From Catenulispora sp. EB89 (GTDB lineage Bacteria; Actinomycetota; Actinomycetes; Streptomycetales; Catenulisporaceae), in contig NZ_JBGCCU010000003.1 of the NCBI RefSeq assembly GCF_041261445.1, forward strand, positions 558,001-622,000: DNA of 64,000 bases. Direction: 5' to 3'. The notes under the pieces were generated by a model. That model did not search any database. It saw only the letters and a program-made list of their open reading frames with translations, and was not told the DNA's origin. Both the position numbers and the translations under genes were made by a program. Positions 1 to 64,000 of the stretch are shown one piece after another (within the stretch, counting starts at the first letter, position 1; the number at the start of each line of letters is the position of its first letter).

Positions 1-933
1 CAACTCTCCGAGGTCAACGACCCGAAGCCGGGGCCCGGTGAGCTGCTGGTGGAAGTCGGCGCCACCGGCGTGAACTTCATCGAGACCTACCAGCGCAGCG
101 GCTTGTACGCCGTGAACCTGCCGTTCACGCCGGGGGCCGAGACGGCCGGGCACGTACTGGCGGTCGGCGAGGGCGTCACGGACTTCAAGCCCGGCGACCG
201 GGTGGCGACCGTGGACGCCCGCGGCAGCTACGCCGAACAGGTGATCGTGCCGGCCGACCGGGCCGTGACGGTGCCGGACGGCGTGGACATCGAGACCGCC
301 GCCGCCGTGATGCTGCAGGGCATGACCGCGCACTACCTGACACAGAGCACGTACCCGATCAAGGCCGGCGAGACCGCGCTGGTGCACGCCGCGGCCGGCG
401 GCATGGGCCTGCTGCTGACCCAGCTGGTGAAGGCGGCCGGCGGCAAGGTGATCGGCACCGTCTCCAGCGAGGCCAAGGCCAAGCTGGCGACCGAGGCCGG
501 CGCCGACGAGGTCATCCGCTACGACCAGGTGTCCGGCGAGGAGCTGGCCGAGGAGGTCCGCCACCGCAACGGCGGGCAGGGCGTGCACGTGGCCTACGAC
601 GGCGTCGGCAAGGACACCTTCGAAGCCTCGCTCGGCGCACTGCGCATGCGCGGGATGCTGGTCAGCTTCGGCAACGCCTCCGGACCGGTCCCGCCGATCG
701 CGCCGCTGCGGCTGTCGCAGGGCGGCTCGCTGTTCCTGACCCGGCCCACGCTGGGCAACTACATCGTGGCCCGCCAGGAGCTGGAGTGGCGCGCGAGCGA
801 CCTGTTCCGGTGGATCCAGGAGGGTGAGCTGAACGTGCGGGTCGGCGCGACGTATCCGCTCGGCGAGGCCGGGCTGGCGCAGCAGGACCTGGAGTCGCGG
901 AAGACGACGGGCAAGCTGCTGCTGATCCCGTAG
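1..933 (+). CDS. NAD(P)H:quinone oxidoreductase, 5' end missing
   Basis: Zinc-independent medium-chain dehydrogenase of the quinone-reductase (QOR, zeta-crystallin) type, a cytosolic enzyme passing hydride from NADPH to quinones. The frame is open from base 1, so the start lies before the window; the first in-frame start-like codon (GTG at 49) is internal. Visible features are the N-terminal GroES-like fold with a GATGVNFIETYQRSGLY stretch, the substrate loop around PGAETAG, and the dinucleotide-binding glycine motif AAAGGMG followed by a Rossmann domain. No structural zinc cysteines are present, as expected for this subfamily. The gene ends 22 bases before a convergent membrane-protein gene. 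Family assignment is strong; substrate is not determined. Confidence 0.9.
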   Translation, partial: QLSEVNDPKPGPGELLVEVGATGVNFIETYQRSGLYAVNLPFTPGAETAGHVLAVGEGVTDFKPGDRVATVDARGSYAEQVIVPADRAVTVPDGVDIETAAAVMLQGMTAHYLTQSTYPIKAGETALVHAAAGGMGLLLTQLVKAAGGKVIGTVSSEAKAKLATEAGADEVIRYDQVSGEELAEEVRHRNGGQGVHVAYDGVGKDTFEASLGALRMRGMLVSFGNASGPVPPIAPLRLSQGGSLFLTRPTLGNYIVARQELEWRASDLFRWIQEGELNVRVGATYPLGEAGLAQQDLESRKTTGKLLLIP

Positions 934-955
934 TTCCCCGTCTGGTTCGGAGAAG

Positions 956-1360
956 TCACGGCCGCGTCCCGGCTCGGGCCCGTTGGGCCGCCGGGCCGCG
1001 GCCGGCGGCGACCGCGCACAGCAGCGCGGCTGTCGCTGTGGCGATCGGCCCGGCGTGCAGGGTCGAACCGGGTGCGTCGAGGCACTGGACCGCCGCCAGC
1101 ACCGCGGATGCGGCCAGCCCGGTCGCCGCCGCCAGCGACAGCCACGCCAGCCGGACCGCCGGCACCGTCAGCCGCAGCGCCGACAGGACGATCAACCCGA
1201 CGCTCAGCCACCGCACCACGTGCAGGCAGTCCTGGCCGTGGCGCGCGGGCCAGGGGACGGCCAGCGATGCGAGAGTCAGCGCCGCGAACCCGAGGACGGC
1301 CAGCGTGTTGGCCTGAAAACGATCGGAACCGGACTGCGCCGCCGAGACCATGGCACCCAT
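956..1360 (-). CDS. small integral membrane protein, unknown function
   Basis: A 134-aa protein with four hydrophobic segments at about residues 18-37, 48-66, 71-91 and 103-120 and a short Arg/Ala-rich cytoplasmic tail, so probably a four-helix membrane protein. I do not recognise a family. Start ATG at 1360 is chosen because the hydrophobic reading begins just after it; an in-frame GTG at 1366 and ATG at 1351 are alternatives and no clear SD is present before any of them. It lies between a convergent quinone reductase and a same-strand acetyltransferase. Confidence 0.6.
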   Translation of the reverse strand: MGAMVSAAQSGSDRFQANTLAVLGFAALTLASLAVPWPARHGQDCLHVVRWLSVGLIVLSALRLTVPAVRLAWLSLAAATGLAASAVLAAVQCLDAPGSTLHAGPIATATAALLCAVAAGRGPAAQRARAGTRP

Positions 1361-1410
1361 GCTCACGCATATCGTCGGATGAAACAAGGGTCTTGATAAA
1401 GGCCGGAAGA

Positions 1411-1908
1411 TCAATCGAACTTCTGGTACATCACGTGGATCCCGACGTAGCCGTGGGCCCGGCTTTTGTACGCCCCCGGAACCGTCCCGATGATCTGAAA
1501 ACCGATCGACTGCCATAGGTGCACGGCGCGGGCGTTGCTCTCCACGACCGCGTTGAACTGCATCCCGTGATAGCCCTGCTCGCGAGCCCACTTCAGGGAG
1601 TACTCGCCGAGCGCCCGGCCGACGCCACGGCCCGCGGCCGCCGGGTCCACCATGTAGCTCGCGGTGGACACGTGCGCGCCGGGGCCGGGCCGGTTCGGGC
1701 CCATCTTGGCGGTGCCGAGGACCGTGCCCGCGTCGTCGACCGCGACCACGGTCAGCCCCGGCGGCCGCTCCATCCACAGCGCACGGCCTTCCTCTTCGGA
1801 GGGCTCGTAGGGGTAGACGTAGGTCTCCCCCTCGGCGCAGATGGTGCGGAAGAAGGGCCAGATGCGCGGCCAGTCCTCATCGGTGGCTTCGCGGATGTGC
1901 ACGGTCAT
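1411..1908 (-). CDS. GNAT family N-acetyltransferase
   Basis: A 165-aa single-domain GNAT protein transferring an acetyl group from acetyl-CoA to an unknown amine. It opens with MTVHIREATDEDW, the usual first beta strand and helix of the fold, has the acetyl-CoA-binding loop as AAGRGVGRAL (the R/Q-x-x-G-x-G/A motif) at about residues 100-109, and ends with the C-terminal strand around NARAVHLWQSIGFQIIGTVP. The ATG at 1908 is preferred over the upstream in-frame start at 2016, whose extension is low-complexity and not GNAT-like. Length is normal for the family. Confidence 0.85.
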   Translation of the reverse strand: MTVHIREATDEDWPRIWPFFRTICAEGETYVYPYEPSEEEGRALWMERPPGLTVVAVDDAGTVLGTAKMGPNRPGPGAHVSTASYMVDPAAAGRGVGRALGEYSLKWAREQGYHGMQFNAVVESNARAVHLWQSIGFQIIGTVPGAYKSRAHGYVGIHVMYQKFD

Positions 1909-2019
1909 GGCGCGAGGATAGCGGCCGGCCGCGGTCCGGCAGCGGGCCGATCGGTCGACTTTCGCGTGGCCCTGCATAGCGGCTGAATCGGGTTCAGGCT
2001 GGTGGGAGGCGTGCAATTC

Positions 2020-2865
2020 TCAGGAGGCGAGCACGCGCTTCTTCTCCTCGTCGACGTCGTAGCCGGCCGGCGGCCACTTCGGGTCCAGCCGCTCCAGGGT
2101 CTCGACGAGCAGGTTCGTGATCGCGAAGTTCCGGTACCACTTGCGGTCGGCGGGGATCACGTACCAGGGCGCGGTCTCGGTCGAGGTCAGGTTCAGCGCG
2201 GCCTGATAGGCCTCGGCGTAGGCCGGCCACAGCTTGCGCTCGGCGACATCGTTGGTGCTGTACTTCCACAGCTTCGTGGGGTCGTCCAGGCGGGCCAGCA
2301 GGCGTTCCTTCTGGGTGTCGCGGCTGATGTGCAGGAAGCACTTGACCACGGTCGTGCCCTGGTCGGCGAGTTCCTGTTCGAACTCGTTGATCAGGCCGTA
2401 GCGCAGCTCCCACTGCTCGCGCGGGACCAGGTCGCGGACCCGGACGATGAGGACGTCCTCGTAGTGGCTGCGGTCGAAGACGCCGACCATGCCGGGCGCC
2501 GGCAGGGCCTTGCGGATGCGCCACAGGAAGTCATGGGACAGCTCCTCCTCGGTCGGGGCCTTGAAGGAGGAGATGCGCAGGCCGCCGGGGTCCATCACGC
2601 CGGCCACGTGCTTGACCGTGCCGCCCTTGCCCGAGGTGTCCATGCCCTGCAACACCAGCAGGAGGCTCTGGCGGGCCGGCTCGACGCCGCCGCGGGACTG
2701 CGCGAACAGGCGCTCCTGCAGGTCGGCCAGGCGCGCGGCGAGCTTCGGCAGCTTCTGGAGCGCCTCGGACTTCGAGTCGACGCCGGGGTGCGCGTCGGAG
2801 GGCAGCTTGTTCAGCTTGACCGGGGAATCGGGGGCCCGCAGCAGGTGCGTGAAAGACTTCGCCAT
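2020..2865 (-). CDS. polyphosphate:nucleotide phosphotransferase, PPK2 family
   Basis: A 281-aa cytosolic kinase of the PPK2 family, which uses polyphosphate to phosphorylate nucleotides. Walker A is GMDTSGKGG at residues 74-82 and Walker B lies in FDRSHYEDVLIVRV starting near residue 130, both diagnostic. The length is that of a one-domain PPK2; the motif set suits the class that phosphorylates AMP or ADP, but which nucleotide is used cannot be read from sequence. It is flanked by a GNAT gene downstream and zapE upstream on the same strand with a 120-base gap holding a short tandem repeat. Confidence 0.88.
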   Translation of the reverse strand: MAKSFTHLLRAPDSPVKLNKLPSDAHPGVDSKSEALQKLPKLAARLADLQERLFAQSRGGVEPARQSLLLVLQGMDTSGKGGTVKHVAGVMDPGGLRISSFKAPTEEELSHDFLWRIRKALPAPGMVGVFDRSHYEDVLIVRVRDLVPREQWELRYGLINEFEQELADQGTTVVKCFLHISRDTQKERLLARLDDPTKLWKYSTNDVAERKLWPAYAEAYQAALNLTSTETAPWYVIPADRKWYRNFAITNLLVETLERLDPKWPPAGYDVDEEKKRVLAS

Positions 2866-2957
2866 GAAGGAAGACTGCCATCCGGGTTAACAGTTCGCAT
2901 GCCATGGCGTCCGTTCCGGGACTGGGAACGGCGCCTGAGAACTCGGAGTTACTGGTT

Positions 2958-2989
2958 ACTGCGGGACTGCGGGACTGCGGGACTGCGGG
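2958..2989. repeat. 8-bp tandem repeat, four perfect copies
   Basis: The unit ACTGCGGG is repeated four times without error and abuts the stop codon of zapE (2990-2992). It is a simple-sequence tract outside coding DNA; no function is evident. Confidence 0.9.
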
Positions 2990-4078
2990 CTAGGCTCCCG
3001 CGCCGACTGCAGCTTCCTCGGCGGCAGCCAGCGCCACGCCGTCCCGGGCCAGGGCGGTGATCCGGGATATCGCGCGCAGGTACTTCTTGCGGTATCCGCC
3101 GCGCAGCAGCTCCGGGGTGAACAGCTCGCCGAGCGGCGTGCCGGAGGCGACGACCGGGACCTTGCGGTCGTAGAGCCGGTCTATCAGCACCACCAGGCGC
3201 AGGGCGACGTTCTGGTCGTCGAGCGGCCGCACGCCGGTGAGCCCGACCGCGCTGACGCCGTCGATCAGGGCGCCGTAGCGGCTGGGGTGGACCGCGGCGA
3301 GCTCGCCGGTGAGGCCCTCGAAGGTGTCGAGCGTGGCGCCGGCGTGCTCTTCCACGGTGCGCGCCACGATGTCCTCCGCGACCGGGGCCGGCGGCGTGGG
3401 CAGATCCCGGTGGCGGTAGTCGGGGCCGTCGACGCGCAGCACCTCGAAGCGCGCGGACAGCGCCTGGATCTCGCGCAGGAAGTCGGCGGCGGCGAACCGG
3501 CCCTCGCCGAGCTTGTCCGGCAGCGTGTTGGAGGTCGCGGCCAGCTTCACGCCGCGGTCGGACAGGCGGGTCAGCAGCGTGGAGACCAGGACGGTATCGC
3601 CCGGGTCGTCGAGCTCGAACTCGTCGATGCAGACCAGCGCGAAGTCCGACAGACGCTCGACCGCAGCCGCGAAGCCGAGGGCTCCGACCAGGCTGGTGTA
3701 CTCGACGAAGGTGCCGTAGGCCTTCTTCTCGCGCGGGGCCGGCGACTCGTGCCAGAGCGAGGCCAGCAGGTGGGTCTTGCCGACGCCGAAGCCGCCGTCG
3801 AGGTAGACGCCGATCGCGCCGGGCGCCGGAGCCTTCTTCTTGAACAGCCCGCCGCTCTTCTTCGGCGCGACACCGACGGTCGCGGCGAAGGCCTGGAGCC
3901 GGTCGCGCGCCGCGCTCTGGCTCGGCTCGGCCGGGTTCGGCACGTAGCTGGAGAAGCGCACCTGGTCGAACCGCGGCGGCGGGACCAGGTCGGCTATCAG
4001 CCGGTCCGCGCCGACCTCGGGGCGGCGGCCGACGAGGGTCGCAGCGGGCGCGGAGACTATCGGAGCAGACGTCGGCAC
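2990..4078 (-). CDS. zapE: AFG1/ZapE-like AAA ATPase
   Basis: A 362-aa P-loop ATPase of the ZapE/AFG1 family, linked in other bacteria to the Z-ring during constriction. Walker A is GGFGVGKTH at residues 95-103, Walker B is CIDEFELDD at about 150-158, and a sensor-like TSNT follows. A short Lys-rich insertion (GGLFKKKAP) precedes Walker A. Start is GTG at 4078 with an SD-like GGAAGA just upstream. The gene is divergent from a RibD-like reductase at 4223, a pairing that is common in actinobacteria. Confidence 0.88.
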   Translation of the reverse strand: MPTSAPIVSAPAATLVGRRPEVGADRLIADLVPPPRFDQVRFSSYVPNPAEPSQSAARDRLQAFAATVGVAPKKSGGLFKKKAPAPGAIGVYLDGGFGVGKTHLLASLWHESPAPREKKAYGTFVEYTSLVGALGFAAAVERLSDFALVCIDEFELDDPGDTVLVSTLLTRLSDRGVKLAATSNTLPDKLGEGRFAAADFLREIQALSARFEVLRVDGPDYRHRDLPTPPAPVAEDIVARTVEEHAGATLDTFEGLTGELAAVHPSRYGALIDGVSAVGLTGVRPLDDQNVALRLVVLIDRLYDRKVPVVASGTPLGELFTPELLRGGYRKKYLRAISRITALARDGVALAAAEEAAVGAGA

Positions 4079-4222
4079 TCTTCCAATGTCGCAGGCCGGA
4101 GCGGGTGTCCAGGACCGTCCGAGGGGTGTAATTGATCACATGTGAAGCCAGTCACAAAACCTTGTGCGACAGGTGGATGAGCCGCGCGTGTCAGAAGTCG
4201 CCCAGTGTGATTCGCTGGTCCC

Positions 4223-4966
4223 ATGTATCAGCTGTTGCCGCCGTCGAACCGCGGCCGCCAGGTCGATCTGGCCGAGGTCTACGCCTACCCCACCGGGGCT
4301 CGGCGCTGGGTGCGGGCCAACATGGTCGCCACCGCCGACGGGGCCGCCACCGCCGCCGGCAAGTCCGAGGGCATCTCCGGCGAGGCGGACAAGCGCATCT
4401 TCGGCGTGCTGCGCGCCCTGGCGGACGTGGTGCTGGTCGGGGCCGGCACGGTGCGCACCGAGCAGTACCGCCCGGCGCGGGTGCGCCAGCAGTACCAGGA
4501 GGCGCGCGCGGCGGCCGGGCAGGCGCCGACCGCGGCCATCGCCGTGGTCTCCCGCGCCCTGGACCTGGACTGGTCGATGCCGCTGTTCACGTCCCCGGCG
4601 GTCCCGACGATCGTGCTCACCGCGACCGACGCCCCGCAGGACCGCATCGACGCCGCGAGCGCGGCCGGCGCGGACGTGATCGCCGCCGGCACCGGCGACG
4701 TCGACCTGGCCCTGGCCGTGGACCGGCTCGCCGAGCGCGGCCTGGGCCGCATCCTCTGCGAGGGCGGGCCGAACCTGCTGGGCCAGCTCGCCGCCTCCGG
4801 GAGGCTCGACGAGCTGTGCCTGTCCATCGCGCCGCAGCTGCGCGGCGGGGACTCGATGCGGGTCCTGGCGGGTCCGGATCTTCCGGACGGGCTGCCGCTG
4901 ATACTGCACAGCCTGCTGACGGAGGACGGATTCCTCTTCAGCCGCTATCTGGTGACGAAGCGCTGA
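4223..4966 (+). CDS. RibD C-terminal/dihydrofolate-reductase-like pyrimidine reductase
   Basis: A 247-aa protein with a single RibD_C (DHFR-like) fold. Visible motifs are VRANMVATADGAAT near residue 30, the nucleotide-binding VLVGAGTVRTEQYRPA around 70-85, and the late glycine motif CEGGPNLLGQL near residue 180. RibD_C enzymes reduce a pyrimidine intermediate of riboflavin synthesis with NADPH; stand-alone proteins like this one may act on that or a related substrate. No deaminase domain is attached. Head-to-head with zapE across 144 bases, which must hold both promoters. Confidence 0.85.
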   Translation: MYQLLPPSNRGRQVDLAEVYAYPTGARRWVRANMVATADGAATAAGKSEGISGEADKRIFGVLRALADVVLVGAGTVRTEQYRPARVRQQYQEARAAAGQAPTAAIAVVSRALDLDWSMPLFTSPAVPTIVLTATDAPQDRIDAASAAGADVIAAGTGDVDLALAVDRLAERGLGRILCEGGPNLLGQLAASGRLDELCLSIAPQLRGGDSMRVLAGPDLPDGLPLILHSLLTEDGFLFSRYLVTKR

Positions 4967-5012
4967 GGCGGAACCGACCGGAACAGCGGTGGCAGGCCGC
5001 CCCGGCGGATTC

Positions 5013-5070
5013 GGCTTCGGTCACCGGCTTCGATCGCCTACTTCGATGTCGGCTTCGACACCGGCTTCGA
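5013..5070. repeat. degenerate 12-13 bp tandem repeat
   Basis: The core GGCTTCG recurs at 5013, 5026, 5051 and 5063, with a decayed copy (CTTCG) near 5041, giving a loose 12-13 bp period just beyond the 3' end of the lysozyme-like gene. Read on the minus strand it would give a Gly-Val-Glu-Ala-like repeat, but it lies after the stop at 5125. Confidence 0.55.
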
Positions 5071-5124
5071 CGCCGGTTTGGATCAACGCGCCGCCGGGGT
5101 CCCCGGCAGTCCCCGGCAGCGCGC

Positions 5125-6108
5125 TCACTTGGTGCCCACCGTCAGCGTCAGGTGGGAGACCACCTGCTGCGCGATCAGCGCCCCGGCCTGCTCGTTGACC
5201 AGACCGGCCGAGATGGCGCCCTGGATCGCGGCCTGGACCGCGGAGGTGATCTGCGCGGCGGTCGGCGGCGCGGGCCGCAGGTGCAGGTCGTTCACCTGGC
5301 CGCGCATCTGCGGGACGGCCCCGGCCGGGTCGTTCAGCGCGACCCACGCCCCGTGCGCCAGCTGGCCCAGCGGCGCGTTGTGCATCACCTGGCCGTTGAC
5401 CACTATGTCCTCGCGGCCGTAGTTGTAGACCGCCGCGGCGATCGCCTGGATGTCTTCCGGCGTGAGTGCCACGTCGTCATCTCCGTTCAACAGGTTCGTA
5501 AGGTCCGCGACGCTGCCGCGGAAGGCGTTGTAGTCAAGCGGCTGACCGCCGTCGGACGCCTGGTTCGTGTACTGGTAGAGCACCGGCGTCAGCCCGCCGT
5601 ACGCCTGCCACCCGGACGCGCCGTCGCCCGGATAGAGCGACGCCGGCGAGCCGGTGCCGCCGGGGTACGCCGACGACACCAGGTGCACGCCGCGCGCGGT
5701 GAACTCGCTCAGGTCCGGCTGTCCGAGCTGATCCCAGAACCAGCGCGGCAGGTAGGCCAGGCGCATCTTCAGCCCCTGCGCGGCTGCGGCGTCGATGTAC
5801 GCCACGGTCTGGGCGATGGTCGGCGTGTACGAGCTCGTCGGCTCGATGTCGAGCATCCCGGGCAGCGAGCGGTCGCCGACGTTGGCGGCGGTGTGCGCGG
5901 CCTGCGCGGTGACCGATTCGCCGGACAGGAAGTGGTACCAGACGAACGGCTTGCCGAGCTGCGCGGCCTGTTGCCGCCAGCCCTGGTAGTCGGCGTCGGT
6001 GTAGTAGGTGCCCTCGGTCGTCTTCGCGATGACGAACGAGGCGCCGGTCAGGCGCGACAGCACCAGGCCCGACTGGTACGAGGAGATGTCCGGACCGAAA
6101 CAGGTCAC
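5125..6108 (-). CDS. GH25 lysozyme-like protein
   Basis: A 327-aa protein whose first ~190 residues match glycoside hydrolase family 25 (N-acetylmuramidase). The opening GPDISSYQ supplies the first acidic residue (Asp7) and MLDIEP gives Asp87 and Glu89, the expected catalytic pair. Later SSAYPGGTG and YQYTNQ fit the last barrel strands. The C-terminal ~120 residues are an Ala/Gln-rich helical region of unknown role. There is no signal peptide, so export would need a holin-like or contractile-system route. Start is GTG at 6108, overlapping the stop of a 42-codon ORF by GTGA, so translation is probably coupled. Confidence 0.8.
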   Translation of the reverse strand: MTCFGPDISSYQSGLVLSRLTGASFVIAKTTEGTYYTDADYQGWRQQAAQLGKPFVWYHFLSGESVTAQAAHTAANVGDRSLPGMLDIEPTSSYTPTIAQTVAYIDAAAAQGLKMRLAYLPRWFWDQLGQPDLSEFTARGVHLVSSAYPGGTGSPASLYPGDGASGWQAYGGLTPVLYQYTNQASDGGQPLDYNAFRGSVADLTNLLNGDDDVALTPEDIQAIAAAVYNYGREDIVVNGQVMHNAPLGQLAHGAWVALNDPAGAVPQMRGQVNDLHLRPAPPTAAQITSAVQAAIQGAISAGLVNEQAGALIAQQVVSHLTLTVGTK

Positions 6109-6233
6109 GAGATCAACCCCCCGTACCCGGCTGGACGTGGCAGGTTGTCGCCGCCCGGCGGGTATCCCGGGAAGCGCATGACGTAGTAGTGAGTGGCGGC
6201 ATGGTCGTGTGCCGCGACGGTGTAGTCACCCAT
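6105..6233 (-). CDS. 42-aa ORF translationally coupled to the GH25 gene
   Basis: ATG at 6233 is preceded by a strong SD (GAGGAGGGG, 5-6 bases before it). The product begins MGDYTVAAHDHAATHYYV and is rich in His, Tyr, Gly and Pro; no signal peptide or membrane segment is seen. Its TGA overlaps the GTG start of the lysozyme-like gene. I do not recognise it. It may be a true microprotein or simply a leader that loads ribosomes onto the downstream gene, whose own start lacks a good SD. Confidence 0.55.
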   Translation of the reverse strand: MGDYTVAAHDHAATHYYVMRFPGYPPGGDNLPRPAGYGGLIS

Positions 6234-6364
6234 CGCCCCTCCTCGACTGCTGCTTGAATCATCGTAACTGGTCAGAATCCTGATGTGCAGGCCTCGTCAT
6301 GAGGTAAACCGAGGGCTGCGATCGCCGGCTGCCGGCGGAGCGTCAAGCGACGCGGGAGAACCGG

Positions 6365-6601
6365 TCACGGTCTGGATTCGAGTTCGAAGATCAGCGTGCC
6401 GACGCCTGGATGCGTCGCGCACGTCATCGAAGTCACTGGCACGGCGCCCCCGCTCAGCTCAGCGATCCGCCGCTCCAGGACCGCCGACGCGCTGCACCAG
6501 CGCGGCCTGGCCGGGACCACTTCTGCCCCCACGGCGCTTGTCACGGTACTGGGAGCCACCGAAGTTCGGCAACGGCGCACGGGGAAACTGCGTGATTCCA
6601 T
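6365..6601 (-). CDS. small hypothetical protein (78 aa)
   Basis: ATG at 6601 follows an excellent SD (AAGGAGG, spacing 6) that overlaps the stop codon of the upstream 66-codon ORF. The product begins MESRSFPVRRCRTSVAP and ends with a PGVGTLIFELE segment; no known domain is recognised. The coupling to the upstream ORF and the SD are the main reasons for calling it. Confidence 0.5.
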   Translation of the reverse strand: MESRSFPVRRCRTSVAPSTVTSAVGAEVVPARPRWCSASAVLERRIAELSGGAVPVTSMTCATHPGVGTLIFELESRP

Positions 6602-6611
6602 GTACGCCTCC

Positions 6612-6812
6612 TTATCCAGCACTTTCCGACGTTCCTCGAAGTTCCCCGAACGTCGCCTTCCAGGCGTCGTGCCGCCACCCGGAGGCCGCATAGGCGCGAC
6701 GAGCGGTACAGTCCGAGAAGCCGCGCAGGTAGAGACGCTGTTCACAGATCCGTAAGACCTCCTCGGGGAAGACGGATCCGTCTTCAGCCGTTATCCAATC
6801 GGGGGAACACAC
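6612..6812 (-). CDS. small hypothetical protein (66 aa)
   Basis: GTG at 6812 opens a 66-codon reading frame with a mixed, non-repetitive composition (MCSPDWITAEDGSVFPEEV, then a helix-like LRICEQRLYLRGFSDC). Its TAA is part of the SD of the next ORF, so the two would be one transcript. It is divergent from msrB with about 38 bases between starts. No family recognised; three cysteines and two tryptophans are noted but make no clear motif. Confidence 0.45.
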   Translation of the reverse strand: MCSPDWITAEDGSVFPEEVLRICEQRLYLRGFSDCTARRAYAASGWRHDAWKATFGELRGTSESAG

Positions 6813-6850
6813 AGTTCCGTCGATGGGCCCGGTAGGGAAGGGTGAGTCAC

Positions 6851-7261
6851 ATGGTCGAGAAGGTGGAGAGGTCCGAGGCGGAGTGGCGGTCGTTGCTGAC
6901 GCCGATGGAGTTCGCGGTGCTGCGCGAGGCCGGTACGGAGCGTCCGTGGAGCGGGGAATACGTTTCCACGCACACGGAGGGGACGTACCACTGTCGCGCC
7001 TGTGACGCGCCCTTGTTCCGGTCGCAGGCGAAGTACGACTCGCACTGCGGGTGGCCGTCGTTCTACGAGCCCGGTGAGGGTGACGCGGTCACGCTGCTCC
7101 AGGACCGGAGCCACGGGATGGTGCGCACCGAGGTGCGGTGCGCGGCGTGCGGGTCGCACCTGGGGCACGTCTTCGACGACGGGCCGGCCGCGCACGGCGG
7201 GCAGCGGTACTGCATCAACTCGGTGTCGCTGAAGCTGGACGAGGACGAGAGCGCGTCCTAA
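6851..7261 (+). CDS. msrB: peptide-methionine (R)-S-oxide reductase
   Basis: A 136-aa MsrB that reduces the R epimer of methionine sulfoxide in proteins, repairing oxidative damage in the cytosol. Counting from ATG 6851, the zinc-binding CxxC pairs are at 48/51 (CRAC) and 97/100 (CAAC), the GWPSFYEP substrate loop is near 67, and the catalytic Cys121 sits in RYCINS. ATG 6851 is chosen over the in-frame GTG at 6842 because the SD AGGGAAGG ends directly against the GTG but is 9 bases from the ATG. A single catalytic cysteine form is likely, with the resolving cysteine to be judged by alignment. Confidence 0.95.
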   Translation: MVEKVERSEAEWRSLLTPMEFAVLREAGTERPWSGEYVSTHTEGTYHCRACDAPLFRSQAKYDSHCGWPSFYEPGEGDAVTLLQDRSHGMVRTEVRCAACGSHLGHVFDDGPAAHGGQRYCINSVSLKLDEDESAS

Positions 7262-7327
7262 GCGTTCACCGTTTGCGCCTCTGCATCCCCTGCGGCTGCC
7301 CCTGTGTCATCTGTGTCATCGCTCGCC

Positions 7328-8143
7328 TCAGTCGCCCCGCTGCCACCTCGCGGCACCGGCGCCGACCGCGAGCAGGGCCACCGCCGCCAGAAGGGCGGTG
7401 GCCGCGAGGGAGGTCGGGGGGATCGGGTGCATCCCCGACTTCAGCGGCGGCCACGCGGTCAGCACGCGCGGATTGAGCAGCGAGGACAGCACGGGGGTGG
7501 TGCGCAGGGACTGCTCGGCGTCGGCCAGGAGCTTGGCGACGCTGGGCAGGCCGGTGAGCAGGCGGCCGGCGGCCAGCGGCACGGCGAGCGCGACGACCGC
7601 CACGGCCACCGCGACCGACGCGCGGTACCAGGCGGTCAGCCACCCGATGGCCAGCCCGAACAGCCCGGCGGCCGTCGCCGCAGCAGCCGCCGGCGCCACG
7701 CCCTGCAGCACAGGATCGGCGGCGGCACCGTCGGGGATGAGGGTGCGGTCCCCGGCATAGGCCCAGGCCAGCGCCAGGGCGTAGCCGAGCGCGGCGGAAA
7801 GCGCGACCAGCGCGCCGGTCAGGGCGGACAGGAGCGCGGTGAGCGTGGCCTTGGCGACAGTCAGCCAGGCCCGCCGCGGCACCACGGCGAGGGTGACGTA
7901 ACGCATGGAGTAGTGCCGCTCATGCCCCGACGCAGCGGCTCCAAGCACGACGGCGGCGGCGAGCGCCGGGAGCGTCCCCGCCAACCGCAGCAACGCCACG
8001 ACCCGCTCCGAAGCCCCCGCCGACACCGCGAGGGCAGCGGCCACGCCGAACGCGGCGGCCACGACGGCGGCACCCCCGGGGACGCGCCGCGTAGCCCGCA
8101 GGCTCCCAAGGCGGCGTAGCTCATAACGGAACGCGGCGATCAT
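7328..8143 (-). CDS. ABC transporter permease-like membrane protein
   Basis: A 271-aa hydrophobic protein with about six membrane segments, Ala/Val/Leu-rich, starting MIAAFRYELRRLGSL, which resembles the cytoplasmic start of ABC-2 type permeases. Its ATG overlaps the stop of the upstream ABC ATPase gene by four bases (8140-8143), so the two are translationally coupled and most likely form one transporter. The substrate cannot be inferred. It converges on msrB with a 66-base gap. Confidence 0.7.
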   Translation of the reverse strand: MIAAFRYELRRLGSLRATRRVPGGAAVVAAAFGVAAALAVSAGASERVVALLRLAGTLPALAAAVVLGAAASGHERHYSMRYVTLAVVPRRAWLTVAKATLTALLSALTGALVALSAALGYALALAWAYAGDRTLIPDGAAADPVLQGVAPAAAAATAAGLFGLAIGWLTAWYRASVAVAVAVVALAVPLAAGRLLTGLPSVAKLLADAEQSLRTTPVLSSLLNPRVLTAWPPLKSGMHPIPPTSLAATALLAAVALLAVGAGAARWQRGD

Positions 8144-10506
8144 GCGGACGTTTCCTGCTCTGCCGGGGCCGCCTCAGCGACCGGGACGTGCTGCTGCTGG
8201 CTCTGCTGCGCCGCCCGCGCAGCTGCGGCGCGCCACGGGGTCATGCCGTCGCTGCCGCTGTCCGGCTGCGGGGCGGGGGATGCCACGGTGAAGGGGACGG
8301 CTGGTTGCGGTTGCGCCTGTACAGGGGCAGGCGCGGGAGCCGCTGCCGCGGTGGCGGTGGTAGCGGTCGCAGTGGCTGTGGCGGTTCTGGACGACGCAGA
8401 CCCGACGACGGCCCCGACGGGCTCCGGCGACGGCGTTACGGGACGCTGCGAGCGGCTGCGTCCCCAACGGAGTCCGAACGCGCCAGCACGACGATGCGTG
8501 GGACGCGGGGCTTCGGGGGACTTGGCCGGCGTACGCGGCTCGGTGCTTTCGGCGGTAGCTGGCACGCTCTGCGGGACTTCGGCAGTGCTCTGGTGAACTG
8601 CGCTGTCGGCCGGGACGGTGTCCGTGGCAGCCGACGCCAGGTTGCTCGCCGAATCCTTGCCACCGGCAACGGTCGGCGCCGCGCTCGGCCGCACCTGCGA
8701 ACCCTTCACAGCCGACCATCGCGAACCGGCGACCGAGCCCTGCGTCCGCCACGACCCCGCCACACTCGGCGTGGCGCCATCGGACCGCACGACCGCCGAG
8801 TCAGCACCCGCAGCCTCGCGCACCACCACCGGCTCCGGCGCAGGCCGCACATCGGCCGCACCGCCGACCGGCTCGGCCGCAACCCGGACCGCTTGCTGCT
8901 CAGCCTGAGCCTGCACGCTAGCGCTCGCCGCGCCCTCGCGCGCCGACACCGACGAAGGTTGCGCATCCGCCGCACCGCCGACCTGCCCGGCCGCAACCCG
9001 GCCCGCCGGCTGCTCAGCCTGAGCCTGCGCGCCAGCACTCGGCACCGAATCGCGCTCCGGCGCAGGCCGCATTCCAGTCACAGCGCCAGCCTGCTGCTCA
9101 GCCGCAGAAAGCACACCTGCCAGAGACTCGCGCGAGCCGGCGACCATGCGCTGCCCAGCTGCCTGACGCTCGGCCGGAACCTGAGCACCAACGCCCGCCA
9201 CAGCCTCGTGCGGCCCAGCAACCAAGCCCTGCGCACCTGCTTGCCGCTCGACCGGAACCCGCGCACCAGTACTCGCTGTGGTCTCCTGCGGGCCAGCGAA
9301 CGAAGTCGGCCCACCTGCCCGCCGTTCGGCCGGCACCTGCGCACTAGCACTCGCTGCGGCCTCCTGCAGCCGAGCCACCGAGCCCGCCGCAGCCGCTCGC
9401 CCGGCGCTCGTCTCCTGCGCCACCATGTGCGCTGGCGCCGGTTCCTGCTGCTCGGACGCGACGTGGACGGCCGCCGCAGCCTCGGCGCTCGCCTCCGCCG
9501 CGGCCTCGATGACCTCGGCCTCCTCGATCTCGTCGGCGACGAGGCGGACGCCGGAGTGCCAGATGGTGTCAGCGCGGTTGAGGCCGGGGAGGAGTTCCTT
9601 TTGGCGGGGGACGGGGCGGAGGCCGAAGACGTCGTCGTCGTGGCCGATTTCGCAGAGTTCGTGGAGGCAGACGCCGGCTACGTGGGCTACTTCGCCGATG
9701 CGGGCTCGGTCGAGGCCTCGGACTTGGAGGGCGCCGGGGCCTGCCGGGGCCAGGCGGGCGCCTTCGGCTTCGAGGGCGGCTGCCAGGCGGGCTGCCTGGG
9801 GGCTGCGGACTTGGACGACTGTGGCGCGGCGTTCGTCGAAGACCTCGGCGGCGGAGCGGCTGGCGATGACGCGGCTGATGCCGTCCTGGTCGTCGCGGCG
9901 GAGGACGACCACGTGGTCGGCGGTGCCGGAGAGGGTGTCGGGGTCGGTGGCGGCGACCAGGACGGTGCGGCCCTGGGCCGCGTAGGCGCGGATCAGGGCG
10001 TGGAACCAGGACATGCCGTGGGTGTCGAGAGCGTGCGGTTCGTCCAGGATCAGGGCCGCGGGGTCGCCGAGGAGGGCGGCGGCGATGGCCAGGCGCTGGC
10101 GCTGGCCGGGGTCGAGGCGGCCGCAGCGGACGGTGGCCTGGGTGGACAGGCCCGCGACTTCCAGCACTTCCGCGATGCGGGGCTTCGGGACGCCGCCGCC
10201 GGCCGCGTAGAGCTGCAGGTGGGCCTGGACGGTGCGGCCCGGGTGGACGGCGTCGGGGTTCAGGGCCAGGCCGACCTCGCGGACCGCCGGGCGCAGGGCG
10301 CGGTAGGGGCGCCCGCCGAACAGGGTGCGGCCGCCTCCGGGTTCGAGTTCGACCATCAGGCGCAGGACCGTGGACTTTCCGGTTCCGGGCGCTCCGAGCA
10401 GGGCCGTCACCTGGCCTGGATAGACGTCGAACGACACCCCCTGGACAGGGCCGCCGCCCGCGCCGCGCGACCGGCGGGTGCTGGTCAGCTCGATCGCCTC
10501 GATCAC
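8140..10506 (-). CDS. ABC transporter ATPase with long repeat-rich C-terminal extension
   Basis: A 788-aa protein. Residues 1-220 are an ABC ATPase: Walker A GAPGTGKST near 38-46, a degenerate signature LDPGQRQRL (LSGGQ position), Walker B AALILDEP and the downstream H-loop region. Residues ~220-330 fit an accessory domain. From about residue 340 to the end (some 450 residues) the sequence is Ala/Glu/Gln/Pro-rich, looks disordered, and holds two sets of internal repeats. Normal ABC ATPases are 230-330 aa, so the tail more than doubles the protein. It is coupled to the permease gene downstream. The long antisense frame over it is a composition effect. Confidence 0.8.
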   Translation of the reverse strand: MIEAIELTSTRRSRGAGGGPVQGVSFDVYPGQVTALLGAPGTGKSTVLRLMVELEPGGGRTLFGGRPYRALRPAVREVGLALNPDAVHPGRTVQAHLQLYAAGGGVPKPRIAEVLEVAGLSTQATVRCGRLDPGQRQRLAIAAALLGDPAALILDEPHALDTHGMSWFHALIRAYAAQGRTVLVAATDPDTLSGTADHVVVLRRDDQDGISRVIASRSAAEVFDERRATVVQVRSPQAARLAAALEAEGARLAPAGPGALQVRGLDRARIGEVAHVAGVCLHELCEIGHDDDVFGLRPVPRQKELLPGLNRADTIWHSGVRLVADEIEEAEVIEAAAEASAEAAAAVHVASEQQEPAPAHMVAQETSAGRAAAAGSVARLQEAAASASAQVPAERRAGGPTSFAGPQETTASTGARVPVERQAGAQGLVAGPHEAVAGVGAQVPAERQAAGQRMVAGSRESLAGVLSAAEQQAGAVTGMRPAPERDSVPSAGAQAQAEQPAGRVAAGQVGGAADAQPSSVSAREGAASASVQAQAEQQAVRVAAEPVGGAADVRPAPEPVVVREAAGADSAVVRSDGATPSVAGSWRTQGSVAGSRWSAVKGSQVRPSAAPTVAGGKDSASNLASAATDTVPADSAVHQSTAEVPQSVPATAESTEPRTPAKSPEAPRPTHRRAGAFGLRWGRSRSQRPVTPSPEPVGAVVGSASSRTATATATATTATAAAAPAPAPVQAQPQPAVPFTVASPAPQPDSGSDGMTPWRAAAARAAQQSQQQHVPVAEAAPAEQETSA
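8835..9360 (-). repeat. in-frame repeats in the ABC ATPase tail
   Basis: Two repeat families code part of the ATPase tail. Family A (about 9115-9360) has three copies built around GAQVPAERQAG at a period near 80 bp. Family B (about 8835-9040) has two copies built around AQAQAEQ followed by RVAA and VGGAADA at a period near 114 bp. Copies differ by many substitutions, so they are not recent duplications. Boundaries are approximate. Confidence 0.6.
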
Positions 10507-10645
10507 CGCGACTCCTCTTGCTCCGGGCCCTCGCTGTCGCGCGGCACCGGCTGTTCGGCGCCGGTGTCCACCGATTGATCACCGTCCGCGACATCGCTGT
10601 CCGCTACGGTAGCCGTGATCACTCACGGGACCGGGGGAAATCACC

Positions 10646-10723
10646 GTGAAGAGTGATGAAGTGTCGCAGCCGACTGCCTATCGCCTGCTTCTGGACAACC
10701 CCGCTCCGGCGTGCGCACCATGA
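10646..10723 (+). CDS. possible 25-aa leader peptide
   Basis: GTG at 10646 follows GGGGGAAA and opens a 25-codon frame (VKSDEVSQPTAYRLLL and on) whose TGA overlaps an ATG at 10720, in frame with the next gene. It could be a short leader for the downstream helical protein. The only evidence is position and the purine-rich upstream stretch. Confidence 0.25.
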   Translation: MKSDEVSQPTAYRLLLDNPAPACAP

Positions 10724-10755
10724 GAGGACCCCCCACTCGCGAGGAGGTCTGCGCC

Positions 10756-11049
10756 ATGGGCCTCGCCCCCGCCGTCCCCCTTTCCGCCGCCATCGCCGAA
10801 CACCTGGCCGCGACCGAAGGCGAACACGGCCTGTACGCCGAGATCGTCGCCGCCGACCCGCGCCTGACCTTCGCCGTCGAGACGCTGATCCGCGAACACG
10901 CCGAGCTCCGGCGCGCCATGCAGCGCGACGTCGCGGGCCTGAGCGACAAGCAGCTGGCCGAGCTGACCCGGCGCCTGGACCGACACTGCCAGCGCGGGAA
11001 CGACCTGGTCTACGAGGCCTACAGCGTGGACATCGGCGGGGAGAACTGA
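10756..11049 (+). CDS. small helical protein, hemerythrin-like C-terminus
   Basis: A 97-aa, wholly helical-looking protein beginning MGLAPAVPLSAAIAEHLAATE. ATG 10756 is chosen for its SD GAGGAGG eight bases upstream, over in-frame starts at 10711 and 10720. His and Glu spacing in LIREHAELRRAM and LDRHCQRGNDLVYEAYSVDIGGE recalls the last helices of hemerythrin-like (HHE) proteins, which bind a di-iron centre, but a full HHE domain is about 130-150 aa and not all ligands are present. It may be a truncated relative or a separate small family. Confidence 0.5.
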   Translation: MGLAPAVPLSAAIAEHLAATEGEHGLYAEIVAADPRLTFAVETLIREHAELRRAMQRDVAGLSDKQLAELTRRLDRHCQRGNDLVYEAYSVDIGGEN

Positions 11050-11189
11050 CGGCCCGCCGCACGCGGCGTGAGGCCGGTCGTTCAGTCTCCTTAGTCGCTC
11101 AATCAGCTCAGCGGATCAACAAGCGCAAGTACTCAACCGGCTCAACTCCCGGCCCAGTCCGCAGCCCAGTCCGCGACTCGGTCCCCAGC

Positions 11190-11975
11190 TCAGTCCACTG
11201 ACGGCCGCAGCATCGGCGGGTTCAGCAACGTCGCGCTCCCCCGCCGGAACAGCTGCGCCGGCCGGCCGCCCTGCCGCGACGTGGTGCCGCCGGTCGGCAC
11301 CAGGAAGCCCGGCGTGCCGGTCACCTTCCGGTGGAAGTTGCGCGGGTCGAGCTGCACGCCCCACACCGCCTCGTACACGTTGCGCAGCTCCCCCACCGTG
11401 AACTCCGGCGGGCAGAACGCCGCGGCCAGCGACGAGTACTCGATCTTCGACCGGGCCCGCTCGACCCCGTCGGCCAGGATCCGCGCGTGGTCGAAGGCCA
11501 GGCCCTCCGATCCGGGCAGCGCCGAGACCGGCAGCCACTCGGCGGCGCGCGCGTCGCCCCCGGCCGCCGGGAACGGCCCCTCGGAGCCCTCCTGCAGCGA
11601 GGTCAACGGCGCCAGCGCCAGGTACGCCACCGACACCACCCGCATCCTCGGGTCCCGGTCCGGGGTGCCGTAGCTGGCCAGCTGCTCCAGGTGCACGCCG
11701 TGGTCCGGCACGCCCTGCGAGTCCTGCCCGGCCACCTCCAGCCCCAGCCCGGTCTCCTCGGCCAGCTCCCGCACCGCGGCGTCGCCGAGGCTCTCGTCCG
11801 GCTTCACGAACCCTCCGGGCAGCGCCCACCGGTCCGCGAACGGCGGCTCGCCGCGCCGCACCGCCAGCACGCTCAGCCCCTGCTCGCCGACGGTCAGCAC
11901 GACCAGATCGACGGTCACCGCGAACGGCGGGTAGTCGGTCGGGTCATAGGCCGGGTCGGCGAGGTCCTGTGGCAT
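11190..11975 (-). CDS. NUDIX hydrolase with C-terminal winged helix, NrtR-like
   Basis: A 261-aa two-domain protein. The N-terminal half carries a complete NUDIX box running from GGFVKPDESLGDAA to RELAEETGL (about residues 55-77). The C-terminal ~90 residues (FTVGELRNVYEAVWG through RNFHRKVTGTPGF) match the winged helix of NrtR-type regulators, which sense ADP-ribose and repress NAD-related genes, or of ADP-ribose pyrophosphatases with that tail. ATG 11975 is the first start consistent with the domain. A perfect palindrome lies 20 bases upstream, which suggests autoregulation. Whether the NUDIX site is still catalytic or only senses ligand is unknown. Confidence 0.82.
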   Translation of the reverse strand: MPQDLADPAYDPTDYPPFAVTVDLVVLTVGEQGLSVLAVRRGEPPFADRWALPGGFVKPDESLGDAAVRELAEETGLGLEVAGQDSQGVPDHGVHLEQLASYGTPDRDPRMRVVSVAYLALAPLTSLQEGSEGPFPAAGGDARAAEWLPVSALPGSEGLAFDHARILADGVERARSKIEYSSLAAAFCPPEFTVGELRNVYEAVWGVQLDPRNFHRKVTGTPGFLVPTGGTTSRQGGRPAQLFRRGSATLLNPPMLRPSVD

Positions 11976-11995
11976 CCGTTCATCGTAGCGTGATG

Positions 11996-12010
11996 TCGTC
12001 AAGGTGACGA
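11996..12010. promoter_or_regulatory. palindromic operator candidate upstream of the NUDIX gene
   Basis: TCGTCA-AGG-TGACGA is a perfect 6+6 inverted repeat with a 3-base centre, 20 bases upstream of the NUDIX start codon. Position and the regulator-like tail of the product make it a likely binding site for that protein. Confidence 0.5.
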
Positions 12011-12094
12011 GAACTGGGGTCGGCCGACCGGAGCACGGCAGGTGAGCATCGGAATCAATCCGAGGAACACAGCGTCTGCGGCCTAGTGATCGGC

Positions 12095-12805
12095 TCACCC
12101 AAGCACCGTCGCGGCTAACCGCCGCGGCGTCATGCCCGTGCCGGTGAAGCGCCACGTCGCGATCTCGACCTCGGTGACGCGGAGCCGGATCGGCGGCATC
12201 CGGCGACGCTCCGCGACCCAGTCGATCAGGCGGTGCGGGTCACGGATCGCGGCCGCGAAGTGCACCAGATTCAGGTACCAGATCTCACGATGGAACTCCT
12301 TCTCCAGCCACGCGTCCGGCCCGAGCGCCTGTGCGTAGGCGGCCGAGAGCCGGTCCGCGGCCTCGTCGACGGGCATCGCGCACGCCATCACCGACAGCCG
12401 GGTCAGCGTCAGGCCGGTGACCTCGAAGGTCAGGGGCCGGACCCCGACGGCCGCGGCACGCAGGGCGTCGGCATAGCGGGCGACGCAGGGATCGTCGTCC
12501 CCGATGCCGTCACGCGGGTGCTCCAGCGCGCGCATGGTCAGATGCGAGTTGTCGATGGCACCGGTCAGCCAGTGACCGTCGCCGGCGACCGCTGCGGCTT
12601 CGCGGGTCAGCCTCTCCAGGTGTGCCGCCGCCCGGGAGTCCGGACGGAGCAGCGCGGACACGCCCCACCGTCGATCGCCCTCGGTCGGCACCGCCTGGAT
12701 CCCGTACGATCCGTCGGCCAACGCCTCCGCACCCTCGGCGAAGAGCTGGTCGAACGGGGCATGGTCGGTCCTGCGCAGCAGCGGTTCACTCGCCGGTTCA
12801 CTCAC
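12095..12805 (-). CDS. 2H-phosphoesterase-like protein, unknown function
   Basis: A 236-aa soluble protein. Two His-containing strands, SHLTMRALEH at about residue 75 and LNLVHFAAAI near 185, resemble the two HxT/S motifs of the 2'-5' RNA ligase/cyclic phosphodiesterase (2H) superfamily, though the second one lacks the expected Thr/Ser two residues after His. GTG 12805 is preferred because of the purine-rich GGGGGAGA about 9 bases upstream; longer in-frame extensions to 13276 are Pro/Arg-rich and run into the intergenic region. Divergent from the molybdopterin oxidoreductase gene. Confidence 0.5.
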   Translation of the reverse strand: MSEPASEPLLRRTDHAPFDQLFAEGAEALADGSYGIQAVPTEGDRRWGVSALLRPDSRAAAHLERLTREAAAVAGDGHWLTGAIDNSHLTMRALEHPRDGIGDDDPCVARYADALRAAAVGVRPLTFEVTGLTLTRLSVMACAMPVDEAADRLSAAYAQALGPDAWLEKEFHREIWYLNLVHFAAAIRDPHRLIDWVAERRRMPPIRLRVTEVEIATWRFTGTGMTPRRLAATVLG

Positions 12806-13025
12806 CTGGTGCTCTCCCCCTGTTCTCCCTCGCACGGCTCGCGAGGTCGAGGGGGAAGACACCTGGCCGGCTCCGCTCGGTTGCAGGCCCGGATCGCCGG
12901 CCTGCGATGTCCCAGACTGCGGTTTGCGGTTCGCCACGCATCGGGGAGCAGCGCTAATTATTACGAACCAAAGAACCTCCTGCTGAATGCTGGTGCCGCA
13001 TGACCTGCGGTGATCTGATGGGTTT

Positions 13026-13808
13026 GTGGCAGAGGCATTGGACGCTTCCCGCAGTGACGTCGACGGGGGTGTCGGTGCCGGCGGAAGCGGCGACGGGCCC
13101 GGCCGGCCGGGCCGGGAAGGGCGGCCGGTCGGGCGACGCGTCGTGGTCGGCGTGATGGGGCTGGGCGCCCTCGGGGTGTTCAGCGGGTCCGCCGTGCAGC
13201 GGTTCCTGGCCGATGTGGCGCAGCACGACCCGACCGGGCTGACGAACCTGCTCCCCCTGGGCAACCAGTTCCGCATCTACACCGTAACCGGGAGCGTTCC
13301 GACTCCGGACCCGACCACCTACCGGCTGTCAGTCTCCGGCCTGGTGGACCACCCCCAGCAGTACTCGCTCACCGATCTGGCGGCGCTGCCGCAGACCGAC
13401 ATGGTGCGGGACTTCCAGTGCGTCACCGGCTGGCGCGTCCCGAACGTGCCGTGGAGCGGGGTGCGGTTGCGGGACATGCTCGCCCTGGCCGGGGTACAGA
13501 GTTCCGCGAAGGCATTGCGCTTCGTCTCCTTCGACGGGACCTACACGGAGTCGTTGACCCTGGACCAGGCCCAGAACCCGGACATGCTGGTGGCGCTGAA
13601 GATGCTCGGCGGGCCGGTCAGCCACGAACACGGCGGGCCGGTGCGCCTCTACGCGGCGCCGATGTACGGGTACAAGAGCATCAAGTGGCTCTCGGAGATC
13701 CAGGTGGTGGACGCGGTCCATCCCGGCTATTGGGAGGGCTACGGCTATGACGTGGACGCCTGGGTCGGAAAGTCGAACGGCAGGAACGGCGATGTCCCGA
13801 CCGGCTGA
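13026..13808 (+). CDS. molybdopterin-dependent oxidoreductase, sulfite-oxidase fold
   Basis: A 260-aa protein with the sulfite oxidase/YedY-type molybdopterin domain. Cys132 in DFQCVTGW is the expected molybdenum ligand, and RLYAAPMYGYKSIKWL near 200 is the usual conserved segment. Residues 37-53 (GRRVVVGVMGLGALGVF) form a twin-arginine-like signal or membrane anchor, so the cofactor domain should lie outside the membrane. The downstream cytochrome b gene overlaps it by 17 bases, forming a catalytic subunit and heme anchor pair. Electron donor and substrate are not known; protein-methionine-sulfoxide reductase or sulfite oxidation are candidates. Confidence 0.88.
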   Translation: MAEALDASRSDVDGGVGAGGSGDGPGRPGREGRPVGRRVVVGVMGLGALGVFSGSAVQRFLADVAQHDPTGLTNLLPLGNQFRIYTVTGSVPTPDPTTYRLSVSGLVDHPQQYSLTDLAALPQTDMVRDFQCVTGWRVPNVPWSGVRLRDMLALAGVQSSAKALRFVSFDGTYTESLTLDQAQNPDMLVALKMLGGPVSHEHGGPVRLYAAPMYGYKSIKWLSEIQVVDAVHPGYWEGYGYDVDAWVGKSNGRNGDVPTG

Positions 13809-14568
13809 GGCCGGCCGCGTCCGGCGCAGGATCGAGCGGTTCACGCGGGCCGAGCGGTGGGTGCACCGCGTGACGGCCGCGCTGATGCTGACACTGATGG
13901 CGACCGGGGCCGTGCTGTATCTGCCCTCGTTGTCGGTCTGGATCGGGCACCGTCCGATGGTGGCGCTGATCCACCTGTACTCCGGGTTCGCCCTGCCGAT
14001 CCCCATGGCGGCCGGGTTGTTCTCGCGGGCGTATCGGGCAGACGTGCGGCGGCTGAGCCGGCACACCGACGTCGACCGCGAGTGGCTGCACCACCGCGCC
14101 TGGCGGGAGGACCGGGCCCGGGAGCTGACGCTTCCGGTCGGCAAGTTCAACGCCGGACAGAAGCTGAACGCCTCCTTCCAGTGCGGCGCGATCCTGGTGA
14201 TGGCCGGGACCGGGACCCTGATGTGGTTCCCGCACCTGGTCGGGGTGTCGGCCCGGACCGGCGCGACGTTCGTGCACGACTGGCTGGCGCTGGCGATCGG
14301 GTTCGTGGTGATCGGCCATGTGTGGTTCGCGGTGAACGACCGGCAGGCCCGGACCGGGATGCGGACCGGCTGGGTGACGCGCGGCTGGGCGGAACGGGAG
14401 CATCCGGCCTGGGCGGCCGAGGTGGCGGCGGAGGAGGGGTCCGGAGAGGACGCCCCGGGCTCCGACGCCCTGAGTGAGGCGGAGGACCGCGCGGCCCGCG
14501 GTGAGGCGGGCGCGCGCGATCGGGTGGAGGGCCGCGCCGTTCATCAGGCGCGAGCCTGGGACAGGTAG
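13792..14568 (+). CDS. cytochrome b561-like membrane subunit
   Basis: A 258-aa protein with about four membrane segments (for example VTAALMLTLMATGAVLYLP near 25-43) and His residues in or next to them (ERWVHRVTAALM, LIHLYSGFALP, FVHDWLALAIGF, GHVWFAVND) suited to bis-His heme. ATG 13792 has AGGAA eight bases upstream and lies inside the 3' end of the molybdopterin gene, so it is translationally coupled. It likely carries electrons between the quinone pool and the molybdenum subunit. The last ~50 residues are acidic and Ala-rich. Its 3' end overlaps the convergent secreted-protein gene by 25 bases. Confidence 0.85.
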   Translation: MSRPAEAGRVRRRIERFTRAERWVHRVTAALMLTLMATGAVLYLPSLSVWIGHRPMVALIHLYSGFALPIPMAAGLFSRAYRADVRRLSRHTDVDREWLHHRAWREDRARELTLPVGKFNAGQKLNASFQCGAILVMAGTGTLMWFPHLVGVSARTGATFVHDWLALAIGFVVIGHVWFAVNDRQARTGMRTGWVTRGWAEREHPAWAAEVAAEEGSGEDAPGSDALSEAEDRAARGEAGARDRVEGRAVHQARAWDR

Positions 14569-15578
14569 TCGACCGTCGCCGCGCAGGGAGTTCGCCGGTT
14601 GGTGACGACCACGTCCATGGCGTCCCTGGCCGGGTGCAGACGCGCCAGCATGTAGCGGTCCGTGCCGGCCGGGTAGTCCCCGCGCTGGCAGGGCGCCGCC
14701 GACGGATCGGCCGCGGCCATGACCCGCCCGGACGTCGGCACATGGTCCGCCGTGCCGCCGGGGATGTCGGGGATGTCAGCGCTCTGCCTGACCGTCCCCA
14801 TCATCTGCTTGGTGTTGGCCGGTCCCGAGAACGGGATCAGCGGGCCCGGGACGACCCGCGACCGGGCGCCGCGCACGGCCGCCAGGCCGTCCGAGGTCCG
14901 GTCGGTGGACCCGCCGCCGAGCTGGGACCAGCCGCTGGAACCAGAACCAGAACCGTCCGAGCCGGTCGAGTCGGCGGGGCCGGTGGGATCGGCGGGGGTC
15001 TGCGACTCCGGACCGGCGGGGTCCGCAGCGCGGGGACTGGCGTGGGACACCCGATAGGCCGCGATCTCGCCCCGGGTGCCGTCCGGCAGGACGACCGGCC
15101 GCGGATGAAACGCGTACGCCGGGTCGGCTGGCTCAGCGGGCTCGGCGAGCCAGGGCACGAGGTGACCGTCGTGGTGCATGGCCAAGAGGTGACCCCACAG
15201 CCCGACATCGGCCGGGCGGTCCGGGGCGGTGAGCGTCCAGCCACTGGCCGTCCAGCCCTGGAGCGTCATGGCGCCGGGGCCGGGAAGGACCTGGTCGTGC
15301 TCGCCGTGCTCGCCGTGCCGGATGTGGTGCCGGGCAGGTGGCCCCTTGGCCGCGTCGGCGGACGACGCCACGCCGAACGCCTGGCTCGGCAACAACGGTA
15401 CGGCGAGCGCCGCCATCGCGACGGCGAAGCCCGAGGTGCGGCGGGCCCGGGACGGCGTCCCGCTCGGCCGGACCATGGCGTGCGCCGCTCGGCGGCGAAC
15501 GTCGGCGAGAGCCCGGGGAAGGAGCGGCTGCGGCTGCTGAGCCGGGGCCGACGAGGCGACTTGCTCAATGCGGTTCAT
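14544..15578 (-). CDS. putative exported protein, unknown function
   Basis: A 344-aa protein with one hydrophobic stretch at about 49-69 (GFAVAMAALAVPLLPSQAFG) after a long Arg-rich N terminus, fitting a signal peptide or anchor. The rest is Pro/Ser/Asp-rich with a low-complexity DPTGPADSTGSDGSGSG linker around 200-220 and two cysteines near the C terminus that could form a disulfide. Its ATG overlaps the stop of the DUF4192 gene (15575-15578). No family recognised. It may belong with the DUF4192 gene only by co-transcription. Confidence 0.6.
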   Translation of the reverse strand: MNRIEQVASSAPAQQPQPLLPRALADVRRRAAHAMVRPSGTPSRARRTSGFAVAMAALAVPLLPSQAFGVASSADAAKGPPARHHIRHGEHGEHDQVLPGPGAMTLQGWTASGWTLTAPDRPADVGLWGHLLAMHHDGHLVPWLAEPAEPADPAYAFHPRPVVLPDGTRGEIAAYRVSHASPRAADPAGPESQTPADPTGPADSTGSDGSGSGSSGWSQLGGGSTDRTSDGLAAVRGARSRVVPGPLIPFSGPANTKQMMGTVRQSADIPDIPGGTADHVPTSGRVMAAADPSAAPCQRGDYPAGTDRYMLARLHPARDAMDVVVTNRRTPCAATVDYLSQARA

Positions 15579-17455
15579 GGTGACTCCAGTTCGGTTTCGG
15601 TTTTCGTGCGGACTTTCTTGGTGGAGCGGGGAGAAGGAATCGGGGCCGGAGCGGGGTCCAGATCAGAGCCGTCTCGATCTGTGCCCTCCGGATCTGTGCC
15701 GCCCCGGTCTGCGCGGTCGCGAGCCGTGGCCTCGCGACCGGGCGTATCGGGGTCGGCGGAGGCCTCGCCGAACATCTCCCGCCGCGTGTTGGCGGCGGAC
15801 TCGCGCACGCCCTCGCCGTCGATGGCGTGGTGCAGGCCTGCGCGGATCAGCGAGGCGAACTTGTACTCGGGATCGATGGCCAGCGCCCGGTCCACCGCGC
15901 ACTGCGCGATGGCGGGCCGGCCGATCGCCCACGCCGCCCACGCGGCCAGCGAGTAGGGGGCGAGGCGAAGATCGGGGTGCGGCGCGCGCCGGGCCAGCTC
16001 CGCGCCCAGCCGCAGCAGCTGCCCGGCGGAGTCCACGGTCGCGGCGGCGCACGCCAGGTAGTCGCGAACCCGCCAGTTGAGCAGCGCGACCAGCAGCTCT
16101 GCGGCCTCGGCGTCACTGATGGCCGGCGCCGCGAGCAGCGAGCCGGCCGGCTCGCCGGGCACCGGACCCTCGGACGCGCCGGCGATGCCCGGGACGCGGT
16201 TGGTGACGCGGCGGGAGGTGCGTGCGGCCGGGATGACGGCACCGACGGAGTGCGGAGCGGTGCCGTTGGCGTGCGACGTGGCCTGCTCGCCGGCGGCGGT
16301 GGGGGCAGCGGCAGCGACGGCAGCAGCAGGAGCGGCAGAACCGTCGGCCGATCCGGAGTCCGTCTCCGAGGACTGCGATCCGGAGTGCCCTGTGGACAGC
16401 GCCGCGGTCGCGCTGCCGGACAGTCCGCGACGACCGGCGCGCGGACCCTCGGGGCGGGCCGAGCGCGGCGCGGGTTCGTCCGAGTCCGCGCCGCAGCGGG
16501 TCAACAGCACGTCCATCAGGCGGCGGGCGTCGGCCAGGCCGGCGTCGGTGTCGTACCAGGTGGGGTCCAGCTGCTCGACGGCGGCGGAGATACGCGCCAG
16601 GACCTCCGGCGGGTACGGGTCCAGGGTCGCGTCGAGCGCTTCGCGGCTGGCGTAGACGGTGTGGCCGCGGGCGGCGAACGCGCCGGCCAGGGCGGCGGGC
16701 GCCTCGGCGGGGACGACGGTCCCGGCCGACGGGCAGCAACGGTTGTTGCGGCACATGTAGGACCACCAGCGGCCGTTCGCGGTGTAGAGCGCGTCGACGA
16801 CGGTGACGCGCTCCTCGCTGGCCGCCGCCTCCAGCTGGGCCCGGAACGCGGCCATCAGCTTGCGGCAGTGGTCGGGCCGGGCCTTGGCGCCGGTGGCGCC
16901 GCGCGGGCCGAACGCGACCAGGATCGCGATGTCCGCGTTCTGATCGCGCAGCCGCGCCGCGAGTTCCAGCGCGGTGCTCCGTTCGTGTCCGCGAACCTGC
17001 TCCAGATCGATGCGGACCCCGTGCCGGATGAAGCTGCCGCCCTCGGCCGAATGGCTGACGCCGAGGACGACCAGGCTGTTCTCCGGATGGAAGCCGAACA
17101 GGAACGGGATCGAGGCGACCACCGAGCCCGGGGAGGCCAGCCGGACGGTGCCGACCGGGGCCGCGGGATCGGCCGCACCGGCGTGGCCGCCGGACCCGGC
17201 GCCCGGGTCGCCGCTCCCGCCGGCCGCCACACCCGGCACCGCGCCGGCCGAGCCGCCGGCACCGCCGGACACCCCGCCGGACCCGGGCACACCGGCTCCG
17301 GCCTGGCCCGGAATCCCGCCGCGCACACCGTGCGAACGGGACGGGGCCGGCGTTCCGGGGGCGGCTCCGGCTGCGGCGCCGCCGGTATCGGGGCCGCCGG
17401 ACGGGAGGCCGTCGGCGGCGACGGCTCCGGGGGCGGTGGTGAGGTCGTGATCCAT
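15575..17455 (-). CDS. DUF4192 domain protein
   Basis: A 626-aa protein with the actinobacterial DUF4192 domain: the start of the domain is visible as ASPGSVVASIPFLFGFHPEN with LVVLGV after it, and the conserved RNNRCCPSAGT segment lies in mid-protein. About 100 Gly/Ala/Pro-rich residues precede the domain and a second low-complexity stretch (around 330-420) separates it from a C-terminal helical part. Function of the family is unknown; no enzyme motif is seen. The 190 bases upstream, shared with mprA, contain two DnaA-box consensus sequences. Confidence 0.8.
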   Translation of the reverse strand: MDHDLTTAPGAVAADGLPSGGPDTGGAAAGAAPGTPAPSRSHGVRGGIPGQAGAGVPGSGGVSGGAGGSAGAVPGVAAGGSGDPGAGSGGHAGAADPAAPVGTVRLASPGSVVASIPFLFGFHPENSLVVLGVSHSAEGGSFIRHGVRIDLEQVRGHERSTALELAARLRDQNADIAILVAFGPRGATGAKARPDHCRKLMAAFRAQLEAAASEERVTVVDALYTANGRWWSYMCRNNRCCPSAGTVVPAEAPAALAGAFAARGHTVYASREALDATLDPYPPEVLARISAAVEQLDPTWYDTDAGLADARRLMDVLLTRCGADSDEPAPRSARPEGPRAGRRGLSGSATAALSTGHSGSQSSETDSGSADGSAAPAAAVAAAAPTAAGEQATSHANGTAPHSVGAVIPAARTSRRVTNRVPGIAGASEGPVPGEPAGSLLAAPAISDAEAAELLVALLNWRVRDYLACAAATVDSAGQLLRLGAELARRAPHPDLRLAPYSLAAWAAWAIGRPAIAQCAVDRALAIDPEYKFASLIRAGLHHAIDGEGVRESAANTRREMFGEASADPDTPGREATARDRADRGGTDPEGTDRDGSDLDPAPAPIPSPRSTKKVRTKTETELESP

Positions 17456-17508
17456 GACCGATACTGTGCCGATTCCCGGGCACGGAGCGCGACCAAGACA
17501 TGACCGAC

Positions 17509-17534
17509 TGTGGATAAACCCGGGTTGTGGATAA
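17509..17534 (+). promoter_or_regulatory. two DnaA-box consensus sequences
   Basis: TGTGGATAA occurs at 17509-17517 and again at 17526-17534, both exact reverse complements of the DnaA consensus TTATCCACA and in the same orientation 17 bases apart. They lie in the divergent promoter region between the DUF4192 gene and mprA. Confidence 0.5.
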
Positions 17535-17644
17535 CCGGTATCCCTCTAACGGTCTAATCCGCACGCTCGGCCGCGTCCGGATCGCCGGGAAAAACATCCG
17601 CGTGATCTCAGCGTCTTCTCAACCGGGCGGGGCAGAATGCGGCC

Positions 17645-18334
17645 ATGCACATCCTCGTGGTGGACGACGACCAGGCGGTCCGGGACTCGCTGCGCCGCTC
17701 GCTGGCCTTCAACGGCTACGAGGTCGAGCTGGCGGCCGACGGACTGGCGGCGCTGGAGGCGATCGCGAAGCGGCGGCCGGACGCCGTCGTGCTCGACGTC
17801 ATGATGCCCAGGCTGGACGGCCTGGAGACCTGCCGCCGGCTGCGCTCGGCCGGCGAGGACCTGCCGGTCCTGCTGCTCACCGCGCGCGACGCCGTCCCGG
17901 ACCGGGTCGCCGGCCTGGACGCGGGCGCCGACGACTACCTCCCCAAGCCCTTCGCGCTGGAGGAGCTGCTGGCCCGGCTGCGCGCGCTGCTGCGCCGCAC
18001 CCAGGGCAGCCTGGCCGACCAGTCGGACGCCCCGCTGGCCTTCGCCGACCTCACCCTGGACCCGGCCACCCGCGAGGTGACCCGGGCCGGCAAGCCGGTG
18101 CGCCTGACCCGCACCGAGTTCAACCTGCTGGAGCTGCTGATGCGGCACCCCCGGCAGGTGCTGACCCGCGCCCAGATCCTGGAGGAGGTCTGGGGCTACG
18201 ACTTCCCGACCACCGCCAACTCCCTTGAGGTCTATGTCGGCTACCTGCGCCGCAAGACCGAGGCGGACGAGCTGCCCCGCCTGATCCACACGGTCCGCGG
18301 AGTGGGGTATTCCCTGCGTGAGACGGCCCCGTGA
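17645..18334 (+). CDS. mprA: response regulator, OmpR/PhoB family, MprA-like
   Basis: A 229-aa two-domain regulator. The receiver starts HILVVDDDQ with the acidic pair, has the phosphorylation site Asp51 in VLDVMMP, a Thr in LLLTARDA and the conserved Lys in LPKPF. The C-terminal winged helix ends with [11 protein letters not shown] and [11 protein letters not shown], typical of OmpR/PhoB effectors. The stop overlaps the start of the histidine kinase gene by four bases. Order regulator-kinase-PepD matches the mycobacterial MprA-MprB-PepD envelope-stress set, so target genes probably include the protease that follows. Confidence 0.92.
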
Positions 18335-19860
18335 ACCCATTCATCCCCGCCGACCACCAGGAGTCCGAGGAGCGCCCGGGACCTTACGAACGACTGCGCG
18401 CCAAGATCACGGTCCTGATGTCGCACGTCCCGCTGCGCACCCGCATCACCGCGCTGGTGATGGTCGCGGTCGGGGTGAGCGTCGCGCTGGCCTCGATCGC
18501 GGCCTGGGTGACGGTGCGGAACCAGATCCTGAACCAGATGGACAGCAGCCTGTACCAGAAGGCCCAGAACGCCAAGACCCTGGTCAACGAGCATGTCGCG
18601 GTGGGGCTGCTCGATCCCACCGTGTACGTCGTCTACGACGGCAGCGGCACGCCCACCGGCCAGTCGAACCTGCCTCCCCAGATCGTCCAGGACGACATCA
18701 GGTTCTCGGCCCCTGACCTGGAGGTCGCCCAGCACACCCGGGACGACCACTACTCGACGCTGGTCATCGACGGGGTCCGCTACCGAGCCCTGAGCGTGCC
18801 GATCACCACCGTCGAGACCGCGCTGCAGCCGCCGACCGAGCGGACCGCGGTCCTGGTCGCGGAGTCGATGGCGGACACCCAGCAGACCCTGGGCCGCCTC
18901 AGCCTGGTCTCCATCCTCGTCGGCATCGCCGGCATCGCCGTGGCCGGCAGCGCCGGCATCACCGTCGGCCGGGCCGGGCTGCGCCCCGTGGACCGGCTCA
19001 CCGAGGCCACCGAGTACGTGGCCAGGACCGGCGACCTGCGGCCGATCGAGGTCCAGGGCACCGACGAACTGGCCCGGCTGGCCACCAGCTTCAACAGCAT
19101 GCTGACCGCGCTGGCCCGCTCCCAGGAACACCAGAGACGCCTGATCGCCGACGCCGGCCACGAACTGCGCACGCCGCTGACCTCGATGCGCACCAACATC
19201 GACCTGCTCTCCCAGGTCTTCGGTACCGCGTCGAGCCACCCGGCACCGGGCTCGAGTCCGGTCCGGATCAGCGACGCCGACCGCGCGGAACTCATCGGCG
19301 ACGTCCAGGCCCAGATGGAGGAGCTGTCCATCCTGGTCGGCGACCTGGTCGAGCTCTCCCGCGACACCAAGCCGCAGACCGCGCCGGAGCAGGTGAACCT
19401 GAGCGACGTGGTCCGGCAGGCCGTGGACCGGGTCCGCAGGCGCGCCCCGCACCTGAAGTTCGAGATCCAGCTCCAGCCCTGGTACCTCGAAGGCGACCCG
19501 GCGGCCTTGGAACGCGCCGTGACGAACCTGCTGGACAACGCCGCCAAGTGGAGCCCGGAGAACGGAACCGTCACCGTACGGCTTTCCGACGGGCTGCTCC
19601 AGGTCGCGGACCAGGGCCCGGGCATCGCCGAAGAGGACCTCCCGCATGTCTTCGAGCGCTTCTACCGCTCCACCGAGGCACGCACCATGCCGGGCTCCGG
19701 GCTGGGCCTGGCCATCGTCCGGCAGGCCGCTGAGAACCACGGCGGCCGGGTCGCGGCGGCGCGGGCGTCGAGCGGCGGAGCCCTGCTCGGGTTCTGGCTG
19801 CCCGGACAGCCGACCGAGGAAGACAGTCCCCAGAACAGCGGCAGGGCCGCGAACGCTTAG
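18331..19860 (+). CDS. mprB: sensor histidine kinase, MprB-like
   Basis: A 509-aa membrane kinase. A first membrane helix lies at about 45-65, a periplasmic domain follows to ~190, then a second helix ([19 protein letters not shown]), a HAMP linker, the dimerisation helix with His277 in [14 protein letters not shown], and an ATPase domain with the N box (LLDNAAKW), G1 (VADQGPGI) and G2 ([10 protein letters not shown]). It should phosphorylate the upstream-encoded regulator in response to envelope stress. A strong terminator-like hairpin follows within 25 bases of the stop. Confidence 0.92.
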
Positions 19861-19881
19861 GCGGAACCCGACAGGCAGGTC

Positions 19882-19919
19882 CACAGGCGCGTTCTCCCTC
19901 TATGGGGAACGCGCCTGTG
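19882..19919 (+). terminator. hairpin terminator after mprB
   Basis: CACAGGCGCGTTC and GAACGCGCCTGTG form a perfect 13-bp stem with a 12-base loop that can pair further. It is not followed by a long T run but sits directly between mprB and pepD, so pepD probably has its own promoter in the next 145 bases. A second small hairpin, CCTGTG-GAAA-CACAGG, lies at 19970-19985. Confidence 0.7.
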
Positions 19920-20064
19920 TGCCGTCTTAAGCAAGTAGCGCATAAGGTCGATGAACACCAGGTTCCGCACCTGTGGAAACACAGGGGATCCGGGCCCTTC
20001 TTTTTCGGGCACCTCTTGTCCTGGTCTCAGCAGCATTTAAGGTGAACAGGCGAAGCTCCTCCTC

Positions 20065-21957
20065 ATGAACGAACCCTCGAGCAACGCAGGCGGCAGCGGC
20101 GGCCTGGGCGACAACGGCGCCAACGAAGCGGCGCAGCAGGACGTGCGTGAGAGCTTCGGAGCCAACCCCGCCGCGTCCGGCGGCTCGGGGGCCCAGGACC
20201 CCCAGGCGGGCCCGGCCCAGCAGGACGCGGTCCCCCCGACCGCGGCCGCGCAGCCGGCCCAGCAGCCCGCCCCACAGCCCGCCCCCGCCGACAACCCGAC
20301 GCTGATCCAGCCGACCGCCGACGGGCCGGACCAGACGCTGATCCAGCCGGCGGTGCCGGCCACACCGACCACGCCGGACCCGGCGGCCGGCGGCTACCAG
20401 GCACCGGCACCGGCGACGGCACCGGCGCAGGCGCAGTCCGGCCCGATCGGCCCCGGCCCGCAGGCGCCGCAGACCGCGGGCCAGCCGCAGCCGCAGCCCG
20501 GCGCCGCCTTCGGCCCGGCCGGCCAGGCGCACCAGGCCCAGCAGGCCGGCCTCGGCGCGCACCTCGGTCCCGGCCCCACTCCCCCGCCGAACTGGGCCGC
20601 GCCCTCGGACGGTACGGCCTTCCCCCCGTACACGCCCCCCGGCGCCGCCCCTCAGCGCACCGCGCTCAGCGGCGGCAAGATGCTCGTCGCCGTGGCCCTG
20701 ATCGCCGGCCTGATCGGCGGCGGCATCGGCACCGCGGTCACCTACGCGGCCAAGGACAACAACAGCTCCTCCTCCAGCGCCGCGGCCAGCACGCGGTCCC
20801 CGCTGAACACCAACAACACCGCGCTGAGCACGCCGGGCAGCGTCACCCAGGTCGCCGCGGCGGTCATGCCGAGCGTGGTCGACATCCAGGTCAGCACCGC
20901 CAACGGCAGCGGTGACGAGGGCACCGGCATCATCTACAGCTCCGACGGCCTGATCGTCACCAACAACCACGTCATCGCGGCGGCCAACACCTCCAGCCAG
21001 AGCAACGGCAACTCCAACGGCAACAACGGCGGAACCGGCGGGACCGGCGGCAACAGCGGTGGGACCGGCGGCAACAGCGGCGGCAACGGCAACCCGTTCG
21101 GGGGCGGCAGCGGCGGCAGCAACGGGGGCAGCAGCGGGGGCAACTCCGCCAGCGGCCCGGCGACCATCACCGTCACGTTCAACGACGGCCGGACCGCCAG
21201 CGCGCACATCGTCGGCACCGAGCCGCTGGCCGACCTCGCGGTGATCAAGGTCGACGGCGTCTCCGGCCTAACCAAGGCCTCCTTCGCCGACTCCAAGAAC
21301 CTGGCCGTGGGCCAGCAGGTGGTGGCCATCGGTTCGCCGCTCGGCCTGACCAGCACCGTCACCTCCGGCATCGTCAGCGCCCTGAACCGCCCGGTGGAGA
21401 CCCAGGCCGAGGACGGCAGCACCGTGGTCCTGGACGCCGTCCAGACCGACGCCGCGATCAACCCCGGCAACTCCGGCGGCCCGCTGGTCGACATGCAGGG
21501 CAACGTGATCGGCATCAACTCCGCGATCGCCTCCAACAGCCAGAACTCCGGCGGCCTGGGCGGCAGCAGCGGACAGGCCGGCTCCATCGGCCTGGGCTTC
21601 GCGATCCCGATCTCCGAGGCGCTGCCCATCGTCGACGCCCTGGCCCAGGGCAAGCCCGCGCAGATCGCCTCGCTGGGCGTGGCGCAGAACGGCCAGAGCG
21701 ACACCACCACCCGCACCGCGGGCGGCTACAAGGTCCAGCAGGTCACCTCCGGCGCCCCGGCCGACAAGGCGGGCCTGAAGGCCGGCGACGTGATAACCAA
21801 GATCGGCGACCGGCTGGTCTACTCCTACCAGGACGTGGCGGCCGCGGTGCGCTCGCACCGGCCCGGCGACACCGTCCCCATCACCTACACCCGCAACGGC
21901 TCTTCGACGACGGTCAACGTCACCCTCGGGGTCCTGGCGACTCAGCCGACCCAGTAA
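20065..21957 (+). CDS. pepD: HtrA/DegP-family serine protease with PDZ domain, PepD-like
   Basis: A 630-aa membrane-anchored S1C protease. Residues 1-205 are a Pro/Gln/Ala-rich cytoplasmic tail, a membrane helix (MLVAVALIAGLIGGGIG) spans about 207-227, and the catalytic triad is His302 (TNNHVI), Asp390 (LADLAVIKV) and Ser470 (NPGNSGGPL). One PDZ domain (VQQVTSGAPADKAGLKAGDV) ends the protein. A Gly/Asn/Ser-rich insert of about 50 residues separates the His and Asp strands. Likely role is degradation or refolding of damaged exported proteins under MprAB control. Good SD-like AGCTCCTCCTC is not seen; ATG 20065 follows GGCGAAG. Confidence 0.92.
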   Translation: MNEPSSNAGGSGGLGDNGANEAAQQDVRESFGANPAASGGSGAQDPQAGPAQQDAVPPTAAAQPAQQPAPQPAPADNPTLIQPTADGPDQTLIQPAVPATPTTPDPAAGGYQAPAPATAPAQAQSGPIGPGPQAPQTAGQPQPQPGAAFGPAGQAHQAQQAGLGAHLGPGPTPPPNWAAPSDGTAFPPYTPPGAAPQRTALSGGKMLVAVALIAGLIGGGIGTAVTYAAKDNNSSSSSAAASTRSPLNTNNTALSTPGSVTQVAAAVMPSVVDIQVSTANGSGDEGTGIIYSSDGLIVTNNHVIAAANTSSQSNGNSNGNNGGTGGTGGNSGGTGGNSGGNGNPFGGGSGGSNGGSSGGNSASGPATITVTFNDGRTASAHIVGTEPLADLAVIKVDGVSGLTKASFADSKNLAVGQQVVAIGSPLGLTSTVTSGIVSALNRPVETQAEDGSTVVLDAVQTDAAINPGNSGGPLVDMQGNVIGINSAIASNSQNSGGLGGSSGQAGSIGLGFAIPISEALPIVDALAQGKPAQIASLGVAQNGQSDTTTRTAGGYKVQQVTSGAPADKAGLKAGDVITKIGDRLVYSYQDVAAAVRSHRPGDTVPITYTRNGSSTTVNVTLGVLATQPTQ

Positions 21958-21992
21958 GGCCGGTAATCAGCTGGCCCAGTAAGGCCGGTAAT
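21950..21992 (+). repeat. 25-bp-period direct duplication across the pepD stop
   Basis: The 18-mer CCCAGTAAGGCCGGTAAT occurs at 21950-21967, where it contains the TAA stop of pepD, and again at 21975-21992. A decayed third trace (GGCTGGTAATCA) is near 22834. It looks like a small local duplication. Confidence 0.7.
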
Positions 21993-22013
21993 AAGCAGGC
22001 GTACCCTTGAGGG

Positions 22014-22817
22014 GTGTCTGAAGAACGTATCTCGGTCCTCCGCGCCGGTTTCGGCGCGGAGGCCGTTCCGTATCTGGCCGCGTGGGACCTCCAGCGCGAG
22101 ATCCACGCCCGACGGGTCGCCGACGAGATCGCCGACACCCTGATCCTGCTGGAGCACCCCGCGGTGTTCACGGCAGGCCGCCGCACCGCCCCCGCGGAGC
22201 GGCCCACCGACGGCACCCCGGTCATCGACGTCGACCGCGGCGGCCGCATCACCTTCCACGGCCCCGGACAGCTCGTCGGCTACCCGATCCTGCGGCTGCC
22301 GGAGGCGATGGACGTGGTCGGCCACGTCCGCCGGCTCGAGGAGGCGATGATCCGGGCCTGCGCCGAGCTGGGTCTGGAGACCACCCGGATCCACGGCCGC
22401 AGCGGCGTGTGGATCCTGGGCGAGCAGATCGAGCGCGAGGACCTGGGCGGTCTGAAACTCCAGCTGAAGACCGTCGGCGCGCCGGTGGACGAGGACGAGG
22501 AGTTCGACCCGCGGCTGGCCGGCCCGGAGTACGCGCCGTCCAACGCCGGGCAGCGCCGGGCGGACCGGAAGCTGGCGCAGATCGGCGTGCGCGTCGCCAA
22601 GGGCGTGACCATGCACGGCTTCTCGATGAACTGCGACGTGGACCTGGCCTGGTTCGACAAGATCATCCCCTGCGGGATCCGGAACGCCGGGGTCACCTCG
22701 CTGTCCGCCGAGCTGGGCCGGGACGTCACCGTCGAGGAGGTCGCGCCGCTGGTCGCGCGGCATCTCGAGGACGTGGTTTCCGAGGCTTTCGGGCTCGTCG
22801 GCGCCGTCAAGGAATAG
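22014..22817 (+). CDS. lipB: octanoyl-[acyl-carrier protein]:protein octanoyltransferase LipB
   Basis: A 267-aa LipB, which moves octanoate from acyl carrier protein to lipoyl domains. The conserved [14 protein letters not shown] segment lies near 79-92, and Lys196 (VAKGVTMHG) with Cys220 (IIPCGI) form the expected Lys/Cys pair. An acidic insertion of about 45 residues (roughly 138-185, including [11 protein letters not shown]) separates GVWIL from the catalytic half and makes the protein longer than the usual 210-230 aa. GTG 22014 is the first start. It precedes lipA by 67 bases, giving a complete endogenous lipoylation route. Confidence 0.93.
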
Positions 22818-22884
22818 CCTGCGGGCCACGTAGGCTGGTAATCACAGGAAAAAGCAGTACCACTTTCGTGCAAGGAGACTCGAA

Positions 22885-23838
22885 GTGACGGCCGTCACCC
22901 CAGAACCCGAAGGCCGCAAGCTGCTCCGGCTTGAGGTCCGCAACAGCGCCGTCCCCATCGAGAAGAAACCCAGCTGGATCAAGACCCGCGCCAAGATGGG
23001 CCCGGAGTACACCGGCCTGAAGAGCCTGGTGCGCAGCGAGGGCCTGCACACGGTGTGCGAGGAAGCCGGCTGTCCGAACATCTATGAGTGCTGGGAGGAC
23101 CGGGAGGCCACCTTCCTCATCGGCGGCGACCAGTGCACCCGGCGCTGCGACTTCTGCCAGATCGACACCGGCAAGCCCAAGGCGTACGACACCGACGAGC
23201 CGCGCCGCGTGGCCGAGTCGGTGCAGACCATGGGCCTGAAGTACGCCACCGTCACCGGCGTGGCCCGCGACGACCTCGAGGACGAGGGCGCCTGGCTGTA
23301 CGCCGAGACCGTCCGCCAGATCCACGCGATGCTGCCCGGCTGCGGCGTCGAGCTGCTGATCCCGGACTTCCACGCCAAGCCCGAGCACCTGGCCGAGGTC
23401 TTCGGCAGCCGTCCCGAAGTGCTGGCGCACAACATCGAGACCGTGCCGCGCATCTTCAAGGAGATCCGCCCCGGCTTCCGCTACGAGCGCTCGCTGGACG
23501 TCATCCGCCAGGCCCGCGACTTCGGCCTGGTCACCAAGTCCAACCTGATCCTGGGCATGGGCGAGGAGCGCGAGGAGATCTCGCAGGCGCTGGCCGACCT
23601 GCGCGAGGCCGGCTGCGACCTGGTGACCATCACCCAGTACCTGCGGCCCTCGCCGCGGCACCACCCGGTGATGCGCTGGGTGAAGCCCGAGGAGTTCGTG
23701 GAGCTGGCCGAGGAGGCCCGCGAGATGGGCTTCGGCGTCATGTCCGGGCCGCTGGTGCGTTCGTCGTACCGCGCCGGGCGGCTGTACAAGGAGGCTGTCG
23801 AGGCGCGCGAGGCCGCGGCGGCCGGCGTGCCTGCGTGA
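22885..23838 (+). CDS. lipA: lipoyl synthase
   Basis: A 317-aa radical-SAM enzyme that inserts two sulfurs into protein-bound octanoyl groups. The auxiliary cluster cysteines are 58, 63 and 69 ([12 protein letters not shown]) and the radical-SAM CxxxCxxC is at 84, 88 and 91 (CTRRCDFC). A C-terminal RSSY motif (Ser ligand of the auxiliary cluster) is present in [16 protein letters not shown] precedes the GTG start. It is followed by a strong terminator and then a DUF4191 gene, the common actinobacterial order. Confidence 0.97.
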
Positions 23839-23950
23839 CGATCGCGCGACGTTCGGCGTGCCGTTCGACGTGACGTTCGACGCATCGGCCGGGGCAGCCT
23901 CGCCGATTCGGCCCGATGGATATCAAGCACTTTCTTAGTGAGCTGTGACG

Positions 23951-23983
23951 AACGGCCCCGGTCCTAGTTGGACCGGGGCCGTT
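23951..23983 (+). terminator. rho-independent terminator after lipA
   Basis: AACGGCCCCGGTCC pairs perfectly with GGACCGGGGCCGTT across a TAGTT loop (14-bp stem), followed by TTCGC. It lies 113 bases after the lipA stop. Confidence 0.88.
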
Positions 23984-24143
23984 TCGCATGCCGGACGCAG
24001 GGAATGCCCGGCATTGCGAAGCGCGTTACCACGATTTGACCGGCAACACCAGACCCTGTAACAAAGAAACCTGATAGTGGTGGTTGCCCGCCACAGGCTC
24101 CGTTCCCCGACGTCCCCCTTTTCTCTCTGGTCGAGGTTCCGCA

Positions 24144-24374
24144 ATGAGCATCGCAACGTCCTCCGCAACCGCTCCCACGACGCACACCGCCCGCCCCGCG
24201 GCGTCCTCCGTCCGCACGATGATCCTCACCTTCGAGCGCCGGGTCCTGCGGGCCGGCGGCCAGCGGGGCGCCCTGGCGAACGCCCGCGCGGCCGTGCTGG
24301 AGGGGCAGGAACGGGCCGCGCTGCGGGCCGAGGCCCACGAGTCGCTCACCAGGATGAGCATTCAGTCGCACTAA
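24144..24374 (+). CDS. small hypothetical protein (76 aa)
   Basis: ATG 24144 follows GGTCGAGG about 8 bases upstream. The product starts MSIATSSATAPTTHTARPA and continues with an Arg/Ala-rich helical part (RTMILTFERRVLRAGGQRGAL). No domain recognised. It stands alone between the lipA terminator and the DUF4191 gene; codon use agrees with the genome, which is the main reason to keep it. Confidence 0.5.
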   Translation: MSIATSSATAPTTHTARPAASSVRTMILTFERRVLRAGGQRGALANARAAVLEGQERAALRAEAHESLTRMSIQSH

Positions 24375-24424
24375 GGTCCGCACTGGTTTACCACCAGGCG
24401 CCAGTACCACGTATTCTGCGTGGC

Positions 24425-25153
24425 ATGGCACGCGACACCACGACGAAGACCCCCGCCGGCGGGGATGCGCCCAAGAAAAAGGGCCGGCTGAAGCAGATCC
24501 GCGAGGTCTACGGGATGACCCGCAAGGAGGATCCCAAGCTTCCCCTGGTGCTGGCCGCCTGGGCCGTGGCCGCCCTGGTGGTGTTCGTGGTCCTGGGCTT
24601 CCTGCTCGGCTCCCCGGTGTTCTACGGGATCTTCGGCATCCCGGTCGCCGTGCTGGCCGCGATGATCGTCTTCGGGCGGCGGGCGCAGCGCGCGGCGTAC
24701 TCCTCGATCAGGGACCAGGCCGGCGCCGCCGCCTCGGTGCTGGACACGCTGCGCCGCGGCTGGGACGTCACCCCCGGCGTGCGCTTCAACCGGCAGCAGG
24801 ACATGATCCACCGGGTGCTGGGCCGCCCGGGCATCATCCTGGTGGGCGAGGGCAACCCGAACCGGCTCAAGGCGCTGTTCACCGAGGAGCGCCGGCACCT
24901 GACCCGGCTGTTCGGCCCGGACGTGCCGCTGGTCGCCGAGGACATCGTGGCCGGCGACGACGAGGGCATGGTGCCGCTGGGCAAGCTGAACAAGACGGTG
25001 ATGCGGCTCAAGCCCGCCACCGGGAAGGCCTACCTGCGTCCGGCGCAGGTGCAGGAGTACCAGAACCGGCTCAAGGCCGTCGGGCCGAACATGCCGATCC
25101 CGAAGGGCCCGATGCCCCGCAACGGCAAGATGCCGCGGGGCCAGGTGCGCTAA
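24425..25153 (+). CDS. DUF4191 family membrane protein
   Basis: A 242-aa protein with two adjacent membrane helices at about 39-60 and 65-83 and a soluble C-terminal part ending in a Pro/Met/Lys-rich tail (PKGPMPRNGKMPRG). The sequence RRAQRAAYSSIRDQAGAA after the helices and WDVTPGVRFNRQQDMIHRV are typical of DUF4191, an actinobacterial family found just after lipA. Function unknown; the constant neighbourhood hints at a link with lipoylation or glutamine metabolism but nothing in the sequence proves it. Confidence 0.85.
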   Translation: MARDTTTKTPAGGDAPKKKGRLKQIREVYGMTRKEDPKLPLVLAAWAVAALVVFVVLGFLLGSPVFYGIFGIPVAVLAAMIVFGRRAQRAAYSSIRDQAGAAASVLDTLRRGWDVTPGVRFNRQQDMIHRVLGRPGIILVGEGNPNRLKALFTEERRHLTRLFGPDVPLVAEDIVAGDDEGMVPLGKLNKTVMRLKPATGKAYLRPAQVQEYQNRLKAVGPNMPIPKGPMPRNGKMPRGQVR

Positions 25154-25210
25154 TCGTCGCAAAGCCTACGTCCGCCGGACGTAACCCCGGCGAAACGCCA
25201 CGGAACGTAC

Positions 25211-25245
25211 GACGGCCCGTGACCGGTGATCGGTCGCGGGCCGTC
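25211..25245. terminator. bidirectional terminator between DUF4191 and RDD genes
   Basis: GACGGCCCGTGACCG pairs with CGGTCGCGGGCCGTC over a GTGAT loop; all 15 positions pair, one of them G-U. It sits between convergent genes and can serve both strands. Confidence 0.8.
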
Positions 25246-25349
25246 GGCGTTTCGGGGATGTCGCTGGTCAGCGGCGGGACGGCCACGACATGGTCGACGG
25301 CGCGGCATTGGTCTGGGTGACGCGGTCGCTCAGCCGGCGGGCGAACCGC

Positions 25350-25757
25350 TCAGCGGGTGCTGACGATCATCGTGCGCGCGATCCGGTCGTGCAGGCCGCG
25401 GCCGTCGGCGTCCCAGACCACCGCGGGGATGACCAGGAACAACAGCACGGTGCGCATGCCGATCGAGTACAGCGAGGCCCGGCCGCCCTGGTCGGAGCCG
25501 ACCCGCAGGCCCAGCACCGCCATCCCGAGCGTGGAGCCGCTGATCCCCAGCCCCACCAGGTAGATCACGGCCAGCAGGCTCAGCGCCGCGAACTGGCCGT
25601 TGCGCAGCAGCCGGTCGCCGACCAGCAGGTACGCCATGCCGTAGGCGATGGCCCAGTCGATCATCAGCGCGGCCAGCCGGCGGCCGAGCGAGGCCATCGA
25701 GCCCGGACCGGTGCGCGGGAGGCCAAAGCGCTGGCCGGAATAGTCGGACGAGGTCAT
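25350..25757 (-). CDS. RDD family membrane protein
   Basis: A 135-aa protein with the RDD fold: LGRRLAALMIDWAI holds the first Arg and Asp, three membrane helices follow, and GRGLHDRIARTMIV carries the C-terminal motif. RDD proteins are small membrane proteins of uncertain transport role. ATG 25757 is used; GTG 25766 three codons upstream is equally possible (GGAG lies upstream of both). Divergent from glnA, with 240 bases between them. Confidence 0.85.
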   Translation of the reverse strand: MTSSDYSGQRFGLPRTGPGSMASLGRRLAALMIDWAIAYGMAYLLVGDRLLRNGQFAALSLLAVIYLVGLGISGSTLGMAVLGLRVGSDQGGRASLYSIGMRTVLLFLVIPAVVWDADGRGLHDRIARTMIVSTR

Positions 25758-25997
25758 GGCGTCCACGGTACTCCGCGCCGTTTAGAGGTCCGCCACCAAC
25801 GTCGGACAAGCCGTTCCACAAGCGCCGCGGGGCCCACAGGGTAGGTTGGAGAAGACCCGGGCTCTGTGTAACACGCCGGAAACAAAAGGGACACGGCCGG
25901 GAAACCCCCCGGTCCTACGGTCGCATGAGTGCCTGATGGGTCCCGGCCCCGGTGGCGAGAGGCTTCCGGCCGGTGAGAATACTCAAAGGAGTAGTGG

Positions 25998-27422
25998 ATG
26001 TTCTCGAACGCCGACGAGGTACTCAAGTACCTCAGGGACAACGACGTGAAGAGCGTCGACGTGCGGTTCTGTGACCTGCCCGGGGTGATGCAGCACTTCA
26101 CGGTGCCGGTCGAGTCGTTCGACGCCGACGTCTTCTCGCACGGCCTGGCCTTCGACGGCTCCTCGATCCGCGGCTTCCAGGCCATCCACGAGTCGGACAT
26201 GCAGCTGCTGCCCGACCCCAGCACCGCGCGCCTGGACCCGTTCCGCGCCGAGAAGACGCTGAACCTGAACTTCTTCATCCACGACCCGCTGACCGGTGAG
26301 GCCTACTCCCGCGACCCGCGCAACGTGGCCAAGAAGGCCGAGGCGTTCCTCAAGGGCACCGGCATCGCCGACACGGCGTACTTCGGCCCCGAGGCCGAGT
26401 TCTACGTCTTCGACGACGTGCGCTTCGCCTCCGGCCCGGACGAGAGCTACTACCACATCGACGCCGAGGCCGCGTTCTGGAACACCGGGCGCGCCGAGGA
26501 GGGCGGCAACCGCGGCTACAAGCCGCGCGTCAAGGGCGGCTACTTCCCGGTCGCCCCGAACGACCACTACACGGACCTGCGCGCCACCATGAGCCGCACC
26601 CTGATCGACTCCGGCCTGATCGTCGAGCGCCAGCACCACGAGGTCGGCTCGGCCGGCCAGGCGGAGATCAACTACCGCTTCAACACCCTGCTGGCCGCCG
26701 CCGACGACCTGATGCTGTTCAAGTACATCATCAAGAACGTCGCCTGGAACGCCGGCAAGACCGCCACCTTCATGCCGAAGCCGGTCTTCGGCGACAACGG
26801 CTCGGGCATGCACTGCCACCAGAGCCTGTGGAAGGACGGCGTCCCGCTGTTCTACGACGAGGTCGGCTACGCGGGCCTGTCGGACACCGCCCGCCACTAC
26901 ATCGGCGGCCTCCTGAAGCACGCCCCGTCCCTGCTGGCCTTCACCAACCCGACGGTGAACAGCTACCGCCGCCTGGTCCCCGGCTACGAGGCCCCGGTGA
27001 ACCTGGTCTACTCCCAGCGCAACCGCTCGGCGTGCATCCGCATCCCGATCACCGGCTCGAACCCGAAGGCCAAGCGCATCGAGTTCCGCTGCCCGGACCC
27101 CTCGTCGAACCCGTACCTGGCCTTCTCCGCGATGATGATGGCCGGCCTGGACGGCGTGAAGAACAAGATCGAGCCGATGGCCCCGGTCGACAAGGACCTG
27201 TACGAGCTCCCCCCGGACGAGCACGCCTCGATCCCGCAGGTGCCCGGCAGCCTGCCGGCGGTACTGGACTCGCTGGAGGCCGACCACGGCTACCTGCTCG
27301 AGGGCGGCGTGTTCACGCAGGACCTGATCGACACGTGGATCTCGTACAAGCGCGAGCGCGAGGTGGACCCGGTTCGGCTGCGTCCGACGCCGCACGAGTT
27401 CGAGCTGTACTTCGACATCTAA
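25998..27422 (+). CDS. glnA: glutamine synthetase, type I
   Basis: A 474-aa GSI that makes glutamine from glutamate, ammonia and ATP. The N-terminal latch ([18 protein letters not shown]), catalytic loops ([31 protein letters not shown] as [11 protein letters not shown]) and the adenylylation site Tyr402 in DLYELPPDE are all intact, so activity can be shut down by adenylylation. SD AAAGGAG lies 9 bases before the ATG. A strong terminator follows about 160 bases later. This is the last clearly core gene before the accessory region. Confidence 0.97.
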
Positions 27423-27584
27423 ATACGCTCAGGGCAGCTGCCTGCGCCTCAAGCACAGAAACCGCAGCTGACCAGCACTAAGACTGTTGGACGCCTTGTA
27501 TTGATCATGGGTGTTTTCGAGCCTCATTTGGGCCCGAAATGGGCCGGATGATCTTGGTTAGACAGTCTGAGAACGTCGATCGCG

Positions 27585-27619
27585 GTGGGTCCGCGAGCCT
27601 CTACGGCTCGCGGACCCAC
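27585..27619 (+). terminator. rho-independent terminator downstream of glnA
   Basis: GTGGGTCCGCGAGCC pairs perfectly with GGCTCGCGGACCCAC over a TCTAC loop (15 bp) and is followed by TGTCGTTT. Confidence 0.88.
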
Positions 27620-28041
27620 TGTCGTTTGGTGGGCGCAGACCCCGTTGCAGTCCAGCCCTGCCACTGCGGCCGGCTGAATGCGCCAATCGGGTGATGCGGC
27701 ACATCGCGCGGACAGTTCCGGGATCTAAAGCCGGACTTCAGAGGTAGCCCGCGACGGACGCGGACTCGCCGCACCCAGGAGGACGCCTCCTTATGAACAA
27801 CCCGCTGAAGCTTGTCGCCACGTCCCCTGCCCCCCACCACCGACCCGCAGCGTCGCCCCCTCGTTAACACATTGACAGAGCCTGCGCCACTCAGAACGGC
27901 GTCTTCAGCGAAAGTCTGCCGCCAAGGCTGATTCGCGAATGAGAGGCCTGCTCCCCAAGGCCGAGACCGACCTATGGTCGTCTCAGCTGATCAGGTTCGG
28001 ACTCTGACCCACCAAGACCAGGGCACAGAGAGGACACCAGG
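27620..28041. other. intergenic stretch without a supported gene
   Basis: About 420 bases between the glnA terminator and the xis-like gene. A short minus-strand frame is open over 27601-27870 but is Arg/Gly-rich and has no SD. No second tRNA-Lys copy, hairpin or repeat was found here. If the integrase module belongs to an element extending left, its far end is not visible in this gap. Confidence 0.6.
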
Positions 28042-28266
28042 TTGGCCCGCCCTCGCACCGTTACTCCACCGCGCAAAGAGACCTGGCACAACATCCCAGA
28101 GCGGCTGTGGAGCCACAAAGAAACCGCTGCGTTCCTCCAGCTCTCTGAGCAGACCCTCTACTACATGAACCACGTCGGCGAAGGACCGCGGTCGTACCGA
28201 GTCGGACGCTACCGCCGCTACAACCCGCACGACGTCATGACCTGGCTCGAATCAAAGGCCTCGTAG
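28042..28266 (+). CDS. excisionase/MerR-like helix-turn-helix protein
   Basis: A 74-aa DNA-binding protein of the AlpA/excisionase type: LWSHKETAAFLQLSEQTLYYM is the helix-turn-helix and SYRVGRYRRYNPHDVMTWLES the wing and C-terminal helix. Start is TTG 28042 (MARPRTVTPP) after a weak AGAGAGGA. It lies 22 bases before the integrase gene, the standard order in actinobacterial integrative elements, and probably directs excision. Confidence 0.85.
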   Translation: MARPRTVTPPRKETWHNIPERLWSHKETAAFLQLSEQTLYYMNHVGEGPRSYRVGRYRRYNPHDVMTWLESKAS

Positions 28267-28288
28267 TCCCTGCAGAAAGGTGGTTCTC

Positions 28289-29617
28289 GTGCCCGAACCG
28301 TACGACCGCTGGCACAAGACACACCCCAAGCCGGGAGAGAAGCCGTGCTCGGCGCACGACAAGGTACCCAGCGCGAAGCATGGCAGGGGCAAACGCTGGG
28401 CCGCCCGCTGGGTGGATCCCGACGGCGAGCCGCAGGAGAGCCTGTTCGACAGGCGACCCGACGCAGTCCAGCACCTTAACAAGGTCGCCGCAGCGCTGGA
28501 CGCGGGCACCTACATCGCCCCTCGCAACGGATTGGTGCTGCTCGAAAGCGTCGCCCAGCGATGGCTCGACAGCAGGAACTTCAAGTCGCCGCGGACGTAC
28601 GCCCAGTACGAGTCGCGAATCAACAACCACATCATCGACGTTCTCGGCAAGCTACGGCTCTGCGACATCAAACCGTCCACGATCGTCGCGTGGATCAACG
28701 GCCGCCGAGAGTACGGCCTCGACGAAACCACCATCGGTCTCGTCCTCGCACATCTCGCGGCGATCATGGAGTCGGCCCTGGACGACGAGCTGATTGCGAA
28801 GAACCCCTGCCGGGCGAAGTCAGTTCGCGACGTCAAGCCGAAACGCTCCAAGCGACCGGCCCGCAAAGCACCTCTTAGCGGGCGGCAGTTGGAGGCGCTG
28901 CGCGAGAACCTACCCGACCGCTACAAGACGCTCGTGGATGTCACCCGAGGCCTTGGCATGCGCCAAGGCGAGGTCTTCGCGTTCAGTCCGGACGACATCG
29001 ACTGGGCCAAGAAAGTCGTCCACGTACGACGACAGTTCGCCTGGGACCGCGGAACGATGGTCTTCGCACCACCCAAGTGCAGCGACCTCGATGAGGAACG
29101 CGACCGCTTCGTCCCTGCAGCAGACGAAGTCTTGTTCGCCATCATGGCTCACGCCGACGCATTCCCTCCGGTCGAGGTCACCCTTCCCTGGAAGACACGC
29201 GATGGAGAGCTGCGCACCACCGTCGTCTTCTTCACATCGCGCGAGGGCAAGCCGTTGAACAAGAACTACATCAACTGGGTCTGGAAGGGCGGCCTGGAGC
29301 AAGCAGGAATCATCAAGGCGCTCAACGACAAGCCCATCGGCCGAGGACGCAAGTGGGAGCCGTGCCGCGACAAGATGATGCACGCCGGCCGCCACGACTA
29401 CGCGACGCAGCGGCTCGGTGAAGGCATGGACATCTTCACGCTCTCAGTCAGGCTTGGCCACGCTGACCCGGCCTACACACTCCGCAAGTACACGCACGAG
29501 CCCGAGACGGATTATGAGGTAGAACGGCAGCGAATCGACGAGACGCTGCGTGCCACGAGGTCACGAGCTTCCGATTTCGACACGCCCTCGGCATGGGACC
29601 CGGGGTGGCTCCATTGA
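28289..29617 (+). CDS. tyrosine recombinase (phage-type integrase)
   Basis: A 442-aa integrase, intact. It has a short basic N-terminal part, a core-binding SAM-like domain (residues ~85-175, from VAQRWLDSRNF) and a catalytic domain with Arg in RGLGMRQGEV (about 225), the HAGRHDYATQRLG box with the His-x-x-Arg pair, the LGHADPAYTLRKYTH box with the last His, and Tyr in the same C-terminal segment. GTG 28289 is preferred (AAAGG nine bases upstream) over GTG 28280. It reads toward the tRNA-Lys relic 270 bases downstream, which is probably its attachment site. Confidence 0.93.
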   Translation: MPEPYDRWHKTHPKPGEKPCSAHDKVPSAKHGRGKRWAARWVDPDGEPQESLFDRRPDAVQHLNKVAAALDAGTYIAPRNGLVLLESVAQRWLDSRNFKSPRTYAQYESRINNHIIDVLGKLRLCDIKPSTIVAWINGRREYGLDETTIGLVLAHLAAIMESALDDELIAKNPCRAKSVRDVKPKRSKRPARKAPLSGRQLEALRENLPDRYKTLVDVTRGLGMRQGEVFAFSPDDIDWAKKVVHVRRQFAWDRGTMVFAPPKCSDLDEERDRFVPAADEVLFAIMAHADAFPPVEVTLPWKTRDGELRTTVVFFTSREGKPLNKNYINWVWKGGLEQAGIIKALNDKPIGRGRKWEPCRDKMMHAGRHDYATQRLGEGMDIFTLSVRLGHADPAYTLRKYTHEPETDYEVERQRIDETLRATRSRASDFDTPSAWDPGWLH

Positions 29618-29709
29618 CACGAAAGGGCACTACCGACCGCGGATTGAGCCCGTGTGACGCCCCGTCCGGTCACGATCTACATAGAGCATTTAGAGCTCCA
29701 CATCGCCAG

Positions 29710-29739
29710 GTCCCCGACGCTGCTTGACCCGTCGGGGAC
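29710..29739 (+). terminator. hairpin after the integrase gene
   Basis: GTCCCCGAC and GTCGGGGAC form a perfect 9-bp stem with a 12-base loop, 93 bases past the integrase stop. No T run follows, so the call rests on the stem and position. Confidence 0.6.
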
Positions 29740-29883
29740 GTGGTCGCGGGCCCGGAGCGGATCATGCGTAGGTTGATACCCCTGGGGGGATACCGTTTAG
29801 ATGGACGCGCAATCGACCAGCATCGAAGCGCGCAGCTTTCAATCAGCGGCACGGTCTTCCTCTGATTTTGGGAGTGCCCACCG

Positions 29884-29930
29884 GCGGACTCTTAATCCGC
29901 GGGTTCGGGGTTCAAGTCCCTGGCGGCGCA
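29884..29930 (+). tRNA. 3' half of tRNA-Lys(CTT), attachment-site relic
   Basis: Positions 29884-29900 give a perfect anticodon stem GCGGA/TCCGC around the loop CTCTTAA (anticodon CTT). A 5-base variable region, a T arm CGGGG-TTCAAGT-CCCTG, the acceptor 3' strand GCGGCGC and discriminator A follow in correct register. The matching 5' acceptor strand and D arm are absent upstream. A fragment from anticodon stem to 3' end is what a tRNA-targeting integrase duplicates on insertion, so this is most likely an att site rather than a working tRNA. The intact gene is not in the window. Confidence 0.85.
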
Positions 29931-30098
29931 CCCATAGCAGGCTACAGAACATCTAGTGTGAGCTGGGGTTTTGTGTTTTAGATCTTGAAATGGTTCAACC
30001 TCTTGATGACCCGTCAGGACCGGTAGTCCGGGATTGATCCAGGGTCAGTTCAAGATCAGGACAGCCTCCGGGCATCAAACCCCTGCCCTGTCGGCCAC

Positions 30099-30175
30099 TC
30101 CTGCGGATTTTCGATCCGCAGGATCGGTCCTCATCCGCCTCACATGCGGCCACCAGCGGATTCCAATCCGCTGGT
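30099..30175. repeat. pair of hairpins sharing a GCGGAT core
   Basis: TCCTGCGGAT-TTTCG-ATCCGCAGGA (30099-30123) is a perfect 10-bp stem; ACCAGCGGATT-CC-AATCCGCTGGT (30152-30175) is a perfect 11-bp stem. Both share GCGGAT/ATCCGC, also echoed by the anticodon stem of the tRNA relic. They lie between the relic and the decayed integrase, where recombinase arm sites or transcription terminators would be expected. Confidence 0.6.
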
Positions 30176-30226
30176 ACCGGCGATTGAGACGCGCGTCTGG
30201 TACCAAACACCACCTTCCCCGCCAAC

Positions 30227-30560
30227 CTACGGCGCCTTCCTCGTCGGCTCCAACCCACGGGTGAGCGCCCGACCGATCGCGTCGGCGGCCTGGTGCTTGA
30301 GGCTGGTGAACACCGAGGTGTAAATGTCGGCGGTGACCCTGGTCGAGGAGTGCCCTAGCACCTCGGACATCACTTTCAGATCGACACCGCTGTGCAAGGC
30401 GACCGAGGCGGCGCCTTGCCGGAGGTCGTGAAGCCGGATCGGAGGTATCTGCGTCTCCCGGACCAGTTGCTAGAACTGGCGGCTGACCACATCCGGGTGG
30501 ATGCCAACTCCGTCGGGCCGGGTGAACACCAGAAATTTGCACCGATATTCACCTGCGACG
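30227..30560 (-). pseudogene. C-terminal fragment of a tyrosine integrase, with an in-frame stop
   Basis: Read right to left, the frame gives LVFTRPDGVGIHPDVVSRQF, a TAG at 30470-30472, then QLVRETQIPPIRLHDLRQGA and the GHSSTRV box, ending in a natural stop at 30227. The LHDLR and LGHSS elements are the second half of a phage-type integrase catalytic domain; the usual HDLRH His has become Gln. The upper boundary is approximate. Together with the fragment at 35815-36020 it forms one integrase gene broken by an inserted cassette. It points at the tRNA relic 300 bases away. Confidence 0.85.
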
Positions 30561-30724
30561 TCGTGACCTGCGGATTTCTGGCACCGCGGGCACGCGAACG
30601 CTGGATTCCGCGACTTCGCCAAGTGCCCGCACGCTGTCGCCACCGACCCGTAGGCTCGCCAGGACCGAGGCCGACCCCTGCGGGAGCTGGGTCGACATCG
30701 CATCTCGGATTAGCGGAGGACAGC

Positions 30725-33178
30725 GTGACTGACACAGCAGAGCCCGTGACATATCAGACGGTGCTGACCAGCGTCCGCCCGCCGCGGGCCGTCACGTTGA
30801 TCTGCTCCGAGGGCGACTGGCACGCCGATGCGCTGCGGATGCTCGAATGCTACGCGCGCACCTGGGGCGGGGACGGCAATGGCCTGGTCGCCTGGGCATC
30901 GGACGGGCAGATCCTCGAGGCGTTCTGGCCTTTGCTGGCTGCCTTGGATGCCGATCAGTGGGTGGGTTTCGCGCGCACCCCGCTGGGCCTGCGGATGTCG
31001 GACCCTGCGGCATACGAGCAGTATATCGCCGCACAAGCCAAGGGCTGGGCTGAGCGGAACAACGTTACCGAAGCGGAGGCGAGGCAGGCGCTTGAGACGC
31101 CTGAGTTCCTCTCGCCTGACGGCGGATACTTCGCGACCGCGGATGACGAGCGTATCCGCAACGTACTGGCGCCGGCGGTCAACGAGCACGTCATCATCCA
31201 CGGGCAGTACGCGGCTGACAGCGCCCCGCCGCAGGGCCTGGTGGACATGTGCGATCTGGACTACGCACCCGAGCGCGTCGCCGAGGTCGACATGTCCTCG
31301 CTGGCGCCATTGGTGCAGTTGTTGGTCGGTGCCCGCACAGGCCTGATCGCTCCCAGCTTCCGGACCCACCTGCAAAGCAGGGAGGAAACGGAGTTTCGGA
31401 GCGTGGTCGCGGCGCCGGCCGACTTGGCCGCACTGCTGGAGTACGCCTGGACCGAACACATCGACACCGTCCCGAAGCGCTTCGCCGCGCGCATCATCGG
31501 CGAGACAGAACAGCTGGGGATAGCCGAGCATCTTGAACGGGACTTCACGGCGTACACGCCGGCCGCTCACTCCCGTCTGGGATGTGACAGGTTCGGCCGC
31601 TTGGACAAGGACTCCTTCACCCCGGCCCCGCTCGTCGTGGTCTGCGGCGACTCCGCGGAAGACTTCTGCTACGCGTACACCCGGCAGCGCGTCACCAACA
31701 TCAACACGTTCTGGCTGCCGCTGCACTCGGACTCACTCAACGACGAATCCGCACAGGTGATGTGCACCGTCTTGACCCGCGTACTGTCCCGGTTGCGGCG
31801 CTCGCACTACGGCGAGCACGAGGTCCTGCTGACCTCGCTGACCTTGACGGCCGACCAGCTCGAGGCGGTTCGCACCAGCCTGCTGGCCACCCGGTGGCTC
31901 GACACCGGCTACGGCATCCCCGTCCCCGGGCCCGTCAGCATGCGGATCTGCGCCCCCGAGGACGTCCCGGTGAAGCGGACAGTTGCTCTGCTGGATGCTG
32001 AGCACTTCGCGACAGAGTCGACCGAACCGTTCGTCGGTGCCGATATGCAGCGCACTCTGGAGATCCTTCGCCCGTCGAAGGCCCACAGCACCTCGCCGGA
32101 CGCGTACCGCTGGCGCGTTGATGTCGAACGCATCGGACACATCCTGCCCGCCCGCTGGAAGGTACAGGACAGTTTGAAGGCCGCGGGCTCGGATGTGCTG
32201 ATGCCCGGGGCTGTGCGGTCCAGCACCGCTGGGATCAGTGTGGACTCCCATGGCAAGATCGCCCGGTTCAACGGCAGCCCGCTGTCCCAGATCCTCACCC
32301 GTACCCGCCTGCACTTTCCGGACGCCGCCGAGATCTTCCGGACGCTACTGGACCGGTGCGGCGCGAGCATGGAGGAGTCCGACAAAGGCCGGTACACCCG
32401 CCGCATCCTCGACATGTGGGGAGGGCTACCCGCACTGGCAGCCGACCTTCATGTGGACTCCGCAGCCCGCGGCCTGCTGAACCACTGGATCTCCAACGAT
32501 CAGAGCTACGGCCGCATCCACCACGACCGCAAGTACCTCCGGATGTCGGACATCAAAATGCTCACCGGCATGGACCAGCCGACACGACGCGCCCTGATCG
32601 ACCGGTTCCTGGATCGCGGAATCGCCCACCGCGGACTGGTCCTGCGATGCCGATTGTGCGCCGACTCCTCCTTCTACCATCTCGCCGACATCGGCCCTGG
32701 CTATTGGTGTCCGCGCTGCCGACAGCACAACGCCATCACCGACGGCGCCTGGACCACGGCAGCCCACGAGCCTGAATGGTTCTACAGCCTCGATGAGATC
32801 GTCTACCTGGCGCTGGACAACAACATCCACGTCCCGATCCTCGCCCTCAACCAACTGGCCGCGACCGCCCGCTCCTTCCTGCACATGCCCGAGGTCATCG
32901 TGCGCCGGCAAGGCGAAACCGATCTCGAGGTCGACCTGTGGGCAATCGTCGACGGCCACATCGTCATCGGTGAGGCGAAGAAAGGTGACAAACTCGACGA
33001 GTCTCCCGACGCCGAGGTCGAACGCTGCCGAAGGCTCAAACGGCTCGTCCACGATCTCACCGTCGACGAGCTGGTACTGGCCACGGCTGACTCCCGCTGG
33101 TCCCAACGAACTGTCGTCAACCTCGAGCGGGAGATGGGCTCAACAGCAACCGCCAGGTGGATGACCGGCCTCAGATAG
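30725..33178 (+). CDS. 817-aa protein with zinc ribbon and PD-(D/E)XK-like site, unknown
   Basis: Start is GTG 30725 with GGAGG ten bases upstream; the open frame extends back to 30392 but that part overlaps the integrase relic. About 600 N-terminal residues match no family I can name and have no Walker motifs or membrane helices. A zinc ribbon is formed by Cys642/645 (CRLC) and Cys662/665 (CPRC). Near the C terminus VDLWAIVDGHIVIGEAKKG provides Asp737 and Glu750-x-Lys752, the pattern of PD-(D/E)XK nucleases. It is the first gene of the cassette inserted in the integrase. A restriction or defence role is inferred from the nuclease-like site and neighbours, not shown. Confidence 0.7.
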   Translation: MTDTAEPVTYQTVLTSVRPPRAVTLICSEGDWHADALRMLECYARTWGGDGNGLVAWASDGQILEAFWPLLAALDADQWVGFARTPLGLRMSDPAAYEQYIAAQAKGWAERNNVTEAEARQALETPEFLSPDGGYFATADDERIRNVLAPAVNEHVIIHGQYAADSAPPQGLVDMCDLDYAPERVAEVDMSSLAPLVQLLVGARTGLIAPSFRTHLQSREETEFRSVVAAPADLAALLEYAWTEHIDTVPKRFAARIIGETEQLGIAEHLERDFTAYTPAAHSRLGCDRFGRLDKDSFTPAPLVVVCGDSAEDFCYAYTRQRVTNINTFWLPLHSDSLNDESAQVMCTVLTRVLSRLRRSHYGEHEVLLTSLTLTADQLEAVRTSLLATRWLDTGYGIPVPGPVSMRICAPEDVPVKRTVALLDAEHFATESTEPFVGADMQRTLEILRPSKAHSTSPDAYRWRVDVERIGHILPARWKVQDSLKAAGSDVLMPGAVRSSTAGISVDSHGKIARFNGSPLSQILTRTRLHFPDAAEIFRTLLDRCGASMEESDKGRYTRRILDMWGGLPALAADLHVDSAARGLLNHWISNDQSYGRIHHDRKYLRMSDIKMLTGMDQPTRRALIDRFLDRGIAHRGLVLRCRLCADSSFYHLADIGPGYWCPRCRQHNAITDGAWTTAAHEPEWFYSLDEIVYLALDNNIHVPILALNQLAATARSFLHMPEVIVRRQGETDLEVDLWAIVDGHIVIGEAKKGDKLDESPDAEVERCRRLKRLVHDLTVDELVLATADSRWSQRTVVNLEREMGSTATARWMTGLR

Positions 33179-33432
33179 TAGGTACGTACGCAAGTCGCGC
33201 GCTTCGAAGGTGACCAGGAGAGCCGCCACCGCCTCAGCGGCCATTACCTCCTGCCATCCACGGCCGTTGATGGCATACAGCCAGTCAATCCCAACGCCCC
33301 GCCCGACACCGCGAACATCCACGTGCACGACACTGGCTGGGTTCGGTCACAGAGCTATGATTCATGGCGCGTGGCGACCGATCGCAACGCGCCTCACTCC
33401 AAGATTGTCAAGCATCAGGAGGCGCCTGGATC

Positions 33433-34316
33433 ATGACTGCTAACGGCACGGCCACGATCTGGGTCATGCGCGCTGGAAAAGTCGGCGAGGACCGCTTCCC
33501 ACAGTGGGAAGACGGAAGCTTCTGCGGAGTCGGATTCCGCCCGGTCACCGGCCGGCTGCACTCCGGCATCACGGACGCCGAACTGGAGAACCGGGTCACC
33601 AAGTGCTATCCGGCCAAGACCGACGCTGGCGTGAAACGGACCACCGCCATGATCGACGGCTTCATCAAAGTCATGCAGACTGGCGACACCGTAGCCGTGG
33701 TCAACGACGGCAAGATCCGCTTCGGTGTCGTCGCCGGCAGTTTTACGATCTGACCGGTGATCCGGGCGTCGACGAGGACGGTTACCTGCGTCGCCGTCCC
33801 GTCCGCTGGCTCGGCTCAGCGGACCCGACCGCCGACCTGTCCGGCGTCATGAAGACCCGCAGCACCATCTACCGCCTCGACAGCGCCGACAACCGCCGCG
33901 CTCTCAACCGACTGCTGGACCAACTGGGTGAGAATCCCTATGCCGCCGCCGTAGGCTTGCTGGAATACCGCGCTGCGCACCGTGTATTGCCCGAGGCGTT
34001 TTCCACCGTGACTACGGAGCCATATCGTGATCCGAAGGCGGTCGAGCTGGTCATCCAGCGTTCCGGCGGGTTCTGCGAGAACCCGGAGTGCGAGTGCCCC
34101 CGATTCCAGCACTTCACTCCGGCCGGAAAGCCGATACTCCAGGTCGATCACGTTGTGGACCTCGCGCTCGGCGGTCCTGACCATCCCGCCAACATGATTG
34201 CCGTCTGCCCGAATTGTCATGCGATCAAGACCCTGAGCGCCGACTGTGAGAAGTGGCGCTCGATCTTCCGTGAGGCCGCCGCCGAGCTGCACAGGCGTCG
34301 CATCGACGGCGAGTAG
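33433..34316 (+). pseudogene. HNH restriction endonuclease-like gene with a -1 frameshift
   Basis: ATG 33433 (SD AGGAGG 10 bases upstream) opens a 106-codon frame that ends at 33753. The frame one base back continues directly from the same place to 34316 with an HNH domain: CENPECECPRFQHF, LQVDHVVDLALGG and NMIAVCPNCHAIKT. The two parts join smoothly at the TTTT run 33741-33744 (VVAGSF then YDLTGDPGVDEDG), so one T seems to have been lost, or the ribosome must slip by -1. The intact protein would be about 294 aa and McrA-like, a family that cuts modified DNA. Confidence 0.75.
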
Positions 34317-34439
34317 GCGCACACGGCCGGGCACGTCTCTCATACGTCTGCTCTGACCTTCCTCCGTGAGTGGCCGACAGCGTGGCCGGCCGCGCTCTAT
34401 TTCCGCATGTTCTCGACGGTCGACGAGGACAATAGGGCC

Positions 34440-35807
34440 ATGAGGTTGTTCGATCCGGGGTTCGCTCCTGAGGAGGTGCTCGTCCACCCACGGCACCAGG
34501 CTGCGCAGCAGACTCTGGTCGCGTTGATTGAGGATTTGCGGGCGTGCGAGGGTCCCGCCGACGGCTTCGACTTCCAGCAGGAACTGCTCCAGCGAGTGCT
34601 GGCCGCCGATGCGAACCGTAACGCGTTTTCCCAGGCTGCAAAGCTTGTCCGCAAGGGCCGCAAGCCTCAGAGGGGCGCGCCCGAACCTGAGTCCGGCATG
34701 GACCCATCCGACTTGGGCACGTGGATCTTCGAGCGGGAGATGTGGGAGCGCATCGGCCGCCAGTACCGCTCGATCGGCGACGCGATGGCCTGGCGTGCGT
34801 TCGGCTTCGACCGTCGGGTCATTCTGGCCCTGTGCCGCAATGAACCGCCTGGGATTATGGCCGGCAAGGAGGGCCTGCGCGCTGAGCTCGAGCGGGTCGA
34901 GGCCGCGTGGGAAAGCGGATCGTTCGCGATCCTGCACGACCTGACCAACTGTCTGCGCATCGGGGATGTGACCGTCTTCGGGCCGGACGGACCGCCGGTC
35001 ACCGAAGAAATCAAGCTCAACCCCAAACGGCAGGGCCCTGCGCAGCTGCGCCGGATCCACGAGGCGCGAGAGGCGCTGTGGAACGGCGCGCCGCTGCCTG
35101 GCAACGACCCCCGGGAGAAGCTTTACGACTTGGCCCTCCCCTTCAAGACGCACCTAGACCTGCTACGCGAGGCCACCGAGAGGGCGGCCGTCGAAGGCAT
35201 CGCGACCGTCGTGGTGCCGGGCAATCGCGCCCTAGCCGTGGTGGACCATATGGGATGTCGGAACGCAGGGATCGCCGATGACGAGGGGTTCTCCGCCTTG
35301 TACGACGAGCGCTATGACCCGGTGTTGCGCGAGGCTGGGATCGCAGCGCGCCGCGAATTGAACATCAACGCGAACAGTATTGACGGCGTAGCGCGGGACC
35401 CGCTCCGCGCGCCCTGGGCGATCTACCCACTGCACCCGATCGTCTGTGCTCGGCTGATCGGGGATATCGCCGCGTTCGTGGTGGAGACCAGCGGCCCCGT
35501 GCTCGCCCAAGCGTTGCAGGCTTCAGGCGTGCCGGCCCGCTGGGTGCTGCCGCCAGGCCGCGGTGGCGAACTCGCACGCGGTGAGGTGGTCATGGAGATG
35601 ACCACCGTGACCCGCGTTCCGATTGGCGGCCGTGTGCTGGAGAACACCCGAATTCTTCAAATGCAACGCTCCGGCTTGGACCAGTACCTGATCGAGCTGG
35701 TCGACTCGGTTATCTGGATGGCTGGCGTCCGCCACCTGTTCGAGAACCGCGAGGTCTCGGGCCGCCCATGGACGCACTACCGCGACGAGAGCCAAGTATG
35801 GGTGTAG
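34440..35807 (+). CDS. PD-(D/E)XK-like nuclease-related protein, unknown
   Basis: A 455-aa soluble protein (466 aa if ATG 34407 is used; ATG 34440 has GAGGAC nine bases upstream). Residues around 170-195 (CLRIGDVTVF, then VTEEIKLNPKRQ) give Asp176 and Glu190-x-Lys192, a PD-(D/E)XK-like arrangement preceded by a helix and in a predicted strand-turn-strand. The rest is not recognised and has no membrane or repeat features. It is the last gene of the cassette and its stop lies within 10 bases of the other half of the broken integrase. Likely partner of the 817-aa protein, by position only. Confidence 0.65.
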   Translation: MRLFDPGFAPEEVLVHPRHQAAQQTLVALIEDLRACEGPADGFDFQQELLQRVLAADANRNAFSQAAKLVRKGRKPQRGAPEPESGMDPSDLGTWIFEREMWERIGRQYRSIGDAMAWRAFGFDRRVILALCRNEPPGIMAGKEGLRAELERVEAAWESGSFAILHDLTNCLRIGDVTVFGPDGPPVTEEIKLNPKRQGPAQLRRIHEAREALWNGAPLPGNDPREKLYDLALPFKTHLDLLREATERAAVEGIATVVVPGNRALAVVDHMGCRNAGIADDEGFSALYDERYDPVLREAGIAARRELNINANSIDGVARDPLRAPWAIYPLHPIVCARLIGDIAAFVVETSGPVLAQALQASGVPARWVLPPGRGGELARGEVVMEMTTVTRVPIGGRVLENTRILQMQRSGLDQYLIELVDSVIWMAGVRHLFENREVSGRPWTHYRDESQVWV

Positions 35808-35814
35808 GTCCGCT

Positions 35815-36020
35815 GGACATCGATCTGCGGTGACCCGGGCCTCCCAGCCCAGTTGGACCACCTGTTGGGACATCGTGATCCACCGGGCGGCAATGTCCAC
35901 GTCCACCCACCGTGGGACCACCACCTCACCCCGGCGCATCCCGGTTAACGCCATCAGCGACACATGTCTGGTGGCTCGCCGGAGCCAGACGCGGTGTCTT
36001 TGACAGATAGCGTTGTACAT
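35815..36020 (-). pseudogene. central fragment of a tyrosine integrase
   Basis: Minus-strand reading gives SLMALTGMRRGEVVVPRWVD then SQQVVQLGWEARVTA, the first part of an integrase catalytic domain with its active Arg. Homology fades after about 35815 and the N-terminal domain beyond 36020 is replaced by the CHAT gene. It is collinear with the C-terminal fragment at 30227-30560; about 40-60 residues between the two are missing. Confidence 0.8.
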
Positions 36021-39000
36021 GTGACCGTCGCCGGCAGCACCCCCACTGATCCGCGAGCATTCGTCGATGCAGCACTGCGTTTGGGGAGGCGTCCCGGCGC
36101 GATGTCGGATTTGAAGAATCTTGACAAGGTCATTGCATGGTTAGAGCCATCGGTCGGGCTGCTCTCGCGGTCCGATCGACCACGCCTTGAAGGACAGCTG
36201 TTGCTTGTTGCAGCCCTGCTGTGGCGTTATGAACAGTCGAACGACGAGTCATTCCTCGACCGGGCCATCAAGTTACTGGAGGGCTATGCGAGCGAATACC
36301 CTAGCCACGGGTATCGCCGTACGAAATACCTAGAAATGATGGCGTGGGCCAGCGTTCGAGCCGCCGAATCTTCCGACACCGTCGCGGCAGCGGAGAATGC
36401 GCTACACAATGCACGGCTGGCGGATCGTGAGGCATCCAACGATGCCACGATCTTGATGTGGCTCGGCATTGCTCTGGTGATGTGCTCCGAACGCACCGGA
36501 CGAACGCGGCTGCTCCACAAGGCCGTGGACGCGCACGAGCGGGCCGTTGCGCTGACTGACGCCGACGACCTCCTGCTGGCTTCGCGACAGTCGGTACTCG
36601 GCAACGCATTGACATTTCGGGCCGCCTTGCTGAGCGACACCTCCGACATGCAGCGCGCGATTCGCGCCCACAGAAAGGCGGTTGCTGCCGCACAGGAATC
36701 CGACCCCGGACTTGCTACGTTCCTGGGGAATCTGGGTAATGCTCTACTACAGGAGTACGACCTCCTCGGTGATCCGCAATCACTTGCCGAGGCGATCAGT
36801 GTGCAGCGCGAGGCGGTAGCATCCAGCCGATCAAAGCACGTCCAGCACGTCGTGCATCTGGAAGGGCTGGCCAACGCATTGTTGTACCAATACGAGCGCT
36901 TCGGCGATGAGGACGCCGTGGCAAAGTCGATCGCATTGCGACGCTGCATTCTGAAGCAGCTCGCCGAGGACCACCCGATGCGGGTCCGAGTCCAGTCGAA
37001 CCTAGCCGGGGTCCTGCTGCGACGCAGCGAGCGTAGCGAGGACACCGACAGTCTGAGCGAGGCCGAGCATTTGATCCGGCAGGTGCTGGAGAAGACCGAT
37101 CCCTCCAGCCCCCAGATGCCGAACCGCGCGAACATGCTCGGTGTGGTCCTCGGACGCCGTTGGCAAAGCGGCACCGGCACGCCGGCCGATCTTGACGAGT
37201 CGGTCACCCGGCTCCGCAAGGCGATCGACTCTGCGCCGGACGGCGCCGTCTTACTGCCGATGTTCCAGTCAAACTTGGCCGTGTTCCTGATTGACGTATT
37301 CGAGCGCCTACGGTCCGAAGACCGGGTGAAGGCCGAGAGGGCGTTGCTCGAGGCGGTCAACCTGCACCGGCAAGCTGTCCACGCGACTCCGCTGGGCCAC
37401 AGCGAACATGGTCGGCGGGTGGCCAACCTGGCGGTGGTGCTAACCGCCCGGGCTCAGTACGATCAAGACCCGCAGATCCTCGATGAAGCCGACGCCGTCT
37501 GCCAGCCGGTGCTGGACTTTCTCGCTGAGCACGACCCAGACCGGAGCCGGTGCCTAAGCGTGGCGGGCCAGATCAACCGTTGCCGCTACGAGCTGACCGG
37601 TGACCGGCAGGCCGGGCTCCGTGCGCGAGACTTCTACCGCCAGGCCGCCAACCAAGAGTCGGCGGCAGCTATCACCCGTATCCAGGCCGCGCGCAACGCC
37701 GGGATGCTAGGCGAGATGCTCAATGACAGCGCCGGGGCGTGCGAAGACCTGGGCTCGGCCGTCAAGCTGCTGGAGCGGGTAGTATCCCCCGCGCTGGGAC
37801 ACGGCGACCAAGAGCGGCTGTTGGCTGACTTGACGGGATTGCCGCGCGATGCCGCCGCACTGGCGATCGCAAGCGGGGACCTTCGCGAGGCCGTAGTGCT
37901 TCTTGAACAGGGTCGTGGTGTGCTTCTGGGCAGGATGGCCAATGCGCGCACCGCCTATGACGAACTGCGCGATCGGGAACCAGAGCTGGCCGAACGGTTG
38001 CGCAATGTGCAGAGTCGCCTGGATCAGGTGGCTGCGCCGGCACCGAGCGCCATGCTCGAGGGCAGCGTAGCTGCTGCCGCGGCGGGCTCGGCTCACAGCA
38101 GCGCCGACCAGCGCGCCGAACTCGCCGGCCGCTACCAACAACTTGTGGAGGAGATCCGCACGCAGCCAGGGTTCGATGGCTTCCTGCGCCTTCCTGGCTT
38201 CCAGCAACTTGTGCAGGCTGCTGCCGCTGGCCCAGTAGCGGTCGTCAACATCAGCGACTACCGGTGCGATGCCCTGGTGCTCACCGGCGACGACGTGCTG
38301 CATGTTCCGCTGCCACAGGTGAGCTCGCAGAACGTGCAGGAGCAGGCGACGGCGTTCCTGGAGGCGACCGATTCTGCGGACTCCGCTGCCGTCAACACGG
38401 TGATGGAGTGGACCTGGTACAACATCGCCGAGCCAGTACTGCAGGCCCTGGCGATGACCAGTTGTCCAGCCGCCGGTGCCGCCGTCCCACGCCTGTGGTG
38501 GTGCCCCACCGGGCTGGCGGCGTTCCTGCCGCTGCATGCTGCCGGGCACCACGACCGCGTGCCCGCCGACGGCACCGCCGGCAGCGTCCTGGACGCCGCC
38601 GCCTGCTCATACACCGGATCCGTACGATCCCTGATCCGCCTACGCCGCATCCAACCCGCGACGCCTGATGCCGGGGCGAAGATGCTGGTCGTCGCGATCG
38701 AATCCTCGCCTGAGTTCCCGACAGCATCTGCACTTTCGGGAGTGCAGCGCGACATCGAGGAGTTGTCCGCGCGCTTCACAGACCCCACCGTGTTAGCTGG
38801 CGCCGACGCCATCAGTGATGCCGTGCTCACCGAGCTTGCACAGCATCCCTACGTCCATTTCGCGTGCCACGGCGTGTCCGATCTCGACTCCCCGTTCGAC
38901 GGATTCCTGGTGCTATACGACGGCCGCCTGAATGCGCGGCGAATCGCGACTCAACACTTGCCCACCGCCCGGCTGGCATTCCTCGGCGCATGCGAGACGT

Positions 39001-39266
39001 TCCGCGGCGGCACCGCACTGCCCGACGAGTCGATCAGCCTGGCCGCAGTGCTGCAAACAGCTGGCTATGGCGACGTGGTAGCCACACAGTGGATGGTCAA
39101 CGAGCTGCTCACCGCCACAGTCGCCGGGAAATTCTATGATGCGGTGCTGCGCCCCGACTCCGACGGCACAGCTCACGCGCTTCGGGAAGCGATCCGTGCC
39201 GTACGCGCCGAAAGCGACGGCGTACCACCGGTGTACTGGGCACCCTTCATACACACGGGGCCGTAG
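35994..39266 (+). CDS. TPR-CHAT protein (caspase-like protease)
   Basis: A 1090-aa cytosolic protein. Residues ~40-640 are tetratricopeptide-like helical repeats with recurring LGNALL and YERFGDEDAVAKSI patterns. The last ~330 residues are a CHAT domain: His959 in HFACHGVSD and Cys1000 in LGACETFRGG form the caspase-like dyad, and PPVYWAPFIHTGP is the typical end. CHAT-TPR proteins act in bacterial defence or programmed death after a sensor triggers them. GTG 35994 (GGAG 9 bases upstream) is used; ATG 35964 is in frame, but that stretch is integrase relic, so the true start could be later. Lower codon bias than core genes. Confidence 0.85.
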   Translation: MSLTDSVVHVTVAGSTPTDPRAFVDAALRLGRRPGAMSDLKNLDKVIAWLEPSVGLLSRSDRPRLEGQLLLVAALLWRYEQSNDESFLDRAIKLLEGYASEYPSHGYRRTKYLEMMAWASVRAAESSDTVAAAENALHNARLADREASNDATILMWLGIALVMCSERTGRTRLLHKAVDAHERAVALTDADDLLLASRQSVLGNALTFRAALLSDTSDMQRAIRAHRKAVAAAQESDPGLATFLGNLGNALLQEYDLLGDPQSLAEAISVQREAVASSRSKHVQHVVHLEGLANALLYQYERFGDEDAVAKSIALRRCILKQLAEDHPMRVRVQSNLAGVLLRRSERSEDTDSLSEAEHLIRQVLEKTDPSSPQMPNRANMLGVVLGRRWQSGTGTPADLDESVTRLRKAIDSAPDGAVLLPMFQSNLAVFLIDVFERLRSEDRVKAERALLEAVNLHRQAVHATPLGHSEHGRRVANLAVVLTARAQYDQDPQILDEADAVCQPVLDFLAEHDPDRSRCLSVAGQINRCRYELTGDRQAGLRARDFYRQAANQESAAAITRIQAARNAGMLGEMLNDSAGACEDLGSAVKLLERVVSPALGHGDQERLLADLTGLPRDAAALAIASGDLREAVVLLEQGRGVLLGRMANARTAYDELRDREPELAERLRNVQSRLDQVAAPAPSAMLEGSVAAAAAGSAHSSADQRAELAGRYQQLVEEIRTQPGFDGFLRLPGFQQLVQAAAAGPVAVVNISDYRCDALVLTGDDVLHVPLPQVSSQNVQEQATAFLEATDSADSAAVNTVMEWTWYNIAEPVLQALAMTSCPAAGAAVPRLWWCPTGLAAFLPLHAAGHHDRVPADGTAGSVLDAAACSYTGSVRSLIRLRRIQPATPDAGAKMLVVAIESSPEFPTASALSGVQRDIEELSARFTDPTVLAGADAISDAVLTELAQHPYVHFACHGVSDLDSPFDGFLVLYDGRLNARRIATQHLPTARLAFLGACETFRGGTALPDESISLAAVLQTAGYGDVVATQWMVNELLTATVAGKFYDAVLRPDSDGTAHALREAIRAVRAESDGVPPVYWAPFIHTGP

Positions 39267-39439
39267 GCCGCAGCACCTGGCGCGAAGCGTGATGTGAGCG
39301 CAAGTTGCGACGCCACCGTTGCCAAAGCAGGTGCCACGACGGCACGTCCCCTGGGCTGACCCCCGAGTTGTAGACACCTTGATACTTAGGTCGAAGCTCG
39401 GCGTCCCATGCCACGCCGGGGGCGCCCACCTCGCCTAGA

Positions 39440-39889
39440 TCAGCTGTGCTCTTGCAGGAACCAGTTCTGGGTGTCCTTCTCGCGATCGAGCCTGGCGAGC
39501 ATGGCTGGGGGCGGGTAGGTGTCCGCCTGGGGGAGATCGACGGCGAGCCCGTCCTTGTCGCCGGGACCCAGCAGACGGGCGGGGACGGCGATGATGACGA
39601 AGTCCTCATCGGAGCCGGGCCGCAGGTCCCATCGCCTCGGTTCCATGCCGTAGACGAGCGGCGCGGCGACTCGAGGGTCGCCGGCGCACGACAAGTACAT
39701 CCGGAGGCCCTGGAACTCCGTCCAGATCGTGACGGTGCCATCGTCTTCGTTCCTGACCTGCCAGATCGGGGGCAGCAGGCTGCCACGGGAGACGATCACC
39801 GGGGATCCGGGGGCGGGGTCTCGGATGACCAAGGATCCGATGTGGTCTTGGTCTAGGAACCGGTAGGCGCCGTTGGACACCAGGGCCAT
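39440..39889 (-). CDS. small beta-rich protein, I66-type protease-inhibitor-like
   Basis: A 149-aa protein without signal peptide. Short repeated strands (GAYRFLDQ, PIWQVRNEDDGTVTIW, RRWDLRPG, NWFLQ) suggest a beta-trefoil. The pattern of G-x-Y near the N terminus, W-x-V, W-x-L-x-P and a C-terminal LPQADTYPP resembles fungal and bacterial I66 (clitocypin/macrocypin-type) cysteine/serine-protease inhibitors. The match is by pattern only. It lies directly convergent to the CHAT protease gene, where an inhibitor could act as an antidote; that link is inference. Confidence 0.45.
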   Translation of the reverse strand: MALVSNGAYRFLDQDHIGSLVIRDPAPGSPVIVSRGSLLPPIWQVRNEDDGTVTIWTEFQGLRMYLSCAGDPRVAAPLVYGMEPRRWDLRPGSDEDFVIIAVPARLLGPGDKDGLAVDLPQADTYPPPAMLARLDREKDTQNWFLQEHS

Positions 39890-39899
39890 GGAGGTACCT

Positions 39900-40372
39900 C
39901 ATTCTGCGGCAGGACGCCGCGGCAGCGGCGCGTTCGGCCGGGCGCCTACCCGCGCCGCGGCCGACAGAACCAGGATTTTGCTACGGTTCACCCTTCTCAG
40001 CGCCGCTCTCTCCGGTACCTAATGGCCACGCTCACGACATCGTCCGAGGACGGTCGGGCTCCCTCGCGAAGGGCACAGAGGCGTCCTTCAGTATCACGTC
40101 AACCCGCCGCAGCTCCGGTCCTCTGCTCGCAACCACTTGAAATACTCGCGGCAATGGTCCGACTTGTGGCGCGTCCGCGCCGACGCCGACACGCCACCGT
40201 GGAGAAGGTGCTGGCCGAAGCAGGGCATGCCTGGCAGCGCAGGGTTCGAGTCATCTCGCGGTCGGGGGCCTCGGCACGACCTTGGGGGCTTCGCTTGACG
40301 ATGGTCCGCCTCAAGGCCGTGCTGCCGGGAACGACGCTCAGCCTCCGAGATGCCGACGTGAGCCTGCCGTCT
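39900..40372. other. intergenic region, no confident gene
   Basis: Between the inhibitor-like gene and the Tad operon. A plus-strand frame from ATG 40022 and a short minus-strand frame (40099-40314) are Arg/Ala-rich and lack family features. No hairpin longer than about 8 bp was noted. Confidence 0.5.
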
Positions 40373-43123
40373 TTAAGGGCTCCCGGCCCGCTGGCTTGTC
40401 AGACGGTCGGCGAGTTCATAGAGGTCGCGGTCGGGCTCGTCGTCGAGCGCGGCGAGTCGTACCTCCAGGAGTCGAAGTGTCTTCCTCATCTCGGCGTGTC
40501 GGCCGAGGTGGGCCTGGACTTTCATGATCTTGGCGTAGAGCTCCTGGTTGCAGTCGGCGTCGGCGACTGCGCGTTCCAGTACGTGCAGGGCGAATTCGGG
40601 GCGGGCGTCGGCGGTGAGGTCGGCCAGGCGGGCGCAGGCGTCGCCGAAGCGGCGCGATTCGGCTTCGCGGTCGACGATCAGCCAGTCGGCGTGGATGCCG
40701 GTGGCGAGGTGTCCGCGGTAGGTGTCGATGGCGGCTTCGAGTGCTGTGGTGCGTTCGGCTTCGTCGCGGGTGCGGTTGGCGGTGTCGAGGTGCTTGGTGA
40801 AGCGGGCGAGGTCGGTGGTGATTTCGACGGGGTCGAGCAGGTAGCGGGCGCCGCGGTTGGTGATGTACATCGTCTTCGCCTCGCCGGTGGCGGTGCGGAT
40901 GCGGGTTCTCGCGTGGTAGACGGTGGAGCGGAAGGTTTCGGCGCTGCCGTTGTTGGTGCCGTCGGGGTTAATCCAAAGGGCGGCGATGATCTCATCGCGA
41001 GCGATGCCGTTGGGGTGCAGCGCGAGGAACGTCAGGATCGACGTCTCCTTGTTGTTCAGCACGACTTCACGGCCGTCGATGGTGACGGTGACCGGGCCCA
41101 GGACGTTGACGTGGACTCGCGGGAGCGGCGGAAGAGCCGTGGCCGCCGTGGCCTGCGTAGGGATGGTGGCAGGTTGCAGGGTCGACGCCTCATCAGGCGT
41201 GTCGGTGGCCGTGTCCAGGTCGGGTTCGACTTGCGCGAGTAGAGCCTGTGCTTCCGACGCTGAAAGAGAGAAGGCCTGCACGCCGTCGAGCTGTTCGTTC
41301 GTGCTGCGAGAGCGTTGATCGTGGTCGATCTCAGCTGTCGTCCCGGTATCCCACGGTCCCAGAAGGATCGCGTGCAGGTCCACGGTCCGGCCGACGTCCA
41401 GGATCGCGGCCAGGCGCGGGGTGATGGCCGGCGAGGGTGTTGCGATCAGGACGAGCGGCTCGAGTGTCTGCTCCGGGTAGAAGCGGCGCACGTCCGCGGC
41501 ACTGCGGACGCCGAGATCCGCCACGGTGCGGCGCCGGTCCTGGTACTCGGCTTCCAGCATGTCGACGGCGTCGTCCAGGTCGGTTGTGATCTCCAAGCGG
41601 GGAACGTGCGGGGGCTCGTTGGCCAGCAGAGTTGCGAGATCGGCCGAGGGAATGAGGACCCGCATGTGGTCCAGGCTCGCCAACGGCCCGCCGTTGGCGA
41701 GGATTCCGACCAGCAGCGCTCGGGCCGTGCTCAACGCGCCTGGGCCACTCAAGCCGAGGCCGGCATGGTCTCGCAGGACCAGTCCAATCTCGTGGTCGCC
41801 GTCCGTGCCGAACGAGAGCGAGCCCGGCGCGGTGAACTCGGCGTACGACGCGGGAATACTCGGCCCGGTCAGCCCCGATCTGGACCGTTCCTCCGAGGTG
41901 GTAACTGCCTGCTCCGGCAGCCGGAGGTCAGGGCGCTCAGGTCCGGGGTCGTCGAGCCCGGACAGGTATGGGTCGTCGTCTTCGGGGTCGAGGTCGCCGT
42001 CCTGGAAGTAGCCGAGAGCGGGCGGAGCCAGCGTCGCCAGATGGGCTCGCTCGATCTCGGCGACCGACTCCGGAACTGCTGGTTGGGGTGTGTCCAGCGG
42101 GATCGGCCAGCGTGCGGTGGTGCGGATCCGGCGACGTTTGCGGGCCAAGGCGATCGCTGCGGCGAGGGCGCCGGCGAGACTGACGCCCACCACTCCCCCG
42201 CCGGGAAGGTTTACGAACGATCGATCGCGATGTGCCCTCGGCCGTGCGATGACCTCGCGCACGTGAGTGTTCGCAACTGCTGCGCCGGTGCTGGGGACGG
42301 CCTGTGTACGGGAACTATTCGGCGCCGTCTGCACCGCGGACTCGCCGGCGGCGACGGTGCGCGGAGAAAGCGCGATGGAAGGCACAGCGGCATCGGTCGG
42401 TCGCGGAACCGTAGAAATGGGCGACGCGGCAGGAGCTTGGGCGGTGGCACTCGACGCGGGCATCTCCAGAGTCCAGCCGGGCAGAATCAGGTCGGGATCC
42501 GACAGCCGTTGCCCGTCCGCTTGGATGCGGGCACGGTTGGCGTTGTAGATCTCGCGCCAGCGCTCAGCGTCGCCGAGGTGTTGTGCGGCGATGCCCCAAA
42601 GCGTGTCGCCATCGACGACCGTGTACGTCGCGGACGACGTTGTCGCCGTCGGCTCGGCGGGGACGACCGGTACAGCGGAACTGGCAGCGGGCTTGGCCGG
42701 GGTGATGAAGCCAGTCTTGGCCGCCGCCGGGGTCCGAGATGTAAGCACCGATACGACCAGAGCGGCCAAAAGCACTGCCACCAGTGAAGCCGCAGGCCCC
42801 GCTTGCCGATCGCGAATCGCGGGCGCGGTCTGGCGTGCGACCGCGACGGCATCGGCGACTGCGCCCGGCACCTGGACGACGAGCTGTCGGACGAACGCCG
42901 CCCAGTAGCACCATCCGACGATCCCGAGGAGATCCAGGACGAAGCGTGCCCGGTCGATCCGCCATACATCCAGCCACGGCCCCACCTGGCTCAGCGACGT
43001 CGGCAGCGGTCGGGGGAAGGGGACGCCGAGCGCATCGGCGAGAAACCACGGGACCCCGCCGACGACTGCGACCAGGAGCGCCAGCGCGAGCAGTCCGCGA
43101 ACGACTCGGATCAGGGTTCTCAT
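40373..43123 (-). CDS. membrane-anchored LysM-BTAD regulator
   Basis: A 916-aa protein, last of the Tad operon. Two N-terminal membrane segments (about 8-33 and 63-82) and a third near 112-128 precede a LysM domain (166-220, YTVVDGDTLWGIAAQHLGD). A further membrane segment (GVVGVSLAGALAAAIALA) near 315 is followed by ~350 unassigned residues. The last ~220 residues are a winged helix plus bacterial transcriptional activator domain (VHVNVLGPVTVTIDGREVVL, then the helical BTAD repeats), as in SARP-type regulators. It may couple cell-wall binding to transcription. Start overlaps the TadG-like stop by four bases. Confidence 0.85.
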   Translation of the reverse strand: MRTLIRVVRGLLALALLVAVVGGVPWFLADALGVPFPRPLPTSLSQVGPWLDVWRIDRARFVLDLLGIVGWCYWAAFVRQLVVQVPGAVADAVAVARQTAPAIRDRQAGPAASLVAVLLAALVVSVLTSRTPAAAKTGFITPAKPAASSAVPVVPAEPTATTSSATYTVVDGDTLWGIAAQHLGDAERWREIYNANRARIQADGQRLSDPDLILPGWTLEMPASSATAQAPAASPISTVPRPTDAAVPSIALSPRTVAAGESAVQTAPNSSRTQAVPSTGAAVANTHVREVIARPRAHRDRSFVNLPGGGVVGVSLAGALAAAIALARKRRRIRTTARWPIPLDTPQPAVPESVAEIERAHLATLAPPALGYFQDGDLDPEDDDPYLSGLDDPGPERPDLRLPEQAVTTSEERSRSGLTGPSIPASYAEFTAPGSLSFGTDGDHEIGLVLRDHAGLGLSGPGALSTARALLVGILANGGPLASLDHMRVLIPSADLATLLANEPPHVPRLEITTDLDDAVDMLEAEYQDRRRTVADLGVRSAADVRRFYPEQTLEPLVLIATPSPAITPRLAAILDVGRTVDLHAILLGPWDTGTTAEIDHDQRSRSTNEQLDGVQAFSLSASEAQALLAQVEPDLDTATDTPDEASTLQPATIPTQATAATALPPLPRVHVNVLGPVTVTIDGREVVLNNKETSILTFLALHPNGIARDEIIAALWINPDGTNNGSAETFRSTVYHARTRIRTATGEAKTMYITNRGARYLLDPVEITTDLARFTKHLDTANRTRDEAERTTALEAAIDTYRGHLATGIHADWLIVDREAESRRFGDACARLADLTADARPEFALHVLERAVADADCNQELYAKIMKVQAHLGRHAEMRKTLRLLEVRLAALDDEPDRDLYELADRLTSQRAGSP

Positions 43124-43506
43124 GGTGTGCTCGCATCCGACGTGACTGGGTGTGCGGTCGCGCGGCCGGCAACGTGGATCACGTCCAGGCCGCCGACATT
43201 CAGCAGCTGGGTTCGGTAGCCGGCCCGCACGGTGACGGTCACCGCATCAGCGGAAGCCGTCACCGTGTACTGGTCGCCCGTCGCTGCGAGGTACTTCTCG
43301 GCCGCGGCGCGGGCCCGTAGCGGGTCCACGGCTGGCCGTCCTGTCTGGCGGTAGGCGATCACGTCCAGGGCATCGGCTCCCGCTCGGGCAGCTTCAGCCG
43401 CCTCGCCGAGAACCCGGTCCTTGGTGGAAAGCGCCGCGCCGCCGTCCAACACCAGACCGGATGCGAGGAGCAGGGATGGAACAAGGAGAACCGTCAGAAT
43501 GATCAT
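43120..43506 (-). CDS. TadE/TadG-like pseudopilin protein
   Basis: A 128-aa protein with one N-terminal membrane helix (MIILTVLLVPSLLLASGLVLDGG), then DRVLGEAAEAARAGADAL, the usual TadG-like start in which the helix is followed by an Ala-rich amphipathic segment. It likely helps assemble or anchor the fibre outside the membrane. Start and stop each overlap the neighbours by four bases. Confidence 0.8.
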   Translation of the reverse strand: MIILTVLLVPSLLLASGLVLDGGAALSTKDRVLGEAAEAARAGADALDVIAYRQTGRPAVDPLRARAAAEKYLAATGDQYTVTASADAVTVTVRAGYRTQLLNVGGLDVIHVAGRATAHPVTSDASTP

Positions 43507-43919
43507 GGTGTGCTCCGGAACGGATCCACTGGGCTCACTGACGAGGCGGTCAAGGTCTGGGTGCCAGGTAGTAACCCGGTGATGGCCTGCAGAGAGATGT
43601 GGCAGGAGATCGTGACCCGTACCACCCCACCGGGTTTGAACGAGGCGGTATCGACCTTCACGTCCCTCCGGGTGCAGGCGGCACTACTGGGGATGGTCGC
43701 GGCCGTCTGCTCGCCGACGGCTCGCGCCCGCGGAGAGGTTGTCGCTAGAGATGCGGCACGGGAGGCGGCGTGCGCCGCGGTGCTGACGTCGATATCGGCC
43801 ATGGCCAGCCGTCCGAGGAGTACGACGAACATCATCACCAGCAGCAGGAACGGCGCGATGAGCACCATTTCGACGAGGCTGGTTCCGGTGTCCGATCGCA
43901 GAGATCTCCGCTTCCTCAC
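43503..43919 (-). CDS. TadE-like pseudopilin protein
   Basis: A 138-aa protein beginning with basic residues and DTGTSLVEMVLIAPFLLLVM, where the Gly/Glu before the hydrophobic helix is the TadE signature for prepilin-type processing or insertion. HAASRAASLA follows. Two cysteines (CTRRDVK and ISCHIS) could form a disulfide outside the cell. Coupled to both neighbours by ATGA overlaps. Confidence 0.85.
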   Translation of the reverse strand: MRKRRSLRSDTGTSLVEMVLIAPFLLLVMMFVVLLGRLAMADIDVSTAAHAASRAASLATTSPRARAVGEQTAATIPSSAACTRRDVKVDTASFKPGGVVRVTISCHISLQAITGLLPGTQTLTASSVSPVDPFRSTP

Positions 43920-44311
43920 GTTCGGTCCCCGATGGACTCGGTCGGCGCGGTGACCGTGACGTGCACCGGGAGCTTCAGGAACGGCACGATCTGTTCGGCG
44001 TATCCGCTCACCTCGACACGGGCCTCCCGGGCACTGCGCTGCACCGTCACCCGCCCGTCATGCAGCGTGCTCTTGTCGAAATCGGTCAGGTAATGCTCGG
44101 TTGCGTCCTGCCCCGCGGCGACGGTGCCGCCTTGGACTCGCGCTGCCTCCAGACCTTGAGACGCGGCCAAATGCGCGATCTGCTCAGCATGGAAGTAGAG
44201 GACGAACGCGAACGTGCTGAAGATGATCAGCCCGATCACCGGGGCGGCGAACACCATCTGGACCGTGGCCGAACCGGCATCGCCACGTGGGCGGGGTAGC
44301 GCGTGGCGCAT
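43916..44311 (-). CDS. TadE/TadF-like pseudopilin protein
   Basis: A 131-aa protein with RGDAGSATVQMVFAAPVIGLII at the N terminus, a variant TadE motif with Gln in place of the usual Glu. One membrane helix, then an extracellular beta-rich tail. Its ATG shares one base with the stop of the pilin-like gene upstream. Confidence 0.82.
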   Translation of the reverse strand: MRHALPRPRGDAGSATVQMVFAAPVIGLIIFSTFAFVLYFHAEQIAHLAASQGLEAARVQGGTVAAGQDATEHYLTDFDKSTLHDGRVTVQRSAREARVEVSGYAEQIVPFLKLPVHVTVTAPTESIGDRT

Positions 44312-44538
44312 CAGAATTGGATGCTCGTGGCCTTGCCCATGATTTTTGAGGTGAACAGGGCACCGACACCGACCGCGATCAACACGATGAAGGCGATGAT
44401 GATGACGGTGTCTGAGGACATCCCGCCGCGGTCATCGGTCTTCAGGTCGTGGATAAGGTCGCGCAGGCTCCGCGGTCGTTGGCCGCAAGTAAGCAGGGCC
44501 CAGGCGCGGGTGGTCAGGTCGGTCATCCGGGAGATCAT
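44311..44538 (-). CDS. Flp-pilin-like small membrane peptide
   Basis: A 75-aa peptide with a basic leader (to about residue 37, DDRGG), a hydrophobic segment SSDTVIIIAFIVLIAVGVGALF and a short polar tail. Size and place right after TadC match the major Flp pilin position, but the Glu-Tyr pair after the Gly cleavage site of classical Flp pilins is absent, so it may be a diverged pilin or a minor component. Confidence 0.65.
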   Translation of the reverse strand: MISRMTDLTTRAWALLTCGQRPRSLRDLIHDLKTDDRGGMSSDTVIIIAFIVLIAVGVGALFTSKIMGKATSIQF

Positions 44539-44573
44539 GGGTGGTGCTCCTTTGCGGGTAGACGGATGCCGGA

Positions 44574-45476
44574 TCAGTTGAACCCGGCGAGGACCTTCAT
44601 GACCGAGGGGAAACCGATGGCGATCATGAAGGCGAGAAACATCAGCCCGATCGGTACGCCAGTCCGCTCGGTCGCAGCCTCGGCGGCGGCCTGAACGTCA
44701 GCGAGCTGACTGGCACGCAAGACCTGCGCCTTGGCGGCCAGCGCATCCTTGATGCGAGCACCTTCGGAACCGGTCAGCGCCAGCGAAGCCGCCAACTGCG
44801 CCAGGTCGGCCGAGTCCAGCTCGTGCGCGAGCCGGGCGAAGACTGCGGGGACGGGGGTACGTGCGAGTCGGGCTTCCGCCAGAGCAGCGCGCAACTTGGT
44901 GAACGTCGGCCCATCGCCGATCGCGGCAGCGTCATGCAGCGACTGCTCGACGCCGCCCCCGGCCGCGAAAGACGTGCCGGCCAACTCCAGGAACATCGCC
45001 AGCGCGGCTCGGGTCTCGGCACGCGCGACCTTCGCGGCGGCGGCCGTGCTCATGACCGGTGTCCAGAACATCACCGCAGCGGCTGCTGCCGCCCCCAGCA
45101 CCAGGAAGACGCTCGGGACATGTAGGCCGAGCGCGTCGAACCACAGGTCTGCCACCGGTGCCAGGATCAGTCCGGCTGCCCCGGTCGCGGCCTGCTGTGC
45201 CAGAAGGTCTTCAGCGCTGCGGTTGAGGACCGCAAGGTCACGCCGAGCCTTGGCGGTTGGCAGGCCCGACTTGGCCAGCAGCGGGACCACTCGCCGGCCC
45301 GCCCGCGCCGACCAACCGCTGACAGGCTCCTGCGAAGCACGAGATGGCGCGACGGCGGGTGCCGGTGTGGACAGGCGCGCCAGCACCGACGCTGCGGAGG
45401 GGGCCGGTGGTCGGAGGCCGATGAGCAGGAGCCACAGCCCAGCACCGATGCCGACCCCGAGCAGGACGGCTACCAC
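44574..45476 (-). CDS. tadC: Tad platform protein TadC (GspF-like)
   Basis: A 300-aa inner-membrane protein of the type II secretion F family with membrane helices at the N terminus, near 125-160 and at the C terminus. ARAETRAALAMFLELAGTSF and GSEGARIKDALAAKAQVLRA are the two F-domain helix bundles. GTG 45476 is selected for the GGGAGG eight bases upstream; the frame stays open to 46598, but that extension is out-of-frame TadB. Overlaps the tadB stop by seven bases. Confidence 0.85.
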   Translation of the reverse strand: MVAVLLGVGIGAGLWLLLIGLRPPAPSAASVLARLSTPAPAVAPSRASQEPVSGWSARAGRRVVPLLAKSGLPTAKARRDLAVLNRSAEDLLAQQAATGAAGLILAPVADLWFDALGLHVPSVFLVLGAAAAAAVMFWTPVMSTAAAAKVARAETRAALAMFLELAGTSFAAGGGVEQSLHDAAAIGDGPTFTKLRAALAEARLARTPVPAVFARLAHELDSADLAQLAASLALTGSEGARIKDALAAKAQVLRASQLADVQAAAEAATERTGVPIGLMFLAFMIAIGFPSVMKVLAGFN

Positions 45477-46375
45477 GCCGAGACCTCCCGCCTGGTAGTC
45501 GCGATGGCGGCCAGGTTGGTGAGCACTCGTGGCTCGGGTTCCGGGTGCAGGATCGTGTCCATCCAACGCAGTGCCACGCCGAAAACCCCGGCGGCGACGA
45601 CGAGCACGACCTGTCCACGGAAGCTGTCGTAGGGGGCCATAAAGGCCGGATCGCCGAACATCAACACCCCGAACAGCGCCAGCACCACGCAGATGGTGAT
45701 ACGGACCGACGTGCGAGGCTTGGCCTCGGTGGCGACGGCACGCCGCCGGATCGACGCCTGTTCGCGGGCAGAGGCGGCGACGTTGTTCAACACCGCCGCG
45801 GTGTTTCCTGACTGCCTGCGGGAGGCGATGATCAGGCAGCCGGCGACCGCGTCGGCATGGCGATCGGCAATCGCATCGGCCCATACCGCGATGGCCTCCG
45901 CCAGCGGCATACCCGTATCGACCTGCTCGGCCAACCGCATGCAGGGCGCAGTGATCGGCTCTGGTGCCAGGGGTGCGGCAGCCATGACCGCCTGCTGTAG
46001 CCCTGCGGCGGCCGACAACGTATCCCGGAGCATCTCGGCGAATGTGGCGACAGCGTCGGACAGCTCGATCGCGTGGCGCGACACTCTGTCGGGACCGAGG
46101 ATGCGCGGCAGGTGCCAGAGCGCGAGGTATCCGATCACGGCCATCGCCGGCCAACCGGTCCACGCCATCAGTGCGGCTGCGCCAGCCGCGCAACCAGCGA
46201 CACGCGGCTTCTGGCCGGTCAATCGTCGCGGGCTCAGGCTCGCGACGAGCGAGGCCCAACGCGAAGGAGCCGTAGACGCTTCTTCGTCCGCTGGCCGCAG
46301 GCCTTTGACGATCATGAGCGAGCCGATGGCGGTTCCGGCACCGAAGAGCCCGCCGAGTAGCTGCGTGCCGTTCAC
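45470..46375 (-). CDS. tadB: Tad platform protein TadB (GspF-like)
   Basis: A 301-aa membrane protein paired with TadC. It has an N-terminal membrane helix, the F-domain segment LSDAVATFAEMLRDTLSAAA and GCLIIASRRQSGNTAAVL, and C-terminal helices (ITICVVLALFGVLMFG). TadB and TadC form the platform that the ATPase drives. Start overlaps the tadA stop by four bases. Confidence 0.87.
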   Translation of the reverse strand: MNGTQLLGGLFGAGTAIGSLMIVKGLRPADEEASTAPSRWASLVASLSPRRLTGQKPRVAGCAAGAAALMAWTGWPAMAVIGYLALWHLPRILGPDRVSRHAIELSDAVATFAEMLRDTLSAAAGLQQAVMAAAPLAPEPITAPCMRLAEQVDTGMPLAEAIAVWADAIADRHADAVAGCLIIASRRQSGNTAAVLNNVAASAREQASIRRRAVATEAKPRTSVRITICVVLALFGVLMFGDPAFMAPYDSFRGQVVLVVAAGVFGVALRWMDTILHPEPEPRVLTNLAAIATTRREVSAW

Positions 46376-47676
46376 CAGCCCTGCCTCTCTTGCGTGCGTG
46401 CGGCGAACGGGTTGTATCCGACCGTGGCCAGACGCTCCGTGAGCGAGGTAGACGGCGGGGTCGCCCGCACGGCGATGCCGTCCGGTCCCGGCTGGTACAG
46501 CCTGTTCGTGACCACCTGGTCAGCGTGGGACCCGGTGACTTCGGCGACTTCGCGCACCACGCGGAGACCGTCGCCCAACTCGGCGATATGAAGCACAAGA
46601 TCGATGCCGTGCGCCGCGAGTCGCGCGACGGCCTCCGCCGGAGCGCGCTCCGGCGCGAGCAGTGCGTAGGTGATCAGACGATCGAATGCCGCGTCCGCAG
46701 ATTCCGCATGCACTGTGGACAAGGACCCGTCGTTGCCCTGGCTCATGGCTAGGAGCATGGGCAGGGTCTCGTCGCCTCGGACTTCGCCGACGATCACGCG
46801 GCCTGCGGACAGCCGAAGTCCGGCGCGGACGAGGCCGGCAGCGCTGATCCGGCCGACCCCCTCGGCGTTGGCCTCACGTGCCTGGAGTGCGTCCACGACC
46901 GCGTGCCGTTCCGGATCGGCGCCCAAGCCGAGCTCGAAGGCATCCTCGATCGTGACAAGCTTTTCGTAGGGATCGATGGCAGTCGCGAGAGCCCGCAGCA
47001 TCGTGGTTTTGCCTGCTCCCATACCGCCGGCAATCAAGATGTTGCATCGTGCCTGGACCGCGGCGGTCAGGAAGTCGCGCAGCGCGACGTCGATCGTTCC
47101 GAGTCTCACCAACTCGTCGAGGTCGATGTCGCGGTGCAGATGTCTGCGGATCGTCACGCTGGGGCGCTTGTTGACCGCCATGACCGCCGACAGCCGCGAC
47201 CCGTCGGGCAGTCCAATCGACAAGATCGGAGCGCGCCGGTCGAAGGAGCGCTCTTCGATTCCGCTTCTTGCGGCGATCGTCCCCACCAGATCGATCAGCT
47301 CGGCATCGCTGGCCGCCACCGGCCAGAGACCACGTTCGCGGCGCTTGCCGGCGTACTTGACGAAGACGACGTCGTGGCCCAGGACGTCGATGTCTTCCAC
47401 CCCTGGGAGGTCCAGATATCTTTGCAGGCCGCCGAAGCCGAGGAGCCGATCGGCGACTGACCTGGCCACCTGGTCGGTGACCTCCCGGCGCGGCGACGGC
47501 AGGCCCGCTGACAGGGCAGCGGCTACCTCGGTCTGCAACTCCTGTGCGCAGAGGCGGTCCACCGCCGCTCGGCGATTCGCCGGGTCCCACGAATCCTGCT
47601 TAGATTCCGCGACCAAGCGGGCGGCGACACGATCTCCGACTCGCGCCGCCATGGCAGGATCGAGCATCGTCGTCAC
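46372..47676 (-). CDS. tadA: Tad/CpaF secretion ATPase
   Basis: A 434-aa hexameric traffic ATPase. The N-terminal domain is followed by Walker A GGMGAGKTT at 217-225, an Asp box region, and the GEVRGDETLPML segment that holds the secretion-ATPase Walker B and Asp-box residues. It powers fibre assembly or secretion at the inner membrane with TadB and TadC. Coupled by ATGA to the CpaE-like gene upstream. Confidence 0.93.
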   Translation of the reverse strand: MTTMLDPAMAARVGDRVAARLVAESKQDSWDPANRRAAVDRLCAQELQTEVAAALSAGLPSPRREVTDQVARSVADRLLGFGGLQRYLDLPGVEDIDVLGHDVVFVKYAGKRRERGLWPVAASDAELIDLVGTIAARSGIEERSFDRRAPILSIGLPDGSRLSAVMAVNKRPSVTIRRHLHRDIDLDELVRLGTIDVALRDFLTAAVQARCNILIAGGMGAGKTTMLRALATAIDPYEKLVTIEDAFELGLGADPERHAVVDALQAREANAEGVGRISAAGLVRAGLRLSAGRVIVGEVRGDETLPMLLAMSQGNDGSLSTVHAESADAAFDRLITYALLAPERAPAEAVARLAAHGIDLVLHIAELGDGLRVVREVAEVTGSHADQVVTNRLYQPGPDGIAVRATPPSTSLTERLATVGYNPFAARTQERQGW

Positions 47677-48395
47677 GCCACAGCCTCCGACACCGCGACA
47701 GGTGCCGCGGACGAACGAGCGCCGCCGATGCCCAGTGCGATCTGCTGCACCGAACGCGCGTAGACGTTTCGACGGCTCCTGACGAAGAACCCCGTCTCCG
47801 GCGCGTCCGGAAGGCGACCTGCCACCTCGACTCCGAGCGTGCGGCTCATCTCACCGGTGGTGTAACCAGCTCCACGCAAGACCAGGCGCACTCGGCTTCC
47901 AGCCGCCTGCAAAGACTTGACCGCCACGTCCAACAGCCCGATTTCCTCGGGCACCGGACGCACCACCAACAGGACTTCATTGGCGAGGAACAGGGCCCGA
48001 GACAGTCGCCGCACGTCAACGCGACCGCAGTCGAGAATCACGGTCGTTTCGGAATCAGCGGACACTTGCTCCAGCAGGCCGCCGGTCGCCGCGAGATCCG
48101 CGACCGTCGCCTGCACGCCGGCAGGATCGGCCGGCGCGACCACGACCGGCAGCCCCGATGGGAGTTGCTGCGTGTGCTCGCCGATCCGTACGTCCTGGGC
48201 TGCCGGGAACATCGCCGCAGCAAGGGTCGTCAGCGATGGCGTCGAGGCCAGGCCGAACCGGCCGGCGAGTGTTCCGCCGGCAGCGTCCGCCTCGATGAGC
48301 GTCGCCGAGATATTGTGCGGCCACAGCGCCGCCAGGGTCATCGCCAGCCGCGTCACTCCCGGCGCGCCCTTCACCGACGCCACCGCGACCAGCAT
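47673..48395 (-). CDS. CpaE/TadZ-like P-loop protein with altered Walker A
   Basis: A 240-aa MinD/ParA-type fold protein in the slot of CpaE/TadZ, which places the Tad machine at the pole. The expected deviant Walker A (KGGxGKT) reads KGAPGVTRLA, with Val where the catalytic Lys should be, so ATP hydrolysis is doubtful. VILDCGRVDVR fits the Walker B/switch II strand. It shares one base with the CpaB-like gene upstream (TGATG). Confidence 0.75.
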   Translation of the reverse strand: MLVAVASVKGAPGVTRLAMTLAALWPHNISATLIEADAAGGTLAGRFGLASTPSLTTLAAAMFPAAQDVRIGEHTQQLPSGLPVVVAPADPAGVQATVADLAATGGLLEQVSADSETTVILDCGRVDVRRLSRALFLANEVLLVVRPVPEEIGLLDVAVKSLQAAGSRVRLVLRGAGYTTGEMSRTLGVEVAGRLPDAPETGFFVRSRRNVYARSVQQIALGIGGARSSAAPVAVSEAVA

Positions 48396-49111
48396 CAGGA
48401 ACCACCCGCGCTACCAGGAGCCAACACGATTACCGAGACGGGATTGCTCCCGGCCTGGCCGATCCGGGCGGCCGATGCCTCGTCGGTCAGCAAGGACACA
48501 TCTACCGAGCCGGTCTGCTGCGCGTCCTTCACCGACACAACGGTCGCCATCATCGCGTTCTTCAGCGGATCGGCGGGCGCTTGAGAGACCTGCGGGGATC
48601 CCTGGTCCTGAGCATTGATCTGCACGGCCACCTGATCGCCGGCCTTCAACTCCGCTGGGAACGCTCCTGCCTTCAATTCGGCTGGTGCGACCGCCTGACC
48701 CGCTGGCGGAAAGACCGCCGACGCCCCGACCTTGTTCCGGGTCATCAAATCCCCAGCCACCAGCGGAACCGCCGCGATATGTCCAACAACCTGGTCTTCC
48801 TGCGACTCCGGAATCAGCCCGACGCCAGAGTCGGCGGCGACCTCCGCCGTCTGCAAATCGGCGGCGAGCACCTTCTGTCCGGCCGGAACCGGTGTGGCGA
48901 CCTGCAGCACCGGAATCCGGCCGTCGATGGACGACAGAAGCACGCCGCCGCCCACCCCACACAGCGCGACCAGACCAGCCCCTGCCTTCAGGTAGGCGGG
49001 GCGAAGCCGGCGCGTCGAAGCAAGCCGACACACAGACCTGGTCTTCGGGCGCGGTGCCTCTTCAGGCTGCGCCTCCGCGGGCGGGGCCTGGCCAGGAATG
49101 ACGGAACGCAC
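48395..49111 (-). CDS. CpaB/RcpC-like SAF domain protein
   Basis: A 238-aa protein with a single membrane helix at about 40-60 (AGAGLVALCGVGGGVLLSS) and an extracellular SAF domain (VATPVPAGQKVLAADLQTAE, then GHIAAVPLVAGDLMT). CpaB proteins help the pilus cross the envelope. GTG 49111 with AGGCGAG upstream. Gap to the preceding gene is 64 bases. Confidence 0.82.
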   Translation of the reverse strand: MRSVIPGQAPPAEAQPEEAPRPKTRSVCRLASTRRLRPAYLKAGAGLVALCGVGGGVLLSSIDGRIPVLQVATPVPAGQKVLAADLQTAEVAADSGVGLIPESQEDQVVGHIAAVPLVAGDLMTRNKVGASAVFPPAGQAVAPAELKAGAFPAELKAGDQVAVQINAQDQGSPQVSQAPADPLKNAMMATVVSVKDAQQTGSVDVSLLTDEASAARIGQAGSNPVSVIVLAPGSAGGS

Positions 49112-49175
49112 GATGAACTCGCCTAACGCCAGAGATTGGATATCAGAACTCAGCGATCTTGATCGTCAACGATCT

Positions 49176-50069
49176 TCAATGGCTGTTGGTTACGAGCGCT
49201 GCCGCCTCGATGACCCGCACCGGGAATCCGGTGGAGGACTCCACGTCGGGGAACGTCCCGCCAGGCCCGAATCCCGTCCAGTCCACCCGCCACGCAACCG
49301 TCGCCGTGATGTGGAACGCTCCGCTGGGCTCCGTTGCAGAACTCCGGCGGTAGGTATGGCCACAAGTCGGTGACGGTGCCGTCCCATCACCGGTCGGATG
49401 CTCCGGAAATGGGGTCCCGGGACCTGCGCAGGTCTCAGTCGTCCCATCCCCCATGGACCACACGACCTGCCGTGGCGTCGCCGTTGCCGTCACCGTCACA
49501 CCACCGGCCGCCAGCGTCACCGACTTCGAACTCCACGAACCAGGCTTCAACCACAGCCACGCCGGCAAGCCCGCCAGTTGCGGCACATCGGCCCTCGGGC
49601 TCATCCCGACATCGGGCTTGGGCATCACCAATGCCTGATACGCGTGCTGCGCGAGTTGTTGAGCGCTGACCGCCGGGGCAGCTGGATCGGTCGGGGTGAA
49701 GACGAGGGAAGAGTCGACCATGCGTCCGTTGACGGTGCACTCTTGCTGCGTCATTCGGCCCGCCACGGATGGGTCTCCAACCGTAACGACGTGCTGCACC
49801 AGCGGAATGAAGACAGGTACTTCCTGGCAGACACGCACGTCTGATGCGTTCGCTGGTCCGGCCTTCGAGACGCTCGCTGGCTTGGTCGAGGATCTGCCGT
49901 CGATGCTGAAATTGCATTCTGGAGCGGCCGGGTTCTTCGAGCAGTGCGCGCCCACGAACGCGTCGGTGAGGATCGGGGCATGCGGTGCAGGAGGAAGCGG
50001 AGAGCTCGGACCGGCCAGTGTTACCGCTCTGGCGAACAGTCCGACAACGGCCATCGGTAGCCCGTTCAC
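49176..50069 (-). CDS. exported protein of the Tad operon, unknown
   Basis: A 297-aa protein starting at GTG 50069, whose codon overlaps the lipoprotein stop (GTGA). The first ~30 residues (LPMAVVGLFARAVTLAGPSS) are a signal peptide. The mature part is rich in Thr/Val with a PKD-like core (WSMGDGTTETCAGPGTPFP) and several cysteines, as in surface adhesin-like or PKD-domain proteins commonly found in actinobacterial Tad loci. Exact role unknown. Confidence 0.72.
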   Translation of the reverse strand: MNGLPMAVVGLFARAVTLAGPSSPLPPAPHAPILTDAFVGAHCSKNPAAPECNFSIDGRSSTKPASVSKAGPANASDVRVCQEVPVFIPLVQHVVTVGDPSVAGRMTQQECTVNGRMVDSSLVFTPTDPAAPAVSAQQLAQHAYQALVMPKPDVGMSPRADVPQLAGLPAWLWLKPGSWSSKSVTLAAGGVTVTATATPRQVVWSMGDGTTETCAGPGTPFPEHPTGDGTAPSPTCGHTYRRSSATEPSGAFHITATVAWRVDWTGFGPGGTFPDVESSTGFPVRVIEAAALVTNSH

Positions 50070-50644
50070 GTACACGATCCGATCGGATTGATCGCCAGGT
50101 CGGTAACCCGCCACACCAGATCAGCCTCTGCTACGCGGGCCCGGATCAAACGTTTGCCGCCAGACGCCGCTCCAGCCGGAGGGCGCCCGGTCTTGGGGTC
50201 GACTTCAGGCCACGGAGCGGTGTCCGCACAGTCTTCAATCATCGCGGCCGTGGGCGGGGTACCGGACGAAACCTGAACCACTCGGGCGTGCGATACCAGG
50301 GCGCCGCGGGACACCAGGCCCTGGGACTGCTCCTGATACAAGATGCTGACGAGCTCGGACAGCGCTTGGTCAGTGGCATGGTGAGTGAGGGCGGAGTCCT
50401 TCCAGTCTGCTGTTCGCGCGGCGACCGTCGTGTCTGTCAACATGCCGGTATAGGCGTTCAAGGCGTCGGAGCGAGCCTGGTCGGTTGCGCCGGAGGCGGC
50501 AGCGGTTGACGGGCTGGCGGACGGCACAACTCTTTTGCCCATCGGCTTCGGCTCAGCTGACGAGCACCCCACAGCCATCGAAGCGACTGCGATTACGCAG
50601 GACGCGATAAGTCTCGACGAAACCAAGCCGGGACGCTCCTTCAC
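50066..50644 (-). CDS. lipoprotein, first gene of the Tad operon
   Basis: A 192-aa protein; GTG 50644 gives a classical lipoprotein signal (RLIASCVIAVASMAVGC) with the lipobox Cys at residue 27. An upstream ATG at 50698 would add a charged stretch before it. A small hairpin (TACCCGC/GCGGGTA, 50651-50669) lies right before the start and could affect translation. The mature part is polar, with HATDQALSELVSILYQEQ as a helical stretch; no domain recognised. It is probably an outer-face component of the same machine. Confidence 0.72.
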   Translation of the reverse strand: MKERPGLVSSRLIASCVIAVASMAVGCSSAEPKPMGKRVVPSASPSTAAASGATDQARSDALNAYTGMLTDTTVAARTADWKDSALTHHATDQALSELVSILYQEQSQGLVSRGALVSHARVVQVSSGTPPTAAMIEDCADTAPWPEVDPKTGRPPAGAASGGKRLIRARVAEADLVWRVTDLAINPIGSCT

Positions 50645-50813
50645 CTCGCCTACCCGCTGTTGGCGGGTACGCCTCACCTCGCAGAGATCTAGACTTTCCA
50701 TAGCGATCCATGAAGTAAAGGATGGACGCGACAGAAAGGTCAAGATCACTCGATCGAGTGACGGGAGAATTTGACTCTGGCGACTACATCGTCAGCTGCG
50801 CGGCGTGACCAGG

Positions 50814-51542
50814 CTATGGATTGTCACTCCGATGCCTGTGCAATGAGAGTGCTGGTATTGCTGCAATTTGATCGTCGCGAAGGTCCTTCCACACGAGGCC
50901 AGTAGGCCGGCGCGGCTCTTCGCACCGAATCACTTCATCAGGCGTCACGATCAGGTCCACACGAAAGTCATGCGAGGTCTCGGGGATCGGCTCGTCAATG
51001 ACCTGCAGAGCATGCACGGGCGCGACAATCACTGTCTTGGCCGTCACCAGTCCGGCCTCGGTAAGCAGAGCCACTTCAAGATCCGAGTAGCCGGCTCCCT
51101 TGCCGATCCGGGCTCCAGACCGATTCACAGCTACGCTGCCGCAGATCACCACGTCAATGGGCTGCATGGCGTCCGTGCCGATGCGGGGGGCAAGTTGCGC
51201 GGTCTGTCGCTTCTCGGCCGCCTCTCGTGCGGAGACCGTGAGCGTTTGGGGGTCCAGGACGTAAAAAGGCTCAGGTGTCGCCATTTTCGGCACCGCCATA
51301 TAGAGCAACTTGCCATCTTCGAGCGCGCGCGATCGGACGGCGAGTTGAGCCCGGTCCGGATTGGCTTTGACCACCTGCGCGGCTTGCCACTCCGGCGTCT
51401 CCGCAAGACGCTCAGCCGTACGTTCACTGCCGTAAAAGCCAGGGATCTTGCCGTAGGAGTCGGCCGGCACCGCCGACGCGTCGATGAGCATGCGCCAGAC
51501 TCGCTCACGAACGGCTTGCTTGGCTCCAAGAACGTCGGTCAT
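50814..51542 (-). CDS. 5-formyltetrahydrofolate cyclo-ligase family protein, MTHFSD-like
   Basis: A 242-aa protein of the 5-FCL/NagB-like superfamily. The family's substrate/ATP loop appears as RIGKGAGYSDLEVALL, closer to the MTHFSD-type paralogue (G-x-G-x-x-D-L-E) than to true cyclo-ligase (GYYDR), so enzyme activity on 5-formyl-THF is uncertain. VDLIVTPDEVIRCE is the usual C-terminal strand. It lies 13 bases after the XRE-TPR gene on the same strand and is probably co-transcribed. Confidence 0.78.
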   Translation of the reverse strand: MTDVLGAKQAVRERVWRMLIDASAVPADSYGKIPGFYGSERTAERLAETPEWQAAQVVKANPDRAQLAVRSRALEDGKLLYMAVPKMATPEPFYVLDPQTLTVSAREAAEKRQTAQLAPRIGTDAMQPIDVVICGSVAVNRSGARIGKGAGYSDLEVALLTEAGLVTAKTVIVAPVHALQVIDEPIPETSHDFRVDLIVTPDEVIRCEEPRRPTGLVWKDLRDDQIAAIPALSLHRHRSDNP

Positions 51543-51555
51543 CGTCCACCACTAC

Positions 51556-52722
51556 CTATATGGCAGCCATCAACGCAAGTAGCCGATCGTTGATCTCCTG
51601 TACCGACGGCTCACTGCGCCAGGGGCGCAGCTCCCGGCCAGCTTGGAAGACGATGTTCAGACCACCACCGCCGCGGGTCAGTTCGACAGCATCGATCGTC
51701 TGGTGCATCGAGGCTTCGGCCTCTTCCCGTTTTCCCTGTCGGATCAGGCTCAGGGTCAGATTGCCGAGCGCGATCGACTGGCTTTTCTTCTTCGCCACGA
51801 GCGCCGACACAGTCCTTCGGAGCAGTGGTTCGGCGAGATCGGGCAGACCGAGGGAGAGGAAGCAGGACCCGGCGAGCCGGTTGAACTCGTTGGGACTGAA
51901 GTTGTCGGCGACGGTGTCGTCGGGCGTGACGCGGTCGAACTGGGCTTCAGCCTTGCCAAGGGCGGCCTCGGCCTTTTTGCGGTCGCCGCCCATCGCGCTG
52001 CCTTCCGCGACGTGCAACAGGCTGAGGCCGGTGAGCGCAGGACTGCACAGACTGGCCACCTCGGCGGCTTCGTCCGCGAGCGTCAGCCCTTTGGCGGCGT
52101 CCTTCTCTCCGTAAAGCGCGACGAAGCTCTTCCGCAGTACCGCGTACGACTCGGTCAACGGGTCCCGGACTTGGCGTGCAACGCTCACCGCCTGGTCGAA
52201 GTACTCGACCGGGCCGTTGTGATCGCGTCGCTGGCTGACGTCCCACACCAGCTGGCCCATGAAGGTCGCGGATTCGGCCTCAACCTCACCGAGTGCCTTC
52301 CGGACCCGGCCGCCCGTGGCACTCTGGCGGAGATACGTGATCTGACCGTGAACATGGCCGGCTACGCCGACGAGCGCAGTCGACGGAGACTTGTCGTACG
52401 ACTCGTCGAGCTGGCGGATCCGTTCGTGAAGATGCGCCACGGCTACCAGATCAACGCTCGACGGATGCTGCAGCACGTAGGCCAGTCGCTCGCCAGGCTC
52501 GCTCTGAATGATGGTGATGTCTTCCAAGAGGGTCTGGAGCTCTTCGGCGGACACCCGGAGCGCACGGGCAAGTTTGGGGCGGAGCCATGCCTGCGGTTCG
52601 TTCTCCGCCGCCTCCCATCGGACGACGGTCGAACGTTCGATGCCCAGGTACAGCGCCAGCTGCTCTTGGGTGAATCCGGCTGCCTTGCGCCGCTTCGCGA
52701 ACTTGACCCGCCTGCTCGCCAC
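51556..52722 (-). CDS. XRE-family regulator with TPR-like C-terminal domain
   Basis: A 388-aa protein. Residues 1-65 are an XRE helix-turn-helix (AGFTQEQLALYLGIERSTVVRWEAAE). The rest is helical with tetratricopeptide-like repeats (ALGKAEAQFDRVTPD, LGLPDLAEPLLRRTVSALV), the arrangement of actinobacterial BldD/Bld-type peptide- or partner-sensing regulators. ATG/GTG at 52722 precedes the HTH directly. Divergent from the plus-strand group at 52951. Confidence 0.85.
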   Translation of the reverse strand: MASRRVKFAKRRKAAGFTQEQLALYLGIERSTVVRWEAAENEPQAWLRPKLARALRVSAEELQTLLEDITIIQSEPGERLAYVLQHPSSVDLVAVAHLHERIRQLDESYDKSPSTALVGVAGHVHGQITYLRQSATGGRVRKALGEVEAESATFMGQLVWDVSQRRDHNGPVEYFDQAVSVARQVRDPLTESYAVLRKSFVALYGEKDAAKGLTLADEAAEVASLCSPALTGLSLLHVAEGSAMGGDRKKAEAALGKAEAQFDRVTPDDTVADNFSPNEFNRLAGSCFLSLGLPDLAEPLLRRTVSALVAKKKSQSIALGNLTLSLIRQGKREEAEASMHQTIDAVELTRGGGGLNIVFQAGRELRPWRSEPSVQEINDRLLALMAAI

Positions 52723-52950
52723 CTCATCACCTCACTCATCCGGGCCCTTCCGTAGCGTAGCCACTTCATTACGTAATCGCAGGTCAAACCGAAGAGTGCC
52801 TCAAAAACGCCTCAGAAGTGCGGCATGGCCGCTGTGGGACACCGCTGATCAGAGGGCTTTGCTGGGTAGCAGCCGGGCCGACGACTCGTCATCCCCCAAA
52901 ACGTCGGCTCGGCCCCGACCAACCAACGTCAGCGATGACAAGGGGCAGCC

Positions 52951-53274
52951 ATGGCGTTACCCATCTACGGCTACATGCGGATCGCAACGGACGCAGACTG
53001 TCCGGCCGAGACCGAGCGCGTCACAGCGGAACTGGAGACGTTCGCGCGGCAGGAGGGCTTCTCGCTGGAGGACGTGTTCATCGAACACCTGGGAGCGAAG
53101 AACCCGGCGTTCGATGGCCTGATCGAACGTCTCAAGAGGTCTGAGACCAGGAACGTACTTGTTCCGTCGCTGTGGCATTTCGCTCGGCTTCCCGGACTCC
53201 AAGAAGCCATGCGTCAGCACATTCAGAGCGAGACCGGCGCCCATGTCTGGGTCGTCCAAGGAAAGCGGTGGTGA
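52951..53274 (+). CDS. serine-recombinase-like N-terminal domain, nucleophile lost
   Basis: A 107-aa protein starting MALPIYGYMRIATDADCPAE. The YGYMRI start, the ERVTAELETFARQEGF helix and FDGLIERLKRSETRNVLVPS follow the order of resolvase/invertase N-terminal domains, but the nucleophile position after Arg (normally R-V-S) is Ala/Thr, and there is no DNA-binding C-terminal part. It should be unable to recombine DNA; a binding or regulatory role is possible. SD-like AAGGGG lies 9 bases upstream. First of three plus-strand genes in a row. Confidence 0.6.
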   Translation: MALPIYGYMRIATDADCPAETERVTAELETFARQEGFSLEDVFIEHLGAKNPAFDGLIERLKRSETRNVLVPSLWHFARLPGLQEAMRQHIQSETGAHVWVVQGKRW

Positions 53275-53278
53275 GGTC

Positions 53279-53587
53279 ATGAGCGATCAGATCGAACGTG
53301 CATCGGCGGCGTTCCGGGGCTCAGAGCGGCAGATCCTCGAACGTCTGGACGCCTTCCGTCTCCATGGCATCGATCCCGAAACGGTCAACGCGGCTGTGCG
53401 ACAGGTCAAAGCAGGTCACAGCCACATCGAGTGCGCAGGTGAACGCTTCGAAGTAGCTGCTCCGGACTGGTCGATCGTCCAGGACGTCTACGGCTGCGAC
53501 AGGGGGCGGGACTGTCGGCGCGTCTCCCAGGGACAGCGTGACGGCTTCGAAGCCATGATCCGCGCTCGAACGAACGCCGCGGGGTGA
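53279..53587 (+). CDS. small hypothetical protein (102 aa)
   Basis: ATG 53279 (GGTGGTGAGG just upstream) opens a 102-aa protein (MSDQIERASAAFRGSERQ) with a helical N-terminal half and a CDRGRDC pair near 77-83. It starts 4 bases after the preceding stop and ends 3 bases before the RsbW-like gene. No domain recognised. Confidence 0.65.
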   Translation: MSDQIERASAAFRGSERQILERLDAFRLHGIDPETVNAAVRQVKAGHSHIECAGERFEVAAPDWSIVQDVYGCDRGRDCRRVSQGQRDGFEAMIRARTNAAG

Positions 53588-53590
53588 GCC

Positions 53591-54037
53591 GTGTCCCACT
53601 ACTCCCTCACGCTCCCGGGCAGCACAGAGTGCGTACACGAAGCGCGTGTGTGGGTCCGCAAAACGCTTGGCGAGGATCCCGGGGTCGACGACGTGGTGCT
53701 GGTCGCGTCAGAACTCGCCACCAATGCCGTCCGGCACTCTGCCAGTGGTCGCCCTGGCGGCACCTTCACGCTGCATCTTTCCGCCTTCATCGATCGCTGG
53801 CACGTGCGCGTGGACGACGCCGGCGGGCTCAACGTGCCGCGGATCCAATCGGTCGACGACGACCAGGACGAGGCCGGCCGAGGCCTGGCCATGGTCGCCG
53901 GCCTGTCGTTGAGGTGGGGAGTCTTCGGTGACTACCACGCCCGCGGTGTGTGGGCCGAGATCCCGATTCCTGACAACGTCAGCCCCGACGGCGAGAACGA
54001 GGCTTGCCTCCCGCTACTGAGCGACCTACGTGGATAG
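53591..54037 (+). CDS. RsbW-like ATP-binding anti-sigma/serine kinase domain
   Basis: A 148-aa HATPase_c_2 protein. The N box is ASELATNAVRHSAS (about 37-50), G1 region is VDDAGGLNVP and the G2 segment is EAGRGLAMVAGLS, close to RsbW/SpoIIAB-type kinases common in actinobacteria. It would bind ATP and phosphorylate or sequester a partner protein. It forms one transcription unit with the two preceding genes and overlaps the convergent XRE gene by 12 bases. Confidence 0.85.
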   Translation: MSHYSLTLPGSTECVHEARVWVRKTLGEDPGVDDVVLVASELATNAVRHSASGRPGGTFTLHLSAFIDRWHVRVDDAGGLNVPRIQSVDDDQDEAGRGLAMVAGLSLRWGVFGDYHARGVWAEIPIPDNVSPDGENEACLPLLSDLRG

Positions 54038-55216
54038 TCCCGCGTTGCGAGCCAGTTCCAGGACCTTCGGCCTGGAGGTGACCTCGCCAGGGGCTTCGGC
54101 ATACGCGCGACGAACAGCGGCGGCCACGTCAACTTGATGACCGGTCCATTGGCCGTAGAGCCGAGCGACGTCGATCCAGTAGCGCGCACGGCGCTCAGGG
54201 GTCGGGAGCCTCACCGGGTCCAGCGCCCGAGCTGCATTTACCCCGCCCCCGACGTTGCCTAGAGCGTTCTCCATGGACAGCCGGTAAAGCCCTGCCTGCG
54301 CCGGGCCGAAGAACCACATCCCGTGCGCCACGTCCGACGGGAAGCGTGCAGCGATGGACTCCGCCTCGCGCATGTAATCCTCAGCACGGCCTGCATCGCC
54401 AGCGCTGGCGGCGCTGTATCCGGCCGTCAGGAAGAGATGCCCGTAGGTGGCGAAGTCGTCGGACGTGCGTAGTCCTCCGTCAGCGAGCTTGCTCGCGGCG
54501 TCAGCCGTGATCGTGTAGGCGGTGCGAGAGCGGCCGGAGTGCCGCAGGGTCATGCAGCGGCAGTACTCGGCTTCGGCCTGGGCGAGCCGGTCACCAGACT
54601 CGGCGGCGGCGGTCGCCGCGCGATCGGAGGCCAGCAAAGCCAGGTCGTCCTGCCCGGTCTTGATCAGATACTCGGTCGCCAGCGTCCACATGTCCGTGGT
54701 GAGACGCTTATCGCTCCCTGATACCGCCCGATCCATCAAACCCGGCAGACGCTTACCCAGCGCCGCGTGCTTGCCGAGGCGGAAGTCGTTCTGAGCCTTG
54801 GCGAGCTGCGTACGCAGCTTCTCAGGCGCCTCGGTGATTCCGGTGGGCCGGAACATCGCGGCCTCAACGGACAGCCCGGCCGTACCCAGCAGCAGGTCGC
54901 GACGATCCAGCACAGGATTCTCCTCGACGGTTTCGGCTGGTTCGATCCTGCCAGCTGAGCGTTGTCTTGGGAGCGATTTCGCCGCTCGCAACACGCCGAT
55001 CTCAAGTTCCAGCACCGCAGCGACGTGCGGCAGCCAGAACCGGCCCGGCACCACTTTGCCCTTCTCCCAGTTACGCCATTCGGAGCGGTCGAAGGTTGGC
55101 CGAATGGTCCGAAGCTCATCGACCACGTCACGCTGCGACTTATGCAGCTCACAGCGCCGCGCGAGAATCAGCGCAGCAAGATCACTGTGCGTGTCCCCTG
55201 ATTTACCCCCTGCCAT
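54026..55216 (-). CDS. XRE-family regulator with TPR-like domain
   Basis: A 396-aa regulator: a HTH region within residues ~10-65 (CELHKSQRDVVDELRTI, WRNWEKGKVVPGRFW) and helical repeats from about 110 (LLASDRAATAAAESGDRLAQ, AGDAGRAEDYMREAE). It is divergent from the candidate RiPP precursor at 55313 with 96 bases between, so it likely controls that locus. The family usually pairs with a downstream small protein or an RsbW-like kinase, and such a kinase is found here convergently. Confidence 0.82.
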   Translation of the reverse strand: MAGGKSGDTHSDLAALILARRCELHKSQRDVVDELRTIRPTFDRSEWRNWEKGKVVPGRFWLPHVAAVLELEIGVLRAAKSLPRQRSAGRIEPAETVEENPVLDRRDLLLGTAGLSVEAAMFRPTGITEAPEKLRTQLAKAQNDFRLGKHAALGKRLPGLMDRAVSGSDKRLTTDMWTLATEYLIKTGQDDLALLASDRAATAAAESGDRLAQAEAEYCRCMTLRHSGRSRTAYTITADAASKLADGGLRTSDDFATYGHLFLTAGYSAASAGDAGRAEDYMREAESIAARFPSDVAHGMWFFGPAQAGLYRLSMENALGNVGGGVNAARALDPVRLPTPERRARYWIDVARLYGQWTGHQVDVAAAVRRAYAEAPGEVTSRPKVLELARNAGLST

Positions 55217-55312
55217 ATCCCCTGTATTCCCTCTCTGCCACCGCCGCTATCGGCAGTTGCATGAGCAATGACGGGGCGACTCCGCGCCCCGCTCAACAGA
55301 TGGGAGAGCACG

Positions 55313-55459
55313 ATGACCACGGTCACCAAGGCGAGGAAGGCAGCGCTGTTCATCGGGCCGGATCGGCTCCGAGTGCAGAGCCTGGCCGAGTCGCACGAGT
55401 ACAAGAAGAAGTCCGGCTCGTCGGACACCGCGCACACGTACGACACCACGGCTCTGTGA
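55313..55459 (+). CDS. 48-aa candidate RiPP precursor peptide
   Basis: ATG 55313 follows GGGAGAG eight bases upstream. The product begins MTTVTKARKAALFIGPDRLR and ends with a Ser/Thr/Asp-rich part (SGSSDTAHTYDTTAL) after KKK. FIGPDRL resembles the Y-x-x-P-x-L leader motif of lasso precursors, with one extra residue before Leu. The next gene, 21 bases on, is an asparagine-synthetase-like ligase. A leader of about 33 residues and a core of about 13-15 is the likely layout; Asp44 would be 9th from Ser36, the usual ring size. Inference from layout, not proof. Confidence 0.55.
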   Translation: MTTVTKARKAALFIGPDRLRVQSLAESHEYKKKSGSSDTAHTYDTTAL

Positions 55460-55480
55460 TCGGGCAGGAGGGCCGCTGAC

Positions 55481-57049
55481 GTGCTGACGTTCCAGCTCAC
55501 GCCATATGCGGACGCCTCCTGGACGCTCGTCGGCGGCGCTTACACCGCCGCCGACGGCGCCAGCCGCGTCACGCCGATCGACCACCCGATGGTCGAGCAC
55601 ACCGCTTACACCGACGGTCAGCGCGTGCTGATCGTGGTCCGGGAGAAGATGGCCGGCTGCGTCGCCGCCGTCCCCGGAGTTCACGGCATCGGTCACGCCC
55701 AATTCGACGAGCGAGCCGCCACGGCGGCCAACTGGCCGGGCGATGTGGTCGTGATCAGTACTGCGCCGAATTTGCCCGTCACGGTGACCGCCGGGGCCGC
55801 ACGAACGACACCCCTGTACCTGTCCGCCAGCCCGGCGAGCCTGCACGGGTCCTGGGACATGGCCGACCTCAAAGGCTTCGCCGGACGCCTACACGCGGTG
55901 GAAGTCGCCCGGCTGTTGGTATTCCGACCGAGGTATTCGACTCAGACCGTCTTCGAGGGCATCCACCGGCTCACCGAGCGCGCGACCGCACACTTTGGCG
56001 GCAGCCTCGTCATCAGCTACCCGCAGCCAGCATTGCACCACGACCCGCGCGAGTTGGCCGACGGCGCCGATGTCCTCGGTGCGTTCGTCGAGCTGCTGCA
56101 CGAGGCGCTGGACGCTCATCCCTGGGATGCGGAATCCACCGTGTTCCACCTGTCCGGCGGGTTCGACTCCGGATGCATCGGCACGACTGCGGCGAAGCGA
56201 CGCCCTCACAAAGTGCGCACCGCCGCACTGCTGATCGACGGTCCCGGCCGGGCTCAACAGGAACGACGTCGCCTCGGCATGCGGGACACGCTGCCGTTCG
56301 CTGACGACGACACAACAGTGGACGCAGCGAGACTGCTGCCGCTGGACCCGGAGTGCACACGGGTGCAGGGCAAGCTGATCAGCCCCTACGAGGAGCCACT
56401 GTTCTATCCGTTCAGCCTGCTCACCCGCGCGCTCGCGGCGAAGGGTGCAACCGCGGTAGTGACCGGTTTGGGAGGCGACGAGCTGGTGGCCCTATCACAG
56501 GAGGAGGCGCCCCATCTGGATCTGAACCGAATGCCGATACTGCCTCCATGGGTCGGGCCCGCCGCAGCCACGCTGCTGGAGTACGCCGATGTTGGCACAG
56601 CGCCACCCGCACCGATCAACTCAATGACCCTGCTGGCGCTGGAGTCCACGGCGCCTCCCCTACTGCGCTCCGGCGTCTGGCCGATCCATCCGTTCGCGTG
56701 GCCGGCGCTGGTCGAGTTCGGGGAGCAGTTGCCGTATGACTGGCGCGACTTCAAGCAGTTGCAGCGCCGACTGCTGGAAAGCCTCGGGCTGGGCATGGAG
56801 GTAGTGCGGCCCGTTCATCGCGAGTCGTTCGCTGAGATCGTCGAACGCGCCCTGACTGGCTCCGGCGTCACGCTGCTCGAACGGATGCTCGCTGACGGCT
56901 CGCCACTATTCGATGATCGCCTCGTCGACCCGGACGCAGTCTCTGCGGCGGTGAAGCGGATGCAGGACGGGAACTACGCAGAAGGCGACGAATCCAAGCT
57001 CCTGGAAGTCGTTCACCTGGACCTGGCGACTCGCGCCTTCCTCAGCTGA
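55481..57049 (+). CDS. asparagine-synthetase-like ATP-dependent ligase, lasso-cyclase-like
   Basis: A 522-aa protein. The PPi-loop motif is SGGFDS at 225-230 (HLSGGFDSGCIG) and a second conserved segment is TGLGGDELVAL near 323. The N-terminal glutaminase half starts MLTFQLTPYA with no Cys at position 2, so it cannot use glutamine, as in lasso-peptide macrolactam cyclases and beta-lactam synthetases. GTG 55481 has CAGGAGGG ten bases upstream. It follows the small peptide gene directly and probably acts on it. No protease or RRE gene is next to it. Confidence 0.82.
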   Translation: MLTFQLTPYADASWTLVGGAYTAADGASRVTPIDHPMVEHTAYTDGQRVLIVVREKMAGCVAAVPGVHGIGHAQFDERAATAANWPGDVVVISTAPNLPVTVTAGAARTTPLYLSASPASLHGSWDMADLKGFAGRLHAVEVARLLVFRPRYSTQTVFEGIHRLTERATAHFGGSLVISYPQPALHHDPRELADGADVLGAFVELLHEALDAHPWDAESTVFHLSGGFDSGCIGTTAAKRRPHKVRTAALLIDGPGRAQQERRRLGMRDTLPFADDDTTVDAARLLPLDPECTRVQGKLISPYEEPLFYPFSLLTRALAAKGATAVVTGLGGDELVALSQEEAPHLDLNRMPILPPWVGPAAATLLEYADVGTAPPAPINSMTLLALESTAPPLLRSGVWPIHPFAWPALVEFGEQLPYDWRDFKQLQRRLLESLGLGMEVVRPVHRESFAEIVERALTGSGVTLLERMLADGSPLFDDRLVDPDAVSAAVKRMQDGNYAEGDESKLLEVVHLDLATRAFLS

Positions 57050-57581
57050 CCAGCTCCGCCGTGCCCGCCGCGAACATGCGCTCCACCTCGGGGAGACGCT
57101 GGGCGCGGCGGGCCATGAGGTACACCAGGTTGTTCTTCCGCTGCACCTCGTGAACCAGCTCGAAGCCCTGCGTGGCGTAGTACCTCATGAGATCGACCTC
57201 GATCGTCCCGCGCCGGACGAACTTCCGGCCCTCGCGCGCAGCCTTGTCCACTGCCCACCAAGCGATCAGCGATCCCGGCTTGGAATGCCGCCACGCCGGG
57301 TCCGTGCAGGTCGTGAACAGGTAGAGGCAGTCCTGCGCGGCTTCGTCGGGCGTCCAGCCCCAGGCCGGTTTGTCGTCGGCGACGGTCGTGCAGCCGATGA
57401 CCCTCTTCCCAGAGGTCAGGACCCACATCGCGGTACCGTCGACTGCCGCCTGGCCGGCAAGGTCATCGATGGCTTCCCGCCAGCTCGGCAAGCCTCGGCT
57501 CTCCATCCACTCTGACCGGGCCGCGATCACGGCTGCCACAGCGGATACATCGTCGGGGCGAGCCCGCCGCATCGCCAACAT
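57042..57581 (-). CDS. GNAT family N-acetyltransferase
   Basis: A 179-aa acetyltransferase: MLAMRRARPDDVSAVAAVIA, the start of the fold, and SLIAWWAVDKAAREGRKFVRR in place of the acetyl-CoA loop. ATG 57581 has GGAGG eight bases upstream. It converges with the ligase gene, overlapping its last 8 bases. Some lasso peptides carry an acetylated Lys, so it might modify the nearby peptide, but a free role is equally likely. Confidence 0.8.
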   Translation of the reverse strand: MLAMRRARPDDVSAVAAVIAARSEWMESRGLPSWREAIDDLAGQAAVDGTAMWVLTSGKRVIGCTTVADDKPAWGWTPDEAAQDCLYLFTTCTDPAWRHSKPGSLIAWWAVDKAAREGRKFVRRGTIEVDLMRYYATQGFELVHEVQRKNNLVYLMARRAQRLPEVERMFAAGTAELVS

Positions 57582-57747
57582 GCGGACACCTCCATGCGGA
57601 ACGGCCTGGTCAACAGATGACCCGAGTCTTCCACGCTTGGCTGCGCCGACGTGCCCGGACGCGGAAGAATCTAGCCTCCGTCGTTGCCAGCTGCCTAGCA
57701 GCGGTCCCCGTACAGACAGCCGCCATGAGGCATGCTGCATGGACTCT

Positions 57748-58596
57748 CTAGTAGGGATGCCAACTACGCGGGCGGTCCGGATCGCGGAGATCAGCCAGCC
57801 GCCTCGTGAATTCGTCGCTGATGACCGGATCGTCAGCGGCCCTCTGCGCTAACCAACACACCATGCGGAGCAGTTGGACCGCCTCGACTGTGGGGAACGC
57901 GGGATCGTCGGAGGGGTCTTCGCCATAGGCGGCGTAGAACGCGACGTACTCGGCCTCCGTATGCCAACCAAGGTCTCGGTACACGGCCGTGATCATCAGG
58001 TCCCAGATGCGGGGCCCGAGACAAAAGCCTTCCAGATCGAGCAGGATCGCCTCGTCCTCGGCGGTGAGCAGCATGTTGCCGACGTTCGCGTCACCGTGGA
58101 GTACGACCTCCTCCCGACCAGCCAGAGCGACCGACAATTCGGCCTCCCGCTGGGCGATCATCGACTCGAGCTCTTCGCGAACCTCGGCATCGAGGCCTGC
58201 CGAGCCGGCAAGCCGTTCGCGCATCCGCGCGAACGGGTCGAGCTTCGGCAGCGCGAGGTATGCGGGAGGCGTCAACTTGTGCAGCTCCCTGAGGACTTCC
58301 GCGAGCCGATCCGGGGTCGTCCACTCGCCGGCCACCGCGTGCCAGAACGTCACCGGGAGCGCGCAGGTGGCGTCCGGCTGCGCAACGTCGAACGGATACT
58401 CGACCGGTAGGCCGGACGAGGTCAGCCACCGCGCAACACGCACTTCACGCTTGGCCGCTGGGAACCGCTCTGTGGAGCGGCCGACCTTGGCGATCAGGCC
58501 CATCTCATCGTGGCTGAACACGGCGCGTTCGCCGATGCGAACAATGTGCCAACCGTCCTGCGGCAACCCCGCACAGGACAAGGCATCAACCAGCAC
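57748..58596 (-). CDS. aminoglycoside phosphotransferase-like kinase (APH family)
   Basis: A 282-aa protein with the APH/choline-kinase fold: VLHGDANVGNMLL (catalytic Asp and Asn, about 170-182), and LLDLEGFCLGPRIWDL for the second metal-binding Asp segment. The nucleotide-binding Lys is in LIAKVGRS. Substrate unknown; many such proteins phosphorylate sugars or small alcohols rather than antibiotics. Start is uncertain; the first in-frame codon is used. Confidence 0.82.
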   Translation of the reverse strand: MLVDALSCAGLPQDGWHIVRIGERAVFSHDEMGLIAKVGRSTERFPAAKREVRVARWLTSSGLPVEYPFDVAQPDATCALPVTFWHAVAGEWTTPDRLAEVLRELHKLTPPAYLALPKLDPFARMRERLAGSAGLDAEVREELESMIAQREAELSVALAGREEVVLHGDANVGNMLLTAEDEAILLDLEGFCLGPRIWDLMITAVYRDLGWHTEAEYVAFYAAYGEDPSDDPAFPTVEAVQLLRMVCWLAQRAADDPVISDEFTRRLADLRDPDRPRSWHPY

Positions 58597-58652
58597 TTCT
58601 TGTGCTACCTGAGCGAACAGCGGATCCTCCAGACTCTAGGAGCACTCGGAGA

Positions 58653-59231
58653 TCAGGCTATGGCAGCACGCGTGATCGACTCCGCCTCCGCAGGCACCGC
58701 ACCGGGAAGCCGCTCCATCCACGGCCGTTTGGCCGCTTCCTGCCCCGGGCGTACGACGAAGCCGAGCGGTGCGTAGTACCGGACTGCCAGCCGGCGGTTG
58801 GCGGCGTTCAGCAGCAGGGCGGTGTCGGTGGCGTCCGCTGCGGCCAGGACCGCGCGGATTACGTCCAGCCCGCGGCCACGGCCGGTCGGCCAGGCCCAGA
58901 AGCTCGTGATCTTCCAGGTGGACTCGTCGCCGGCCGTCGCCATGCGGAGGTCAAGTCCGGCACGCCGGTCGGTGTCGAGAACCGCGGTGATCTTCGACGA
59001 GCGTTCCTCCCAGACGAGCGCTCCGTAGCCGCCGAGCAAGCACGAGACGAAGAGAAACGTCCTCCAGCCGATTCCGCCCTGTCCACGGAAGTGGATCGGC
59101 GTGATGAGCATGTTCACCCAGCGACGCAGCCTGACCCGACGGCCACAGGGCCCAAGACGAACCTCTTTCATGGCCGCAAGCTGCTGTAAGAACCCGTCAC
59201 CATCCCCGTCTCGGGGGCTCGCGCTCGTCAC
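58653..59231 (-). CDS. GNAT-like acetyltransferase
   Basis: A 192-aa protein (172 aa if ATG 59171 is used). GRGRGLDVIRAVLAAADA carries a GNAT-type acetyl-CoA loop and LAVRYYAPLGFVVRPG the C-terminal strand of the fold. The N-terminal part (RRWVNMLITPIHFRGQGGIG) is not typical. Located beside the APH-like gene and near the RiPP candidate. No SD stands out at either start. Confidence 0.6.
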   Translation of the reverse strand: MTSASPRDGDGDGFLQQLAAMKEVRLGPCGRRVRLRRWVNMLITPIHFRGQGGIGWRTFLFVSCLLGGYGALVWEERSSKITAVLDTDRRAGLDLRMATAGDESTWKITSFWAWPTGRGRGLDVIRAVLAAADATDTALLLNAANRRLAVRYYAPLGFVVRPGQEAAKRPWMERLPGAVPAEAESITRAAIA

Positions 59232-59423
59232 TCTTCAACGGTAGGGCGCGGCGTGCCGCGAAGCAGGGATCAACCCTCCAACATCGCACCGCTGAAGCCA
59301 TAGATCAAAGTCTTGTCACCCTGCGGCCGGCAGTTATCCACAGATTGTCTCTGGAGTGGCGATCGACACCACCCCGGCATGCGCCGATGAGAGCACCTGA
59401 CAGAACGATGAAAGAGGTGCCTC

Positions 59424-59957
59424 GTGCCCAGCACGCGCAAGACGAAAGAAGCTCTGCGGTTCTCGGCCAGTGAGCGGGCTGTGCTGGTCGCGCTCGTCCA
59501 GCGTCCCGAAGCATCAGCCGCAGGCATCGCCGTAGCCGCTCGTCTGTCGCTGGCCACGACACAGCGTGCGCTGCGTCGGTTCGAGTCGCTTGGCGCTGCG
59601 ATGTCCGTCAACCGAACGGGTCTCGATGGACAATCCGTTCGCGCTCTCTGGTCTGCCTCGGCGACGGTGCTTGATCTGGTCGCCAGCTCGGGAGCGTTGC
59701 CCATGGTGCGAGCCCTTGTCGCGCCCTGTGCGCGCGACAAGGTTCTGACCGCTCTCGCGCTCCGGCCGGAGCTGACGATTGGCGACATCGAGTGGGCTAC
59801 CGCCCTGTCCCGTACGAGCGTTGTCGAGATGCTCGCCAGCCTGGAGAAGCAGGGCGTTGTCTGTCCCGTAGAGAGGAGAGGTCTCAGCGGGGGCCGGTTG
59901 GCCGACGGTTGGAAACTGGTGTTGGACGACGCGACCGTGCCGTTGTTCGAGCTCTGA
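59424..59957 (+). CDS. winged-helix DNA-binding protein
   Basis: A 177-aa protein with two predicted winged helices, residues ~15-60 (SASERAVLVALVQRPEASAA and LSLATTQRALRRFESLG) and ~105-160 (LTIGDIEWATALSRTSVVEML). GTG 59424 follows AGAGGTG. ArsR/MarR-like in shape, target unknown. It is convergent to the DUF2637 gene. Confidence 0.65.
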   Translation: MPSTRKTKEALRFSASERAVLVALVQRPEASAAGIAVAARLSLATTQRALRRFESLGAAMSVNRTGLDGQSVRALWSASATVLDLVASSGALPMVRALVAPCARDKVLTALALRPELTIGDIEWATALSRTSVVEMLASLEKQGVVCPVERRGLSGGRLADGWKLVLDDATVPLFEL

Positions 59958-60071
59958 GGCGAAGATGCAGACCTCTGGCGGACAGGAGATCCCGCCAATC
60001 CCGGTCGCCGGCTGCTACCTCCCACCGGCTCGGGCTCACGCGCCGGTGAGATCACGGACGCCCGAAGGCGC

Positions 60072-60117
60072 GGACTCGCGGCGGCGCCGTCAGTACGGAC
60101 GGCACCGCCGCGAGTCC
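60072..60117. terminator. hairpin between convergent genes
   Basis: GGACTCGCGGCGG pairs perfectly with CCGCCGCGAGTCC (13 bp), with an inner GCCGTC/GACGGC helix closing the loop. It lies between the wHTH gene and the DUF2637 gene and can terminate both. Confidence 0.8.
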
Positions 60118-60133
60118 CTCGGGTCGCGGCTTA

Positions 60134-60985
60134 TCACTGCGGTTCTGAGGCTTCCTTGTCGATGGCCGCATGTGCGTCCGGTGGGTGGCGGGACTCGACG
60201 AGTGCCCGGACCCGCTTGGCGGTGGACAGCGACACGCCCTCACCGAGGATGAGCGCTGACTCCGCTTGGCCGCCCAGACCGGTGTCCTGATCGGTCTGGA
60301 CGGCCAATCTTTGCGCCAGGGCTTCCCGGAACGCTTTTTCCGTCGGGCGGCGGCCGTGCAGCTCCCGCAGCTGGTCATAGACCGGGCCGCCGATCTTGAG
60401 CCATGCCTCTTCGCGGGCAGTCAGAACGTCCGCTTGACCGGCTGTATCGTCCACAGAAGCGTCCGATTCCGGGTCCGAAGCACGGGTGCCGCTCGCCTGG
60501 CCGAGTTGCCCATGGGCCGTGACGGCGACCAGCAGGTCAAGCTCCCGATCCGCGACCAACTGCGGCAACGAGGCAACGACTACCAGGATCAGATCACGAA
60601 CGATCGTGGGGATCAGGAAGCCGGCCAGCGCCAGGGCGTGGTCGAGGACGTTGCAGCAGACGGTGAGCGCGAGGGCGTAGCGCGCAGTGCGTTTCGCCTG
60701 GTCGCGCGCGGGGTGGCCGCTGGGGAGGCGGTAGGCGGTGTAAAGCGTTGAGGCGGCGTACGCGTCCACGGCGAGCGGGAAGAGTTCGGACAGCCGGTGC
60801 AGGCCTGCTTGACGGCCGAGATCGGTCAGGACGTCGAAGCTGATCACGGCGATCGCGATCAACGACACAGTCCCGCCGAGCCGGAGCGCGATCAGGACCG
60901 AGCGGGGCGTTTCGATCGGCGGCGTGTCGGCTGACGACGTCGTCGGTACCACCGCAGAGCGGGTGGAGCGGGCGAGAAGGTTCAC
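60134..60985 (-). CDS. DUF2637 family membrane protein
   Basis: A 283-aa protein. GTG 60985 is supported by GGAGGAACCC directly upstream. Membrane helices lie in the first ~150 residues, with the DUF2637 feature ISFDVLTDLGRQAGLHRLSEL and FPLAVDAYAAST. A helical basic C-terminal part (LKIGGPVYDQLRELHGRRP) resembles a DNA-binding tail. DUF2637 proteins are typical of actinomycete plasmids and integrative elements; a spread or transfer-related role is likely by context only. Confidence 0.75.
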   Translation of the reverse strand: MNLLARSTRSAVVPTTSSADTPPIETPRSVLIALRLGGTVSLIAIAVISFDVLTDLGRQAGLHRLSELFPLAVDAYAASTLYTAYRLPSGHPARDQAKRTARYALALTVCCNVLDHALALAGFLIPTIVRDLILVVVASLPQLVADRELDLLVAVTAHGQLGQASGTRASDPESDASVDDTAGQADVLTAREEAWLKIGGPVYDQLRELHGRRPTEKAFREALAQRLAVQTDQDTGLGGQAESALILGEGVSLSTAKRVRALVESRHPPDAHAAIDKEASEPQ

Positions 60986-61073
60986 GGGTTCCTCCGACCA
61001 TTGGTCGTTCTGGACGGTCACGCGGGCGGGATCGGTGGGCCCGACCGGTCTGGCCGGGCCCACCGAGAAACCG

Positions 61074-61391
61074 CTAGGCGTTCATTCGTTCAGCGAGCGA
61101 GGTGAGGAAGTCCCGGACGATGCTCGCGGCGAACAGCGCGTCCCGCTTCGACAGCGCCGTCGGCACCGTCATGAGCACGGCGCCGCCTCCGGGCAGCGTG
61201 AAGTTCACGCAGCTTTCCGGCACGACGTGAGCCGCTTGCTCGCCAGCGGTGAGCAGAACGCGCGGAACGGCACCGGGGCCGCCCGGAGCCGACGTGGCGG
61301 TCGGCTGCTGATCTCGGATCTCGTCCCGGGTCGGCATCGTGTGGACGGCACCGAGATCTGTCCGCCGCTTCGCTCTCTGGTCAGAGTTCAT
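61074..61391 (-). CDS. hypothetical element protein (105 aa)
   Basis: A 105-aa protein starting at ATG 61391, inside the 3' end of the preceding gene (11-base overlap). VNFTLPGGGAVLMTVPTA then RDALFAASIVRDFLTSLAE suggest a small alpha/beta fold. No family recognised. Confidence 0.6.
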   Translation of the reverse strand: MNSDQRAKRRTDLGAVHTMPTRDEIRDQQPTATSAPGGPGAVPRVLLTAGEQAAHVVPESCVNFTLPGGGAVLMTVPTALSKRDALFAASIVRDFLTSLAERMNA

Positions 61392-61662
61392 CGTCTCCGC
61401 CCTCCTCCGCGTGAGCCGCGTTGCTGACCTCGCAGACTCGGTGGTTGAGGAAAACGAACGCGCACGCGATCTGTGCGCGGTCCTTCGTCGGCACTCCGGC
61501 TTCGGCCAGCGCAGCCAGCAGGCGTGTGTTGGCTGCGGTCAGCGCGGCCTGCGTTGCCCGGAACCGTGCGGCAGCACCGCACAGACCGGCCGCAGAGCGC
61601 ACGACTTCGGGCTCACCTTCCAAGTACTTCAGCAGAGCGAGATCCGTGGAGTCCGCACACAT
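61381..61662 (-). CDS. hypothetical helical protein (93 aa)
   Basis: ATG 61662 shares its A with the stop of the upstream DUF317-like gene (TGATG). The protein is helical and Cys-poor (MCADSTDLALLKYLEGEPEV, then LTAANTRLLAALAEAGVP) with an acidic tail. Unknown role; linked by coupling to neighbours. Confidence 0.6.
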   Translation of the reverse strand: MCADSTDLALLKYLEGEPEVVRSAAGLCGAAARFRATQAALTAANTRLLAALAEAGVPTKDRAQIACAFVFLNHRVCEVSNAAHAEEGGDDEL

Positions 61663-62255
61663 CAGGCAAGGTCCTCTCCGTTGTCGAACCGCTTGCCGGA
61701 GATGGCTTCGGCGAGGCTGACCACGACCGCGACCGGGGTAGTCGCCCCGATCGAGACCAGAGCCTCGGGGCCCCACAGCTCAGCGGTTCGGGCGCGGTGT
61801 TCGGGATGAACCGACACTTTGAGCCGGTAGTTGCCGCCCGGGCTCTCCCACTCCGCCGTAGAGCCGAACAGGGCACGAATTCGTCCGGTGACGCGGTTCC
61901 AACCGACCGCACGCAGGCGCCGGTTCAGAAGATGCTGCGACCACGCGACCGGCTCCGCGTTCGAGGCGGTTTCGGCGACCCGCGCCATAGCCAGAATCAT
62001 TTCGGCCGATGCGAAGCGTGCCTCAAGGTGCCAATCCGGCGCGACGTGTCCGGAGAGCGGAGCGCCGCTGACCGCCAGGCGAGCGCTCGCCTCGAATAGA
62101 TCGGTCATCATCACCAGGCGTCCGCGATGCTGCGGCCCCACGAGGACCCACTTCGACCCGGGGTAGCTCGGGTGCGCGATCTGGCGTGTCTGCCAAAGGT
62201 CGGCCATCAGGGATTCGCTGATGTACCGCTGTACATCCGAGTTGAGTTCCATCAC
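61662..62255 (-). CDS. DUF317-like protein
   Basis: A 197-aa protein; GTG 62255 has GGGAG seven bases upstream. It contains WHLEARFASAEMILAMARVA and ALVSIGATTPVAVVVSLAEA, two copies of the W...F..(T)P..(I/V)...(A) helix pattern of DUF317, a family seen on Streptomyces plasmids and integrative elements. The protein at 62313-62903 is a weak paralogue. Function unknown. Confidence 0.65.
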   Translation of the reverse strand: MMELNSDVQRYISESLMADLWQTRQIAHPSYPGSKWVLVGPQHRGRLVMMTDLFEASARLAVSGAPLSGHVAPDWHLEARFASAEMILAMARVAETASNAEPVAWSQHLLNRRLRAVGWNRVTGRIRALFGSTAEWESPGGNYRLKVSVHPEHRARTAELWGPEALVSIGATTPVAVVVSLAEAISGKRFDNGEDLA

Positions 62256-62278
62256 AGAGTGGCTCCCTACGTTCAGGA

Positions 62279-62306
62279 GCCGCCGGGCGCTCCTGCGCCC
62301 GGCGGC
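62279..62306. terminator. hairpin between DUF317-like genes
   Basis: GCCGCCGGGCGC-TCCT-GCGCCCGGCGGC is a perfect 12-bp stem with a four-base loop between two same-strand genes. Confidence 0.75.
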
Positions 62307-62312
62307 AGGAGG

Positions 62313-62903
62313 TCAGCTGGTGAGAAGGTTCTCCGCGAACGCGCGGATGACGGGTCCGGGCGTATGGCCGGTGGCGTCCGCGTAGCAGACCGGGCCGTAG
62401 ATCAGCCAGGCGCCGCACTCCCCCGGCACGTCCGGATAGTGGTAGGAAGCCGCCACCTGTCCGGTCGGGTGGACGAAGGTGGTTGACGCCAGATGACCGC
62501 TGGCGGTGTGGGTGGAGCAGGCCTCCCAACCCTCGTAGGTGGCGGTGTTGAAGGTCGGGCCGTGCTCATCGGTGATCGCGACACGCGCGGCCGCGAGGAT
62601 CGCCGAAGCCGGGGCGTCGAAGATGCTCATGCGCCAGAAACAGGGCGCACCGCTACTCCCCTTGCCCGTGCCGCGCGTCGGCTCGTAGATGAACTCCGCG
62701 AGCTTGGCGCCGCCATTCGGCTCGGTGACGATCGCGAGCTTCACCGGTACGGCCCCGCTCGGCGGCGTGAGGAGCGCTGCCTGCGACACGTCGGCGTCGT
62801 CGCGTACTGGATGCTGATTCACGGTCCAGCCGCGTGTGATGAACTCTTCGAGCAGGAGGACGGACTGTGCCACGGCCGTCTTTGCGATACGTGCTGAGGT
62901 CAT
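62313..62903 (-). CDS. DUF317-like protein, paralogue
   Basis: A 196-aa protein with FWRMSIFDAPASAILAAARV and ADATGHTPGPVIRAFAENLL in the two places where DUF317 has its W-to-P helix patterns, plus a central SAAC-like HTASGHLASTTFVHP strand. Same layout as the downstream 197-aa protein with low identity, so an old duplication. Function unknown. Confidence 0.65.
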   Translation of the reverse strand: MTSARIAKTAVAQSVLLLEEFITRGWTVNQHPVRDDADVSQAALLTPPSGAVPVKLAIVTEPNGGAKLAEFIYEPTRGTGKGSSGAPCFWRMSIFDAPASAILAAARVAITDEHGPTFNTATYEGWEACSTHTASGHLASTTFVHPTGQVAASYHYPDVPGECGAWLIYGPVCYADATGHTPGPVIRAFAENLLTS

Positions 62904-62920
62904 GGTGTTCGTTCCTTTCC

Positions 62921-63298
62921 TCAGTACCGCTTGGTCCGGCGCGGGACGCTCACCGTCAGCGCCGCGATGGTGGCGGCGCCGATCACGGAGACCGGCGTAC
63001 GCGGCTCGAACGGGACGGCGAAGAAACGGGCGTGAGCACGCTCCACGGGAGGAGCCGTCGCCACCCGCAGATCGGACAGCTCGGGATAGACGGCGAGTTC
63101 GGCCACCTTGACATCGCCCGCCGGACGCTGGACGACGTACTCCAGAAGCACCACGAGGTGGTCCGGAGCTTGGTAGAACATGCGCATCGGCGCTTGCGTA
63201 CGCGCACCGACTCGCGCAGGAACCTGGCGTTGCTGGAAACCGGCCGCGCGCAGCAGAGGCCAGATGTCCGGCTGCTGCTCAGGGGTGAAAACTGGCAT
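62921..63298 (-). CDS. hypothetical element protein (125 aa)
   Basis: ATG 63298 follows GGAACGGAG about 8 bases upstream. The protein begins MPVFTPEQQPDIWPLLRAAG, holds a strand-rich middle (HLVVLLEYVVQRPAGDVKVA) and a hydrophobic end (VSVIGAATIAALTV). It looks related to the neighbours in size and style but no family is certain. Confidence 0.6.
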   Translation of the reverse strand: MPVFTPEQQPDIWPLLRAAGFQQRQVPARVGARTQAPMRMFYQAPDHLVVLLEYVVQRPAGDVKVAELAVYPELSDLRVATAPPVERAHARFFAVPFEPRTPVSVIGAATIAALTVSVPRRTKRY

Positions 63299-63374
63299 GA
63301 CGAAGCTCCGTTCCGGCGCGCGGGCCATTTCGGGCATGGCTGCGCCGCCGCACGTTGAAGTGGTGGGGAGGGAC

Positions 63375-63414
63375 GGCCGCCGGGCTCTAGGGGGAAGGGG
63401 TCGGCCCGGCGGCC
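63375..63414. terminator. hairpin downstream of the 76-aa gene
   Basis: GGCCGCCGGGC and GCCCGGCGGCC form a perfect 11-bp stem over an 18-base loop, between the genes at 63450 and 63298 (minus strand). Confidence 0.65.
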
Positions 63415-63449
63415 GGTCTGAATGGCGCGGCGTCAGGCCGCGCCGGGGA

Positions 63450-63680
63450 TCAGCGCTTGGTGCGCTGTGCCGGGATCAGCGGAGTGGCCCAGTCGGTCGG
63501 GTAAATGCCGCCGTGGGACAGTGATTCGTCCAGCTCCAGGAACCGCGCGGCCATCGTCTCAGCGCGGTACTTGTGCCCGCAGTCAGGGGACTGGCAGCCG
63601 CCTCGTGGCGGTTCGGTCTTCTTCAGCATGGCGTGCGCGGAAAGCTCGCGTAGCTGAGAGAGAATGTGGTCAGGGTTCAT
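63450..63680 (-). CDS. small hypothetical protein (76 aa)
   Basis: ATG 63680 has AAGGAG six to seven bases upstream. The protein (MNPDHILSQLRELSAHAMLK) has a CQSPDC pair with a nearby His and a C-terminal Thr/Pro tail; the pair is too short for a full zinc finger. First gene of the minus-strand block. Confidence 0.6.
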   Translation of the reverse strand: MNPDHILSQLRELSAHAMLKKTEPPRGGCQSPDCGHKYRAETMAARFLELDESLSHGGIYPTDWATPLIPAQRTKR

Positions 63681-63954
63681 TGGCTGCTCCTTGCTGGGCG
63701 TTTGACGGTGTCTTGCGGAGCGGTCAGGGAGCCCGTCGCTCGGCGAGCGCGTTCCCGCGCGCTTGCCGAGCCCTTTATGGGATTCGACGTTCTCTCGTTC
63801 CCCTCACTTCTTGATATACCCATCATTCACCATTGAAACCGCCCAATCAAGCCCAAACAGCCCTTTTCTTCACCCATTCGGAGCACGGGTTTTTGACTCG
63901 AGAGAAGTCGAAATGCGGGAGCACAAAAGCGCATCGCCAGCGAGCACGGTAGAT
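63681..63954. promoter_or_regulatory. AT-rich upstream region of the minus-strand block
   Basis: Base composition drops sharply here compared with the rest of the window, with no open frame of use. It should contain the promoter of the small-gene block; no -35/-10 pair is clear enough to place. Confidence 0.4.
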
Positions 63955-63991
63955 GCTTTTCATAAACAATCGCAGATTGTTTATGAAAAGC
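63955..63991. repeat. 37-bp AT-rich perfect palindrome
   Basis: GCTTTTCATAAACAATC is followed by GCA and then its exact reverse complement, giving 17-bp arms. It is AT-rich inside a GC-rich genome. It may be an operator for the element's regulator, a transfer or replication site, or a terminator; the window ends 9 bases later. Confidence 0.8.
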
Positions 63992-64000
63992 AGATCTGGA

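Follow-up and report, generated by a model that had tools for sequence, protein, structure and literature searches.

The locus examined here raises the question of what a ligase with an asparagine synthetase fold, but without the glutaminase cysteine, does with the small peptide encoded immediately upstream of it, and whether the pair represents a lasso peptide cluster, a relative of such clusters, or a pathway of a different kind. The window, that is, the entire analyzed stretch of 64,000 nucleotides from Catenulispora sp. EB89, encodes, as the initial annotation had reported, a 48-aa peptide followed by a 522-aa ligase, both on the plus strand, in the same frame and separated by 21 bases. 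Shine-Dalgarno-like sequences precede both the ATG of the peptide gene at 55313 (GGGAG) and the GTG of the ligase gene at 55481 (CAGGAGGG). The features of the locus, in window coordinates, are as follows:

54026..55216, minus strand: divergent XRE-TPR-like gene, a possible regulator of the cassette (sequence-based assignment in the initial annotation)
55313..55459, plus strand: precursor peptide gene, 48 aa, MTTVTKARKAALFIGPDRLRVQSLAESHEYKKKSGSSDTAHTYDTTAL; an ORF with the same architecture lies 5' of homologous ligases in many genera
55346..55378, plus strand: candidate leader recognition motif, precursor residues 12-22 (LFIGPDRLRVQ), marked by the conserved LF and V and by docking in an AlphaFold2 model
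55406..55408, plus strand: codon of Lys32, the proposed lactam nucleophile; Lys(i)/Asp(i+6) in 59/59 distinct precursors
55424..55426, plus strand: codon of Asp38, the proposed activated carboxylate; 59/59 precursors, and proteobacterial precursors too
55442..55444, plus strand: codon of Asp44, the second conserved acidic residue (i+12); Asp at i+12 in 49/59
55481..57049, plus strand: ligase with asparagine synthetase fold, 522 aa, without the glutaminase Cys (PF00733, family alignment, structural model)
Within the ligase, from the family alignment: motifs SGGFDS (residues 225-230), GGDE (331-334) and K425
57042..57740, minus strand: GNAT acetyltransferase (PF13480, 7.5e-05, over the cut-off), which adjoins the ligase in relatives as well
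57748..58596, minus strand: APH-type phosphotransferase, a possible accessory gene (PF01636, 5e-21)

The ligase matches the Pfam Asn_synthase domain (PF00733, 9e-10) and starts with MLTFQ, so that it lacks the glutaminase Cys2, as do all 27 aligned diverse homologs, which vindicates the initial annotation on both the SGGFDS motif and the absence of this cysteine. Across the same 27 members, next to no variation is seen in the SGGxDS PPi loop, GGDE or K425, the last of which is probably the counterpart of the catalytic Lys of beta-lactam synthetase. Assignment to the glutamine-hydrolysing asparagine synthetase B was rejected, given that no member of the alignment has Cys after Met1 and that the TIGR01536 score, 22.8 bits, is below the cut-off of 267. 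The AlphaFold2 model of the ligase (pLDDT 92.6) is closest, among solved folds, to beta-lactam synthetase, carbapenam synthetase, AsnB and TsnB9 (Foldseek 6e-16; VIA Z 19-22, rmsd about 4, about 400 residues), at about 15% sequence identity; a phmmer search of the sequences of solved structures with the ligase yielded no match, and a profile search of solved structures retrieved beta-lactam synthetase at E 0.05. Profile comparison places the ligase family nearer to the lasso cyclases (E 7e-24) than to AsnB (E 1e-5, with an AsnB set of low diversity). In the phylogenetic tree, the family forms a separate clade with 100/100 support, and the match of the ligase to NF033561, the profile of albusnodin-type macrolactam cyclases, is weak (32 bits, cut-off 300). 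The ligase is the sole close member of its family in the 11.9 Mb assembly, and its counterpart in Catenulispora rubra (L001) is 95% identical. It matches phrog_29141, a PHROG of unknown function (3e-169), so that a member of the family occurs in a (pro)virus set; nevertheless, a phage origin was rejected, with no match in phage records or viral contigs. A role as a defense system was rejected as well, with no PADLOC match among the window proteins.

The small ORF found directly 5' of ligase homologs in Catenulispora, Streptomyces and Actinomadura is the same one, with a nearly invariant C-terminus. Ligase homologs lacking a small ORF, which the initial annotation had named as grounds for refuting its proposal, do not overturn it, being mostly fragments, truncations or masked; among the fetched actinobacterial loci, intact ligases almost always have a small ORF of the same architecture upstream. 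Compared with the sister species L022, 9 of the 11 codon changes in the precursor gene are synonymous, and changes between relatives are mainly synonymous too. By this pattern of conservation, the 48-aa peptide gene is evidently far more than a chance ORF. The precursor set was picked by position, leader pattern and a downstream Lys or Arg, with Asp never used as a criterion. After de-duplication, and with the exclusion of an unrelated ORF beside a fragmentary ligase (L090), it comprised 59 distinct actinobacterial precursors, many of which are closely related, so that they do not represent 59 independent cases. The leader motif LF...V(P/Q) is common to all 59, the leader pattern being one of the selection criteria, and LF and V are kept in all aligned precursors; the leader-like first part of a RiPP-like precursor, as initially described, is thus retained beside homologous ligases together with the architecture of the gene.

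Comparison of the core residues in homologous loci, which the initial annotation had recommended, gave a simple pattern. Lys(i) and Asp(i+6), K32 and D38 in the window peptide, are present in 59/59 distinct precursors, and 6 is the sole Lys-to-Asp offset, among offsets 1 to 15, that occurs in every precursor. Gly(i+3) is found in 57/59 and is replaced by Glu in one branch, and the second Asp is located at i+12 in 49 precursors and at i+10 in the other 10, so that only the Lys-Asp spacing is fixed. Five further precursors, which escaped the filter and were recognized by visual inspection (L051, L083, L086, L088 and L116), fit K-x5-D too. The residue before Lys(i) varies (K, D, T, E, R and others), and position -2 from this Lys is mostly Tyr, with Thr in 4/59. 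In a widespread Streptomyces branch (L030-L046, L057-L061), the precursor is 38-39 aa long and of the MNIDELFTGDLITGVPSMDAALLDKMPGGGDNNGDHCS type, and a class I SAM methyltransferase gene overlaps the ligase stop; this cassette hardly differs from species to species, an indication of a conserved role.

Fifteen relatives of the ligase were detected among species-representative genomes. Within the order of the window's genome, relatives are encoded in 36/392 genomes, in the order of genome G994 in 34/299, and in the family of genome G978 in 9/150; in the two actinobacterial orders, about 9-11% of the genomes sampled thus carry the cassette. More distant relatives, with about 27-32% identity, are found in plasmid records of Rhizobium, Bradyrhizobium, Mesorhizobium, Aminobacter and Xanthomonas, where the small upstream peptides, some of them unannotated ORFs chosen by position, contain KGGKPGDMDKLDV, KAPFPNDSANQGYL or KGPFPSDSANEGYL, KVRLPGDSATLMYYL and KRRLPGDSATLTYL, and KPYLGDDSRWYSTQPGG. 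All these peptides keep K-x5-D, but few retain Gly(i+3) or the second Asp. The chance of finding K-x5-D in shuffled versions of single proteobacterial peptides is not small (0.16-0.38), and the joint value for the four proteobacterial lineages, as the product of single values, is about 0.004. One plasmid copy (L153) looks frameshifted. On the Rhizobium plasmids L145, L146, L154 and L157, the peptide-ligase pair lies beside an acyl-homoserine-lactone synthase gene, and on pRL10 of Rhizobium johnstonii 3841, it lies just upstream of nifHDK, with the ligase annotation shortened. Judged by comparative genomics, the pair is a conserved bacterial system, in all likelihood for peptide tailoring, of many actinobacteria and some root-nodule bacteria.

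The locus had initially been called minimal, a description that turns out to be incomplete: the GNAT gene on the minus strand (57042-57740) is a part of the cassette. A GNAT is encoded directly 3' of the ligase, convergently or in parallel, in every locus of the first set and adjoins the ligase in most loci of the enlarged set. Homologs of the window GNAT start near 57581, so that the protein probably consists of about 179 aa (57042-57581). In the enlarged set, the gene 3' of the ligase usually encodes either a GNAT or a class I SAM methyltransferase (PF13649), and the choice goes with the tail of the precursor: a methyltransferase is present in 14/14 loci with GD[HY]C-tail precursors, and a GNAT in 40/45 loci with other tails, the remaining five having neither. 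In one Streptomyces branch, an ABC transporter takes the place of these genes. A link between the GNAT and the extra Lys that precedes the putative ring (K31) was considered and rejected, the GNAT being present also where this residue is Thr or His (L074, L111, L114, L115 and L118). The XRE and APH genes were rejected as core components because their orthologs are kept only in Catenulispora loci. An APH and a GNAT adjoin the ligase in Aminobacter (L152, 5491-6914) as they do in the window (57042-58596), although the APH is not retained in between.

Several loci depart from this layout. In Frankia (L013, 961-2016), ligase residues 100-373 are fused directly to the end of a GNAT and there is no precursor, a decayed cassette; in Streptomyces L048 and L024 (G422), a stop or frameshift interrupts the ligase, with precursor and GNAT intact. 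The divergent member L053 (4772-7795) belongs to a richer cluster with oxygenase-like, peptidase-like (HExxH-type) and methyltransferase-like genes as well as a second small peptide gene. The divergent XRE-TPR gene that had been noted upstream is indeed present on the minus strand of the window (54026-55216); its product has no Pfam match and shows distant similarity in L010 and L015. About 1.3 kb from this gene lies a second HTH-TPR regulator, of the NsdA family (51556-52722, minus strand; NF053720, 130 bits, cut-off 75). A short ORF at 52951-53274, with a match limited to the N-terminal resolvase domain (PF00239, 107 aa), is a truncated recombinase or a stand-alone domain.

We consider it somewhat probable that the cassette produces a RiPP and that the ligase recognizes the leader of its own precursor and joins Lys32 to adenylated Asp38, forming a seven-residue macrolactam on the uncleaved precursor. 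The first step would be direct binding of the leader motif LF...V to the ligase, in which case a separate RRE protein would not be needed. Given that precursor and ligase are in one frame, read-through of the TGA gives a single chain from the window DNA, and this chain was modeled with AlphaFold2 using unpaired precursor and ligase rows, the tether being artificial. In the resulting model, leader residues 11-20 are docked at pLDDT 94 and residues 21-30 at 81, with a strand at residues 19-21; because the peptide contains no other confident strand, the partner of this strand is probably in the ligase. Residues 34-53 have pLDDT below 50, and the model does not place the Lys-Asp core in the active site. 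The model suggests that the leader docks directly on the ligase. The ligase, devoid of glutaminase activity, would then adenylate the side-chain carboxylate of Asp38, which would be attacked not by ammonia or the N-terminus of a released core but by the epsilon-amine of Lys32. The lactam between the two side chains would close on the uncleaved precursor, so that a lasso leader peptidase would not be needed either. The side chain of Lys32 is the likely nucleophile because this Lys is invariant, there is no protease or cleavage motif, and the preceding position varies; a fixed Lys-Asp spacing, with variable, flexible residues in between and an adenylating ligase next door, is the expected trace of a Lys-Asp lactam. 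Against this reading stands the second conserved Asp, to which it assigns no role. The GNAT would subsequently acetylate the peptide, for tailoring or self-protection, and in other branches a methyltransferase would replace it, together with a different tail (GDHC). Leader removal and export would come later, via unlinked functions.

It is unlikely, in our assessment, that the product is instead a small lasso or lariat peptide, for which an unlinked protease would cut before Lys32 and the alpha-amine of this Lys (residue 1) would be joined to Asp38 (residue 7), with the last ten residues as the tail. The proximity of the ligase to lasso cyclases in the profile comparison argues for such a product, a ring of 7 with tails of 6-10 residues would be a plausible size for a small lasso, and GNATs are known in lasso clusters. 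However, the partners that this route would require are missing. True lasso loci, retrieved with NF033561, served to build HMMs for B1 and B2. These models match 18/20 and 20/20 control lasso loci, respectively, rates that lean high because the seeds were drawn from these control loci, and 0/118 family loci (0.94 Mb in total, including some overlapping copies of one place). Genome-wide, there is no match in the window's genome to PF13471, the B2 leader peptidase, or to PF05402, the PqqD-like B1/RRE, profiles that recognize real B2 and B1, respectively, in positive controls. With B1 and B2 absent and the positive controls detected, a canonical lasso cluster was rejected. The observation that no leader protease or RRE protein adjoins the pair thus holds, and the suggestion that the known ones are encoded elsewhere in the genome does not. 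A protease outside the known lasso partners could free Lys32 first. Furthermore, no cleavage motif is apparent, given the variable residue before Lys and the Thr at -2 in only 4/59 precursors, and the invariance of Lys is not required if its alpha-amine alone reacts. Of the initial idea of a lasso-type cyclase, what stands is the relationship of the ligase to lasso cyclases; a strict lasso assignment fails on the absent B1/B2, the unconserved Thr(-2) and the NF033561 score.

Returning to the proposed side-chain lactam, the identity of the amine can also be questioned: Asp38 could be activated for ammonia, a free amino acid or a small molecule, with Lys32 serving as a recognition residue or the GNAT site. 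In favor of this, small substrates are used by AsnB, beta-lactam synthetase and TsnB9, enzymes with the same fold, and a methyl- or acetyltransferase is linked. We nevertheless regard it as quite improbable: the ligase lacks the glutaminase Cys that would supply ammonia, a role in recognition would not by itself call for a strictly fixed Lys-Asp spacing, and Lys is still invariant in branches without a GNAT. Just as doubtful is a function, compatible with either chemistry, in which the ligase product is not an antibiotic but a pheromone, the signal for the adjoining HTH/TPR regulator: such genes recur upstream of the cassettes, the core is strikingly invariant between genera, and the Rhizobium pair lies beside AHL synthase genes, but the regulators are not orthologous between loci and Pfam backs only some of them.

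Under the favored Lys-Asp lactam, the cassettes may represent a separate, undescribed RiPP class, characterized by built-in leader recognition, a seven-residue ring made on the uncleaved precursor, and interchangeable tailoring enzymes matched to the tail; we put this forward tentatively, as a serious possibility. Such a class would cover the spread in Actinomycetota and the plasmid-borne members in rhizobia and Xanthomonas. No description of the precursor-ligase family was found in the open-access full text searched.

Among the known systems, beta-lactam synthetase, carbapenam synthetase, AsnB and TsnB9 resemble the window ligase in the two-domain fold and the adenylating PPi loop but act on small molecules, whereas the window ligase has a linked ribosomal precursor, which speaks against a substrate of the beta-lactam synthetase type. 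Graspetides are similar in the proposed product type, a side-chain lactam between Lys and an acidic residue, and in these peptides the leader stays on during cyclization; however, graspetide ligases are ATP-grasp enzymes, and the window ligase has the asparagine synthetase fold (PF00733 only), so that the cassette is not a graspetide locus. The lasso systems of albusnodin (AlbA/B/C/T), lariocidin and triculamin, like the window cassette, combine a small precursor, an adjacent asparagine-synthetase-type ligase without glutaminase, and a GNAT. The GNAT of the albusnodin cluster acetylates Lys as a tailoring step (PMC9266682), and a self-resistance function has been reported for those of triculamin and lariocidin (PMC13352647). 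All three systems have B1/B2, encoded in the lariocidin cluster as LrcB1B2 (PMC11451635), and the window cassette is without both; the ring of lariocidin links the N-terminus of Ser1 to Asp8, whereas the cassette has a fixed Lys/Asp pair six apart. As in a lasso cluster, the precursor lies beside the ligase; a B2 peptidase, a B1/RRE protein and Thr at the penultimate leader position, with the core counted from Lys32, are lacking. By definition, then, the cassette falls outside the lasso clusters, although it is related to lasso systems. The usual lasso cyclase acts after a peptidase and an RRE partner. A related family of ligases that seemingly needs no such helpers, modifies intact precursors and forms predictable K-x5-D rings would offer a simple one-enzyme tool for lactam stapling and would point to a hidden natural-product family overlooked by mining based on B1/B2 or RRE; if the proposed chemistry is true, it is a third route to lactam RiPPs, beside the lasso cyclases and the ATP-grasp ligases of graspetides.
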